From positions 1-41,774 of the forward strand of contig JAFZLD010000024.1 of NCBI GenBank assembly GCA_017553505.1: a stretch of 41,774 nt of DNA. The letters run 5' to 3'. The notes under the pieces were generated by a model. The model had not been told where the DNA came from and searched no databases. It saw only the letters and a program-made list of their open reading frames with translations. The stretch is from Lachnospiraceae bacterium (lineage in GTDB: Bacteria > Bacillota > Clostridia > Lachnospirales > Lachnospiraceae). Positions 1 to 41,774 of the stretch are shown here, one piece after another (the first letter of the stretch is position 1; every line of letters begins with the position of its first letter). A program made the position numbers and the translations under genes.

Positions 1-246
1 GGCAAGATGATTACCGACAAGAACGGATTCTATGATGAGAAGGGCTCAACCTTCTACTATGAGAACGGCAAGCGTACATATGCAGGTCTTATCGAAGTAG
101 ACGGCGACCTTTACTACGTAGCAGGTGACTGCAAGGTAGTTAAGGGCAAGAGCTACTACATCACTCACACCAACGGCCTCATCGAAAAGAGCTGCCACGC
201 AGTATTCGGCGAAGACGGAAAACTCTTGAGATTTGGTAAGAAATAA
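1..246 (+). CDS. C-terminal fragment of a cell-wall-binding-repeat protein (5' end outside window)
   Basis: The reading frame is open from base 1, so only the last ~81 residues are present. They consist of aromatic- and glycine-rich repeats (FYDEKGSTFYYENGKR, GDLYYVAG, GKSYYITHTNG) like the choline/cell-wall-binding repeats that end many secreted Lachnospiraceae proteins. Such repeats usually anchor or space an extracellular enzyme at the cell surface. The catalytic or adhesive part lies upstream and cannot be seen. The ATG at base 7 is internal and should not be taken as the start. A hairpin follows the stop directly, so this is the end of its transcription unit. Confidence 0.7.
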   Translation, partial: GKMITDKNGFYDEKGSTFYYENGKRTYAGLIEVDGDLYYVAGDCKVVKGKSYYITHTNGLIEKSCHAVFGEDGKLLRFGKK

Positions 247-266
247 TTCTATAATGGATTAAACGA

Positions 267-290
267 ATGGCTCACGGCAACGTGAGCCAT
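267..290 (+). terminator. Stem-loop terminator after the repeat protein
   Basis: A perfect 10-bp stem (ATGGCTCACG / CGTGAGCCAT) is closed by a GCAA tetraloop and sits 20 bases after the stop codon. Only two T residues follow, so it may be a weak terminator or a 3' mRNA stabiliser. Confidence 0.6.
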
Positions 291-324
291 TTGGGTAATC
301 AAAATAATAAATGCAGGATAAAAC

Positions 325-1482
325 ATGAAAAAACAGTTTTGGATTAAAGCCGCAGCGGCAGCAGTATTTATATTAATAAGCGGGATTGCGATTTTCTTTT
401 TAAACAAAGACAGACCGAGGTTTGAATTCAAAGATAATTTCGGAACCGAGTACGAAACCGCGAAAGTGCTTGCGGTCACGGCTGACAATACTGTAATCGA
501 TACTAAGACGGATAACGTTAAGAAGGGCAGTACCGACCTTAAGATTGAGATTCTTTCCGGCAGATACAAGGGTGATGTGTGCTTCATCAAGAACTATATA
601 AGCACCATTTATAACGTAGATGTCGGTGAAGGCGACAAGGTAAGCGTGCGAATCGACACCACCGCTGAAGGCGTGTATTCCGTAAGCATTTACAATTACA
701 ACAGAACACCCCTCATCATAGGGCTTCTGGTGCTGTTTCTGGCCGTGTTGGTAATTGTGGGCGGCAAGCGCGGTGCTTTGGCTTTCGCGGGCCTCGCATA
801 CACATTTATAGCGATTGTATTCGTGCTTATTCCCCTTGCGTTCAAGGGCGTAAGTCCTGTATGGGCGACAGTCGGCATACTCTTTGTGACTACGGCTTTT
901 GCATTTATTCTTATCGGCGGATTCGGCAAAAAAACACTTGCGGCAACAATAGGCTGTATGTGCGGCGTGTTATTTGCGGCATTGGTGGGAGAACTGGCCA
1001 CCCGTATCGGTTCGCTGACCATTTATCAGACTGACGAGGCGGAGGCGCTGCTTCTTTTGCTGTCGTCGTACCCGATTAAGCTTAGGGGACTGTTTACGTC
1101 CGCGATATTGATCTCCGCAATCGGCGCGGTAATGGACGTTGCCATGTCGGTTTCGTCGGCAGTGTCTGAGATTGCGTCTCTTAACCCTGAAATCGGCTTT
1201 GGCAAGCTCTTTAAGTCGGGTCTCAACATCGGCCGCGACGCTATGGGTACCATGGCCAACACTCTGGTGCTTGCGTATGCAGGAAGCGCGCTCAATATGA
1301 TGGTGCTCATCTATTCCTACGGCGTGAGCATGAACCAGCTTCTTAATACGGATTTCGTGGCAATTGAGCTTATCATGGCAGTCAGCGGAAGCATCGGAAT
1401 CGTTATGACGGTACCGTGTGTTTCTTTTGCGGCGGCGAGAATTTTCAGCAAGCGAAATGAATCACGCGTAACCACAAAATAA
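325..1482 (+). CDS. YibE/F-family multi-pass membrane protein
   Basis: This 385-residue protein has an N-terminal membrane anchor (about residues 8-26), an extracytoplasmic beta-rich segment (about 27-125), and then seven or so hydrophobic helices to the C-terminus. That layout, with the conserved small-residue helix in the middle (GAVMDVAMSVSSAVSEI) and the following 'GRDAMGTMANTLVLAY' motif, is typical of the YibE/F family (PF07907). Its biochemical role is not established; a transporter or channel role is usually guessed. The start ATG has a weak ribosome site (AGGA). It appears to be a single-gene unit between the preceding hairpin and the chemoreceptor promoter. The family assignment is from motif recognition. 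Confidence 0.82.
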   Translation: MKKQFWIKAAAAAVFILISGIAIFFLNKDRPRFEFKDNFGTEYETAKVLAVTADNTVIDTKTDNVKKGSTDLKIEILSGRYKGDVCFIKNYISTIYNVDVGEGDKVSVRIDTTAEGVYSVSIYNYNRTPLIIGLLVLFLAVLVIVGGKRGALAFAGLAYTFIAIVFVLIPLAFKGVSPVWATVGILFVTTAFAFILIGGFGKKTLAATIGCMCGVLFAALVGELATRIGSLTIYQTDEAEALLLLLSSYPIKLRGLFTSAILISAIGAVMDVAMSVSSAVSEIASLNPEIGFGKLFKSGLNIGRDAMGTMANTLVLAYAGSALNMMVLIYSYGVSMNQLLNTDFVAIELIMAVSGSIGIVMTVPCVSFAAARIFSKRNESRVTTK

Positions 1483-1534
1483 CGAAAAATTAACTACAAA
1501 TCGCACATAGAATATAGAATATTCGGACAATTTG

Positions 1535-1543
1535 TGGTACAAT
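1535..1543 (+). promoter_or_regulatory. Extended -10 promoter candidate for chemoreceptor gene
   Basis: TGGTACAAT is an extended -10 element (TGn before TACAAT) 48 bases upstream of the chemoreceptor ATG. No good -35 hexamer is visible at the normal spacing, which fits an extended -10 promoter. Sequence inspection only. Confidence 0.45.
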
Positions 1544-1590
1544 ATCTCTGTATTTTGAACGCTAATGCTTTCATACGGAGGTTACATTGC

Positions 1591-3057
1591 ATGAATAACA
1601 ACGAAATGGAAAAAGCAAGAGTCAATAAAACGGCGAATACTCTTTACACCATCATATCCGCCATTCTTCTTTTGGCTTACGTGATTCAGTTTATTAAAGG
1701 CGAGAAGACATTGGGCCTCTTCCTGATAATCGTGGCGGCAGACGTCCTGCCCGTAATTGCGACATGGGTGCTTTACTCATTGAACAATGCCACCGATTAC
1801 TGCAAGGACATAATGGGTATCTGTTATGGCATTTTCTACGCGATTTGTTGTTTTACCAGCCCCGAGCAGTCCGTATTTGTGTACGCGATTCCCATGGTTT
1901 TCGTAGTTACACTCTTTAATAACTTCGGATTTTCCATCAGAATTTCCTCGGGTGTTTTGATTATTTCTATGATACACGCGTTTGCCATCACACTTAAGAA
2001 TTACGGAATAACCGCTTTCGAAATCGAAGTTGCATGTATGATTATGGTGTGTGCTTACTCTGTAATCTGCAACAGACTTACCTGCAATGTTAACGACGAA
2101 AGAATAGCTAAAATAGATGAGGCGAGCGCCAAGACCACGGAGCTTCTCGATAACGTCATGAAGGTATCTGAGGAACTTATCGCAGACGTTAACGTAGTAT
2201 CCGAGAAGATGACTCAGCTTACCGCATCCAGTCAGGAAACGCTTGCATCCATGCAGGAAGTTCAGACCGGTACCACAGACTCCGCAGAGAGCATTCAGAA
2301 CCAGCTTGTTAAGACCGAAGAAATTCAGGCTCAGGTAGATAAAGTTACAGAGGCTTCCAACAACATCGGAAGCAATGTTGATATAACGGTTCAGGCGGCA
2401 AGAGAAGGTCGCGACAACATCGGCAAGCTTATTGAACAGGCGAAGGTATCCGGTGAAGCCGGCGAAGCGGTTATGAAGGAAGTTGAAGAGCTTAAAAACT
2501 CTACTTCACAGATGGAATCAATCGTAGCGCTTATTAAGAGCGTTGCCAGCCAGACAAGCCTTCTTGCATTAAACGCTTCCATCGAGGCTGCAAGAGCAGG
2601 TGAAGCGGGCAGAGGCTTCGCGGTAGTTGCAACAGAAATTTCCAACCTCGCAGGTCAGACACAGACCGCTACAGGTAACATCAGTGAGCTTATCGAAGGC
2701 ATTTCCAAAGAGATGAACGAAGTTGTCACCGCAATCAATTCTTTGGTAGACAGCAACAAGGCTCAGAACGAATCAGCGGAAGTCACATCCGAAAGCTTTT
2801 CAAAGATTGTGGACAGCATCAGAAACATCCGTACCGATTCACAGAACCTTACGGGCGTTGTTTCCAAGCTTGTATCAGCCAATCACGAAATCGTGGAGAG
2901 CATCCAGACGATATCCGCCATTACCGAGCAGGTATCCGCTCACTCCACCACCACTTGTGAGGCTACTCAGCAGAACGAAAAGATTGTTGAAGATGTGCAG
3001 GAAGTTGTCCTTCGCATGATTGACAACGCTGAGAAGTTAAGCGCAATGAGAAGTTAA
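1591..3057 (+). CDS. Methyl-accepting chemotaxis protein, membrane-embedded sensor type
   Basis: This 488-residue chemoreceptor would pass ligand signals to CheA/CheW. Residues about 15-175 form roughly six hydrophobic helices with short loops and no large periplasmic domain. A long coiled-coil signalling region follows without an obvious HAMP domain, containing the conserved hairpin tip ([20 protein letters not shown]). No C-terminal CheR/CheB-binding pentapeptide is visible. The ATG at 1591 is chosen because ACGGAGG lies 8 bases upstream; the frame is open further upstream but has no comparable ribosome site. The ligand is unknown; the membrane-bound sensor could read something in or at the bilayer. 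Confidence 0.9.
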   Translation: MNNNEMEKARVNKTANTLYTIISAILLLAYVIQFIKGEKTLGLFLIIVAADVLPVIATWVLYSLNNATDYCKDIMGICYGIFYAICCFTSPEQSVFVYAIPMVFVVTLFNNFGFSIRISSGVLIISMIHAFAITLKNYGITAFEIEVACMIMVCAYSVICNRLTCNVNDERIAKIDEASAKTTELLDNVMKVSEELIADVNVVSEKMTQLTASSQETLASMQEVQTGTTDSAESIQNQLVKTEEIQAQVDKVTEASNNIGSNVDITVQAAREGRDNIGKLIEQAKVSGEAGEAVMKEVEELKNSTSQMESIVALIKSVASQTSLLALNASIEAARAGEAGRGFAVVATEISNLAGQTQTATGNISELIEGISKEMNEVVTAINSLVDSNKAQNESAEVTSESFSKIVDSIRNIRTDSQNLTGVVSKLVSANHEIVESIQTISAITEQVSAHSTTTCEATQQNEKIVEDVQEVVLRMIDNAEKLSAMRS

Positions 3058-3068
3058 TAAACACGTAC

Positions 3069-3095
3069 AAAAGGGGGCACTTTAGCCCCCTTTTT
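3069..3095 (+). terminator. Rho-independent terminator after chemoreceptor
   Basis: A GC-rich stem (AAGGGGGC / GCCCCCTT, extended by A-T pairs) with a 6-base loop is followed by a T run. It separates the chemoreceptor from ptb-buk. Confidence 0.9.
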
Positions 3096-3189
3096 CTATG
3101 GACTTTTTCGGGGTCGAGTGTTATTATTTTAACGATGATTATTTTCGGGTAAACCCGTTAAAAGAATATGTTTTTTTCAGGAGGAACAA

Positions 3190-4110
3190 ATGAGAGTCAA
3201 GTTTGATGACATTATCAGCAAAGTTACAAATTTACCCACCAAGACCCTTGCTGTTGCATGTGCCGAAGATGCACCGGTTCTTGAAGCTGTTAAAGCAGCC
3301 AAGGAGAAGAAAATTGCCAATGCAATCCTTGTAGGCGACGAGGACAAGATTCGCGCCATCGCAAAGGATATCAACATGGATCTTTCTTCTTACGAGATTA
3401 TCGACAAGAAGGATAATATGGAAGCTGCACTTACAGCAGTTAAGCTTGTTCATGACGGAAAAGCCGACATGTACATGAAGGGCCTTCTTCCTACCGGCAA
3501 GTTCTTAAAGAGTGTTCTTGATAAAGAAGTGGGACTTCGTACCGGCAAACCTCTTTCTCACGTATGCGTGTTTGAGATTCCCGGCATCGACAGACTCCTT
3601 TTCCTTACCGACGTTGCTTTTATTCCTTATCCCACTCTTGAGGATAAGAAATGCATGATCGAATACACCGTTGACGTGGCTAAGGCTTGCGGCGTGACTG
3701 ATAATAAGGTTGCAGTTCTTGCTGCTCTCGAGACCGTTAACGAGAAAATGGCCTGCACCGTTGAAGCTGCAGAGCTTTCCCGCATGCAGGATGCAGGCGA
3801 GATTAAGGACTGTGTGGTTGAAGGACCCCTTTCAATGGACATCGCTCTTTACAAAGAAGCAGCAGAAGAAAAGGGTGCTCTCGGAAGAAAGGTTGCCGGC
3901 GATGCCAACATCCTTGTATTCCCTGATATCCACGCAGGAAACCTTGTTTACAAGACTATGGTTCACATGATTCCCTGCAAGAACGGTAACATCCTTACCG
4001 GCACACAGGCGCCCGTAATCCTTACCTCCCGTTCCGACACAATGGAAGTAAAGCTTAACTCTATCGCTCTTGCAGCAGTAGTTGCAGAGTCCATGAAGAA
4101 GGAGAAATAA
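3190..4110 (+). CDS. ptb: Phosphate butyryltransferase
   Basis: This 306-residue member of the phosphate acetyl/butyryltransferase family (PF01515) converts butyryl-CoA and phosphate to butyryl-phosphate and CoA in the cytoplasm. Typical features are the N-terminal '[20 protein letters not shown]' block, '[19 protein letters not shown]', and the C-terminal '[15 protein letters not shown]' and '[14 protein letters not shown]' motifs. The length matches Ptb (about 300), shorter than many Pta proteins. AGGAGGAAC precedes the ATG. It lies 1 base from buk, so the pair makes butyrate with substrate-level ATP formation. The neighbour makes a butyryl rather than acetyl specificity very likely. Confidence 0.95.
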
Positions 4111-4111
4111 T

Positions 4112-5179
4112 ATGGCATACATCAGCTTAATCATTAATCCCGGTTCTACTTCTACAAAAATCGGTGTTTTCAGCGATGAGACACTTTTATTTGACGAGAC
4201 CCTTCGTCACAGCACCGAGGAAATCGCTCAGTACGGTTCCATCTACGAGCAGAAGGATTTCCGTAAAGACGTTATCCTTAACATCCTTAAGGAAAAGAAC
4301 TTTGACTTAAAGCAGCTTGACTTCATCGTAGGCCGCGGCGGTATGCTTAAGCCCATCCCCGGCGGTACTTACAAGGTTTCAAACGCACTTCTTGAAGACC
4401 TTATCGTAGGTAAGCAGGGTCAGCACGCATCGAACCTTGGCGGCGTACTTGCAAGAGAAATCGGTGATTCCCTCGGAATTCCTTCTTTTATCGTTGACCC
4501 CGTAGTAGTTGACGAGCTTGCAGATATTGCCAGATTCTCAGGTGTGCCCGAGCTTCCCAGACGTTCCGTATTCCACGCTCTTAACCAGAAGGCTGTAGCT
4601 AAAAGATATGCCAAGGAAGTCGGCAAGAAATATGAAGACCTTAACCTTATCGTAGTTCACATGGGCGGCGGTGTTTCCGTAGGTGCTCACAAGGGCGGTA
4701 AGATTGTTGACGTTAACAACGCTCTCGACGGTGAAGGTGCATTCTCACCCGAGCGTGCAGGTGGCGTTCCCGCAGGCGACCTTGTTAAGATGTGCTTCTC
4801 CGGCAAGTACTCCGAGAAGGAAGTTTACAAGAAGCTTGTAGGTAACGGCGGTTTTAATGCATATCTTAACACCAACGATGCAAGAATCGTTGAATCCAAG
4901 GCCAAAGAAGGCGATGAGACAGCAGCAGCCGTATTTAAGGCATTCCACTATCAGGTAGCCAAGGACATCGGCGCTATGGCAACCGTTCTTGAAGGCAAGG
5001 TTGACCAGATTATCCTTACCGGAGGTATCGCATACGGCAAGACCACTTGCGACGCCATCAAGGAGAAGGCAGGCTGGATTGCTCCTTTCACCATCTATCC
5101 CGGTGAGGACGAGCTTCTTGCTCTTTGCCAGGGCGGCTTAAGAGTCGTAACAGGCGAGGAAAAGGCTTGCGAATATTAA
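4112..5179 (+). CDS. buk: Butyrate kinase
   Basis: This 355-residue ASKHA-fold acetate/butyrate kinase (PF00871) converts butyryl-phosphate and ADP to butyrate and ATP, the last step of the kinase route to butyrate. It shows the N-terminal '[15 protein letters not shown]' phosphate motif, '[15 protein letters not shown]' and '[16 protein letters not shown]'. The length fits Buk (about 355) rather than AckA (about 400). An AAGGAG ribosome site sits at the end of ptb, so the two genes are cotranscribed and probably translationally coupled. A hairpin follows the stop. Confidence 0.96.
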
Positions 5180-5198
5180 TATTTTGACAGAGATTTCG

Positions 5199-5235
5199 AA
5201 CCCCGAAGGTGTGTAGATGCCCTCGGGGTTCTTTC
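5199..5235 (+). terminator. Terminator after ptb-buk
   Basis: Stem AACCCCGA / TCGGGGTT with a 16-base loop that can pair further, followed by CTTTCTTTT. It ends the butyrate operon ahead of the secA promoter. Confidence 0.8.
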
Positions 5236-5326
5236 TTTTGGTAAAAAATTGAACAAATGTGGTGGTTATTCACATAAATGCCTTATTTTGTTCATATTTT
5301 GTTTACAAAACCGTCACTTTCTTTTA

Positions 5327-5355
5327 TTGAAGACTAGGGGAATTTCTGATAGAAT
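5327..5355 (+). promoter_or_regulatory. Sigma-A-type promoter of secA
   Basis: TTGAAG and TAGAAT are separated by exactly 17 bases, 47 bases upstream of the secA start codon, in a gene-free stretch just past the buk terminator. Confidence 0.7.
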
Positions 5356-5401
5356 AAACATTGGTGTTTTGTACATTAAACACTCGAAAGGATTGTGTTA
5401 C

Positions 5402-7969
5402 ATGAAGGTTTTTGATAAAGTGTTCGGCACTTACAGTGAGAGACAGATTAAGAAGATTATGCCCTTAGTCGAGGCCATCGAGGCATTACGTCCTCAGATG
5501 ATTGAGCTTTCCGACGAAGAGCTTGCAAATAAGACCAAAGAATTCAGAGCACGCTTGGAGAAGGGCGAGACCCTTGACGACCTGCTTGTTGAGGCTTTCG
5601 CAGTTGCTAGAGAGGCCACAAGACGTGTTATCAATACAGAGCACTTCAGAGTGCAGATTATCGGCGGTATCATTCTTCATCAGAATCGTATAGCCGAGAT
5701 GAAGACAGGTGAAGGTAAGACACAGACCGATATCCTTCCCGTATACCTTAACGCTCTTGAAGGTAAGGGCGTACACGTAGTTACCGTCAATGAATATCTT
5801 GCCAAGCGTGACGCGGACTGGATGGGCGCGGTTCACAAGTTCTTAGGCTTAACCGTAGGCGTTTCCCTTAACTCCATGACACCTCAGGAGAAGCAGGAAG
5901 CATACGCATGCGATATCACATACGTTACCAACAACGAGCTTGGTTTCGACTACCTTCGTGACAACATGGCTACTTACGAGAAGGACCTCGTGCTTCGCGG
6001 TCTTCACTATGCCATCATCGACGAGGTCGACTCCATCTTAATCGATGAAGCCCGTACACCTCTTATTATTTCCGGTCAGGGTACCAAGTCCACCAGCATC
6101 TACTCCATGGCAGACATGCTTGCCAAGCAGCTCCACAGAGGTAAGGATATCGAGGAAGTGGGCAAGCTTGACTTAATCCTCGGTAACGTTCAGGAAGAGA
6201 CAGGCGACTTCATCGTTAATGAGAAGGACAAGATTATCACTCTTACCGAGCACGGCGTTAAGGAAGCAGAGCGCTTCTTCCACATCGAGAACCTTGCAGA
6301 CTCCGACAATGTCGAGATTCAGCACTGCATCATCACCGCCCTTAAGGCCAATAACCTTATGATGAAGGACAAGGACTATATCGTTAAGGACGGCGAGATT
6401 GTAATCATTGACGAGTTCACCGGACGTATCATGCCCGGTCGTAGATACTCAGACGGCTTACATCAGGCAATTGAAGCCAAAGAAAACGTGAAGATCAAGC
6501 GCGAGTCCAAGACCCTTGCCACCATCACCTTCCAGAACTTCTTTAACAAATACGACAAGAAAGCCGGCATGACCGGTACCGCTCTTACAGAGGAGCAGGA
6601 ATTTAAAGATATTTACGGCATGGACGTTGTGGAAATCCCCACCAACCGTCCCGTTGCGAGAATCGACCTTGAAGATTCCGTATATATTACCCGAGAAGAG
6701 AAGCTTGAAGCTATAGTTAACGACATCGTGGAGACTCACAAGACCGGTCAGCCTATCTTAGTAGGTACCGTTACCATCGAGGCTTCCGAGGAGCTTTCAA
6801 GACTCCTTAAGAAAAAAGGCATCCCTCACACCGTCTTAAACGCTAAGTTCCATGAGATGGAAGCCGAAATCGTTGCCAATGCCGGCCAGTACGGCGCCGT
6901 TACCATCGCTACCAACATGGCAGGTCGTGGTACCGATATTAAGCTTGATGAGCAGTCAAGAGCGGCGGGCGGTCTTAAGGTTATCGGTACAGAGCGTCAC
7001 GAGTCACGTCGTATCGACAATCAGCTCCGCGGACGTTCCGGTCGTCAGGGAGACCCCGGTATTTCCAAGTTCTACATCTCTCTTGAAGATGATTTAATGA
7101 GACTTTTCGGCTCCGACCGTTACAAGTCAATGTTCCAGTCCATGGGCGTTGAGCGCGGTCAGGAGATTAAGCATAAGTTCGTATCCAGCGCCATCGAGAA
7201 GGCACAGAAGCGTATCGAGCTTCGTAACTTCGATACCCGTAAGCGACTTCTTGAGTACGACCAGGTTATGAACGAGCAGCGTGAGATTATCTACGGTGAG
7301 CGTCGTCGCGTACTTGAAGGCGAGAGCATGAGAGACGTAATCTACAAGATGATTACCGACATCGTAGAAAGCGCCGTTAACCACGTAATCGGCGAAGATC
7401 AAAAGAAAGAAGACTGGGACTTCACCGAGCTTAATCAGATTCTTTTGCCCATCATTCCTCTGGAGCTTATTACTCCCGAGCGCGTGAAGGGTACACGTAA
7501 GAACGAGCTTGAACAGCAGTTAAAGGGTGAAGCCGTTAAGTTATACGAGTCCAAGGAAGCTGAGTTCCCTCAGGTTGAGATTATCCGTGAGCTCGAGCGT
7601 ATCGTGCTTCTTAAGGCTATCGACAGCAAGTGGATGGTTCACATCGACGATATGGTACAGCTTCGTGACGGTATCGGCCTTGTAGCCTACGCTCAGAAGG
7701 ACCCCGTTCAGGAGTACAAGAGCGAAGCATATGCGATGTTCGAGGAAATGACCGACAGCATCAAGGAGCAGACGGTTACCATGCTTATGCGTATCCGTGT
7801 GGGCAACTCCATGGAGCGTGAGCAGACCGTTAAGATTACGGGTACCAACAAGGACGATTCGCTCGCCAAGGCTCCCGTTGTTAAGCGCATGGAGAAGGTT
7901 TACCCCAACGATCCTTGCCCTTGCGGTTCCGGTAAGAAATACAAGCAGTGCTGTGGCAGAAATGCCTAA
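5402..7969 (+). CDS. secA: Preprotein translocase ATPase SecA
   Basis: This 855-residue SecA drives secretory proteins through SecYEG using ATP. Visible features are the start '[19 protein letters not shown]', Walker A GEGKT (103-107), the DEAD-like box [15 protein letters not shown] (from about 207), the helicase motif '[13 protein letters not shown]', the 'RGRSGRQGD' motif, and a C-terminal zinc-binding tail with [13 protein letters not shown]. The ATG at 5402 is chosen because AAAGGA lies upstream and the N-terminus aligns with the family; the frame is open 51 codons further upstream but those residues are unlike SecA. prfB follows after 24 bases, a common bacterial gene order. Confidence 0.98.
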
Positions 7970-7993
7970 GCCTGTGATTTACAGAGGTTTGTT

Positions 7994-9103
7994 TTGATAA
8001 TACTTGATAACTTAAAGAACGAGGTTATGACCTATGAGGAGCCCTTAGCTGAGCTTGCAAGGTCATTGCACCTCGAGGACAATGAAAAAAGAATAGAAGA
8101 ACTTCAGATGGAGATGGAAGCTCCCGGCTTCTGGGACAATCCCGACAAGGCCAATAAGCTTACTATCGAGCTTAAGTCTCTTCAGGGTATTAAGGAGACT
8201 GTTGACGGCCTTAAGCAGCAGTTTGACGATATCCTTACCCTTATCGAGATGGGCGAGGAAGAGACCGACGAGTCTTACCCCGACGAAGTTCGTGCCGAGC
8301 TTGACGAATTTATTGCCAAGTTCGAAGACTTAAGAATTTCCAATCTTCTTAACGAAGAGTACGATAAATGCAACGCAATCTTGCGTCTCAATGCAGGTGC
8401 CGGCGGTACCGAGTCCTGCGACTGGGCGGGCATGTTGTATCGTATGTACACCCGCTGGGCAGAGCGTAAGGGCTTTTCTGTTGAAGTGCTCGACCTTTTA
8501 GAGGGCGATGAAGCGGGTATTAAGAACGTTACCTTCCAGATTAACGGTCTTAACGCATATGGCTACATGAAGTCAGAGAAGGGCGTTCACAGACTTGTAC
8601 GTATTTCTCCCTTCAATGCTCAGGGCAAGCGCCAGACTTCTTTTGTATCTCTTGACGTAATGCCCGATATTGAGGAAGATTTAGACATTGATATTCCCGA
8701 AGAGGATATGCGTATCGACGTGTTCCGCAGTAGCGGTGCCGGCGGTCAGAAGGTCAATAAGACATCATCTGCCATCCGTATCACTCACCTTCCTACCGGA
8801 ATCGTGGTACAGTGCCAGAACGAGCGAAGCCAATACCAGAACAAAGACAAGGCCATGCAAATGTTGAAGGCTAAGCTCTTTCTTTTGAAGAAGGAGGCCA
8901 ATGCCGAGAAACTCTCCGACATCCGCGGTGAGGTCAAGGAAATCGGCTGGGGCTCACAGATTCGCTCCTACGTATTGCAGCCTTACACAATGGTCAAGGA
9001 CCACCGCACCAATGCCGAGAATGCCAATACCGGCGCGGTTTTGGACGGTGACATAGATCTCTTTATCAACGAGTATCTTAAGTGGAACAACGCTTCCAAA
9101 TAG
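7994..9103 (+). CDS. prfB: Peptide chain release factor 2
   Basis: This 369-residue protein hydrolyses peptidyl-tRNA at UGA and UAA codons. It has the RF2 discriminator SPF (205-207) and the catalytic GGQ (250-252, within SGAGGQKVNKTSSA). The start is a TTG at 7994, with AGAGG 7 bases upstream; the first residues (IILDNLKNE) align with RF2 N-termini. The frame is continuous through the place where many bacteria carry an in-frame UGA and +1 shift (around residues 22-30), so the common autoregulatory frameshift is absent here. An internal ATG at 8027 would shorten the first helix and is less likely. Confidence 0.95.
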   Translation: MIILDNLKNEVMTYEEPLAELARSLHLEDNEKRIEELQMEMEAPGFWDNPDKANKLTIELKSLQGIKETVDGLKQQFDDILTLIEMGEEETDESYPDEVRAELDEFIAKFEDLRISNLLNEEYDKCNAILRLNAGAGGTESCDWAGMLYRMYTRWAERKGFSVEVLDLLEGDEAGIKNVTFQINGLNAYGYMKSEKGVHRLVRISPFNAQGKRQTSFVSLDVMPDIEEDLDIDIPEEDMRIDVFRSSGAGGQKVNKTSSAIRITHLPTGIVVQCQNERSQYQNKDKAMQMLKAKLFLLKKEANAEKLSDIRGEVKEIGWGSQIRSYVLQPYTMVKDHRTNAENANTGAVLDGDIDLFINEYLKWNNASK

Positions 9104-9111
9104 CTATGACG

Positions 9112-9137
9112 AGCCACCCCGCGCGGGTGGCTTTTTA
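9112..9137 (+). terminator. Rho-independent terminator after prfB
   Basis: Stem AGCCACCC / GGGTGGCT, 5-base loop, followed by TTTT. It closes the secA-prfB unit. Confidence 0.9.
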
Positions 9138-9164
9138 TTGCCATGCAGTTCACAAATACTTCAT

Positions 9165-9193
9165 TTGTATATTTGGGCGGAGTTTGGTAATAT
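9165..9193 (+). promoter_or_regulatory. Promoter candidate for the small membrane-protein pair
   Basis: TTGTAT and TAATAT with a 17-base spacer, 30 bases upstream of the ATG at 9224 and right after the prfB terminator. Confidence 0.55.
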
Positions 9194-9223
9194 ATCTGTA
9201 AATACTAGTGTTTTGAGGTCATC

Positions 9224-9625
9224 ATGGACAGATATTTGTACGAAGAGATCCGCTTGAATATGGTGAGGCGGGCGCGTAATTTTGCAGTGGCATCATTGTC
9301 CTGTTCCATAGTAATGTTTACTTTTCCGCCGCTGGCAATAGTGCTTGGCTTTTTTGCCATTCTTTTTGCCTTTTTATCAAAGGGATACAGGAGTAAGATG
9401 GACAAGGAAGCGGTCACGGCAGTTAAGTTTGCGCTTGTCGGAATTGTAATAGGCTGCGGAATTCTTTTTGCCGGAATATACAAGCTTGCTACGGATGAGG
9501 AATATCGAAACGATGTTGTTTCGAGTGTGGACAGTAGTCTCTATGGTGAAACATATAAGGATACCTATGGCGTAATGCCTTCCGAAATCATAAATAAGTA
9601 CTTCGGAGGTGGCGCCGATGAATAA
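9224..9625 (+). CDS. Small membrane protein, unknown function
   Basis: I do not recognise this 133-residue protein. It has a short basic N-terminus, two strongly hydrophobic segments (about residues 22-50 and 66-88, possibly split into three helices), and an acidic soluble C-terminus of about 45 residues. The layout resembles small DUF4190-like membrane proteins, but that is only a resemblance. It overlaps the next gene, which encodes a DUF975 membrane protein, so the two are translationally coupled and probably act together at the membrane. Confidence 0.75.
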   Translation: MDRYLYEEIRLNMVRRARNFAVASLSCSIVMFTFPPLAIVLGFFAILFAFLSKGYRSKMDKEAVTAVKFALVGIVIGCGILFAGIYKLATDEEYRNDVVSSVDSSLYGETYKDTYGVMPSEIINKYFGGGADE

Positions 9626-10385
9626 GAAAACCGCCAAGGAATTGATATTGAATGCAAGGGGCCAGCTGATAGGGCGTTACGGACAGGCGATTCTGGTAAT
9701 TATCGTAGCGCTGGTGCTTAATTGGCTGGTAGGTTCTTTTGCCGATCTTGCTTATACGGGGACTCTCGGTTCGTACTTCTTCAGATTCATAATCCTTATA
9801 ATTATTGATTTGCTGCTTGGAGTACTGAGTTTTGGCAAGGACAGATACTTTTTGAGCCTTGCGAGGGGTATTCAGGGACTGTCGCCGGCAGACTTGTTCT
9901 ACGGAATTAAGAACAGTACGGACAAGGCAATTTGCCTTCAGGCTGTGTATACTTTAGCATCTGTAATATCCGTTATTCCCTCGGTTTACTTAGGGTTCTT
10001 TGTAGTGCTGACAGATAAGCAGGCGGCTACAGCCGGCCTTTTGATAAAGTTGTTTGCACTGATTATAATCATAGTGGTTAAGATGTTTTTTGGTCTGTGT
10101 TTTTACATTCTCGCGGACAGACCCGAGCTTAGCTTTAAGGAGATACTTGTCGAGAGCAACCGCTTAATGACAGGTAATCGACTGAAATTCCTGTTTATTG
10201 TGCTTCGCATGATACCGCTTATGATTCTTGGCTGCTTAGCGTTTGGATTCGGAATTTTCTGGCCTGTCGCACTGTACCAGTCCTCACTTGCAAACTTATA
10301 CTTAGATACAATCGGGGAAGAACCATACAACCCTCTGACCCGGGAAGAGCCGAAAGAAACCGGCACCTCACAACCCTTAATTTAA
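9618..10385 (+). CDS. DUF975 family integral membrane protein
   Basis: This 255-residue protein has about six hydrophobic helices and matches the DUF975 pattern (PF06161): an N-terminal 'AKELILNARGQLIGRYGQAI' segment, 'SFKEILVESNRLMTGNRLKFLFIVLRMIPL', and a C-terminal 'WPVALYQSSLANLYLDTI' motif. The function of the family is unknown. The ATG at 9618 is preferred over an in-frame GTG at 9609 because GGAGGT ends at 9610, 7 bases upstream of the ATG. The start overlaps the stop of the preceding small membrane protein by 8 bases. A strong terminator follows. Confidence 0.85.
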   Translation: MNKKTAKELILNARGQLIGRYGQAILVIIVALVLNWLVGSFADLAYTGTLGSYFFRFIILIIIDLLLGVLSFGKDRYFLSLARGIQGLSPADLFYGIKNSTDKAICLQAVYTLASVISVIPSVYLGFFVVLTDKQAATAGLLIKLFALIIIIVVKMFFGLCFYILADRPELSFKEILVESNRLMTGNRLKFLFIVLRMIPLMILGCLAFGFGIFWPVALYQSSLANLYLDTIGEEPYNPLTREEPKETGTSQPLI

Positions 10386-10391
10386 CTACCG

Positions 10392-10417
10392 AAACCACCC
10401 GAGAGGGTGGTTTTTTT
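10392..10417 (+). terminator. Rho-independent terminator after DUF975 gene
   Basis: Perfect 9-bp stem AAACCACCC / GGGTGGTTT with a GAGA loop and a long T run. The rest of the gap up to 10559 is AT-rich leader sequence of the next chemoreceptor. Confidence 0.95.
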
Positions 10418-10559
10418 GTTGGAAAAGAACCTAAAACACAAAAAAATTAAAAAATTTTTTGAAAAATGGGCTAAATTGCACCTGTTTTTTATTATTTTTT
10501 AATTGCAGGGTGATACTATGAGGACTGGTACGGAAACCAACTAAGGAGGGTTAAAAGTT

Positions 10560-12620
10560 ATGGCAACAAAGCGTGTCAAAACCAAATCAAACGGCGGAAA
10601 ATTTGGTATGGGCTTAACGCTCATTCTTTTTGCGCTGGTACCGATGCTTATTACATCCATTACCGTGGCGGCAATGGTACTTCGTAAGAGTTCATCGGAA
10701 CTTAACAAACAAACCAGTAATTCATTGGTAACCATCATCGAGGCAACCGGTAAGTCCTTCGACTATGCAACCGATTCTGCCAAGGAAACTTTGATGGCTT
10801 TTTCAACAGCACCGATTATCAAGGAAGCTTTACTGCATCCCGATGATGCTGAAATTGTGGCTGCAGCCAACAAGTATACCAACGATTTCTATTCCAAGCT
10901 TTCAGGATGGGAAGGTTTATACCTTGCCGATTGGAACACAAAAGTTATGACTCACCAGAACGCCGGAATTGTAGGTAGAATCTTAAGAGAAGGCGACAGC
11001 CTTACTAACCTCAGAAATTCAATCCTTAATGCAAACGGTGTATATAATACAGGTATTCTTACCTCACCTGCATCAGGTCAGCTTACACAGTCCTTCTACT
11101 ATCCTGTTATGGATAACGGGCAGCCTATAGGATTCGTAGGCGGTGGTACATTCGTTCATGACGTTGCGTCTCAGATTTCCGATGTATCGGGTCTCGGCCT
11201 TACAAGCGCATATGTTTATTTTGTAGACAATCATGGAACAATGCTTTTCCATCCCGATGAGACTAAAATCGGTAACCCCGTAGAGAACGCAGCAGTCAAA
11301 GAACTCGTTGCAAAGCTTGAAAAGGGCGAACATCCTCAGCCCGGTTGCATCAAGTATGTATTCAAGGGCGCAAACAAATACGCAGCTTACTATATCGACG
11401 CTGAAGCGCACTACATAGCAGTTCTTACCGCAGATGAAAAGGAAGTATTGGCAGGAATCAACTCCTCCAAGATTACCGCAATTGTAGTATGTGCTGTCTG
11501 TGTAGCAATTCTTCTTGTTATCGCACTTGTTGTAGGTAAGATAGTTTCTACACCTCTTAACAAGGTATCCAAGTCTCTTGAAGAGCTCAGTACGGGTGAT
11601 GTTACGGCAGATTGTGACGCTAAGTCCAACATCAAAGAAACTGTCAGCATCTTAACCGCATTCCAGACTCTGAAGAGTGCTCTTAACGACTCTATGGGTG
11701 CTGTTAAGAATTCGGCTAACAAGCTTAATCTTGCAATCGGCAGCGTAGATGAAAAGACTGCAGACAACGTTGAATCCGTATCTCAGATTAATACTGCAAT
11801 CAACGAAGTTGCATCTACATCACAGAGCGTTGCGGAAAATGCTCAGACACTTGCCGAGAAGGCTATCGAACTTGGCAGCAACATTGAAAGCCTTAACGAA
11901 AACGTTAAGAACCTCTTCGAGGATTCCGAGGCTATCAAGAATGCCAACAACGAGGCAACACAGTGCATGGATTCAGTTCATTCAGGTTCAATAGAGTCTG
12001 TTGAAGCTATGCAGGACATTGCCGCTAAGATTACAGAAACCAACGAAGCAATTACCAAGATTTCCACTGCAGTACAGGCTATCGAGTCCATCGCTGCACA
12101 GACCAACCTTCTTTCGCTGAACGCTTCCATCGAGGCGGCTCGTGCGGGTGAAGCAGGTCGCGGATTCGCGGTAGTAGCAGAAGAAATTCGTACACTTGCA
12201 GATTCTTCCGCAGAATCGGCCAAAGAAATCAAGGAGACCATCGACAACGTTATCTCACTTTCCAACGGCACCGTTGAAATCTCCAACAGAGTATTTGAAG
12301 TTATCACCAAGGAGCAGACCGATATCGAGACAGCAAGAGATAAGTTCCAGGCTCTTTCAGAGTCCGTTGAAGCTTCCGTTGTTGAAATCGATACCATCCA
12401 GAAGATGGCTGACAAGCTTGAAGCAATCAAGGCAGAAGTTACCAATGCAACCACAGAACTCGGTGCTATTTCCGAGGAGCTTGGTGCATCTGCTCAGGAA
12501 GTTGCAGCTTCCTGTCAGACCGTTACCGACGCCTGCATGGATACTCAGACTTCCACTTCCGACATGAACGATGTCAACAAGGAAATGACCGAAGCCATCG
12601 AGTTCTTCAAACTTTCATAA
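10560..12620 (+). CDS. Methyl-accepting chemotaxis protein with dCache-type sensor
   Basis: This 686-residue transmembrane chemoreceptor has TM1 at about residues 18-42, a large extracytoplasmic region (about 43-300) with the dCache style ('[21 protein letters not shown]', '[19 protein letters not shown]'), TM2 at about 303-325, a HAMP region (about 328-380), and a cytoplasmic coiled coil with the conserved tip ([20 protein letters not shown]). dCache domains typically bind small molecules such as amino acids or amines; the ligand cannot be told from sequence. AAGGAGGG precedes the ATG at a 7-base distance. It is a single-gene unit closed by a terminator. Confidence 0.95.
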
Positions 12621-12632
12621 TCATAACCGCAC

Positions 12633-12667
12633 AAAAGCCCTCGCGCCATAAACGCGGGGGCTTTTTT
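12633..12667 (+). terminator. Rho-independent terminator after dCache chemoreceptor
   Basis: A 13-bp stem (AAAAGCCCTCGCG pairing with CGCGGGGGCTTTT, one G-T wobble) with a 7-base loop and a T run. Because the stem starts with A residues it can also serve the convergent regulator gene that ends at 12707. Confidence 0.9.
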
Positions 12668-12706
12668 ACTAAGGAACTAAACGGTCAGTCAACAATCATA
12701 AGCTTT

Positions 12707-13609
12707 TCATTTGGGCCTGCCTGCCAGATATTCCTTTTGATTAAACAATTCACAGATGACCCGAAAAGAGTTATAGACTTCATCGGCGGCCTCGATATCC
12801 CCCATAGCCGCCAATATCTTGTATTTACGCCAAAGAAGAATATGGAGCTGCTTGGAATTGTTCATTTTGCACAAGTATTCTATTCCCTTATTCACATAGA
12901 CAAGTGCCTCCTCCAAATTTCCGTCAGAGAGCAAAAGAACACACAAATTGGATATTACCGAAGGGTAGAACTCAAAGATAAACTTTGTGCTTTGATACAG
13001 CTTTGAACTGAAAGAAAGCAGGCTTTCTATACATTGAATAATATGTTTGTATATAAGGATGGCAAGGCTGTAGTTTTCCTTTTTTATATAATTGAATGCT
13101 ATTCTGTTCAGAAGGCAAAGACCAATATTTGAGTAAACTTTTACCTGAAGAAAAGACTCATGATTGCCCGGATTATCGGGCAATTCGTACCGAAGACCCG
13201 TGATGGCGTAATCGATTGATATATCTGTGTCCTCTTCGCATAAAGATTTCCCGTAATACCAAAGCATCTTGGAATAAAGGCCCATGGAATCAAAAGAATC
13301 CGAATATTTGGATATAAGTTCTTCAATCCTTTTTACATCCTGCAGATCTATGGCATCATTCATTTCGTTGATAAAGGAAAAATCATTGTCGGAATTGGAC
13401 CGCTCGGTCTTTTTGTAGATGGTAAAAAAATCAAGATTGTATTTGCTTGATAAAGAATCGAGCACAAAAAGAGTCGGCTCATTAGTGCCGGATTCAATTC
13501 GTTTATATTGCCTTAACGAGCAGATACCATCGCAAAACCTTTCCTGGGTTTGACAAAGTTCTTTTCTGATAGAACGTAATTTTCTTCCAAAAAGTCCCCA
13601 ATTATCCAT
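12707..13609 (-). CDS. RRNPP-type (Rgg/PlcR-like) HTH-TPR transcription regulator
   Basis: This 300-residue protein has an N-terminal HTH_3 domain (about residues 6-55: FGRKLRSIRKELCQTQERF, then a recognition-helix segment ending RIESGTNEPT). The rest is helical, with TPR-like repeats (about 75-290; 'FYPSVISNLCVLLLSDGNLEEALVYV', 'AAMGDIEAADEVYNSF'). This is the architecture of cytoplasmic receptors for secreted signalling peptides. The start is taken at the third Met (13609) because GGAGGG lies 7 bases upstream. It is divergent from the peptide locus, with shared operator-like palindromes, and is probably its regulator. The peptide-binding role is inferred. Confidence 0.82.
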   Translation of the reverse strand: MDNWGLFGRKLRSIRKELCQTQERFCDGICSLRQYKRIESGTNEPTLFVLDSLSSKYNLDFFTIYKKTERSNSDNDFSFINEMNDAIDLQDVKRIEELISKYSDSFDSMGLYSKMLWYYGKSLCEEDTDISIDYAITGLRYELPDNPGNHESFLQVKVYSNIGLCLLNRIAFNYIKKENYSLAILIYKHIIQCIESLLSFSSKLYQSTKFIFEFYPSVISNLCVLLLSDGNLEEALVYVNKGIEYLCKMNNSKQLHILLWRKYKILAAMGDIEAADEVYNSFRVICELFNQKEYLAGRPK

Positions 13610-13621
13610 AATTAAGCCCTC

Positions 13622-13640
13622 CATCATGTTAATTATACCA
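13622..13640 (-). promoter_or_regulatory. -10 element for the divergent regulator gene
   Basis: Reading the minus strand, TGGTATAATTAAC contains a perfect TATAAT preceded by TGn-like bases, 20-25 bases upstream of the regulator ATG. No good -35 is visible. Confidence 0.5.
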
Positions 13641-13648
13641 CAGTTTGA

Positions 13649-13677
13649 AGTAAAAGTGCCGTAAGTGTCACTTTACT
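13649..13677. promoter_or_regulatory. Inverted repeat, probable regulator operator (site 1)
   Basis: AAAGTG (13653-13658) and CACTTT (13669-13674) form an inverted repeat with a 10-base spacer. It extends outward with AGTAA / TTACT-type bases if one extra A is allowed. It lies between the divergent regulator and the 25-codon ORF, where an RRNPP regulator box would be expected. Confidence 0.5.
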
Positions 13678-13691
13678 GTATCAATAATTTT

Positions 13692-13706
13692 CAAATATCA
13701 TATTTG
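13692..13706. promoter_or_regulatory. 15-bp palindrome upstream of the small peptide (site 2)
   Basis: CAAATAT-C-ATATTTG is a perfect 7+1+7 palindrome ending two bases before the AAGGAGG region of the 25-codon ORF. It could be a second operator or fold in the leader mRNA next to the ribosome site. No convincing sigma-A promoter is visible for this gene, which fits activator dependence. Confidence 0.45.
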
Positions 13707-13723
13707 TATAAGGAGGTGGGCAC

Positions 13724-13801
13724 ATGAAGACAGTTGATATCGATGAAATTATTTCCATAATTGCTCCGTTTTTTGAAGTAGTTGAAACAACAACGAAGTA
13801 A
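13724..13801 (+). CDS. 25-residue peptide, candidate signalling peptide of the RRNPP regulator
   Basis: The ORF encodes 25 residues (starts MKTVDIDEIISIIAPFFEV, ends VETTTK). It has a near-perfect ribosome site (AAGGAGGTGG) 4-10 bases before the ATG. The middle is hydrophobic (IISIIAPFFEVV) and the end polar. It is the first gene after the divergent HTH-TPR regulator, the position where short hydrophobic signal peptides of Rgg/PlcR-type systems are encoded. Unlike classical secreted pheromone precursors, its N-terminus is acidic rather than basic, so export by the Sec route is doubtful and one of the nearby ABC exporters could be used. It could also be a leader ORF. The function is inferred from context. 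Confidence 0.55.
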   Translation: MKTVDIDEIISIIAPFFEVVETTTK

Positions 13802-13860
13802 AAGAAAACAGGTTACAGCGGGGTTGGGTTACATGAATCAGAAGGGAAGGTACGAATCAG

Positions 13861-14856
13861 ATGGGAAACGTATTACCGATGAGAATTCCACCGTCGGAGA
13901 CATATCAATGTATCGCATTCGTCATGGGAATCATGCTCGAAGACGAGAACGTCAAGGAAGCCTTTTATAACCACTACATAAGACTCAGATGCGATAGGTT
14001 TGATGAGAACCAGTTAAGATATGTCGGTTGTGAGGCAGAGGACCTTAGGGTGGAGGGAATTGCGGAACTGAATAAGTATTATATCAAGAATCAATCTCCG
14101 GACAAAATAATCGGTTTTCTGGAAGAAAGACTTGATCAGGGTGATTACCTGTTACTTTTTTGGATTGATGAATACTATCTTCCGTATTCCGAATTCTATA
14201 ATGTAAGACATTTTCATCATGATACACATGTATACGGTTATGATGATGAATGCTTTTATGTTATGGCGTACAGAGATCTTCATCTTCAGAAAATGAAGGT
14301 AAAGAAAGAGCATATAGCCAATAGTCTTGTAGGCGGATTGGCTATAAATCCCGAAGGCGATTTCTGTGCAATAAAGTTTCATGGAATCAAAGTGAAATGC
14401 TCGATAAAGACAATCGCAAGTGAAGTACATGAATACTTAAACGGCGGTTATGACGAGGATACCGGAGCTGACGGAATTGATTCCTATAAGACAATTAAGG
14501 ATATAATGTCGGATTGCACTGAAAATCCGGAAGATGAAATGAGGATAGACCCGAAGCTTCTAAGAATGCTTTGGGAGCACAAAAAAATATTTTCGCTCAG
14601 AAATCAATTTTTAAGTGAAAAAATAGAGGGGTTAAAAGCATTACAAAAGGATGTTGACGATTTGGTGAGGGATACATCCATGATGATGCTTATGGCACTT
14701 AAATTCAATAAAAATCAAGATATAAGTATTCCTGAACGCATAAAGGAATATGCCGATGATTTATATGAACGAGAAGAGCGATATTTACGGGAGTTTTTGG
14801 CTGTTATAAGCGAATACGAGGTATCGCAGGGTGATAAATCAGATTACAAAGATTGA
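13861..14856 (+). CDS. BtrH-like acyltransferase / cysteine-peptidase-fold protein of peptide cluster
   Basis: This 331-residue protein resembles the BtrH N-terminal domain. There is an early Cys (C17 in ETYQCIAFVMG), then about residues 95-130 carry 'LLLFWIDEYYLPYSEFY' and 'HHDTHVYGYDDE' (H123 and D128), the pattern used by BtrH-type proteins and papain-like relatives. In butirosin synthesis BtrH moves an acyl group from an acyl carrier protein to an amine. The C-terminal half is helical and unassigned. The ATG at 13861 has a GGGAAGG region 10 bases upstream; ATG 13879 is an alternative. It is the first large gene of the peptide operon and shares it with an ACP-like gene. The activity is inferred; a peptidase role is possible. 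Confidence 0.6.
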   Translation: MGNVLPMRIPPSETYQCIAFVMGIMLEDENVKEAFYNHYIRLRCDRFDENQLRYVGCEAEDLRVEGIAELNKYYIKNQSPDKIIGFLEERLDQGDYLLLFWIDEYYLPYSEFYNVRHFHHDTHVYGYDDECFYVMAYRDLHLQKMKVKKEHIANSLVGGLAINPEGDFCAIKFHGIKVKCSIKTIASEVHEYLNGGYDEDTGADGIDSYKTIKDIMSDCTENPEDEMRIDPKLLRMLWEHKKIFSLRNQFLSEKIEGLKALQKDVDDLVRDTSMMMLMALKFNKNQDISIPERIKEYADDLYEREERYLREFLAVISEYEVSQGDKSDYKD

Positions 14857-15406
14857 TGAAAAAACATACTTGATTGAATCGGATATGACGATTAATGAAG
14901 ACATATTCATTACCGACAAAGAGACACTGATAATTCGGGGAAGTGACACCAAGGTATATATCGGGACAGAGAAAAAAGTAACGATACGTATCGACGGAGC
15001 TTTGGATAATCACGGAAGATTGATGTTAATTAACTGCACGATGCATTTGGGTGGGTATGCGTTCAGAAATTACGGAGTACTGATGATTACCAACCGTTCA
15101 AAGTTTGTAATGGGATATAGAGTCAAGCCACGAATGCTGAACGCAGGAATGATATACATTAAAGACAATGCCGAATTTAAGCACGACGGTGAGAGCGAGG
15201 AAACCGAACTTGAAAATGCCGGAATGATACAGGTGGCTGATGGCGGGAGATTGTTTTTGAGTCAAAAAAGAAGCAGTACCGTACATAATTCGGGAGTAAT
15301 GCGTTTGTCGGATGAGAAGAATTTCATGCTTGAAAACGCCGAGGACTTTCGAAATGACGGGATTGTAAAAATTAGTAATGAAAACGGGGGAACGGAGGGT
15401 GAATAA
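14831..15406 (+). CDS. Beta-solenoid-like repeat protein, unknown function
   Basis: I do not recognise a named family for this 191-residue protein. From about residue 50 it shows repeated 'N-x-G-x-hydrophobic' turns about 20-28 residues apart (NHGRLMLIN, RNYGVLMITN, LNAGMIYIKD, LENAGMIQVAD, VHNSGVMRLSD, FRNDGIVKIS), which suggests a small right-handed beta-solenoid. There is no signal peptide or membrane helix, so it is probably cytoplasmic. The start is a GTG with GAGGT 8 bases upstream, overlapping the previous gene by 26 bases; ATG 14885 is an alternative. Its place between the BtrH-like gene and the ABC exporter makes it a likely part of the maturation machinery, perhaps a scaffold. Confidence 0.6.
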   Translation: MINQITKIDEKTYLIESDMTINEDIFITDKETLIIRGSDTKVYIGTEKKVTIRIDGALDNHGRLMLINCTMHLGGYAFRNYGVLMITNRSKFVMGYRVKPRMLNAGMIYIKDNAEFKHDGESEETELENAGMIQVADGGRLFLSQKRSSTVHNSGVMRLSDEKNFMLENAEDFRNDGIVKISNENGGTEGE

Positions 15407-17168
15407 GAAAAGCATACAATTCGGATACAAGCACTTTATCAAGCCTGTAGGCATAAAGAATATTTACATACCGGCGGTGGGATTGCTTGGTTCGATTGCG
15501 GGAATAATAAATATCTACTTTCCCGGCGCGATTATAAACAGGTTGTATCCAAACTCTGAGGTTCGTGCGGCAGCAATATTGGTAACGGTATTCTGCGTAT
15601 CGACATTAGCCGTTTCGTCACTTAATACCTTTTTCATGAGAAAAATGGACTATGAAAGCTTGAAGGTTACGACGTCCGTAAAGAAGCAATTGGTAAGTAG
15701 GCAACTAAGCCTGAACCTTCTTACGATGGAGTCGCCGGAATATGCAGATGACTTTAGCTTCGGCTCCAAATGCCTGGATCGGAATTTCTATTCTGTCATA
15801 TCAGGCGTAATAATTTCCGTCATATCGCTTGTTCTTTTACTTATCGGCAGCGTGACAATTATCAGGGAAAAGAAAATAGTTTGTCTGTATATTGTTGGGA
15901 GCTTGTTACTTCTTCCCGCGTCATACGTGGCGCAGAACATGATCAATAAAAACAAGTACAGCGAACAGGTCGCCGATAACAGCGAAAGAAGAGAGATGGA
16001 AACGCTTCAGTGGAACATGTTGGATTTGCAGTATGGACAGGAAGTAAGAGCTTTCGGACTTAGGAAATTCCTTGCGGGCAAGTACAACTATTGCAGAAAC
16101 TATGTGTACGATGCGATGAAAGTTTGCTGTAAAAAGAACGCTGTCTGGGCAATTATTCCGGCGGTAATATTCGGAACTCAGCTGATAGCGGCGTACTTGC
16201 TTACCATGAACCAATATACGCGAGGCGAGATAGAAGTAGGCGATTTCGTGATGTACGTAGCGGCCTTTACGGGAGTTGCCAATGCTATCATGCAAATCGC
16301 AGATGAAGCGGTGCGAATAAAGGCGGAAGGCAGATACTTCGGAGCACTGCAAAAGTGTTTTACATATGATACTGAATCCGAAGGTGAGCGCCTTGAGCGG
16401 CAGACCGGGGAACTTTCTTTTAAAACCCTTGAGTTTAAAGATGTTTCTTTTTCCTATGGCGGTGACGACACGTATGCTCTCAAAAACATAAACCTAAAAA
16501 TACATGAAGGGGAGCGAATCGCCATAGTAGGAGAAAACGGCTCGGGTAAGACTACCTTTATAAAACTGCTAACGGGTCTGTATAAACCGACAAAGGGAGC
16601 GGTTTTGATAAATGGTAAAGATATATCTCTGTTTGGCAAGGATGAGATATCAAGGCTTATTTCGCCGGTATTTCAAGACTATGCGCTGACCTACTACACA
16701 ATCAGAGAGAACATTGCTTTTGCGGATGAGATTGATGAAGAAAGAATGGAAGCAGTGTTAAAGGAAGTAGGACTTGATCAAAAGATAGAAACCCTTAACA
16801 AGGGAATAGATACACATGTATTTTACAAGTTAGACAACGAGGGTACAGAGATGTCGGGAGGAGAGCTGCAGAAAGTTGCTATCGCGAGAGCGCTTTATAA
16901 GGACTCACCGATACTTATCCTTGATGAGCCGACGGCGGCACTTTCGCCTAAGGCCGAGAGAGAACTCTATCACCGCATATGGGAGTTTAAAGACCAAAGA
17001 ACAATATTCCTTATTTCACACAGATTATCCAGTTGTGTGGAGGCTGAGAAGATTGTGGTTCTTAAAGACGGTGAGATAACAGAACTTGGTACGCATGCTG
17101 AACTTACTGAAGCGAAAGGCTATTACAATTCGCTGTTCAGTGCGCAGGCAAAAAACTATAAAGATTAA
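15378..17168 (+). CDS. ABC exporter (fused membrane and ATPase domains), peptide cluster copy 1
   Basis: This 596-residue half-transporter has about six N-terminal helices (about residues 25-320) and a C-terminal ATPase with Walker A GENGSGKTT (from 385), signature MSGGELQ (from 492), Walker B LILDEP (D516, E517) and the H-loop ISHRLS. It would work as a homodimer, or as a heterodimer with the second exporter of the cluster. There is no C39 peptidase domain, so leader removal must be done by another protein. The ATG at 15378 lacks a ribosome site; GTG 15399, after GGGGGAACGGAGG, is an equally likely start. It overlaps the preceding gene. It probably exports the peptide product or the small signal peptide. 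Confidence 0.88.
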   Translation: MKTGERRVNKKSIQFGYKHFIKPVGIKNIYIPAVGLLGSIAGIINIYFPGAIINRLYPNSEVRAAAILVTVFCVSTLAVSSLNTFFMRKMDYESLKVTTSVKKQLVSRQLSLNLLTMESPEYADDFSFGSKCLDRNFYSVISGVIISVISLVLLLIGSVTIIREKKIVCLYIVGSLLLLPASYVAQNMINKNKYSEQVADNSERREMETLQWNMLDLQYGQEVRAFGLRKFLAGKYNYCRNYVYDAMKVCCKKNAVWAIIPAVIFGTQLIAAYLLTMNQYTRGEIEVGDFVMYVAAFTGVANAIMQIADEAVRIKAEGRYFGALQKCFTYDTESEGERLERQTGELSFKTLEFKDVSFSYGGDDTYALKNINLKIHEGERIAIVGENGSGKTTFIKLLTGLYKPTKGAVLINGKDISLFGKDEISRLISPVFQDYALTYYTIRENIAFADEIDEERMEAVLKEVGLDQKIETLNKGIDTHVFYKLDNEGTEMSGGELQKVAIARALYKDSPILILDEPTAALSPKAERELYHRIWEFKDQRTIFLISHRLSSCVEAEKIVVLKDGEITELGTHAELTEAKGYYNSLFSAQAKNYKD

Positions 17169-17187
17169 AATAGGAAGGACGAGAAAA

Positions 17188-18537
17188 ATGGGCAGAAGGT
17201 TTCAAGCGTCAATGTTTAACGTAGTGGTTGACGAACAGGAAAATGGAATGTATCTTTACAACTCTTACAAGGGGTTGGACAGCATCAAGGAGGTAGCTCC
17301 CGCGGCAAGAGAAAAGGTAAAAGACTACCTTAGCGGAAGAAAGGTGGATGAGAGCGACGATCCCATTCTTAATGAGCTTATCGAGAACAGATTTATGGTA
17401 CCGGAACTCTATGACGAGCGTGCAGACAGAGAGCAGTTATTCTACGAGTATACGATGGAAGATACTCTTGACATTACGGTTCATACGACAGATGCCTGCA
17501 ACTTCAGATGCAAGTATTGCGCACTTGATTTTAAGACAAATGTAATAAGTAAAGATGTTCAGGACAGAATAATTAAACTGATTGCAAGAAATGTCAACAA
17601 GTATAGCAGAGTTCATATCGATTGGTTTGGAGGAGAACCCCTTATTGGAATCGATGCCATCGAATACATTTCCGAGAAGGTTATTGATATCTGCAGAAAG
17701 GCAAAAAAACCCTATACAGGTTCAATTACAACCAACGGATATCTTCTTACCAAAGAAAACGTTGAGAAGCTTATTAAGAGCAGAGTGGCCAACTACACCA
17801 TAACTGTCGACGGCTTAAAAGAGACTCATGATAATCAGCGAATTTATATGGACGGCGGCCCTACGTGGGACAGAATCATAGGTAATCTGGAAGGTATTCG
17901 CGACAATGTCAAAAACAGATATATCTCGGTTGTAATAAGAGGCAATTTCACCAAGGAGATGCTTAAGGACCTTCCTGAATTTTACAATCTCTTAAATGAC
18001 AAATTCGGAAAAGATCCCAGATTTTCTTTCTTTGTACGTCCGGCAGGAGACTGGGGTGGAGAAAGAGTTAAGCTCATAGCGGATCATCTGATGCCTTACA
18101 GTCAAATGGCAGAAGTGTATAACTATCTGGCAGAGAATCAGAAGGATCTTAAATGCATCATAAACCTTTATAACATTCATACATGCGGTGCAATGTGCAG
18201 AAGTAATAAGAAAAACAGATATGTTATTACTTCCTACGGAAAAGTACAGAAATGCGAAACCTGCAGACCGGAGCATGAAATCGGAGAAATCTCCAAGGAT
18301 GGGCGTCTGGATACGGATAAACATCTTGAAGCGGTATGGACGGTAGGTTTCAGACGAAACAAAAGAGAACAGTGTGATGAATGTCCGCTCAGTTGCTCAT
18401 GCTTGTGGGGTAACTGTCCGAAAATCGGTGTGTTAAATCCCAAAGACAAAAACTGCGGATACATAACCGAATATAAGGAGTTAATTAAACTGGCGGCTAA
18501 GACATATGATGTAGAAACTTTAGGAGCGGAGGCGTAG
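17188..18537 (+). CDS. Radical SAM/SPASM peptide maturase (CcpM-like)
   Basis: This 449-residue enzyme has an N-terminal domain (about 1-90) suited to leader binding, a radical SAM barrel with CNFRCKYC (C104, C108, C111) for the 4Fe-4S/SAM cluster, then 'DWFGGEPL' and 'SITTNGYLL'. The C-terminal SPASM-type region holds Cys 333, 337, 356, 359, 396, 399, 403, 405, 410 and 423 for auxiliary clusters. It probably forms thioether or other C-linked cross-links in the Cys-rich precursors encoded just downstream. The ATG at 17188 follows AGGAAGGA and is preferred to an in-frame ATG at 17086 inside the exporter gene. The combination with an ACP-like gene recalls the clostridial CcpM family (TIGR04068, from memory). 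Confidence 0.9.
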   Translation: MGRRFQASMFNVVVDEQENGMYLYNSYKGLDSIKEVAPAAREKVKDYLSGRKVDESDDPILNELIENRFMVPELYDERADREQLFYEYTMEDTLDITVHTTDACNFRCKYCALDFKTNVISKDVQDRIIKLIARNVNKYSRVHIDWFGGEPLIGIDAIEYISEKVIDICRKAKKPYTGSITTNGYLLTKENVEKLIKSRVANYTITVDGLKETHDNQRIYMDGGPTWDRIIGNLEGIRDNVKNRYISVVIRGNFTKEMLKDLPEFYNLLNDKFGKDPRFSFFVRPAGDWGGERVKLIADHLMPYSQMAEVYNYLAENQKDLKCIINLYNIHTCGAMCRSNKKNRYVITSYGKVQKCETCRPEHEIGEISKDGRLDTDKHLEAVWTVGFRRNKREQCDECPLSCSCLWGNCPKIGVLNPKDKNCGYITEYKELIKLAAKTYDVETLGAEA

Positions 18538-18539
18538 AA

Positions 18540-18800
18540 ATGGGAATAACAGAAAGTGTAAAAAATGCTTTGGATACAGTGGGATGTTTTGTACCGGAAG
18601 GAAATGAGGATTTTGATTTAAGAGAGTATTTGTTTGACTCGTTAACGTTTGTTTCTTTCATGATTGAAATTGAAAATTTACTGGGGATAAGTCTTCCCGA
18701 TGAGGTGCTGAATTTCGAATTGCTGGCTTCATTTAACGGATTTGTGGAACTCATTGGTGAGTATACCAAGGAGAAGCAGGCGCTTGAGGTAACGGTTTAG
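18540..18800 (+). CDS. Acyl-carrier-like protein of the peptide cluster
   Basis: This 86-residue acidic helical protein has the carrier motif 'FDSLTFVSFMIEIE' with Ser34 in the Asp-Ser-Leu position for a 4'-phosphopantetheine arm, followed by 'LGISLPDEVL', the usual helix II-III pattern of acyl carrier proteins. It starts 2 bases after the radical SAM gene with GGAGCGGAGG upstream. It resembles the 'peptide maturation system acyl carrier-related' family (TIGR04069, from memory). The intact Ser suggests it is truly loaded with an acyl or aminoacyl group, possibly handed on by the BtrH-like protein. No dedicated adenylation enzyme is visible in the locus. Confidence 0.85.
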   Translation: MGITESVKNALDTVGCFVPEGNEDFDLREYLFDSLTFVSFMIEIENLLGISLPDEVLNFELLASFNGFVELIGEYTKEKQALEVTV

Positions 18801-18822
18801 TTATCGATTGGGTGCAAGAATA
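18801..18822 (+). repeat. Left arm of inverted repeat flanking the precursor genes
   Basis: This 22-base segment begins right after the ACP-like stop codon. Its reverse complement recurs at 19228-19249 with 18 of 22 matches, including the uninterrupted 11-base core TGGGTGCAAGA. Confidence 0.8.
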
Positions 18823-18860
18823 TGATTAAAACAAATTCCAAAATATAAAGGAGAAACAAT

Positions 18861-19010
18861 ATGAAGAAGACTTTAGTTAAACCTGTTGAAAAGAAAGAAA
18901 TGGCTACAAAGGTTGAATTACAGAGAAAAGTTACAGGTGACGAATGCACAATTAACCAGACCAACTGTGTAGTTGGATGCGCTTGCTCAGGTACTGTTGA
19001 CGTAATGTAA
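18861..19010 (+). CDS. Cys-rich RiPP precursor peptide 1 (49 aa)
   Basis: The peptide has a leader (MKKTLVKPVEKKEMATKVEL then QRKVTGDE) and a C-terminal core from about residue 29: CTINQTNCVVGCACSGTVDVM, in two blocks CTINQTNC and VVGCACSGTVDVM. Its Cys are at 29, 36, 40 and 42 (C-x6-C-x3-C-x-C). AAGGAGAAA lies upstream of the ATG. It is 42/49 identical to precursor 2; six of the seven differences are in the core. The size, lysine-rich leader, Cys-rich tail and position beside a radical SAM/SPASM maturase and an ACP-like gene fit the Clo7bot type of Cys-rich peptide. It is below normal gene-calling length and easy to miss. The modification is inferred. Confidence 0.88.
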   Translation: MKKTLVKPVEKKEMATKVELQRKVTGDECTINQTNCVVGCACSGTVDVM

Positions 19011-19051
19011 TATTTTTGTTTCTTAATTCCAAAATATAAAGGAGAAATAAT

Positions 19052-19201
19052 ATGAAGAAGACTTTAGTTAAACCCGTTGAAAAGAAAGAAATGGCTACAA
19101 AGGTTGAATTACAGAGAAGAGTTACAGGTGACGAATGTACAGTTAATCAGGGTAACTGTGTAGTTGGATGCTCTTGCTCGGCTACTGTTGACATTCTTTA
19201 A
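19052..19201 (+). CDS. Cys-rich RiPP precursor peptide 2 (49 aa)
   Basis: This is a tandem copy of precursor 1, start to start 191 bases, with the same upstream block (AATTCCAAAATATAAAGGAG). The leader differs only at residue 23 (K to R). The core differs at residues 31 (I/V), 34 (T/G), 41 (A/S), 44 (G/A), 48 (V/I) and 49 (M/L). The Cys at 29, 36, 40 and 42, and the VVGC and TVD motifs, are kept. The pattern (fixed leader, changing core, mostly conservative changes, Cys kept) shows recent duplication under selection for the modifying enzyme. The two products may act as a pair, as in two-peptide bacteriocins, or be simple variants. Confidence 0.88.
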   Translation: MKKTLVKPVEKKEMATKVELQRRVTGDECTVNQGNCVVGCSCSATVDIL

Positions 19202-19227
19202 TTTTTTAGTTAGTCAAAAATAATATT

Positions 19228-19249
19228 TAGTCTTGCACCCATATGATAA
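19228..19249 (+). repeat. Right arm of inverted repeat flanking the precursor genes
   Basis: Reverse complement of 18801-18822 with 18/22 matches and core TCTTGCACCCA. It lies 26 bases after the precursor 2 stop codon. In RNA the two arms could pair and enclose the ~400-base precursor segment; in DNA they look like cassette ends. No transposase is nearby. Confidence 0.75.
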
Positions 19250-19263
19250 ATGATTTGTGTTTC

Positions 19264-19286
19264 GGCAGAGCCGTAAGGGCTCTGCC
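19264..19286 (+). terminator. Stem-loop between precursors and protease gene (attenuator or processing site)
   Basis: Perfect 9-bp stem GGCAGAGCC / GGCTCTGCC with loop GTAAG, not followed by a T run. It lies between the highly expressed-looking precursor genes and the ribosome site of the protease gene at 19312. A partial terminator or mRNA end-protecting structure would give more precursor than enzyme. Confidence 0.55.
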
Positions 19287-19311
19287 GGTCGCAAACAAAG
19301 GGGATAGTAAT

Positions 19312-21123
19312 ATGAAAATGGCAATTATAGATACCGGTGTATCCAAAGAAATGACGGAAAGATATCCGGATATCGACGGAGTGGCAGTAAGACTGTCAGA
19401 AGAAAAAGTAATAATAGATTCTGATTTTGAAGATGAAATCGGTCATGGGACATCAATAGTGGGAATAGTCAAATCCCATGTGCCTGATTTGAAAATATAC
19501 GCTGTAAAGGTCAATGTCGGTAAAGACGAAGCAGGTCATTGTGAATCAATGATTGAGGCGCTTAAGTATGTAAACAGAGAGATTAAGCCTGACATTATTA
19601 ACCTCAGTATGAGCGTCTGCGATACAGAGAAGCTGGAAGAATTGTACGAAGTATGTGCGGATATTTATAAAAATGGCACGGTACTTGTTGCTGCATTTGA
19701 TAATGAAGGTGCAATAGCATACCCGGCTGCTTTTGACTGCGTAGTAGGTGTAACATCGGCAGATGCCATTACCAAAAACAACAGTTACATGCGCGTAAAC
19801 AGCAGATTCATAAATGCGTGCGCCAAGGGAAGGGCTCAGAGGGTTACCGAACTCAATAACGAGATTATGATAAGACTGGGCGACAGTCTGGCTTGCGCGC
19901 ATTTTTCGGGAATGTTGGCGCAAAAAATGAAATCAGACAATATCTCGTCGCGTAAAGCTCTTGAGGAAATGGGTATTGATATCGGTTGCCCCTCCGGAAA
20001 GTTCCACGAAGAATATGAGGCTCCGATTGATTTCGTTACGGGAGGGAAGGCGGTGTTGTTTCCTTACAATAAGGAGATGCACAGTTTGGTACGTTTCTAT
20101 GATCTTCTGGATTTTGAAATTGCGGGAATATTTGATGTAAGAAGATCGGGGAAAGTCGGGATGAGTCTTAAGCTTCAGAAGGGTGAAGAGATAATTCCGA
20201 TAACGGTTGGTAAAGTCGAGTCTATGAGTGAAACGGAATATGACATGCTCATAGTGGGACATACTGATGAATTGGCATACACAGATACGTCTTTGGATGT
20301 GTCGGAAATAATCAGGGAAAACTTACGTGCGGGTAAGAAGGTATATTCTTTTGACGATTTTGCTGATGAGGAAATCACAGAGTATAAGAAGCGTGGAATG
20401 TTTTTTTCTCCGCAGATACACATAGATACCGACAGAATTGCGCCGTTTGGCAAGCTTTTCAGAACGAGAGTGCCGGTTATCGGTGTGTTCGGCACCCGCA
20501 GTAAACAGGGAAAATGGACATTACAACTGGAACTCAGAAGACGATTCTTAAAGGACGGTTATAATCTGGGAGAGCTTGGTACAGAGCCCACGGCGTACCT
20601 TTTCGGAATGGATTCCTGCTATCATTTCGGTTATAACTCAATAAAGAAATATGATAATTACGAGAGAATAGCGCATATCAACGGTATCATCCACGACATG
20701 ACGATTAAAAAGAAAGACATAATTCTCGCAGGATCGCAGTCGCAGACGTTAAGCAATAATGCCGGCAATATTTCGGGATATGCAATAGACCAGTATATAT
20801 TCATGCAGGCGCTTCAGCCCGATGCAGTTATTCTTTCGGTACGTTATGAAGACAAACCCGAATATATAAAATCCACCATACAGTTTATGGAAGCCGCCGT
20901 ATCCTGCAAGGTTCTTTCTCTTGTTATTTTCCCCAACAAGGAAAAATGGGGCAATGATAAGGATCTAAAAATCAGCGAGGAAGAACTGAAAGAATACAAG
21001 AAAAAAGTTCAAAAATGCCTTGGCAGGGAAATAGAGGTTTACCGTCTGGAACAGGAAAGCGATTTGGATAAAGTATATGACGGAATAATAGATTTTTTTG
21101 CCGCAAATGAAGATGCGATGTAA
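19312..21123 (+). CDS. Subtilisin-like protease fused to peptide-maturation domain
   Basis: This 603-residue two-part protein starts with a compact S8 domain (about 1-225) carrying D7 (IDTGV), H45 (GHGTS), N131 for the oxyanion hole and S192 in GDSLACAHFSG, so the catalytic set is complete. There is no signal peptide, so it acts inside the cell, probably cutting the precursor leader. Residues about 245-603 ('AVLFPYNKEMHSLVRFYDLL') resemble the TIGR04066 peptide-maturation family (from memory). They contain a P-loop-like GTRSKQGKWT (394-403), like the DUF1611 C-terminal domain. The ATG at 19312 follows AAAGGGGA; an upstream ATG at 19243 would run through the hairpin. Confidence 0.82.
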   Translation: MKMAIIDTGVSKEMTERYPDIDGVAVRLSEEKVIIDSDFEDEIGHGTSIVGIVKSHVPDLKIYAVKVNVGKDEAGHCESMIEALKYVNREIKPDIINLSMSVCDTEKLEELYEVCADIYKNGTVLVAAFDNEGAIAYPAAFDCVVGVTSADAITKNNSYMRVNSRFINACAKGRAQRVTELNNEIMIRLGDSLACAHFSGMLAQKMKSDNISSRKALEEMGIDIGCPSGKFHEEYEAPIDFVTGGKAVLFPYNKEMHSLVRFYDLLDFEIAGIFDVRRSGKVGMSLKLQKGEEIIPITVGKVESMSETEYDMLIVGHTDELAYTDTSLDVSEIIRENLRAGKKVYSFDDFADEEITEYKKRGMFFSPQIHIDTDRIAPFGKLFRTRVPVIGVFGTRSKQGKWTLQLELRRRFLKDGYNLGELGTEPTAYLFGMDSCYHFGYNSIKKYDNYERIAHINGIIHDMTIKKKDIILAGSQSQTLSNNAGNISGYAIDQYIFMQALQPDAVILSVRYEDKPEYIKSTIQFMEAAVSCKVLSLVIFPNKEKWGNDKDLKISEEELKEYKKKVQKCLGREIEVYRLEQESDLDKVYDGIIDFFAANEDAM

Positions 21124-21141
21124 TCGTTACAAGGAGTTTAC

Positions 21142-22923
21142 ATGAGAAAAATATGGCTGTTTATCAAAAGAATATGCTACCTTATCGGATTGTGTGCCAA
21201 AGAGTCGCCGAAGATGATTCTTATTGACGGTTTTTTTGGAATTGTGGTGGCGATGCAGTCGTTATTGTATATCATTATTCCCAAATTAATCTTGGATGCG
21301 CTTATATATGATAAGGATGGGATGAGAGCAATTCTTCTTATTGTCGCGCTTGGCGTGGGAGAGGCAATTGCCGAGCATGTTCTTGCCTTTATTTCGGACC
21401 TGGCCGGAGTGTACAATGAGAAGGTGGCGCACGACTTGCTTTTGCGGCTTTCGGAAAAAGCAACAAGAGTTAATTACGGAGCAATGAGAAGGCATGAAGT
21501 TATCGATAAGTACCAGCAGGCACAGAATGCCACTTTCGGTTTGGAGAACAAGGTGGCGGTTCTGCTTTGTGACTTCTTTTCAAATATCGTAAAGTTCGTG
21601 ACGATTTTTGCCGTAGTTTCAACTGTAAGCGGGTGGATGGCTCTTATTATTGTAGTACTTGTTTTTGCAAAGATGTTTGTGATGGACAGAGCCAATGATA
21701 AAGATATGGCTTTAAGGATAAGGGACAACAGCGAGAATGTACATTACGGATATGTTACCGAACTTTGCCAGAAACTCACCTTTGCCAAAGAAGTAAGAAC
21801 ATACAATTTAAAGCCTTTTGTCCTGAATAAATTTGAAAATTCGAAAAACAGGAAGCTTGAAATTGCCAAAGAACGTATACGCGTGGGCGGCATTTCCGCA
21901 GTGCTTGAAAGCTTTATGGATATGCTGATGTTGGCGGCCGCTTATGTAATGATAATTGTGAGATATATAAAGGGTGCGGTGAGCATTTCGATATTCTCGG
22001 TGTATCTTACCGCTGTATCCGAGGCGTATCATACCATTTCGGAGATTATGAGAGTCGGCGTTCTTTTGCGAGACACAAACAGACAGGTAGAGCAGTATAT
22101 TGAATTTATGGATTTCCCGGAACAGACGAGCTTAAAGCAATCGGATGGTTCTGTGGGAGTGGTCGATAAGCCTTTGGTCGTTGAATTTAGAAATGTTTCC
22201 TTTAAGTATCCGGGAACAGACAATTATGTGTTGAAAAACGTAAGCGTTAAGTTCAGCCCCGGTTCCAAAATCGGAATAGTGGGAGAAAACGGCGCAGGAA
22301 AGTCTACCTTTATCAATTTGCTCCTACGCTTTTATGACGTGGAAGAAGGAGAGATTCTTTTAAACGGGAAGAATATCAAAGAAATTGATTATGACGAGTA
22401 TATGAAGCTTTTCTCAATCGTACCGCAGAATTATGCGTTGTTCTTCTTTGATATATACGAGAACATTGCCTTTGACAGGAAAGATGACAAGCGTTGTGAC
22501 AGTGCACTTAATAAGGTCGGAATGCTTGAAAAGGTCGAAGGGCTTACTTGGAAAAAGAACACCTTTATGTCAAAGTGGTTTGCAAAGGGATGCGATTTCT
22601 CGGGAGGCGAGAAGCAACGGTTTGCCATAGCAAGAAGTTTCTTTAACGAAGCACCGATAATGATAATGGATGAGCCCAATGCTGCGATAGATCCTCTTGC
22701 AGAAAAAAAGATTAATGATTCGATTAAAGCCATAGGAAGAGATAAACTTGTAATCAGCATTTCACACAGGCTTTCGATGACCAAGGACTGCGATATGATT
22801 CTGGTATTCGAAGACGGTGAAATAAAGGAAAAAGGAACCCATGCGGAATTGATAGAATTGGGCGGGGTGTATCGGGAGGCTTTCTATACTCAGGCGCGCC
22901 ACTACATATCTGAGGCGGTTTAA
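21142..22923 (+). CDS. ABC exporter (fused membrane and ATPase domains), peptide cluster copy 2
   Basis: This 593-residue half-transporter has N-terminal helices (about 25-320) and an ATPase with Walker A GENGAGKST (from 381), signature FSGGEKQ (487-492), Walker B IMIMDEP (D510, E511) and ISHRLS. AAGGAG precedes the ATG, 18 bases after the protease gene. It is clearly paralogous in layout to the exporter at 15378 but diverged ('DEPNAAID' here against 'DEPTAALS' there). The two may form a heterodimer or export different cargo. No peptidase domain is present, consistent with the separate cytoplasmic S8 protease. Confidence 0.88.
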   Translation: MRKIWLFIKRICYLIGLCAKESPKMILIDGFFGIVVAMQSLLYIIIPKLILDALIYDKDGMRAILLIVALGVGEAIAEHVLAFISDLAGVYNEKVAHDLLLRLSEKATRVNYGAMRRHEVIDKYQQAQNATFGLENKVAVLLCDFFSNIVKFVTIFAVVSTVSGWMALIIVVLVFAKMFVMDRANDKDMALRIRDNSENVHYGYVTELCQKLTFAKEVRTYNLKPFVLNKFENSKNRKLEIAKERIRVGGISAVLESFMDMLMLAAAYVMIIVRYIKGAVSISIFSVYLTAVSEAYHTISEIMRVGVLLRDTNRQVEQYIEFMDFPEQTSLKQSDGSVGVVDKPLVVEFRNVSFKYPGTDNYVLKNVSVKFSPGSKIGIVGENGAGKSTFINLLLRFYDVEEGEILLNGKNIKEIDYDEYMKLFSIVPQNYALFFFDIYENIAFDRKDDKRCDSALNKVGMLEKVEGLTWKKNTFMSKWFAKGCDFSGGEKQRFAIARSFFNEAPIMIMDEPNAAIDPLAEKKINDSIKAIGRDKLVISISHRLSMTKDCDMILVFEDGEIKEKGTHAELIELGGVYREAFYTQARHYISEAV

Positions 22924-22943
22924 ATATAGCATCAGCCCAAGGA

Positions 22944-23030
22944 ATGACATTCGGAATAATCGGACTTATAGGAGGGGTAAAGGCTTTACAGAGAGTATAC
23001 CTCATAGGCTCCAAAGCTACAAAAGAGTAA
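22944..23030 (+). other. Short ORF or gene remnant (28 codons) at the end of the peptide locus
   Basis: An open frame encodes 28 residues (MTFGIIGLIGGVKALQRV, then YLIGSKATKE) and continues upstream in frame to 22924. It looks like the hydrophobic tail of a lost membrane protein. AAGGA abuts the ATG with no spacing, so independent translation is doubtful. It may mark a junction where the island was joined to the backbone. Confidence 0.25.
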
Positions 23031-23040
23031 GAGTTTTTTG

Positions 23041-23069
23041 TTGCCCGTAAGCGTGTAATTTTGTATAAT
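23041..23069 (+). promoter_or_regulatory. Strong sigma-A-type promoter of the tex gene
   Basis: TTGCCC and a perfect TATAAT with a 17-base spacer, 50 bases before the tex ATG. Confidence 0.8.
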
Positions 23070-23118
23070 GTAGGGGTGCGAAAAGCGCTAGATTTTGGAG
23101 TATGAGAGGTTATTTTGA

Positions 23119-25476
23119 ATGGATATTTGTAAGAAAATTTCCGAAGAACTGAAGGTACAGAAATGGCAGGTTGAGGCTGCCGTTAAGTTGATTGATGAGG
23201 GAAACACCATCCCTTTTATTGCAAGATATCGTAAGGAGGCTACGGGTACTCTTAATGACGAGCAGCTCCGCGACCTTTTCGAGCGTCTAACATATCTTCG
23301 CAATCTTGAAGAAAAGAAAGAAACCGTCCTTGCAAGCATCGAGTCACAGGGTATGCTTACGGACGAGTTAAGAGATAAGATTATTGCCGCAGAGACCATG
23401 GTGCTGGTAGAGGACTTGTATCGCCCTTACAGACCCAAGCGTAAGACCAGAGCCTCGGTAGCCAAAGAAAAGGGTCTTGAACCTCTTGCTCAGTTCATCC
23501 TTGAAATGTCTGCGACCGAGCCCGTTATTAATGAAGCAGCTAAGTTCATTAACGAGGAGAAAGAAGTCAAGACTGCAGAGGACGCGCTTCAGGGTGCCAA
23601 GGACATTATTGCAGAGAGCATTTCCGATAATGCGGATTACAGAACATATATCAGAGACATTACTTTTGACGAAGGTATCATCGCTTCGACTGCCAAGGAC
23701 GAGAAGGCTCAGTCTGTGTACGAAATGTACTACGCTTACGAGGAGCCTGTTAAGAAGGTTGCCGGTCACAGAGTGCTTGCGCTTAACCGCGGCGAGGCAG
23801 AGAAGGTATTGACTGTTAAGGTCAATGCTCCCGAAGAGCGTATTTTAAGATTCCTCGAGACCAAAACCATCACTCAGGACAACGAATTTACCACACCTAT
23901 CCTCAAGGAAGTGTGTGAGGACGCATACGACAGACTTATTGCTCCCGCCATTGAGCGTGAGATTAGAAATATGCTTACGGAGAAGGCTGAAGACGGCGCT
24001 ATCGACGTATTCGGTAAGAACTTAGAACAGCTTCTTATGGCACCCCCCATTGTGGGCAAGACCGTTCTCGGCTGGGACCCTGCGTTCAGAACCGGTTGTA
24101 AGATTTGCGTAGTCGATCCTACCGGTAAGGTGCTCGACACTTGCGTGGTATATCCTACCGAGCCTCAGAACAAGGTAGAAGAGACCAAGGTTACCATCAA
24201 GAAGCTTATCAAGAAGTACGGCGTTAACCTTATTTCTCTTGGTAACGGTACCGCATCCCGCGAGTCCGAGCGCGTAATTGTAGATATTATCAAAGAGCTA
24301 GATACTCCCGTTTCATATGTAATCGTTAACGAGGCAGGCGCCAGCGTATACTCCGCAAGTAAGCTTGCTACTGAAGAGTTCCCCAACTTCGACGTGGGAC
24401 AGCGTTCTTCCGCATCCATGGCCCGCAGACTTCAGGACCCTCTTGCAGAGCTTGTTAAGATCGATCCCAAGTCCATCGGCGTAGGTCAGTACCAGCACGA
24501 CATGGACCAAAAGAAACTCTCCGACGCGCTTTCGGGCGTAGTGGAAGACTGCGTTAACAAGGTAGGTGTAGACATTAACACAGCATCCGCACCCCTTCTT
24601 GAGTACATTTCCGGTATTTCCAAGGTTATCGCAAGAAACATCGTAGAATACCGTGAAAAGAACGGACGCTTCAGAAACAGAAACGAACTCTTATCCGTTC
24701 CGAAGCTTGGACCGAAGGCTTTCGAGCAGTGCGCAGGTTTCCTTCGCATCGCTGACGGCGACAACCCTCTCGATATGACTTCCGTTCACCCCGAGTCTTA
24801 CGAAGCAGCCATGAAGCTTCTTAAGAAGCTTGGCATGACCATGGAAGACGTTAAGGAGAACTGGAAGAAGACCTCTCAGGCGGCCAAGGAAGCCGCCAAG
24901 GCTCCTGCACCGAAACCTCAGAAGCCCAAGGAACAGAAGATAGTAATTAAGAATACCAATACAGCCATGGGCGCAGCACTTGCGGCTGCTCTCGGTAACA
25001 GCTTTGTAGCTCCTGCAGAAGAGCCCAAGGCACAGAAGTCAGCTCCCAAGGCTGCATCTACAAGCCTTCTTACCAAGGTAGGCGACCTTAAGAAGACCGC
25101 TACAGAGCTCGGCATCGGCGAGATTACCCTTGAAGATATCGTTAAGGAGCTCGACAAGCCCGCACGTGACCCTCGTGCCGACATGCCCGCACCCATCTTA
25201 AGAAGCGACGTTCTCGACATGAAGGACTTAAAGCCCGGCATGATTCTTAAGGGAACTGTAAGAAACGTTATCGACTTCGGCGTATTTGTAGACATAGGAG
25301 TTCACCAGGACGGCCTTGTACACATTTCAAGAATCACCGACAGATACATCAAGCACCCGCTTGAAGCAGTAAGCGTAGGCGATGTTGTAGACGTTAAGGT
25401 TCTTGACGTGGATCTTCAGAAGAAGAGAATCAGCCTCACCATGAGACTTGATGAGAAGACGCCCGCAGGCAAGTAA
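23119..25476 (+). CDS. tex: Tex-like S1 RNA-binding protein (transcription accessory protein)
   Basis: This 785-residue cytoplasmic nucleic-acid-binding protein follows the Tex plan: N-terminal helical region ('TIPFIARYRKEATGTLNDEQLRDL' style motif), YqgF/RNase H-like domain (about 325-450; 'GWDPAFRTGCKICVVDPTGK'), helix-hairpin-helix region ('ISGISKVIARNIVEYREKNG', about 495-560), and a C-terminal S1 domain (about 710-780; 'GMILKGTVRNVIDFGVFVDI'). A linker rich in Ala, Pro and Lys (about 590-665) makes it somewhat longer than usual. Tex proteins affect transcription and RNA processing and are conserved housekeeping genes. It has its own promoter and ends the AT-rich accessory region. Confidence 0.95.
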   Translation: MDICKKISEELKVQKWQVEAAVKLIDEGNTIPFIARYRKEATGTLNDEQLRDLFERLTYLRNLEEKKETVLASIESQGMLTDELRDKIIAAETMVLVEDLYRPYRPKRKTRASVAKEKGLEPLAQFILEMSATEPVINEAAKFINEEKEVKTAEDALQGAKDIIAESISDNADYRTYIRDITFDEGIIASTAKDEKAQSVYEMYYAYEEPVKKVAGHRVLALNRGEAEKVLTVKVNAPEERILRFLETKTITQDNEFTTPILKEVCEDAYDRLIAPAIEREIRNMLTEKAEDGAIDVFGKNLEQLLMAPPIVGKTVLGWDPAFRTGCKICVVDPTGKVLDTCVVYPTEPQNKVEETKVTIKKLIKKYGVNLISLGNGTASRESERVIVDIIKELDTPVSYVIVNEAGASVYSASKLATEEFPNFDVGQRSSASMARRLQDPLAELVKIDPKSIGVGQYQHDMDQKKLSDALSGVVEDCVNKVGVDINTASAPLLEYISGISKVIARNIVEYREKNGRFRNRNELLSVPKLGPKAFEQCAGFLRIADGDNPLDMTSVHPESYEAAMKLLKKLGMTMEDVKENWKKTSQAAKEAAKAPAPKPQKPKEQKIVIKNTNTAMGAALAAALGNSFVAPAEEPKAQKSAPKAASTSLLTKVGDLKKTATELGIGEITLEDIVKELDKPARDPRADMPAPILRSDVLDMKDLKPGMILKGTVRNVIDFGVFVDIGVHQDGLVHISRITDRYIKHPLEAVSVGDVVDVKVLDVDLQKKRISLTMRLDEKTPAGK

Positions 25477-25496
25477 ATAAAGATAGACACAAAAAT

Positions 25497-25528
25497 AGCG
25501 GAGTTCCCGAAAAGGAGCTCCGCTTTTA
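25497..25528. terminator. Bidirectional terminator between convergent tex and MATE genes
   Basis: 11-bp stem AGCGGAGTTCC / GGAGCTCCGCT (one wobble), 6-base loop, with TTTT on one side and AAAAA on the other. It serves both converging genes. Confidence 0.9.
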
Positions 25529-25530
25529 TA

Positions 25531-26874
25531 TTATCTGCTTTCGGTGGCAACTTCGTTATCGAAGTTGTGAATCCAGTTGGCTTTGAAATAATATATCACG
25601 AATATAATCGCGCTCACCGACCAAGTCAGAGGATATGCCCAGAAGATAACGTTGACCTTCGGGATAAAGTGAATGATGACGGTTATATAAGTAATACGTA
25701 ACAGGCACCAGCTCGACAGCATAACGGCCATCGGAATCTTGGTCTTGCCGGCTCCGCGAAGGATACCCGCTAGACAGTGATTCAGGGACAGCAGGCAATA
25801 GAATAAGCTTTCCGTAGTGGCCTGTGTGGCACCGACTTTAATTACCGCAGGGTCCTGTGAGAACATATGCAGGAACGCCGGGGAAAAGAAGAAGACTATC
25901 ACACCGATAATCTCGGCACATGCGACGCTTATGGCAATGCCGCGCCTTGCACCTGCGCGAACTCTGTCGTGAAGTCCCGCGCCGAGGTTCTGACTTACAA
26001 AAGTCGTAAGCGCCATGGACATACATGTAATCGGCAGGAATACGAATCCCTCAAGCTTCGAGTAACTTCCGGAACCCGCCATGACAGTGGAACCAAAAGC
26101 GTTGATATTCGACTGCACCACCACATTGCCGATAGCGATAACGCTGTTCTGAATACCGGTGGGGAAGCCGATTGCAAGTTCTTTCTTCAAAGTGTCGCCG
26201 TCAATCTTAAGCTTTTTAAGCTCAATCCTGTGAGGTCCGTCAACTCTTAACAACTTGGTAAAAGCAAGAATCGCGCTGACCGTCTGGGCAATAATCGTCG
26301 CAAACGCTGCGCCCGCGATACCAAAGCCTAAGAACTTAACGAACAGTATATCCAAAATCGTATTGATAATCGTGCTGACAATAAGATAATAAAGCGGTCT
26401 CTTCGAATCGCCCACTGCCTGGAACACACCGCAGGAAGCGTTGTACACGACATTGGCGAAGCCGCCGCAGAAGAATATTCTTAAGTAAAGAACCGAATTG
26501 GGGAATACATCATCGGGGGTACCCATAAGTCTTAGTATCACCGGAGCACCGAACACGCCCATAAGCGTCAGCGCCGCACCTGCGATAAAAGAAAACGTAA
26601 TACCCGTATGAACAGCAATCGATAATCCCGCATAATCCTTGGCGCCATACCGCTTGCCTACAATAACACTGTTACCCATGAACAAACCGGTAATAAAGCC
26701 TACCATCAGGAACACAAGGCTGCCGGTCGTGGTAACCGCCGCAAGCGATTCCTTGCCGAGTACGTTACCGACTACCACCGAGTCGACCACATTATATAAT
26801 TGCTGCAGAAGCTGCCCTAAGAACAAGGGAGCCGCAAAAAACACCAATTTCTTGGTAATGGAACCTTCAGTCAT
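25531..26874 (-). CDS. MATE family efflux transporter
   Basis: This 447-residue integral membrane protein has about 12 helices in two homologous MatE halves (PF01554). The N-terminus 'MTEGSITKKLVFFAAPLFLGQLLQQLYNVVD' and the motif 'DSVVVGNVLGKESLAAV' are characteristic, as is 'SVIAIGNVVVQSNINAFG' at the start of the second half. It probably exports drugs or metabolites using a Na+ or H+ gradient; the substrate is unknown. It is a single gene on the minus strand, divergent from the TRAP operon. The start ATG at 26874 follows a weak AGGCAG-type site. Confidence 0.93.
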   Translation of the reverse strand: MTEGSITKKLVFFAAPLFLGQLLQQLYNVVDSVVVGNVLGKESLAAVTTTGSLVFLMVGFITGLFMGNSVIVGKRYGAKDYAGLSIAVHTGITFSFIAGAALTLMGVFGAPVILRLMGTPDDVFPNSVLYLRIFFCGGFANVVYNASCGVFQAVGDSKRPLYYLIVSTIINTILDILFVKFLGFGIAGAAFATIIAQTVSAILAFTKLLRVDGPHRIELKKLKIDGDTLKKELAIGFPTGIQNSVIAIGNVVVQSNINAFGSTVMAGSGSYSKLEGFVFLPITCMSMALTTFVSQNLGAGLHDRVRAGARRGIAISVACAEIIGVIVFFFSPAFLHMFSQDPAVIKVGATQATTESLFYCLLSLNHCLAGILRGAGKTKIPMAVMLSSWCLLRITYITVIIHFIPKVNVIFWAYPLTWSVSAIIFVIYYFKANWIHNFDNEVATESR

Positions 26875-27129
26875 AACTGCCTTCTAACCTAACTGTCTCT
26901 CTCTCACGCACACGCGCCACATCATTATGGCACCGCGACAAAGCAGTGTCAATCGATTTTGCGCTATCAATTATTAAATTATTATAACTTTTCTTTGGCC
27001 ACCCCAAATTAAAAATGTGCTACATATCTTTAGAATGTCCGATTTCTTTATTCCACCGCCCTAATCTATACTCTAATTGAGCCCGCAAGGGGCAATACAA
27101 CAGCCAATAGAAGAAAAAGGGAGGCTACT

Positions 27130-28221
27130 ATGAAAAAGAAATTGTTAGCATTTTTACTCACATCGGCAATGGTTCTTTCCGTTTCCGCATGCGGCGTTAA
27201 GGCGCCCGAGACACCTGCAAGTACCGCAAGTGTAGCTCAGACAGAGACACAGAAGACAGAAGAACCCGCGACCAAAGAAGAAACACCCGCACCCGCTTCG
27301 GGAGAAGTTATCACACTCGTTATGGCAGAGGTTAACCCTCTTGATACCATCGTCGGTATGACAGATGCCAAGTTTAAAGAAGAAGTTGAAAGACTTTCAA
27401 ACAACACCATTCAGATCGACCTTCAGGCCGGCGGTGTACTCGGTTCCGAAAACGACGTACTCGACACAATGCTTGGCGGCGGTAAGACAATCGACATTTC
27501 CCGTATTTCCGCGTTCGCACTTACAAGCTACGGCGGACAGAAGTCCATGCTTTTGTCACTTCCTTACACATTCGTAAGCCGCGATCATTTCTGGAACTTC
27601 GCAACATCGGGCCTTGCAGAAGAGTTCTTGCTTGAGCCCTCAGTAAACGGCAGTGGCGTAAGAGGTCTTTTCTACGGCGAAGAAGGTTTCCGTCATTTCT
27701 TTACCAGAAGCGAAATTACCGGTATCGAGTCCTTTAAGGGCATGAAGATCCGTGTTTCCATGGACCCTATCATGACAGGTCTTGTTGAAGGCCTCGGCGC
27801 ATCACCCACAGTTGTAGACTTTAACGAACTTTACTCAGCACTTCAGTCAGGCCTTGTTGACGGCGCAGAACAGCCCATCGCCAACTACCGCGCTAAGGCA
27901 TTCCCCGAAGTTGCTCCTTACATGATTCTCGACGGCCACACCCTCGGTGCTATCCAGGTTATCATCACCGACGATGCTTGGAACAGTCTTACCGCAGAGC
28001 AGCAGCAGATCCTTGTAGAAGCAGGTAAGCTTGCATCCGCATACAACCGCGAGATCTCCGAAAATAAGGAAAAAGAAGTTCTCGATCTTCTTAAGTCCGA
28101 AGGCGTAACCATCATCGAAGTAGAAGACAAGACACCTTGGCAGGAAATCGTTAAGAAGGTTGTTGACGACAACATCAAGGGTCAGGAAGACTTATACGAA
28201 AAGATTGTTAACATGAAATAA
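27130..28221 (+). CDS. dctP: TRAP transporter substrate-binding lipoprotein (DctP family)
   Basis: This 363-residue protein has a lipoprotein signal ('LLAFLLTSAMVLSVSAC', lipid-modified Cys at 21), a Thr/Pro/Glu-rich linker (about 22-58), and a DctP fold (about 59-363). Family motifs include 'GGVLGSENDVLDTMLGGG', 'FKGMKIRVSMDPIMTGLVEGLGASPTVV' and 'ELYSALQSGLVDGAEQPIANY'; the Arg in the KIRVS segment is the usual carboxylate clamp. It captures an organic acid and delivers it to the DctQM permease. AAGGGAGG precedes the ATG. A large stem-loop follows the stop. The 255-base upstream gap holds a TATACT -10 near 27068 but no good -35, fitting activation by the downstream AraC-type regulator. Confidence 0.95.
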   Translation: MKKKLLAFLLTSAMVLSVSACGVKAPETPASTASVAQTETQKTEEPATKEETPAPASGEVITLVMAEVNPLDTIVGMTDAKFKEEVERLSNNTIQIDLQAGGVLGSENDVLDTMLGGGKTIDISRISAFALTSYGGQKSMLLSLPYTFVSRDHFWNFATSGLAEEFLLEPSVNGSGVRGLFYGEEGFRHFFTRSEITGIESFKGMKIRVSMDPIMTGLVEGLGASPTVVDFNELYSALQSGLVDGAEQPIANYRAKAFPEVAPYMILDGHTLGAIQVIITDDAWNSLTAEQQQILVEAGKLASAYNREISENKEKEVLDLLKSEGVTIIEVEDKTPWQEIVKKVVDDNIKGQEDLYEKIVNMK

Positions 28222-28235
28222 TTACCGACTTTATC

Positions 28236-28271
28236 AGTAAGGGCACGGGTCAGACGGCCTGTGCTCTTACT
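28236..28271 (+). terminator. Intercistronic stem-loop between dctP and dctQ
   Basis: 14-bp stem AGTAAGGGCACGGG / CCTGTGCTCTTACT with two G-T pairs and an 8-base loop, without a T run. It probably stabilises or partially terminates the mRNA so that the binding protein is made in excess over the permease. Confidence 0.65.
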
Positions 28272-28297
28272 TGTATAGAAAGAAAGAGAATGTGTGT

Positions 28298-28837
28298 ATG
28301 AACGGTTTTTTTAAGACTGTGGACAAGATTAAGCCATTGTATGACGCAACCTACAATGTAATGCTTTTTGTCTGCAAGATTTTTTTGATAGCGGATATAT
28401 GCATAACGGGCTATGCCGTACTCGGAAGATATCTGGGACAGTACGTATCTTTCCTTTCCGACCCTAAGTGGAGCGAGGAAGTGGTGCTGACTCTCATGGC
28501 GTACATGGCAGTGCTGTCCGGAGCGTTGGCTATCAGACGAAAGGCGCATATCAGAATGACGGCTTTCGATAAATATTTACCGACCAAGGTAATCAAGGCG
28601 CTTGACATCATTAACGATGTCTGCGTGCTTGCGCTTGCGGTTGTAATGCTTGTTGTGGGCTGGAAATACGCAATTAAAATAGGCGCAAAAGGAAACTATT
28701 TCTCAATGCCCAAGGTTTCGAGATTCTGGATGTATTTCCCGATTCCCGTTGCGGGACTTGCAATGATCATCTTTGAACTCGAAGCGATTTACAACCATAT
28801 CAAAAGCTTTTTTGTTAAGGAGGTAGTTAAGCAATGA
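28298..28837 (+). CDS. dctQ: TRAP transporter small permease (DctQ family)
   Basis: This 179-residue protein has four hydrophobic helices (about residues 20-42, 60-80, 100-120 and 145-168), typical of DctQ, the small subunit that pairs with DctM. The motif 'FLSDPKWSEEVVLTLMAYMAVLSGALAIRRKAHIRM' (quoted in pieces: SEEVVLTLMAY, ALAIRRKAHIRM) is diagnostic. The ATG at 28298 is chosen because AAGAGAA lies upstream; the frame continues to a TTG in the preceding hairpin, which is unlikely to be used. Its stop overlaps the dctM start (ATGA). Confidence 0.92.
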   Translation: MNGFFKTVDKIKPLYDATYNVMLFVCKIFLIADICITGYAVLGRYLGQYVSFLSDPKWSEEVVLTLMAYMAVLSGALAIRRKAHIRMTAFDKYLPTKVIKALDIINDVCVLALAVVMLVVGWKYAIKIGAKGNYFSMPKVSRFWMYFPIPVAGLAMIIFELEAIYNHIKSFFVKEVVKQ

Positions 28838-30129
28838 CAGTTAATACAACAGCCATTTTAATATTGCTTGTAAGCTTCCTTGTAATGATTTTGTTAAGAT
28901 TCCAGATTGCATATGCCGTAGCGATTTCTTCGGCACTGTGCTTACTTTATCAGGGACTTCCGCTTACCACCGTGTGCCAGCAGATGGTTAAGGGTATCAA
29001 CTCCTTCAGCCTTATGGCGGTGCCGTTTTTTATCACAATGGGCTGTCTTATGGGTACCGGCGGTATTTCAGAGAAACTCATCGCTTTGGCGGATGCCTGC
29101 GTCGGATGGATGACCGGCGGTATGGCGATGGTTAATATTGTCGCATCATATTTCTTTGGCGGTATCTCAGGCTCAGCGGCCGCCGATACCGCATCCCTCG
29201 GAAGTATTCTTATCCCCATGATGGTGGAGCAGGGATATGACGACGACTTTTCTACAGCGGTAACCATTACTTCATCCTGTGAGGGACTTTTGGTTCCCCC
29301 GAGCCACAACATGGTAATCTATGCAATGAGCGCCGGCGGCATTTCCGTAGGAAGCTTATTCCTGGCAGGTTACGTTCCCGGAGCGTTACTCGCGCTCTCC
29401 CTCATGGTAGGTTCATATATTATTTCCAAAAGAAGGCACTACCCCAAGGGCAGAAAGTTCAGCCTTAAGGGACTGGGCAAACAGCTGGTTTCTTCTTTCT
29501 GGGCACTTGCATCGGTGATTATAGTAGTCGTAGGCGTGGTAGGCGGTGCTTTTACAGCCACCGAATCCGCAGCCATAGCGGTGTTCTACAGCCTCATCGT
29601 AAGCGTATACATTTACAAAGGCCTTACATGGAAAGGTGTATGGAAGACTCTTGAAAAATGTATCGACACCCTTTCGATAGTGCTTATCCTGATAGCAACC
29701 TCCAGCATATTCGGATACTGCCTTACGACGCTTCACGTGCCGGACCTTGCGGCCAATGCAATAATCGGTGTGACCAAGAATCCGATACTCATCGCTTTGC
29801 TTATTAACCTTATTTTGCTGGTGCTCGGATGCATCATGGATATGGCGCCCATCATTCTTATCGCAACGCCCATCCTGCTTCCCATTGCAACGGCTATCGG
29901 TATCAACCCTATACAGTTTGGTATCATGATGATCCTTAACTGCGGTATCGGACTCCTTACCCCTCCCGTAGGCGCGGTGCTCTTCATCGGCTCCGCAGTA
30001 GGTAAGGTTAAGATGGAAAGAGTAGTCAAGGCAACGCTTCCTTTCTACCTTTGCATGATTGTCGTATTGATACTGCTTACATTTATACCCGAAATCAGTA
30101 TGTTCTTACCGAACTTACTTATGAAGTAA
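28834..30129 (+). CDS. dctM: TRAP transporter large permease (DctM family)
   Basis: This 431-residue protein with about 12 helices is the ion-coupled translocation subunit of the TRAP transporter. Family motifs are 'AVPFFITMGCLMGTGG', 'ASYFFGGISGSAAADTASLGSI', 'LLVPPSHNMVIYA' and 'MDMAPIILIATPILLPIATAIGINP', with 'GLLTPPVGAVLFI' near the end. Na+ coupling is the norm for the family. It starts within the dctQ stop codon, so the two are translationally coupled. The usual length is about 425. Confidence 0.96.
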   Translation: MTVNTTAILILLVSFLVMILLRFQIAYAVAISSALCLLYQGLPLTTVCQQMVKGINSFSLMAVPFFITMGCLMGTGGISEKLIALADACVGWMTGGMAMVNIVASYFFGGISGSAAADTASLGSILIPMMVEQGYDDDFSTAVTITSSCEGLLVPPSHNMVIYAMSAGGISVGSLFLAGYVPGALLALSLMVGSYIISKRRHYPKGRKFSLKGLGKQLVSSFWALASVIIVVVGVVGGAFTATESAAIAVFYSLIVSVYIYKGLTWKGVWKTLEKCIDTLSIVLILIATSSIFGYCLTTLHVPDLAANAIIGVTKNPILIALLINLILLVLGCIMDMAPIILIATPILLPIATAIGINPIQFGIMMILNCGIGLLTPPVGAVLFIGSAVGKVKMERVVKATLPFYLCMIVVLILLTFIPEISMFLPNLLMK

Positions 30130-30148
30130 AAAGAAAGAGGTTCTCAAC

Positions 30149-30625
30149 ATGGAGTACTGTTTTAAATCAGACGTTAAACCGATCGACCTTTGGAAAATCG
30201 CGATGCTTAAGATATACAAAAGCTATACGGGAATCATCAATATCGTGTTCTCCGTGGCTATGGTATTTCTGTGCGTAAGATTCTACGGCGAAGTGGGCTC
30301 GTTTCTTAGGACAGTGCTCATTTTCCTCTTAATATTGTTCCCCATACTTCAACCCCTTGCCATCTATTCAAGAAGCGTCAAGCAGCTTGAAGGCCTCCCC
30401 GGTGAAGTTACGATAAACTTCGGTGACAAGGGGTTGCTCATTGACTGTGATGGTCAGTATGAGAAAATCTACTGGAAAAACGTCGTAAACGCCTACAAAC
30501 AGTTTAATATGGTAGTAATCATGTCCGATGACAGACACGGATACATGCTCACCGACCGAGTACTCGGGGACAAAAAAGACGAGTTCTTTGACTATCTTTG
30601 TGGTAAAATAAAAGAATCAAGATAA
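30149..30625 (+). CDS. YcxB-like membrane protein
   Basis: This 158-residue protein has two adjacent hydrophobic helices (about residues 30-50 and 55-75) followed by a C-terminal beta-rich domain (about 85-155) with 'VTINFGDKGLLIDCDGQYEKIYWKNVVNAYK'-type sequence (key pieces: KGLLIDCDGQ, IYWKNVVNAYK). This is the YcxB-like layout (PF14317), a PH-like domain of unknown role. AAAGAGG precedes the ATG. It sits inside the TRAP/two-component operon, 19 bases after dctM and 18 before the kinase, so it may belong to the same response, but no function can be assigned. Confidence 0.75.
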   Translation: MEYCFKSDVKPIDLWKIAMLKIYKSYTGIINIVFSVAMVFLCVRFYGEVGSFLRTVLIFLLILFPILQPLAIYSRSVKQLEGLPGEVTINFGDKGLLIDCDGQYEKIYWKNVVNAYKQFNMVVIMSDDRHGYMLTDRVLGDKKDEFFDYLCGKIKESR

Positions 30626-30643
30626 GGGGCTTTTCTCTGCCTT

Positions 30644-32146
30644 ATGATTAAGAAATTAAGGTCCTTCTGGGCCACGCGTAAAATCAAAACCAAGATTTCT
30701 TTTTTTACGGGAAGTGTATTTGTGATAGTGCTGTTCTCCATCATTTTTGATGCGTGGATAGTGCGTCTTTTTATGTTTGATTTTAACGATATCATGACCG
30801 ACAACATGAAGGGCGGTCAGATTGTGGGCGCTGTGGACAGGGAGACCGAGGCCTTTACGCTTTATGTGCGAAGCGGTTCGGTGGATTCCAAGACAAGCCT
30901 TGATGAGGCAATTAAGTCACTTAAGGATTCGGTTGAGTCCATGAACCTTGATTACAAAAGGCTCGGCGACAACCGTTTCTCGCAGCTTCAGTCATTAAAG
31001 AGCCTTTATACGGTCTACTGCGATTACCGTGATGAGGTGATTTCCGGGGGCCTTGAAGGGCGCGAGTATGTGGAGAAGCTCTACTGCGTCTATGATATGC
31101 AGAAGTACCTCTACGATTATGCCGGTCGCTATGCCGACACCACACTCAAAGAAGGCAACGACCGATACAACGAAATTCTTCCCGTGGTGTTTATTCTTCC
31201 CGCGGTCACTATAATTATCAGCATTTTAATGTTCTTTGCAATCCTGGAAATTTCAAGGGCCATGAATAAGTCCGTAACCGAGCCTGTGCTTAAGCTTGCG
31301 GATGCGTCCCGTAAGATTGCCGCCAATGACTTCTATATCGACGATGTTCGTGCCGATAACCGGGACGAGCTCGGCGAATTAATCACTGCTTTTAATAAGA
31401 TGAAATATGCGACAGGCGAGTATATAGATGCGCTCGAAGAGAAGAGAGAGGCTCTCGACAGGCTTCACGCCAAGGAACTCGAAACTCTTGAAGCCGAGAA
31501 GCAGCTCGACGCCATGAACCTTGAGCTTCTTAAGAACCAGATTAACCCGCACTTTCTTTTTAATACACTCAACGTAATCGGTGGAATGGCCAATCTTGAG
31601 AGCGCGCCCACGACCGAGAAGATGGCGGTGGCGCTAAGCTCGATATTCAGGTACAACTTAAAGACGCAGGAGAAAGAAGTTCTTTTGTCACGGGAGCTGA
31701 AAGTTTCGGACGACTATATGTACCTTCAGAAGATGCGTTTCGGCGAGCGGGTTAAGTACGAGGTGAACTGCGAGGTGGACGCGGACGGAGTAATGGTGCC
31801 GACATTTACATTGCAGCCGCTTCTTGAGAACGCAGTCATTCACGGAATTTCCCCTAAGATTTCGGGCGGAGAGGTGAAGGTAAACATCAAGCGTGACGGC
31901 GACCTTCTGATGATTGAGGTCTGGGATACCGGCAAGGGTATAAGCCCCGAGGACCTTAAAGACCTTCGCGACAGCCTATACGGCAAAAGAAACCTCGGCA
32001 TCGGCATCGGGCTTGGCAACATCTACAGGCGGCTTAAGTCCATGTATCCCGGCTCCGACATGAAGGTGGACAGCGTGCTGGGAGTGGGGTCGAAGATTAC
32101 TATTCTGGTACCTTACAAGGAAGATAATAAAGGTGAGGAGACTTAA
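30644..32146 (+). CDS. Sensor histidine kinase, LytS/YesM type
   Basis: This 500-residue kinase has TM1 (about 20-44), an extracytoplasmic helical sensor (about 45-180), TM2 (about 183-206), HAMP (about 208-262), a coiled coil, and a His_kinase domain (PF06580) with 'NQINPHFLFNTLN' and phospho-His about 303. The ATPase domain has 'LLENAVIHGI' (N box) and 'DTGKGISPEDL'. It signals to the response regulator encoded 3 bases downstream. Its position with a TRAP transporter and a spare DctP-like protein suggests it senses a TRAP substrate, perhaps through that protein. Confidence 0.94.
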   Translation: MIKKLRSFWATRKIKTKISFFTGSVFVIVLFSIIFDAWIVRLFMFDFNDIMTDNMKGGQIVGAVDRETEAFTLYVRSGSVDSKTSLDEAIKSLKDSVESMNLDYKRLGDNRFSQLQSLKSLYTVYCDYRDEVISGGLEGREYVEKLYCVYDMQKYLYDYAGRYADTTLKEGNDRYNEILPVVFILPAVTIIISILMFFAILEISRAMNKSVTEPVLKLADASRKIAANDFYIDDVRADNRDELGELITAFNKMKYATGEYIDALEEKREALDRLHAKELETLEAEKQLDAMNLELLKNQINPHFLFNTLNVIGGMANLESAPTTEKMAVALSSIFRYNLKTQEKEVLLSRELKVSDDYMYLQKMRFGERVKYEVNCEVDADGVMVPTFTLQPLLENAVIHGISPKISGGEVKVNIKRDGDLLMIEVWDTGKGISPEDLKDLRDSLYGKRNLGIGIGLGNIYRRLKSMYPGSDMKVDSVLGVGSKITILVPYKEDNKGEET

Positions 32147-32149
32147 CCT

Positions 32150-32956
32150 ATGTACAAGATACTTATTGCAGACGACGAACCCATCGAGAGACAGGTGGTG
32201 TGCAAGAAAATACGCGAGGCCTACGGCACCGAGATAGAAGTGTTGATGGCGGCCAACGGTCTTGAGGCTGTGGAGATTTTCAACGAGAAGGGTTGCGATG
32301 TGGTAATCCTTGATATTGCGATGCCCGGCATGAGCGGAATTGACGCGGGCACTCTTATCAGAAAGGAATCCGCGGTTGTCCCGATTATTTTCTTGACTGC
32401 ATACGATGACTTTAATTATGCCAAGAAGGCGATTGAAATAAAGGCGCTTGAGTACCTTCTTAAGCCTACCACCGATGAGGATCTGTTTACGACACTTGAA
32501 GAGGCCTTCAGTATCTGCGATTTGAACAGAGAGAGAGGAAATAAAGAGGTTGCGGGCACCTTGACCAGAGAAGTCAATGAGGAAGCGGAGGGCGAAAAGT
32601 TCAAGCCCGATGAGGCCAAGACCTCGGAAATGGTGCGTGTTGTCAAGAAATTCCTCGAGGAGCATTACAAAGAAGACATTTCGCTTCAGGATGTTGCGGA
32701 TGTGCTCGGGTATTCGGACGTTTACTTTTGCAAGATTTTCAAGCAGAGCTTCGGCAAGAGCTTTATCGTATACCTTAATGAGATGCGCATAGCTAAGGCC
32801 AAAGAAGCCCTTGCGAATCCGTTTATAAATATTAAGAACGTAAGCACGGAGGCCGGATACAGAGAGCAGAATTATTTTGCCCGCGTGTTTAAGCGAATGA
32901 CGGGTATGACACCCACTGAATATAGAAATGAGTGCATGGCAAGAGGTCACATGTAA
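32150..32956 (+). CDS. Response regulator with AraC-type DNA-binding domain (YesN type)
   Basis: This 268-residue protein has a receiver domain (about 1-120) with acidic D8-D9 and phospho-acceptor D55 (ILDIAMPG), Thr and Lys in the expected places (FLTAYDDF, LLKPTTDE), and a C-terminal AraC HTH pair (about 165-265) with 'ISLQDVADVLGYSDVYFCKIFK' style helices (pieces: DVADVLGYSDVYFCKIFK, YFARVFKRMTGMTPTEYR). It is encoded right after its kinase and probably controls the dctPQM promoter. Its stop shares a base with the next start (TAATG). Confidence 0.95.
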   Translation: MYKILIADDEPIERQVVCKKIREAYGTEIEVLMAANGLEAVEIFNEKGCDVVILDIAMPGMSGIDAGTLIRKESAVVPIIFLTAYDDFNYAKKAIEIKALEYLLKPTTDEDLFTTLEEAFSICDLNRERGNKEVAGTLTREVNEEAEGEKFKPDEAKTSEMVRVVKKFLEEHYKEDISLQDVADVLGYSDVYFCKIFKQSFGKSFIVYLNEMRIAKAKEALANPFINIKNVSTEAGYREQNYFARVFKRMTGMTPTEYRNECMARGHM

Positions 32957-33972
32957 TGAGTAAAAAGGGTAAGATTCTTACTGCAATTTCAATATGTTTT
33001 ATCATAGTGCTGGCTGTCGGGGCGACGCTGTTTATGAAGCACCGAAAGGGCTCGGGACCTGAGCCTGAGTATGTGTTTCTTTATGCAGAGAATCAGACGG
33101 GAGACTATCCGACGACCCTCGGTGGCAAGTACTTTGCAAATCTTGTTAATGAGCGTACCGACGGGCGCATTAAGATACTTGTTAAGTACGGTGCCGAGAT
33201 GGGCAGCGAGGCGGAGGCAATCGACCAGGTTAAGTACGGCGGAATTGCTTTTGCGCGTGTATCGCTGTCGCAACTTGCGGAGAAGATTCCGGATATGAAT
33301 GTTCTTTTGCTGCCGTATCTTTATGATGATTCCGAGCATATGTGGCGAGTGCTTGAGGGCGAGATAGGTGATGAGTTCCTTAAGAAGACGGAGGCTTATG
33401 ATTTGGTGGGACTGTCCTGGTATGATGCGGGTGCGCGTAACTTCTACAGCTCCGATGAGCCGATTCGTAAGCTTGAGGATCTGAAGGGTAAGAACATCCG
33501 CGCGCAGGAGTCGGCAATTATGTCGGACATGGTATCGGCGTTAGGTGCTAATCCCGTGGAAGTTGTGTATTCGGAAGTTTACTCCGCGCTTGAGCAGGGT
33601 ATCGTGGACGGCGCAGAGAACAACTGGCCTTCTTACGAAGCCATGAAGCACTACAAGGTAGCCAAGTACTACACAATCGACGAGCATGTGCGCGTGCCCG
33701 AGATGCAAATATGCTCCCGTGCTGTATGGGATTCGCTTACCGAAGAATACAAGCAGATTATCTCCGAATGCGCTCAGGAATCGGCAATTTACGAGAGAAG
33801 GCTTTGGAAGGAGCGAGAGGAAAGCTCGAGAAAGATTGCGGTTCAAAACGGCACGGAAATAATACTTCTTCCGGCAGATGAAAAGAGACGGTTCCGCGAT
33901 GCCATGAAAGACCTGTATGCGAAGTATTGCGGCGACGATATGGATTTGATCGAGAAGATAATAAAATACTAG
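32956..33972 (+). CDS. Membrane-anchored DctP-like binding protein, probable sensory partner of the kinase
   Basis: This 338-residue protein has an N-terminal hydrophobic anchor (about residues 8-28) without a lipobox Cys, then a DctP-family fold (about 40-338) with 'GRIKILVKYGAEMGSEAEAIDQV', 'LKGKNIRAQESAIMSDMVSALG' (pieces: LKGKNIRAQES, MVSALGANPVEVV) and 'EVYSALEQGIVDGAENNWPSY'. The ATG at 32956 overlaps the response regulator stop. As the second DctP in an operon that has only one DctQM, and being coupled to the two-component genes, it more likely reports substrate to the kinase than feeds the transporter. That role is inferred. Confidence 0.88.
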   Translation: MSKKGKILTAISICFIIVLAVGATLFMKHRKGSGPEPEYVFLYAENQTGDYPTTLGGKYFANLVNERTDGRIKILVKYGAEMGSEAEAIDQVKYGGIAFARVSLSQLAEKIPDMNVLLLPYLYDDSEHMWRVLEGEIGDEFLKKTEAYDLVGLSWYDAGARNFYSSDEPIRKLEDLKGKNIRAQESAIMSDMVSALGANPVEVVYSEVYSALEQGIVDGAENNWPSYEAMKHYKVAKYYTIDEHVRVPEMQICSRAVWDSLTEEYKQIISECAQESAIYERRLWKEREESSRKIAVQNGTEIILLPADEKRRFRDAMKDLYAKYCGDDMDLIEKIIKY

Positions 33973-33991
33973 AAATATCGATAAAATGTGC

Positions 33992-34020
33992 TTTACAGAA
34001 CCCTTAAGATATGGTAGAAA
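33992..34020 (+). promoter_or_regulatory. Promoter of the riboflavin operon
   Basis: TTTACA and TAGAAA with a 17-base spacer and an upstream TGn (extended -10). It starts the leader about 20 bases before the FMN aptamer. Confidence 0.65.
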
Positions 34021-34038
34021 TATTAACTGTAAACAATA

Positions 34039-34156
34039 ATCTTCGGGGTTGGGTGCAATTCCCTACCGGCGGTATAGTCCGCGACCCGTGCTTGCACGGC
34101 TGATTCGGTGAGATTCCGAAACCGACGGTACAGTCCGGATGAAAGAAGAGAGCGTT
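34039..34156 (+). ncRNA. FMN riboswitch (RFN element)
   Basis: The conserved blocks of the FMN aptamer are present in order: CTTCGGGGTTGGGTG near 34041, AATTCCCTACCGGCGGTA, AGTCCGCGACCCG, a variable hairpin (GTGCTTGCACG), TGATTCGGTGAGATTCCGA, ACCGACGGTACAGTCCGGAT and GAAAGAAGAGAGC. It binds flavin mononucleotide in the leader of ribU. A terminator hairpin follows, so FMN probably stops transcription of the riboflavin uptake gene. Confidence 0.97.
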
Positions 34157-34173
34157 TTATTTGCGTACAATTA

Positions 34174-34200
34174 CCCCGTGTTTTGTCACGGGGTTTTTCT
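34174..34200 (+). terminator. Riboswitch-controlled terminator
   Basis: CCCCGTG / CACGGGG stem with a 6-base loop and TTTTTCTTTT, 18 bases after the FMN aptamer and before ribU. It is the expression platform. Confidence 0.9.
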
Positions 34201-34269
34201 TTTGCTTAGGGCAAGGGGTATGCAGGCGCGCGCATCTTTCTGGCGTCCCACGCAGAAAGGACAATATTT

Positions 34270-34887
34270 ATGAGTAACGCATCAACATCAAATGTTAAGA
34301 GAGGCTATGTTACAAGAGTCATTGTGGGCTCAGGCATGCTTGCCGCATTGGCGGTAGTGCTTCAGACTTTTTTGGAATTTCCGGTTCCTGCTTTGATTCC
34401 CGGTTTCATTAAGTTCGATTTTTCCGATCTTCCCGCACTTGTAGGAAGCTTCGCATACGGTCCCATCGCGGGTGTTGCAATCGAACTTGTTAAGAACCTT
34501 ATTCACTGCCTCCAGACCAAGAGTGCGACGGTCGGTGAGCTTAGTAACTTCTTACTCGGTGCGGTTTTTGTAGCAACCGCAGGCCTCATTTATATGAAGA
34601 ACAAGACCAAGAAAACAGCACTTATCGGCGGTATTGTAGGCGCGGTTGTAATGGGTATCTTCTCCGTTCCTTCCAACTATTTTGTAGTATATCCTTTTTA
34701 CTACAACTTCATGCCCAAGGAAGCTGTACTCGGCGCTTATCAGGCTATTATGCCTTCGGCTAAGAGCATTATGCAGTGCCTTCTTGTATTCAACCTTCCT
34801 TTTACCATCATTAAGGGCTTGGCTTGCGTAATTATCACAATGCTTATTTATAAGCCTTTATCAAGATTTTTGAAAGGCAACATGTAA
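34270..34887 (+). CDS. ribU: Riboflavin ECF transporter S component
   Basis: This 205-residue protein has five to six hydrophobic helices and is the substrate-binding subunit of an energy-coupling-factor vitamin transporter. Family features are 'LAALAVVLQTFLEFPVPALIPGFIKFDFSDLPALVG' (pieces: LQTFLEFPVPALIP, KFDFSDLPALVG) and 'GPIAGVAIELVKNLIHCL', typical of RibU. The EcfAAT energising module is not in this window. The FMN riboswitch directly upstream confirms the riboflavin role. GAAAGGA precedes the ATG. It overlaps the riboflavin kinase start by one base. Confidence 0.95.
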   Translation: MSNASTSNVKRGYVTRVIVGSGMLAALAVVLQTFLEFPVPALIPGFIKFDFSDLPALVGSFAYGPIAGVAIELVKNLIHCLQTKSATVGELSNFLLGAVFVATAGLIYMKNKTKKTALIGGIVGAVVMGIFSVPSNYFVVYPFYYNFMPKEAVLGAYQAIMPSAKSIMQCLLVFNLPFTIIKGLACVIITMLIYKPLSRFLKGNM

Positions 34888-35267
34888 TGACTGAACTTCC
34901 CTTTAAACTTACGGGTACGGTGACTCACGGAAGAAGCGCGGGTCGCACCATCGATATGCCTACAGCCAATATCGTGCCGGCGGAGGACGTCTCGAATCTT
35001 AAGTACGGCGTATATTATTCTGTAGTCAAGGTTGACGGCGCATCATACAAGGCCATTACAAATCTTGGCAAGCGTCCCACCATAGACGACGGCGATTTCG
35101 TGAATGCGGAGTCCTTCATCTACGATTTTGAGGGCGACTTATACGGCAGGGACATTTCCGTGACACTCCTTGAATTCAGGCGTCCGGAGCAGAAATTCGA
35201 GTCCTTCGAAGCTTTGTCCCGTGTCATGCACGAGGACCTTGAAGCAGGAAGAGAATATAGTTTGTAA
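34887..35267 (+). CDS. Stand-alone riboflavin kinase
   Basis: This 126-residue protein matches only the C-terminal kinase half of bifunctional RibF. It has 'LTGTVTHGRSAGRTIDMPTANI' (pieces: GTVTHGRSAGR, MPTANI, the nucleotide and flavin contacts), 'KYGVYYSVVKVDG', 'AITNLGKRPTI', and 'DFEGDLYGRDISV' near the active-site region. It would convert riboflavin and ATP to FMN. The FAD synthetase half is missing and there is no room for it upstream, since the ATG overlaps the ribU stop. Uptake and phosphorylation in one FMN-controlled operon make a trapping system. FAD must come from a RibF encoded elsewhere. Confidence 0.9.
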   Translation: MTELPFKLTGTVTHGRSAGRTIDMPTANIVPAEDVSNLKYGVYYSVVKVDGASYKAITNLGKRPTIDDGDFVNAESFIYDFEGDLYGRDISVTLLEFRRPEQKFESFEALSRVMHEDLEAGREYSL

Positions 35268-35274
35268 ATCTTGT

Positions 35275-35299
35275 CGGGGCAGAGAAATCTGCCCCGTTT
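35275..35299 (+). terminator. Stem-loop terminator after riboflavin kinase
   Basis: Perfect 9-bp stem CGGGGCAGA / TCTGCCCCG with a GAAA tetraloop, followed by TTTG. Confidence 0.75.
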
Positions 35300-35391
35300 G
35301 AGTTGACGGGGGGATTTTTTTCTCCTAAAATAGACGGTGTGGATAGGAATTAAATCCATGCACATTTTTTTGTTTTGAGGAGGAATAAAAC

Positions 35392-36168
35392 ATGCCTTTT
35401 TGCAGATTTTGCGGAAAAGAAATCAATGAGGGGGAAACCTGTACATGTGCACAGGCTCAGGCAGAAGCCAACAAGACTTCAGCAAGCAACGCCGAAGCCG
35501 TAGCGGCTGCAACAGACGCCCTTAAGGACGCTGCCAAGGCCGGCGGAGAGGTAGCAGGCAAGGCAGGCGTTACCTGTCTTGAAATCATCAAGAAGCCCGT
35601 TACCGAAGGCGTAGAGTTCATAAACGGCTCCAACTATATCACAGCAATCGCTGTAATCATTCTTCAGTCACTTTTGACTGCAGTATTTTCACTTGTTATT
35701 GCTCTTAAATTCAACGGAGCACTCAAAGGATTTATTAAGGTATCGGTAGTTAAGCCTTTCTTTATGTCCATCCTGTTTTCTTTGGTAGCTACCCTTTTAT
35801 TCACAGCTATCACATTCCTTACACTCAAGCTCTTAAAGCTTGAAGTAAGCCTTTACCAGAGCCTTGAAATCGCAGGCGTAAGAGCATCTCTCTTAAGCGG
35901 CGGCATCGCAGTCGCAGCTCTCTTAAGCCTCATCAACATCGGCTGGGGCGTTGTAGTATTCGTATTCGCAGGCATCCTCGTATTCATCGAGGTCTACGCA
36001 GTACTCAACAAGAAATACGAAGGCGCATCCAACAAACTCGTATACGGCATCATCGTATCCGCCTTAGTCTTCGTTCTTGTAGCATGCTTCGCATTCTCCA
36101 AGACCTACACCTGGTTATTACCCAAGGACATGAAGAGCCTCTGGAGCCTCATTAAATACTTCCAGTAA
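35392..36168 (+). CDS. Zinc-ribbon membrane protein, unknown function
   Basis: This 258-residue protein begins with a short zinc-ribbon-like motif (MPFCRFCGKEI, then CTC at about residues 18-20), followed by an Ala- and Lys-rich helical linker (about 21-75) and about five to six hydrophobic helices (about 82-105, 122-145, 160-185, 188-210 and 222-245). Zinc-ribbon plus membrane-helix proteins are common in Lachnospiraceae, with no known role. AGGAGG precedes the ATG with 8 bases between. It is a single-gene unit ending in a strong terminator. The C-terminal half has a run of A-ending and C-ending codons, unlike the neighbouring tsa genes. Confidence 0.82.
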   Translation: MPFCRFCGKEINEGETCTCAQAQAEANKTSASNAEAVAAATDALKDAAKAGGEVAGKAGVTCLEIIKKPVTEGVEFINGSNYITAIAVIILQSLLTAVFSLVIALKFNGALKGFIKVSVVKPFFMSILFSLVATLLFTAITFLTLKLLKLEVSLYQSLEIAGVRASLLSGGIAVAALLSLINIGWGVVVFVFAGILVFIEVYAVLNKKYEGASNKLVYGIIVSALVFVLVACFAFSKTYTWLLPKDMKSLWSLIKYFQ

Positions 36169-36180
36169 TACACCAACCCC

Positions 36181-36208
36181 AGGGGGCCGCACCGGCCCCC
36201 TTTTTTTA
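36181..36208 (+). terminator. Rho-independent terminator after zinc-ribbon gene
   Basis: 9-bp stem AGGGGGCCG / CGGCCCCCT with a 3-base loop and a run of seven T. Confidence 0.93.
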
Positions 36209-36222
36209 TTGCCGCCTTTACT

Positions 36223-36505
36223 TTTTGGCTTCGCGGACACGGTTTGGGGTGGGCAAAAGTCTTCCCCGAAAACCCTCTCCCGCTTCGATCTCGTGTAGCG
36301 GCCGGTCAGACGCTCCGTTAAGACTACGGTCTGCCCTACGCAAAAAGTGGTGCTTGAGGGGCAGCACAGCCCTTTTTTGCAACTCAAACAGTTGTGTTTT
36401 CGTGCATAAGCGGCTAAAATACAGCCGCTAAGCGCCGACACTGCGATAGAGTTTTCGTGAAAGACTTTTGCCCACCCCAAACCGCTGTTACTTGGCTTGC
36501 CAAAA
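36223..36505. repeat. Palindromic MITE-like element, no coding capacity seen
   Basis: A 24-base perfect inverted repeat (36240-36263 starting CGGTTTGGGGTGGGC, and 36461-36484) bounds a structured interior. The arms extend inward with mismatches (CTT..CGAAAAC) and outward to TTTTGGC at 36223 and GCCAAAA at 36499. An internal hairpin AGCGGCT / AGCCGCT lies at 36409-36429. This fills most of the 421-base gap between the zinc-ribbon gene and tsaE. The only long ORF across it (antisense) simply reads the palindrome and looks like no protein. Confidence 0.7.
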
Positions 36506-36550
36506 TGTAGACCGGCATTGGCTGTGGCCTATGGTGGGGAATTTTGCATC

Positions 36551-36579
36551 TTGCATGAAAAGAAGATTCAATATACAAT
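36551..36579 (+). promoter_or_regulatory. Promoter of the tsaE operon
   Basis: TTGCAT and TACAAT with a 17-base spacer; the -10 ends 10 bases before the tsaE ATG, giving a very short leader. Confidence 0.65.
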
Positions 36580-36589
36580 TTAAGTAACT

Positions 36590-37018
36590 ATGAGAATTGA
36601 AAGTAAGAGTGAAAAAGAAACATTTGAATTAGGCGTAGAGATAGGGAAGAAGGCGAAGGCCGGTGAGGTGTATACACTTATCGGTGACCTTGGTGTGGGC
36701 AAGACCGTGTTTACGCAGGGAGTGGCTCAAGGCCTTGGAATTGACGAGCCTGTGAACAGTCCGACGTTTACGATTTTGCAGGTGTATGACGAGGGAAGAT
36801 TGCCTTTTTATCATTTTGATGTGTATAGAATAGGCGATGAGTCCGAGATGGACGAGATCGGCTTTGAGGAGTATGTGTACGGTGACGGCGTCTGCTTTAT
36901 TGAGTGGGCGGATTTAATTAAGGGTATTATTCCGAAAAAGCATACGCGCATAGAGATTAAGAAGAACCTTGAAAAGGGTTTTGACTACAGAGATATAGAA
37001 ATTACGGAGTTTGAATAA
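36590..37018 (+). CDS. tsaE: tRNA t6A-synthesis ATPase TsaE
   Basis: This 142-residue P-loop ATPase works with TsaB and TsaD to make N6-threonylcarbamoyladenosine at position 37 of ANN-decoding tRNAs. It has Walker A GDLGVGKT (about 34-41), 'VNSPTFTILQVYDEG' and 'FYHFDVYRI' (switch and Walker B region), and 'CFIEWADLI'. The length is typical (about 140-155). No strong ribosome site is visible before the ATG at 36590, but the N-terminus fits the family. The stop overlaps the tsaB start (TAATG). Confidence 0.95.
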   Translation: MRIESKSEKETFELGVEIGKKAKAGEVYTLIGDLGVGKTVFTQGVAQGLGIDEPVNSPTFTILQVYDEGRLPFYHFDVYRIGDESEMDEIGFEEYVYGDGVCFIEWADLIKGIIPKKHTRIEIKKNLEKGFDYRDIEITEFE

Positions 37019-37716
37019 TGAAAGTTATAGGACTTGACAGCTCGGGGCTTACGGCTACCGTAGCGATTGTCGAAGACGATAAACTGGTGGCTGAGTACAC
37101 CGTTAACCATAAGAAGACACATTCACAGACACTTGTGCCGATGCTTGATGAAATTTCCAAGATGACGGAGCTTGATTTGAGCACGATTGATGCGATAGCT
37201 GTGGCTAAAGGACCGGGTTCTTTTACCGGACTGAGGATAGGTTCGGCGACGGCGAAGGGTCTGGGACTTGCACTTAATATACCGATTGTTGAAATTTCTA
37301 CCACCGAGGGACTTGCTTATAACCTCTTTGGAACCGATAAATTAATTGCGCCCATAATGGATGCAAGACGCGAGCAGGTGTACACCGGACTTTATGAGTT
37401 CGAAGGCGATGAGCTTAAGACGATACTTCCTGCGACGGCTGAGCCGATTGAGGATACTGTGGCGCGTATTAATGAGACGGGTCGCGCGGTAATGTTCCTG
37501 GGCGACGGTGTTGCTGTATTTAAGGATAAGATTTTGGAGCTTATCAAGGTTCCCGTAAGTTTTGCGCCTGCAGGCAAGAGACTTCAGAGCGCAGCTTCGA
37601 TTGCTACGCTGGGTCTTAAATTGCTCGGTGAAGGCAAGGCGATTCCCGCACGCGACCATGTGCCTGACTACTTAAGACTGTCGCAGGCAGAGCGAGAGAG
37701 AGAAGAAAATAAATGA
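37018..37716 (+). CDS. tsaB: tRNA t6A-synthesis protein TsaB
   Basis: This 232-residue ASKHA-fold protein is the TsaD partner that scaffolds the t6A complex. It has an N-terminal 'MKVIGLDSSGLTATVAIVED', 'AIAVAKGPGSFTGLRIGSATAKGLG', and 'PIMDARREQVYTGLY', all typical of TsaB (key pieces: GPGSFTGLRIG, MDARREQVY). It is coupled by overlaps to tsaE upstream and rimI downstream. Confidence 0.96.
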   Translation: MKVIGLDSSGLTATVAIVEDDKLVAEYTVNHKKTHSQTLVPMLDEISKMTELDLSTIDAIAVAKGPGSFTGLRIGSATAKGLGLALNIPIVEISTTEGLAYNLFGTDKLIAPIMDARREQVYTGLYEFEGDELKTILPATAEPIEDTVARINETGRAVMFLGDGVAVFKDKILELIKVPVSFAPAGKRLQSAASIATLGLKLLGEGKAIPARDHVPDYLRLSQAEREREENK

Positions 37717-38165
37717 AGATAGAAGTCAGAGACTTACGTGAGGAGGATCTGGAAGCGGTTTGCGCTATCGAGGAGAGTTCTTTTTCCATGCCCTGGAAGA
37801 GAGAAGACTTTCAAAGTCTCATTGAGGACAATAACTCGATTTATCTGGTGATTCTGGCGGATGACAAGGTTGTCGGCGCAGCCGGATATACCTTCAACGG
37901 ATTTGACGGTTATATTAATAATGTAGTTATAGATGTTGACCACCGCGGTCAAGGACTGGGACGCGTTCTTATGAAAGAACTGCTGACAGTAGGCAGGAAG
38001 AACGGTGTGCCCGAGTTTACGCTTGAAGTAAGGGCATCGAATGCTCCTGCGATTAAGCTTTACGAGAGCCTGGGATTTAAGTCCGAGGGAAGACGTAAGA
38101 ATTTCTACGAGCGTCCGGTTGAGGATGCCGAGGTTATGTGGCTTAGGGAGACTGAGCCTGTTTAG
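37713..38165 (+). CDS. rimI: Ribosomal-protein-S18-alanine N-acetyltransferase
   Basis: This 150-residue GNAT-fold acetyltransferase acetylates an N-terminal alanine (classically S18; other targets are possible). It has the acetyl-CoA loop 'DHRGQGLGRVLMKELL' (R/Q-x-x-G-x-G/A), 'FTLEVRASNAPAIKLYESLGF' (pieces: LEVRASNAPAIKLYESLGF), and 'RRKNFYERPVEDAEVM', characteristic of RimI. It starts within the tsaB stop codon. The tsaE-tsaB-rimI-tsaD grouping is a known conserved order. Confidence 0.95.
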   Translation: MKIEVRDLREEDLEAVCAIEESSFSMPWKREDFQSLIEDNNSIYLVILADDKVVGAAGYTFNGFDGYINNVVIDVDHRGQGLGRVLMKELLTVGRKNGVPEFTLEVRASNAPAIKLYESLGFKSEGRRKNFYERPVEDAEVMWLRETEPV

Positions 38166-38173
38166 GAGATTGT

Positions 38174-39085
38174 ATGTTAGAAATTGCACTTTTGGGAACG
38201 GGCGGAATGATGCCGCTTCCCAACCGCTACTTAACGGCGCTTATGGCGCGTTACAACGGTAGCAATATTTTGATAGATTGCGGCGAGGGCACTCAGGTAG
38301 CTCTTAAAAAGAAAGGCTGGAGCCCCAAACCCATCGATGTTATGTGCTTTACGCACTATCACGCAGATCATATCAGCGGTCTGCCCGGCATGCTTCTTAC
38401 AATGGGTAATGCAGAGAGAACGGAGCCGCTTGTGATGATAGGCCCAAGAGGCTTAACCCGCGTGGTGCCGGCTCTCAGGATGATAGCGCCGGAGCTTCCT
38501 TTTGACATTTCACTTATCGAGATTCAGGACAATTTTCAGAGTTTTGATTTTGACGGTTACAGAATAGAGGCGTTTCGTGTTAATCACAACGTTATTTGCT
38601 ACGGGTATAATATAGTCGTGGAAAGAGGGCCCAAATTCGATCCCGAAAGGGCGAAGGCTCAGAATATTCCGCTCAAACTTTGGAGCGTTTTGCAGCGAGG
38701 TGAGACCGTTATGCAGGATGGTGTGACTTACACCCCCGACATGGTGCTCGGTGGCGCGAGAAAGGGTCTCAAAGTAACATATTGTACCGACTCACGGCCC
38801 ACGGATTTTATTGTAGAAAATGCCAAGGGGGCCGACCTTTTCGTGTGCGAAGGTATGTACGGTGAGCCCGACAAGTTAGAGAAGGCCAAGGAACACAAGC
38901 ACATGACGTTTTATGAGGCGGCTGAGATGGCACAGAGTGCAGGGGTTAAGGAAATGTGGCTTACCCACTACTCGCCTTCTTTGACCAAACCCGCGGAGTT
39001 TAAGGACGAAGTAAGAAAGATATTTAAAAATACGGTAATAAGCAGGGACGGCGAATCCGTCGATTTGATGTTCCCTGAAGATTAA
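38174..39085 (+). CDS. rnz: Ribonuclease Z (metallo-beta-lactamase fold)
   Basis: This 303-residue protein has the zinc-site motif HYHADH (in 'FTHYHADHISGLPG', about residues 60-73), the N-terminal 'LLGTGGMMPLPNRYLTALMARY', 'DCGEGTQ' (about 37-43), 'YCTDSRP' with the bridging Asp, and 'LTHYSP' with a late His. RNase Z cuts tRNA precursors at the 3' end. The 'GTGGMMPLPNRYLT' pattern is the RNase Z style and the length is normal (about 305). AGGAG precedes the ATG. Its place among tRNA-modification genes fits a tRNA role. Confidence 0.9.
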   Translation: MLEIALLGTGGMMPLPNRYLTALMARYNGSNILIDCGEGTQVALKKKGWSPKPIDVMCFTHYHADHISGLPGMLLTMGNAERTEPLVMIGPRGLTRVVPALRMIAPELPFDISLIEIQDNFQSFDFDGYRIEAFRVNHNVICYGYNIVVERGPKFDPERAKAQNIPLKLWSVLQRGETVMQDGVTYTPDMVLGGARKGLKVTYCTDSRPTDFIVENAKGADLFVCEGMYGEPDKLEKAKEHKHMTFYEAAEMAQSAGVKEMWLTHYSPSLTKPAEFKDEVRKIFKNTVISRDGESVDLMFPED

Positions 39086-39105
39086 TACACAATAAGAGGA
39101 CCCGG

Positions 39106-39681
39106 ATGAAGTTCAAAGGACTTAGAGGGATTTTGATCTTTCTTTTTGCGGCAATGGCATTTATGGGCTTTTTCTTTAGACTAAATAATAAGAAAAGCCC
39201 GAGCACCGAAGAGGAAGAGGTTAAGAAGGCAACGCCCGTGCAGATTGCGCTTGAGCGTAACTTAACTACCAATTATCCCAACACACCCAAGGAAGTAGTG
39301 AAGTACTTCAGTGAAATTACACAGTGCTACTACAACGAGACGTTTGACGACGATGAGCAGCTTGAGGCTCTTGCGCGCCAGATGTTAAAGTTGTATGATG
39401 ATGAACTTGTATCCTACAAGGCCTATGAGGATTATTTGTTTGACTTAAAGTCGGACATTAAATTTTACAATGAAAACGGTTATACTATTTCGAGTTTTGC
39501 TCCCAGTGCGAGCACCGATGTAGTGTTCTTTACCGAGGATGGTTTCGAGTGGGCAAGGCTGTGGTGCGCATACACTATTAAGGCCGGCAAGGACCGAAAG
39601 ACCATCAATGAAGTTTTTGTACTTAGAAAGGATGACAAGAGCCATTGGAGAATCTATGGCTGGAAAGAAGATAATGGCTGA
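39106..39681 (+). CDS. Membrane-anchored protein between rnz and tsaD, unknown function
   Basis: I do not recognise a named family with confidence (possibly a Lachnospiraceae DUF). The 191-residue protein has a single N-terminal anchor (about residues 7-26), a charged Glu/Lys-rich linker (about 30-45), and an extracytoplasmic alpha+beta domain (about 46-190) with '[21 protein letters not shown]', '[18 protein letters not shown]', and beta strands near the end ('[19 protein letters not shown]', '[10 protein letters not shown]'). The layout recalls NTF2-like domains. The pieces are from inspection only. It overlaps the tsaD start by 8 bases and so is coupled to an essential tRNA-modification gene. 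Confidence 0.75.
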
Positions 39682-40693
39682 TAAACTGATACTTGCGGTG
39701 GAGAGTTCCTGCGATGAAACCGCCGCCGCCGTTGTTAAGAACGGAAGAGAAGTTCTTTCAAATATAATATCGTCACAAATCGATCTGCATACTCTTTACG
39801 GGGGCGTGGTTCCCGAGATTGCTTCTCGTAAACACACCGAGCAGATCAACCAGGTAATCGAAGAAGCACTTAAGACAGCTAATGTAACTTTAAAGGACAT
39901 AGATGCTATAGCAGTGACTTACGGCCCCGGACTTGTTGGGGCTCTTTTAGTGGGCGTGTCTGCGGCCAAGGCCATAAGTTTTGCAACCAAGATTCCGCTT
40001 GTGGGCGTTCATCACATCGAGGGCCACATCTGCGCCAACTTTATTGAGAATAAAGATTTGGAGCCGCCTTTTATCTGCCTCGTGGCATCCGGCGGACATT
40101 CGCATCTTGTGAAGGTGCTTGATTACGGTAAGTACGAGATTCTCGGCCGCACCCGCGATGATGCGGCGGGCGAGGCTTTTGATAAGGTAGCTCGTGCAAT
40201 AGGGCTTGGCTATCCCGGCGGACCCAAGATTGATAAGGTGTCGTATGAGGGCAATCCCGAGGCGATTTCTTTTCCCAGAGCCAAGGTGGAGGGTTCGGTA
40301 TACGACTTCTCCTTCAGCGGACTTAAGTCGGCGGTGCTTAATTACCTTAATCAATGCGAGATGAAGGGAATTCCCGTAGTGCAGGCCGACGTTGCGGCTT
40401 CGTTCCAGAAAGCGGTTGTTGATGTGCTTGTGGATCATTCCATGACAGCCATTCGCGAGTCGGGCATGAAGAAGTTCGCGATTGCGGGTGGCGTTGCGTC
40501 TAACTCTCATCTTAGGAAGGCGTTTGAGGAAACCTGTGCAAAAGAAGGGATTTCTTTTTACAGACCCTCACCGATATTGTGCACGGACAACGCAGCCATG
40601 ATAGGTGCGGCAGGCTACTACGAGTTCATCCAGGGTAACGTAAGCGGTTACGATTTGAACGCAGTACCCAATCTGCGTCTCGGAGAAAGATAA
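39674..40693 (+). CDS. tsaD: tRNA t6A threonylcarbamoyltransferase TsaD
   Basis: This 339-residue enzyme transfers the threonylcarbamoyl group to A37 of tRNA. It has '[15 protein letters not shown]', '[16 protein letters not shown]' (metal-binding His; HTEQI), '[14 protein letters not shown]' (HHxEGH metal ligands), '[11 protein letters not shown]', '[22 protein letters not shown]' (pieces) and '[12 protein letters not shown]', 'CTDNAAMIG'. The ATG at 39674 gives the usual N-terminus, with GGAAAGAAG upstream; an in-frame ATG at 39656 is an alternative. The stop overlaps the ispD start. Confidence 0.97.
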
Positions 40694-41391
40694 TGAAGCA
40701 TATCGGAATTGTGGTGTCCGCGGGCAAGGGTTTAAGAGTCGGCGGAGACATTCCCAAACAATATATGGATCTGTGCGGTCGCCCGGTGATTACTTACTGC
40801 CTCGAAGCGATGCAGAAGAGTTTCATCGACGAGATAGTGATTGTGGTGGGCAAGGGTGATATTGACTATGTTAAGGAAGAGATAGTCAAGAAGTTTTCTT
40901 TTGACAAGGTGGCAGCAGTAGTGGAAGGCGGCGCTGAGAGAAGCGATTCTGTGTTCAACGGGCTTAAGGCAGTGTCGACTCGGGATTGCTACGTATATAT
41001 ACAGGATGCGGCGCGTCCTATGTTAAGCTTGGAGATTCTTACCCGGGCCAAAGAAGACGCGGAGGCTTTCGGAACTTCCGTGATAGCCGTTCGTGCCAAG
41101 GACACCGTGAAGGTTGTTAACGAAGACGGCTTTGTGGTGACCACTCCCGACAGGAAGTTTTTGTGGAATGTGCAGACGCCGCAGACCTTTCTTTATACCG
41201 ATATATATGAAGCGTATTGTAAGTACGCGGAAACTGCCGGTGCGGGCGTAACTGATGATGCGTCGGTAATGGAACTTTTCGGGAACCTTCCCGTGCATAT
41301 TACGGAAGGAAGTTACGAGAATATCAAGATTACGACACCTGATGATTTCGTGACTGCAGAGCGGTTTTTGAAGGGCAAAGCAGACGCTTAA
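40693..41391 (+). CDS. ispD: 2-C-methyl-D-erythritol 4-phosphate cytidylyltransferase
   Basis: This 232-residue cytidylyltransferase catalyses the third step of the MEP isoprenoid pathway: MEP plus CTP to CDP-ME. Family features are the N-terminal 'VSAGKGLRVGGDIPKQYMDLCGRPV' (pieces: SAGKGLRVGGDIPKQY, nucleotide-binding Gly-rich loop), 'VVEGGAERSDSVFNGL', 'IQDAARPM', 'DTVKVV', 'QTPQTF' and 'TDDASVMELFG'. It starts within the tsaD stop (TAATG). The substitution of the usual 'G-G-x-G-x-R-m' loop by GKGLRVGGDI is within normal family range. Confidence 0.95.
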   Translation: MKHIGIVVSAGKGLRVGGDIPKQYMDLCGRPVITYCLEAMQKSFIDEIVIVVGKGDIDYVKEEIVKKFSFDKVAAVVEGGAERSDSVFNGLKAVSTRDCYVYIQDAARPMLSLEILTRAKEDAEAFGTSVIAVRAKDTVKVVNEDGFVVTTPDRKFLWNVQTPQTFLYTDIYEAYCKYAETAGAGVTDDASVMELFGNLPVHITEGSYENIKITTPDDFVTAERFLKGKADA

Positions 41392-41421
41392 AAATTTCTT
41401 TAAAAAAAGTAAAAAAATTGG

Positions 41422-41450
41422 TTGACACGATACGATAGTTTTGATAGTAT
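41422..41450 (+). promoter_or_regulatory. Strong promoter of the tRNA-Ser pair
   Basis: Perfect TTGACA and TAGTAT with a 17-base spacer, 54 bases before the first tRNA. Confidence 0.85.
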
Positions 41451-41503
41451 ATTCCTTGCGCTGATGAACAGTCAGTTGCAAGTTTCCTTGAGAAACGGAC
41501 TAT

Positions 41504-41589
41504 GGAGAGGTATCGAAGTGGTCATAACGAGGCGGTCTTGAAAACCGTTTGTCCGCAAGGGCGCATGGGTTCGAATCCCATCCTCTCCG
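41504..41589 (+). tRNA. tRNA-Ser (anticodon TGA)
   Basis: Acceptor stem GGAGAGG / CCTCTCC with discriminator G, anticodon loop CTTGAAA (TGA at 41539-41541), a long variable arm (GTCCGCAAGGGCGC region) and a T-arm with GGTTCGAATCC. The class II long arm and anticodon identify serine. The CCA end is not encoded. Confidence 0.95.
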
Positions 41590-41627
41590 CGCGGTACTAA
41601 TTAAATAGCTTATTTATTCAAGCTTTT

Positions 41628-41716
41628 GGAGAAGTACTCAAGAGGTTGAAGAGACACCCCTGGAAAGGGTGCAGGTCGTTAATAGCGGCGCGAGGGTTCA
41701 AATCCCTCCTTCTCCG
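41628..41716 (+). tRNA. tRNA-Ser (anticodon GGA)
   Basis: Acceptor stem GGAGAAG / CTTCTCC with discriminator G, anticodon loop CTGGAAA (anticodon GGA), a long variable arm (GTCGTTAATAGCGGC region) and a T-arm GGTTCAAATCC. The spacer from the first tRNA-Ser is 38 bases, so both are read from the same promoter. Confidence 0.95.
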
Positions 41717-41738
41717 TTTGGTACATTCCAAGTACCGA

Positions 41739-41752
41739 GATGCTTAAGCATC
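41739..41752. repeat. 14-bp perfect palindrome after the tRNA pair
   Basis: GATGCTTAAGCATC reads the same on both strands, 22 bases after the second tRNA. It could be an operator or part of a short hairpin. A TTGACA hexamer at 41763-41768 suggests that a further promoter begins at the window edge. Confidence 0.4.
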
Positions 41753-41774
41753 ATACAGAACCTTGACAATCAAC

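Follow-up and report, generated by a model that had tools for sequence, protein, structure and literature searches.

A Lachnospiraceae gene cluster for a probable small cysteine-cross-linked peptide that may also carry an acyl cap

The closest described systems are the SacP23 cluster of Paenibacillus polymyxa #23 and a five-gene cluster of Roseburia intestinalis L1-82. In the sections of the source that deal with its genes, the SacP23 cluster shares with the locus described here a radical SAM maturase, a TIGR04066 protein, an ACP-related protein, an ABC transporter, a subtilisin-like protease and a Cys-rich precursor with a Lys/Arg-rich leader; it differs in that its radical SAM enzyme is CcpM (TIGR04068), its protease and TIGR04066 protein are separate genes and its gene table has no BtrH-like gene (PMC10731318). 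The same sections give a measured mass of 3404 for SacP23 against 4455 predicted, with the structure unsolved (PMC10731318). The Roseburia cluster, in the part of the paper that describes it, shares the TIGR04068, TIGR04066, TIGR04069, S8 subtilase and ABC kinds, but its S8 gene stands separate, no precursor was recognised and that part does not mention a BtrH-like gene (PMC4573289).

Here we analysed a stretch of 41,774 nucleotides (the window; contig JAFZLD010000024.1 of Lachnospiraceae bacterium assembly GCA_017553505.1), which carries a gene cluster whose product is probably a small cysteine-cross-linked peptide. All genes listed in the first-pass annotation are open frames in the ORF listing of the window, which confirms its gene set. 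Two precursor peptides of 49 residues with 4 Cys each are encoded on the forward strand at 18861..19010 and 19052..19201, the first recognised by position, RBS, a Lys-rich start and a near-identical second copy, and the second being that near-copy. The copies differ at 11 codons and, within residues 1–28, at residue 23 only (K/R). Between the precursors and the protease gene lies a 9-bp perfect hairpin without a T run (19264..19286, forward strand), read from the sequence and absent from the terminator listing of the window; promoter and terminator counts in the window showed no excess over shuffles. ABC exporters are encoded on the forward strand at 15378..17168 (ABC_tran E 1.2e-34; start uncertain, the listed one having no RBS by our own RBS score) and at 21142..22923 (ABC_tran E 6.5e-30, ABC_membrane E 7e-8).

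For the gene neighbourhood, the best 80 of 127 relatives (Anaeromicropila populeti and Paenibacillus tritici were among the organisms found) were retained, which gave 78 loci; nine of these (L147–L155, S8-only or weak) were dropped and the window, L020, L021 and L073 were added, giving 73, with seven earlier copies (L014–L019, L072) removed as duplicates. Near-identical loci were left in the set (L135/L138/L145 and L133/L134), some of these loci also served as seeds for the profiles, and genes were called by a simple script. A fusion match above 200 bits was present in 69 of the 73 loci. Of the loci with 7 kb or more on each side, 33 counting the window, 32 had the ACP, 31 an ABC gene, 26 a BtrH-like gene, 25 a long radical SAM gene and 29 a long or second one; six of the 33 had neither a BtrH-like (>30 bits) nor a transglutaminase-like gene, and one of these six (L100) gave a weak BtrH-like match. 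Since homologues in other genomes are surrounded by the same set of genes, the locus is not a product of chance. In these loci, carrier, fusion, BtrH-like protein and exporters form the common core, with the long radical SAM enzyme usual but replaceable. The counts refute the view of the BtrH-like protein, fusion and exporters as local oddities; these three are common parts of the system and not extras. Both outcomes that it had named as telling against it failed to appear, since the maturation families are matched, albeit below cut-off, and the genes are conserved as a set.

We read the locus as a RiPP biosynthesis and export operon with a four-step pathway that includes acylation, a tentative reading to which we give slightly less than an even chance; what the sequences themselves show is the gene set, the conserved residues and the predicted folds. 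First, to judge from its family, the radical SAM enzyme would cross-link the Cys-bearing C-terminal part of both 49-residue precursors, with thioether bonds as the probable linkage. Next, the Lys-rich leader would be cut off by the S8 half, a role suggested by its intact triad, leaving a new N-terminal amine. In the third step, which is the new point, a host phosphopantetheinyl transferase (PPTase) would convert the carrier to its holo form, on which an acyl group would be presented. The BtrH-like protein would join that group to the amine, perhaps with help from the DUF1611-like half of the fusion. Last, one or both ABC proteins would export the product, for which the analogy with SacP23 suggests an antimicrobial role.

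The fusion gene (19312..21123, forward strand; the RBS favours ATG 19312 over 19243) encodes an S8 protease at residues 1 to about 220 and a TIGR04066/DUF1611-fold domain at about 245–600. Of the protease triad, H45 and S192 are present in 56/56 fusions and D7 in 54/56, with 2 gaps. The S8 half matches NF049966 (QhpE) at 106 bits, under the cut-off of 165, and this family is matched in 56/56 fusions. The other half matches TIGR04066 over its full length (positions 2–359 of 361) at 109 bits, below the cut-off of 200, and has the fold of DUF1611/DgcN (2g0t, 2obn). PF07755 (DUF1611) reached 19.8 bits in the window fusion (E 5.6e-4, cut-off 25) and nothing at E 1e-10 in 20 relatives, and NCBIfam DgcN matched 1/56 fusion sequences (E 8.8e-7); the DUF1611 assignment is mainly a fold-level match. 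DgcN is an N-acyltransferase, and a more specific reading makes the locus a distinct RiPP class, in which a live ACP and a CcbD-like, mostly Cys-less partner would acyl-cap very small radical-cross-linked peptides, with leader cleavage coupled by the fusion of protease and DgcN-like N-acyltransferase (cleave-and-cap); we regard this as rather unlikely.

The carrier (18540..18800, forward strand) matches PP-binding PF00550 at 24.5 bits (cut-off 20.8) and has the Ser attachment site, Ser34, in an Asp-Ser-Leu motif. This column is Ser in 53/53 clustered relatives, in 58/58 profile hits above 30 bits and in 62/62 above 20 bits, the last set taking in the weak hits L133 and L134 (21 bits) and the opposite-strand L084 (28 bits), maybe a housekeeping ACP. 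In classical TIGR04066 neighbourhoods it is Ser in 1/14 (53/0 vs 1/13, Fisher p about 6e-13, not corrected for relatedness). The classical set excludes L195, which had no TIGR04066 match in its short stretch, and L200–L205, which had no TIGR04066 neighbour, carry Ser in 6/6 and look like general ACPs; L185, retrieved as another TIGR04066 locus, was likewise excluded, being an NRPS neighbourhood that gave no radical SAM or carrier profile hits. TIGR04069 did not match the window carrier at E 0.01 and matched 2/11 scanned sequences (one of the 11 being a wrong ORF, L020:11439).

The BtrH-like gene (13861..14856, forward strand; listed start with a weak RBS by our own score) encodes Cys17 and His120. 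Its product matches BtrH_N PF14399 at 30.4 bits, above the gathering score of 29.7, over residues 76–134 only, and 9/38 members of its cluster (A5) match at E 0.01. Its predicted model matches CcbD, a chain of the AziU2–U3 complex and CtaG over nearly the full length; AziU3 and CtaG, too, use carrier-bound substrates. CcbD is described as forming amides from carrier-tethered acyl groups (PMC12945683). The papain Cys position holds Cys in 2/54 aligned sequences (4 gaps), window included, so that most of the family cannot work by a covalent mechanism like that of CcbD; in a set of 41 BtrH-like sequences the window alone has it, and the catalytic His is kept in 52/54. Cys17 falls in the first turn of a helix (16–27) in the predicted model, on which we rely in taking it as the putative equivalent of the CcbD Cys. 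An A5 profile alignment with three canonical BtrH proteins covers the His region and leaves the Cys outside, and the BtrH-like profile matched no PDB sequence at E 1. Away from fusions, 7 of 12 BtrH-like loci (13 genes, hand-picked and not random, mostly the higher-scoring of 67 other rows) lie within 1 kb of an ACP, and a PF01648 PPTase is found on the other side in 6 of the 7. The window's own genome encodes one protein made of A-domain, carrier and BtrH_N, one NRPS whose last carrier domain is followed by a terminal BtrH-like domain, and two PPTase matches. The acyl transfer proposed in the first-pass annotation is favoured by the carrier serine, by a fold like that of CcbD and by the cassettes of BtrH-like gene, ACP and PPTase at other loci; it is disfavoured by the unconserved catalytic Cys and by the neighbours of relatives, among which no acyl-activating or loading family recurs.

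The last two points also speak for a rival account in which the two proteins form a docking complex and do no acyl chemistry: the ACP-shaped carrier and the BtrH-like protein, as a papain-like (C39-like) domain mostly without the Cys, would hold the leader or the cross-linked peptide and pass it on to the protease fusion and the exporter. The ACP-related protein lacks the Ser in 13/14 classical neighbourhoods, so that the family already offers an example of an ACP-like protein acting without phosphopantetheine, and BtrH_N is described, in the relevant part of its source, as close to C39 and C70 peptidases (PMC10318531). Against it stand the Ser of 62/62 carriers, the cassettes just mentioned and a transglutaminase-like protein in 11 loci (three scanned), with Cys, His and Asp in 11/11; on balance we consider docking rather unlikely. 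Returning to the acylation pathway, the cluster, unlike its described relatives, keeps both a working-looking carrier and a partner of amide-forming type, and this matching pair suggests that the peptide may also receive an acyl cap.

The radical SAM/SPASM-type maturase (17188..18537, forward strand; PF04055 E 2.9e-19) probably starts at ATG 17188, which fits the RBS and the relatives, with the listed ORF beginning at 17086. It was credited with 3+10 Cys, but we count 15: 3 in CX3CX2C and 12 others, 11 of them beyond residue 300; CX3CX2C and C337, C356, C396, C399, C405 and C410 are invariant in 9 aligned sequences. Its nearest NCBIfam family is TIGR04463 (189.7 bits, cut-off 525), and it scores 134.9 bits against TIGR04334 (Clo7bot, cut-off 600), 90.2 against TIGR04068 (CcpM, cut-off 500) and 104.5 against NF047865 (PapB, ranthipeptide maturases, cut-off 340), scores that rule out membership in all four. 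The assignment to a Clo7bot/CcpM-type RiPP locus therefore survives for the broad kind, with radical SAM, TIGR04066, carrier protein and Cys peptide, and not for membership. The TIGR04068 and TIGR04334 scores also weigh against a standard CcpM/SacP23-type sactipeptide or ranthipeptide cluster that makes a thioether-bridged peptide only and gives carrier and BtrH-like protein no special role; such a cluster would explain why the gene kinds resemble those described for SacP23 and Roseburia intestinalis and why the leader has the same KxLxK style, but classical loci (L186–L189) have a stand-alone TIGR04066 gene and a carrier that mostly lacks the Ser, with no BtrH-like gene detected in the stretches examined, and we judge this account improbable. 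Three short classical stretches (L196–L198) gave very weak BtrH-profile hits of 7–9 bits.

Leader-like short peptides were found in 53/122 same-strand candidate ORFs with an RBS and in 0/489 on the opposite strand, where dropping the RBS filter gave 5/684 intergenic and 46/6847 of all ORFs. Many of the relatives' precursors have just 24–36 residues, and the window's two peptides fail the leader motif filter, with VELQ instead of the relatives' VxLY. Carrier and radical SAM did not separate cleanly: a search for loci that combine the carrier core with a lack of radical chemistry gave no convincing set. The idea that loci without radical SAM have Cys-free peptides did not survive a re-check. L119 has a Cys-free leader-like ORF, but its ABC genes are closely followed by a 524-aa ORF with CX3CX2C, and in L072, the longer copy of this locus, a Radical_SAM protein lies upstream. 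In L114 no precursor was recognised, and L131, one case, is the sole fit, with a Cys-free leader-like ORF and no ORF of at least 150 aa with CX3CX2C. Anti-phage defence was rejected, since a PADLOC scan of five proteins gave nothing beyond general matches to radical SAM/viperin and subtilase.

The divergent HTH–TPR regulator (12707..13627, reverse strand) has HTH and TPR matches below cut-off: HTH_3 19.2 bits (cut-off 23), RNPP_C a weak 13.2 bits (cut-off 26.5, E 0.063) and an RstR-type match 22.3 bits (cut-off 80). It has weak paralogues at other places in the genome, and inverted repeats in the divergent promoter are short and unremarkable. The 191-aa protein (14831..15406, forward strand), perhaps a beta-solenoid, matched only Hyphal_reg_CWP, below threshold (20.5 bits, cut-off 28). 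Neither protein had a match in the other loci searched, and by sequence comparison the two appear to be the local parts of this locus. A 25-aa ORF, MKTVDIDEIISIIAPFFEVVETTTK (13724..13801, forward strand), absent from the first-pass annotation, lies ahead of the BtrH-like gene with a strong RBS (aaggaggt) and is possibly a signal peptide or a leader ORF. Quorum-type control by the regulator stays a conjecture, and a signal or cofactor-like product under peptide quorum control by the regulator and this ORF is very improbable: Agr-type gene families near 13/69 relatives (named from one representative each) and HTH–TPR-type regulators adjoining short secreted-looking ORFs elsewhere in the genome point that way, but the match to RNPP_C lacks significance, no clear signal sequence can be seen in the 25-aa ORF and SacP23, as its source describes it, is antimicrobial.

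In sum, the carrier comparison divides the TIGR04066 peptide systems in two: in one sub-class the carrier-like protein mostly lacks the Ser, and in the other the Ser is invariant and the carrier is joined by a partner of a carrier-dependent amide-forming fold. The puzzle of the ACP-like gene in these clusters thereby becomes directly testable, and acylation, if demonstrated, would turn many clusters, in gut Clostridia, in Paenibacillus and further afield, into candidate producers of acylated, cross-linked mini-peptides. Among known systems, the CcpM system (TIGR04068/04066/04069) also has an S8 protease, but that of the window is fused to TIGR04066. The DUF1611/DgcN proteins share the fold of the TIGR04066 half, the window version being fused to subtilisin and below the Pfam cut-off. 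QhpE resembles the S8 half and likewise follows a radical SAM enzyme, but the window protease is below the curated cut-off and fused. As with CcbD (celesticetin), AziU3 (azinomycin), CtaG (closthioamide) and BtrH (butirosin), the BtrH-like protein occurs together with a carrier; its family differs from them in being mostly without the catalytic Cys and in being partnered with a ribosomal peptide system. Goadvionin-type acyl-RiPPs, in which a carrier-bound acyl group is joined to a RiPP, offer a precedent for the acylation step, with another peptide class and another acyltransferase type than at this locus.

Every gene listed in the first-pass annotation of the RiPP-type locus at 12707..22923 is present as a genuine open frame, with starts corrected to ATG 17188 for the radical SAM enzyme and to ATG 19312 for the fusion of an S8 protease with a TIGR04066/DUF1611-fold domain; the enzyme holds 15 Cys instead of the 3+10 counted there. 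An ORF of 25 residues at 13724-13801, upstream of the BtrH-like gene, has a strong RBS, and an FMN riboswitch scoring above its gathering cut-off is located at 34035-34154. The assignment to the Clo7bot/CcpM type did not hold up in an HMM check. Scored against the curated models, the radical SAM enzyme falls outside all of the named maturase families (189.7 bits versus a cut-off of 525 for TIGR04463, 143.5 versus 600 for NF038107, 134.9 versus 600 for Clo7bot, 104.5 versus 340 for PapB and 90.2 versus 500 for CcpM), and at E 1e-20 seven families of this kind match all nine radical SAM sequences scanned, that of the window among them. The fusion has a full-length match to TIGR04066 (109 bits; cut-off 200) and a match to QhpE (106 bits; cut-off 165); both models likewise match 56/56 fusion sequences. 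The acyl carrier protein (ACP) passed the PF00550 cut-off and the BtrH-like protein narrowly passed that of PF14399.

Next, we surveyed the gene set in other genomes. Among 348 genomes of the same family (own genome included), radical SAM matches at E 1e-40 occurred in 12, eleven fusion matches at E ≤1e-40 were spread over ten, and BtrH-like genes accounted for 76 rows in 38. A BtrH-like gene lay ≤10 kb from 9 of the 11 fusions; its profile was seeded from fusion neighbours, so that sensitivity is not independent but gene positions are. At the genus level, the fusion was found in 2 of 18 genomes, at 34% identity. A pattern scan of 84,980 species genomes yielded 127 relatives, and the best 80 of these 127 (78 loci) are mostly from Clostridia; others come from Paenibacillus, Sutcliffiella and MAGs assigned to Latescibacterota, Gemmatimonadetes and Spirochaetales by their labels. 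A good fusion match was present in 69 loci, of which 33, counting the window, had at least 7 kb on both sides. These full-context loci contained ACP (32/33), ABC genes (31/33; two or more in 27), a BtrH-like gene (26/33; 27 when transglutaminase-like genes are counted as alternatives) and a long radical SAM gene (25/33; 29 with a long or second one). Therefore, the parts described earlier as unusual extras are mostly the core of the system. L100, among the six full-context loci scored without either BtrH-like or transglutaminase-like gene, gave a weak BtrH-like match (24 bits; E 7.7e-14 with a larger profile). Single relatives carry a formyltransferase and a methyltransferase (L016 6194-6907; L072 9954-10631), possible added tailoring genes.

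The two 49-residue precursors of the window differ in 11 codons, with a single difference in residues 1-28 (K/R at residue 23) and the six remaining amino-acid changes all C-terminal to the first Cys, a pattern that would be expected if one machinery made two products. Short ORFs lying between these genes in the relatives open with a Lys-rich segment, carry a VxLY-like motif and end in a tail that contains Cys. Such leader-like ORFs made up 53 of 122 same-strand candidates, from 43 of 72 loci with anchor genes; on the opposite strand there were 0/489 under the same RBS filter, and 5/684 and 46/6847 without it. A few of the 53 appear spurious, for example that at 9069 in L107. Many are merely 24-36 residues long, and the mature products must thus be very small. 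The window peptides carry VELQ in place of VxLY and were rejected by the leader-motif filter, making them a divergent case. A link between the absence of radical SAM and peptides free of Cys was rejected, as it fits a single locus, L131. In the relative L119, where the usual radical SAM families are missing, a leader-like ORF is free of Cys and a 524-aa ORF with CX3CX2C (16295-17869) directly follows the ABC genes.

The proposed quorum-type control is possible but unproven for the window: Agr-type families lie near 13 of 69 relatives (8/33 full-context loci), but the RNPP_C match of the window's HTH-TPR regulator was not significant. Neither this regulator nor the 191-aa protein had relatives within the other loci searched. 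GC content is 40.6% in the locus and 46.5% and 47.6% in its flanks. The locus sits between a methyl-accepting chemotaxis gene and tex, both named by Pfam (12668-23031). In a sister genome with a 99% identical Tex protein, the same site (L216 4349-13657) holds a different cassette of ~9.3 kb encoding YcaO, nitroreductase, ABC, GHKL sensor and LytTR proteins, and the site therefore looks like an exchange point for peptide-biosynthesis cassettes. Elsewhere in the window's own genome, contig 22 carries a peptide-like locus (L169 5562-14919) in which three radical SAM matches occur with two ABC transporters, an 87-aa protein and a 38-aa peptide; it also encodes an HTH-TPR-type regulator and gives a weak BtrH-like match (E 9e-7). 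On contig 14, a radical SAM/SPASM protein that includes a PqqD domain, an ABC ATPase and a 70-residue peptide rich in Gly and Ala, in which two Cys occur (L172 6120-12600), form a possible additional RiPP locus.

In 12 inspected BtrH-like loci away from fusions, ACP lay ≤1 kb away in seven, and in six of these the BtrH-like gene was flanked on its opposite side by a PPTase (PF01648). Three-gene ACP, BtrH-like and PPTase cassettes are seen in Lachnospiraceae genomes (L175-L178, L182, L183); their BtrH-like proteins have a TSWQWHA motif and no Cys at the papain position, and a 2304-aa neighbour of the L176 cassette had no Pfam match. On contig 14 of the window's own genome, a 952-aa protein combines AMP-binding, carrier and BtrH_N domains in that order (L220 14324-17182) and adjoins an asparagine-synthase-like protein. 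A 2802-aa NRPS on that contig has a BtrH-like match (E 7.3e-38) at its C-terminal end, beyond its last carrier domain (L219 2297-10705). A transglutaminase-like protein in eleven fusion loci (L084, L085, L089, L092, L093, L096, L099, L124, L128, L141 and L143; three representatives scanned) retains Cys, His and Asp in 11/11 and is a possible catalytic partner of the carrier. The cassettes, NRPS-type fusions and transglutaminase-like triads point to carrier-dependent acyl chemistry. The main rival explanation is that the carrier and BtrH-like proteins serve in docking. Across 54 BtrH-like sequences, the papain-Cys column holds Cys in 2, His in 10, Trp in 7, a gap in 4 and other residues in the remainder, with the His column retained in 52; the window protein has Cys17, where its three closest copies have Gly. 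Most BtrH-like proteins are therefore non-covalent in mechanism or non-enzymes. Because this Cys is rare and no recurrent acyl-loading family was found among the neighbours, we rate acylation of the peptide product as somewhat less likely than not and keep docking as its main rival.

Finally, we compared the fused loci with classical TIGR04066 loci from the same bacterial family (L186-L189), a gene set treated in PMC4573289 and PMC10731318. Among literature matches listed from the open part of PMC, we recognised no description of the fused, carrier-live sub-class. In L185 (8771-16915), a stretch with no radical SAM hit, a stand-alone TIGR04066/DUF1611-like gene lies close to a 1917-aa NRPS that has Condensation, AMP-binding and PP-binding domains. 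Classical systems have a comparable leader, such as MKKLIKRSDVMQETLEAYC in L188. In L186-L189, TIGR04066 is a stand-alone gene rather than joined to S8, with separate S8-type genes in L186, L187 and L188; the precursors have denser runs of Cys, and the sequence stretches examined yielded no BtrH-like gene. The main new result is the contrast in the carrier: Ser occupies the attachment column in 53/53 proteins of the clustered fused set (62/62 in the wider set; 58/58 above 30 bits), whereas in the classical sub-class it does so in only 1 of the 14 different carrier-related proteins that neighbour TIGR04066 (Fisher p ~6e-13 for 53/0 versus 1/13, uncorrected for relatedness).
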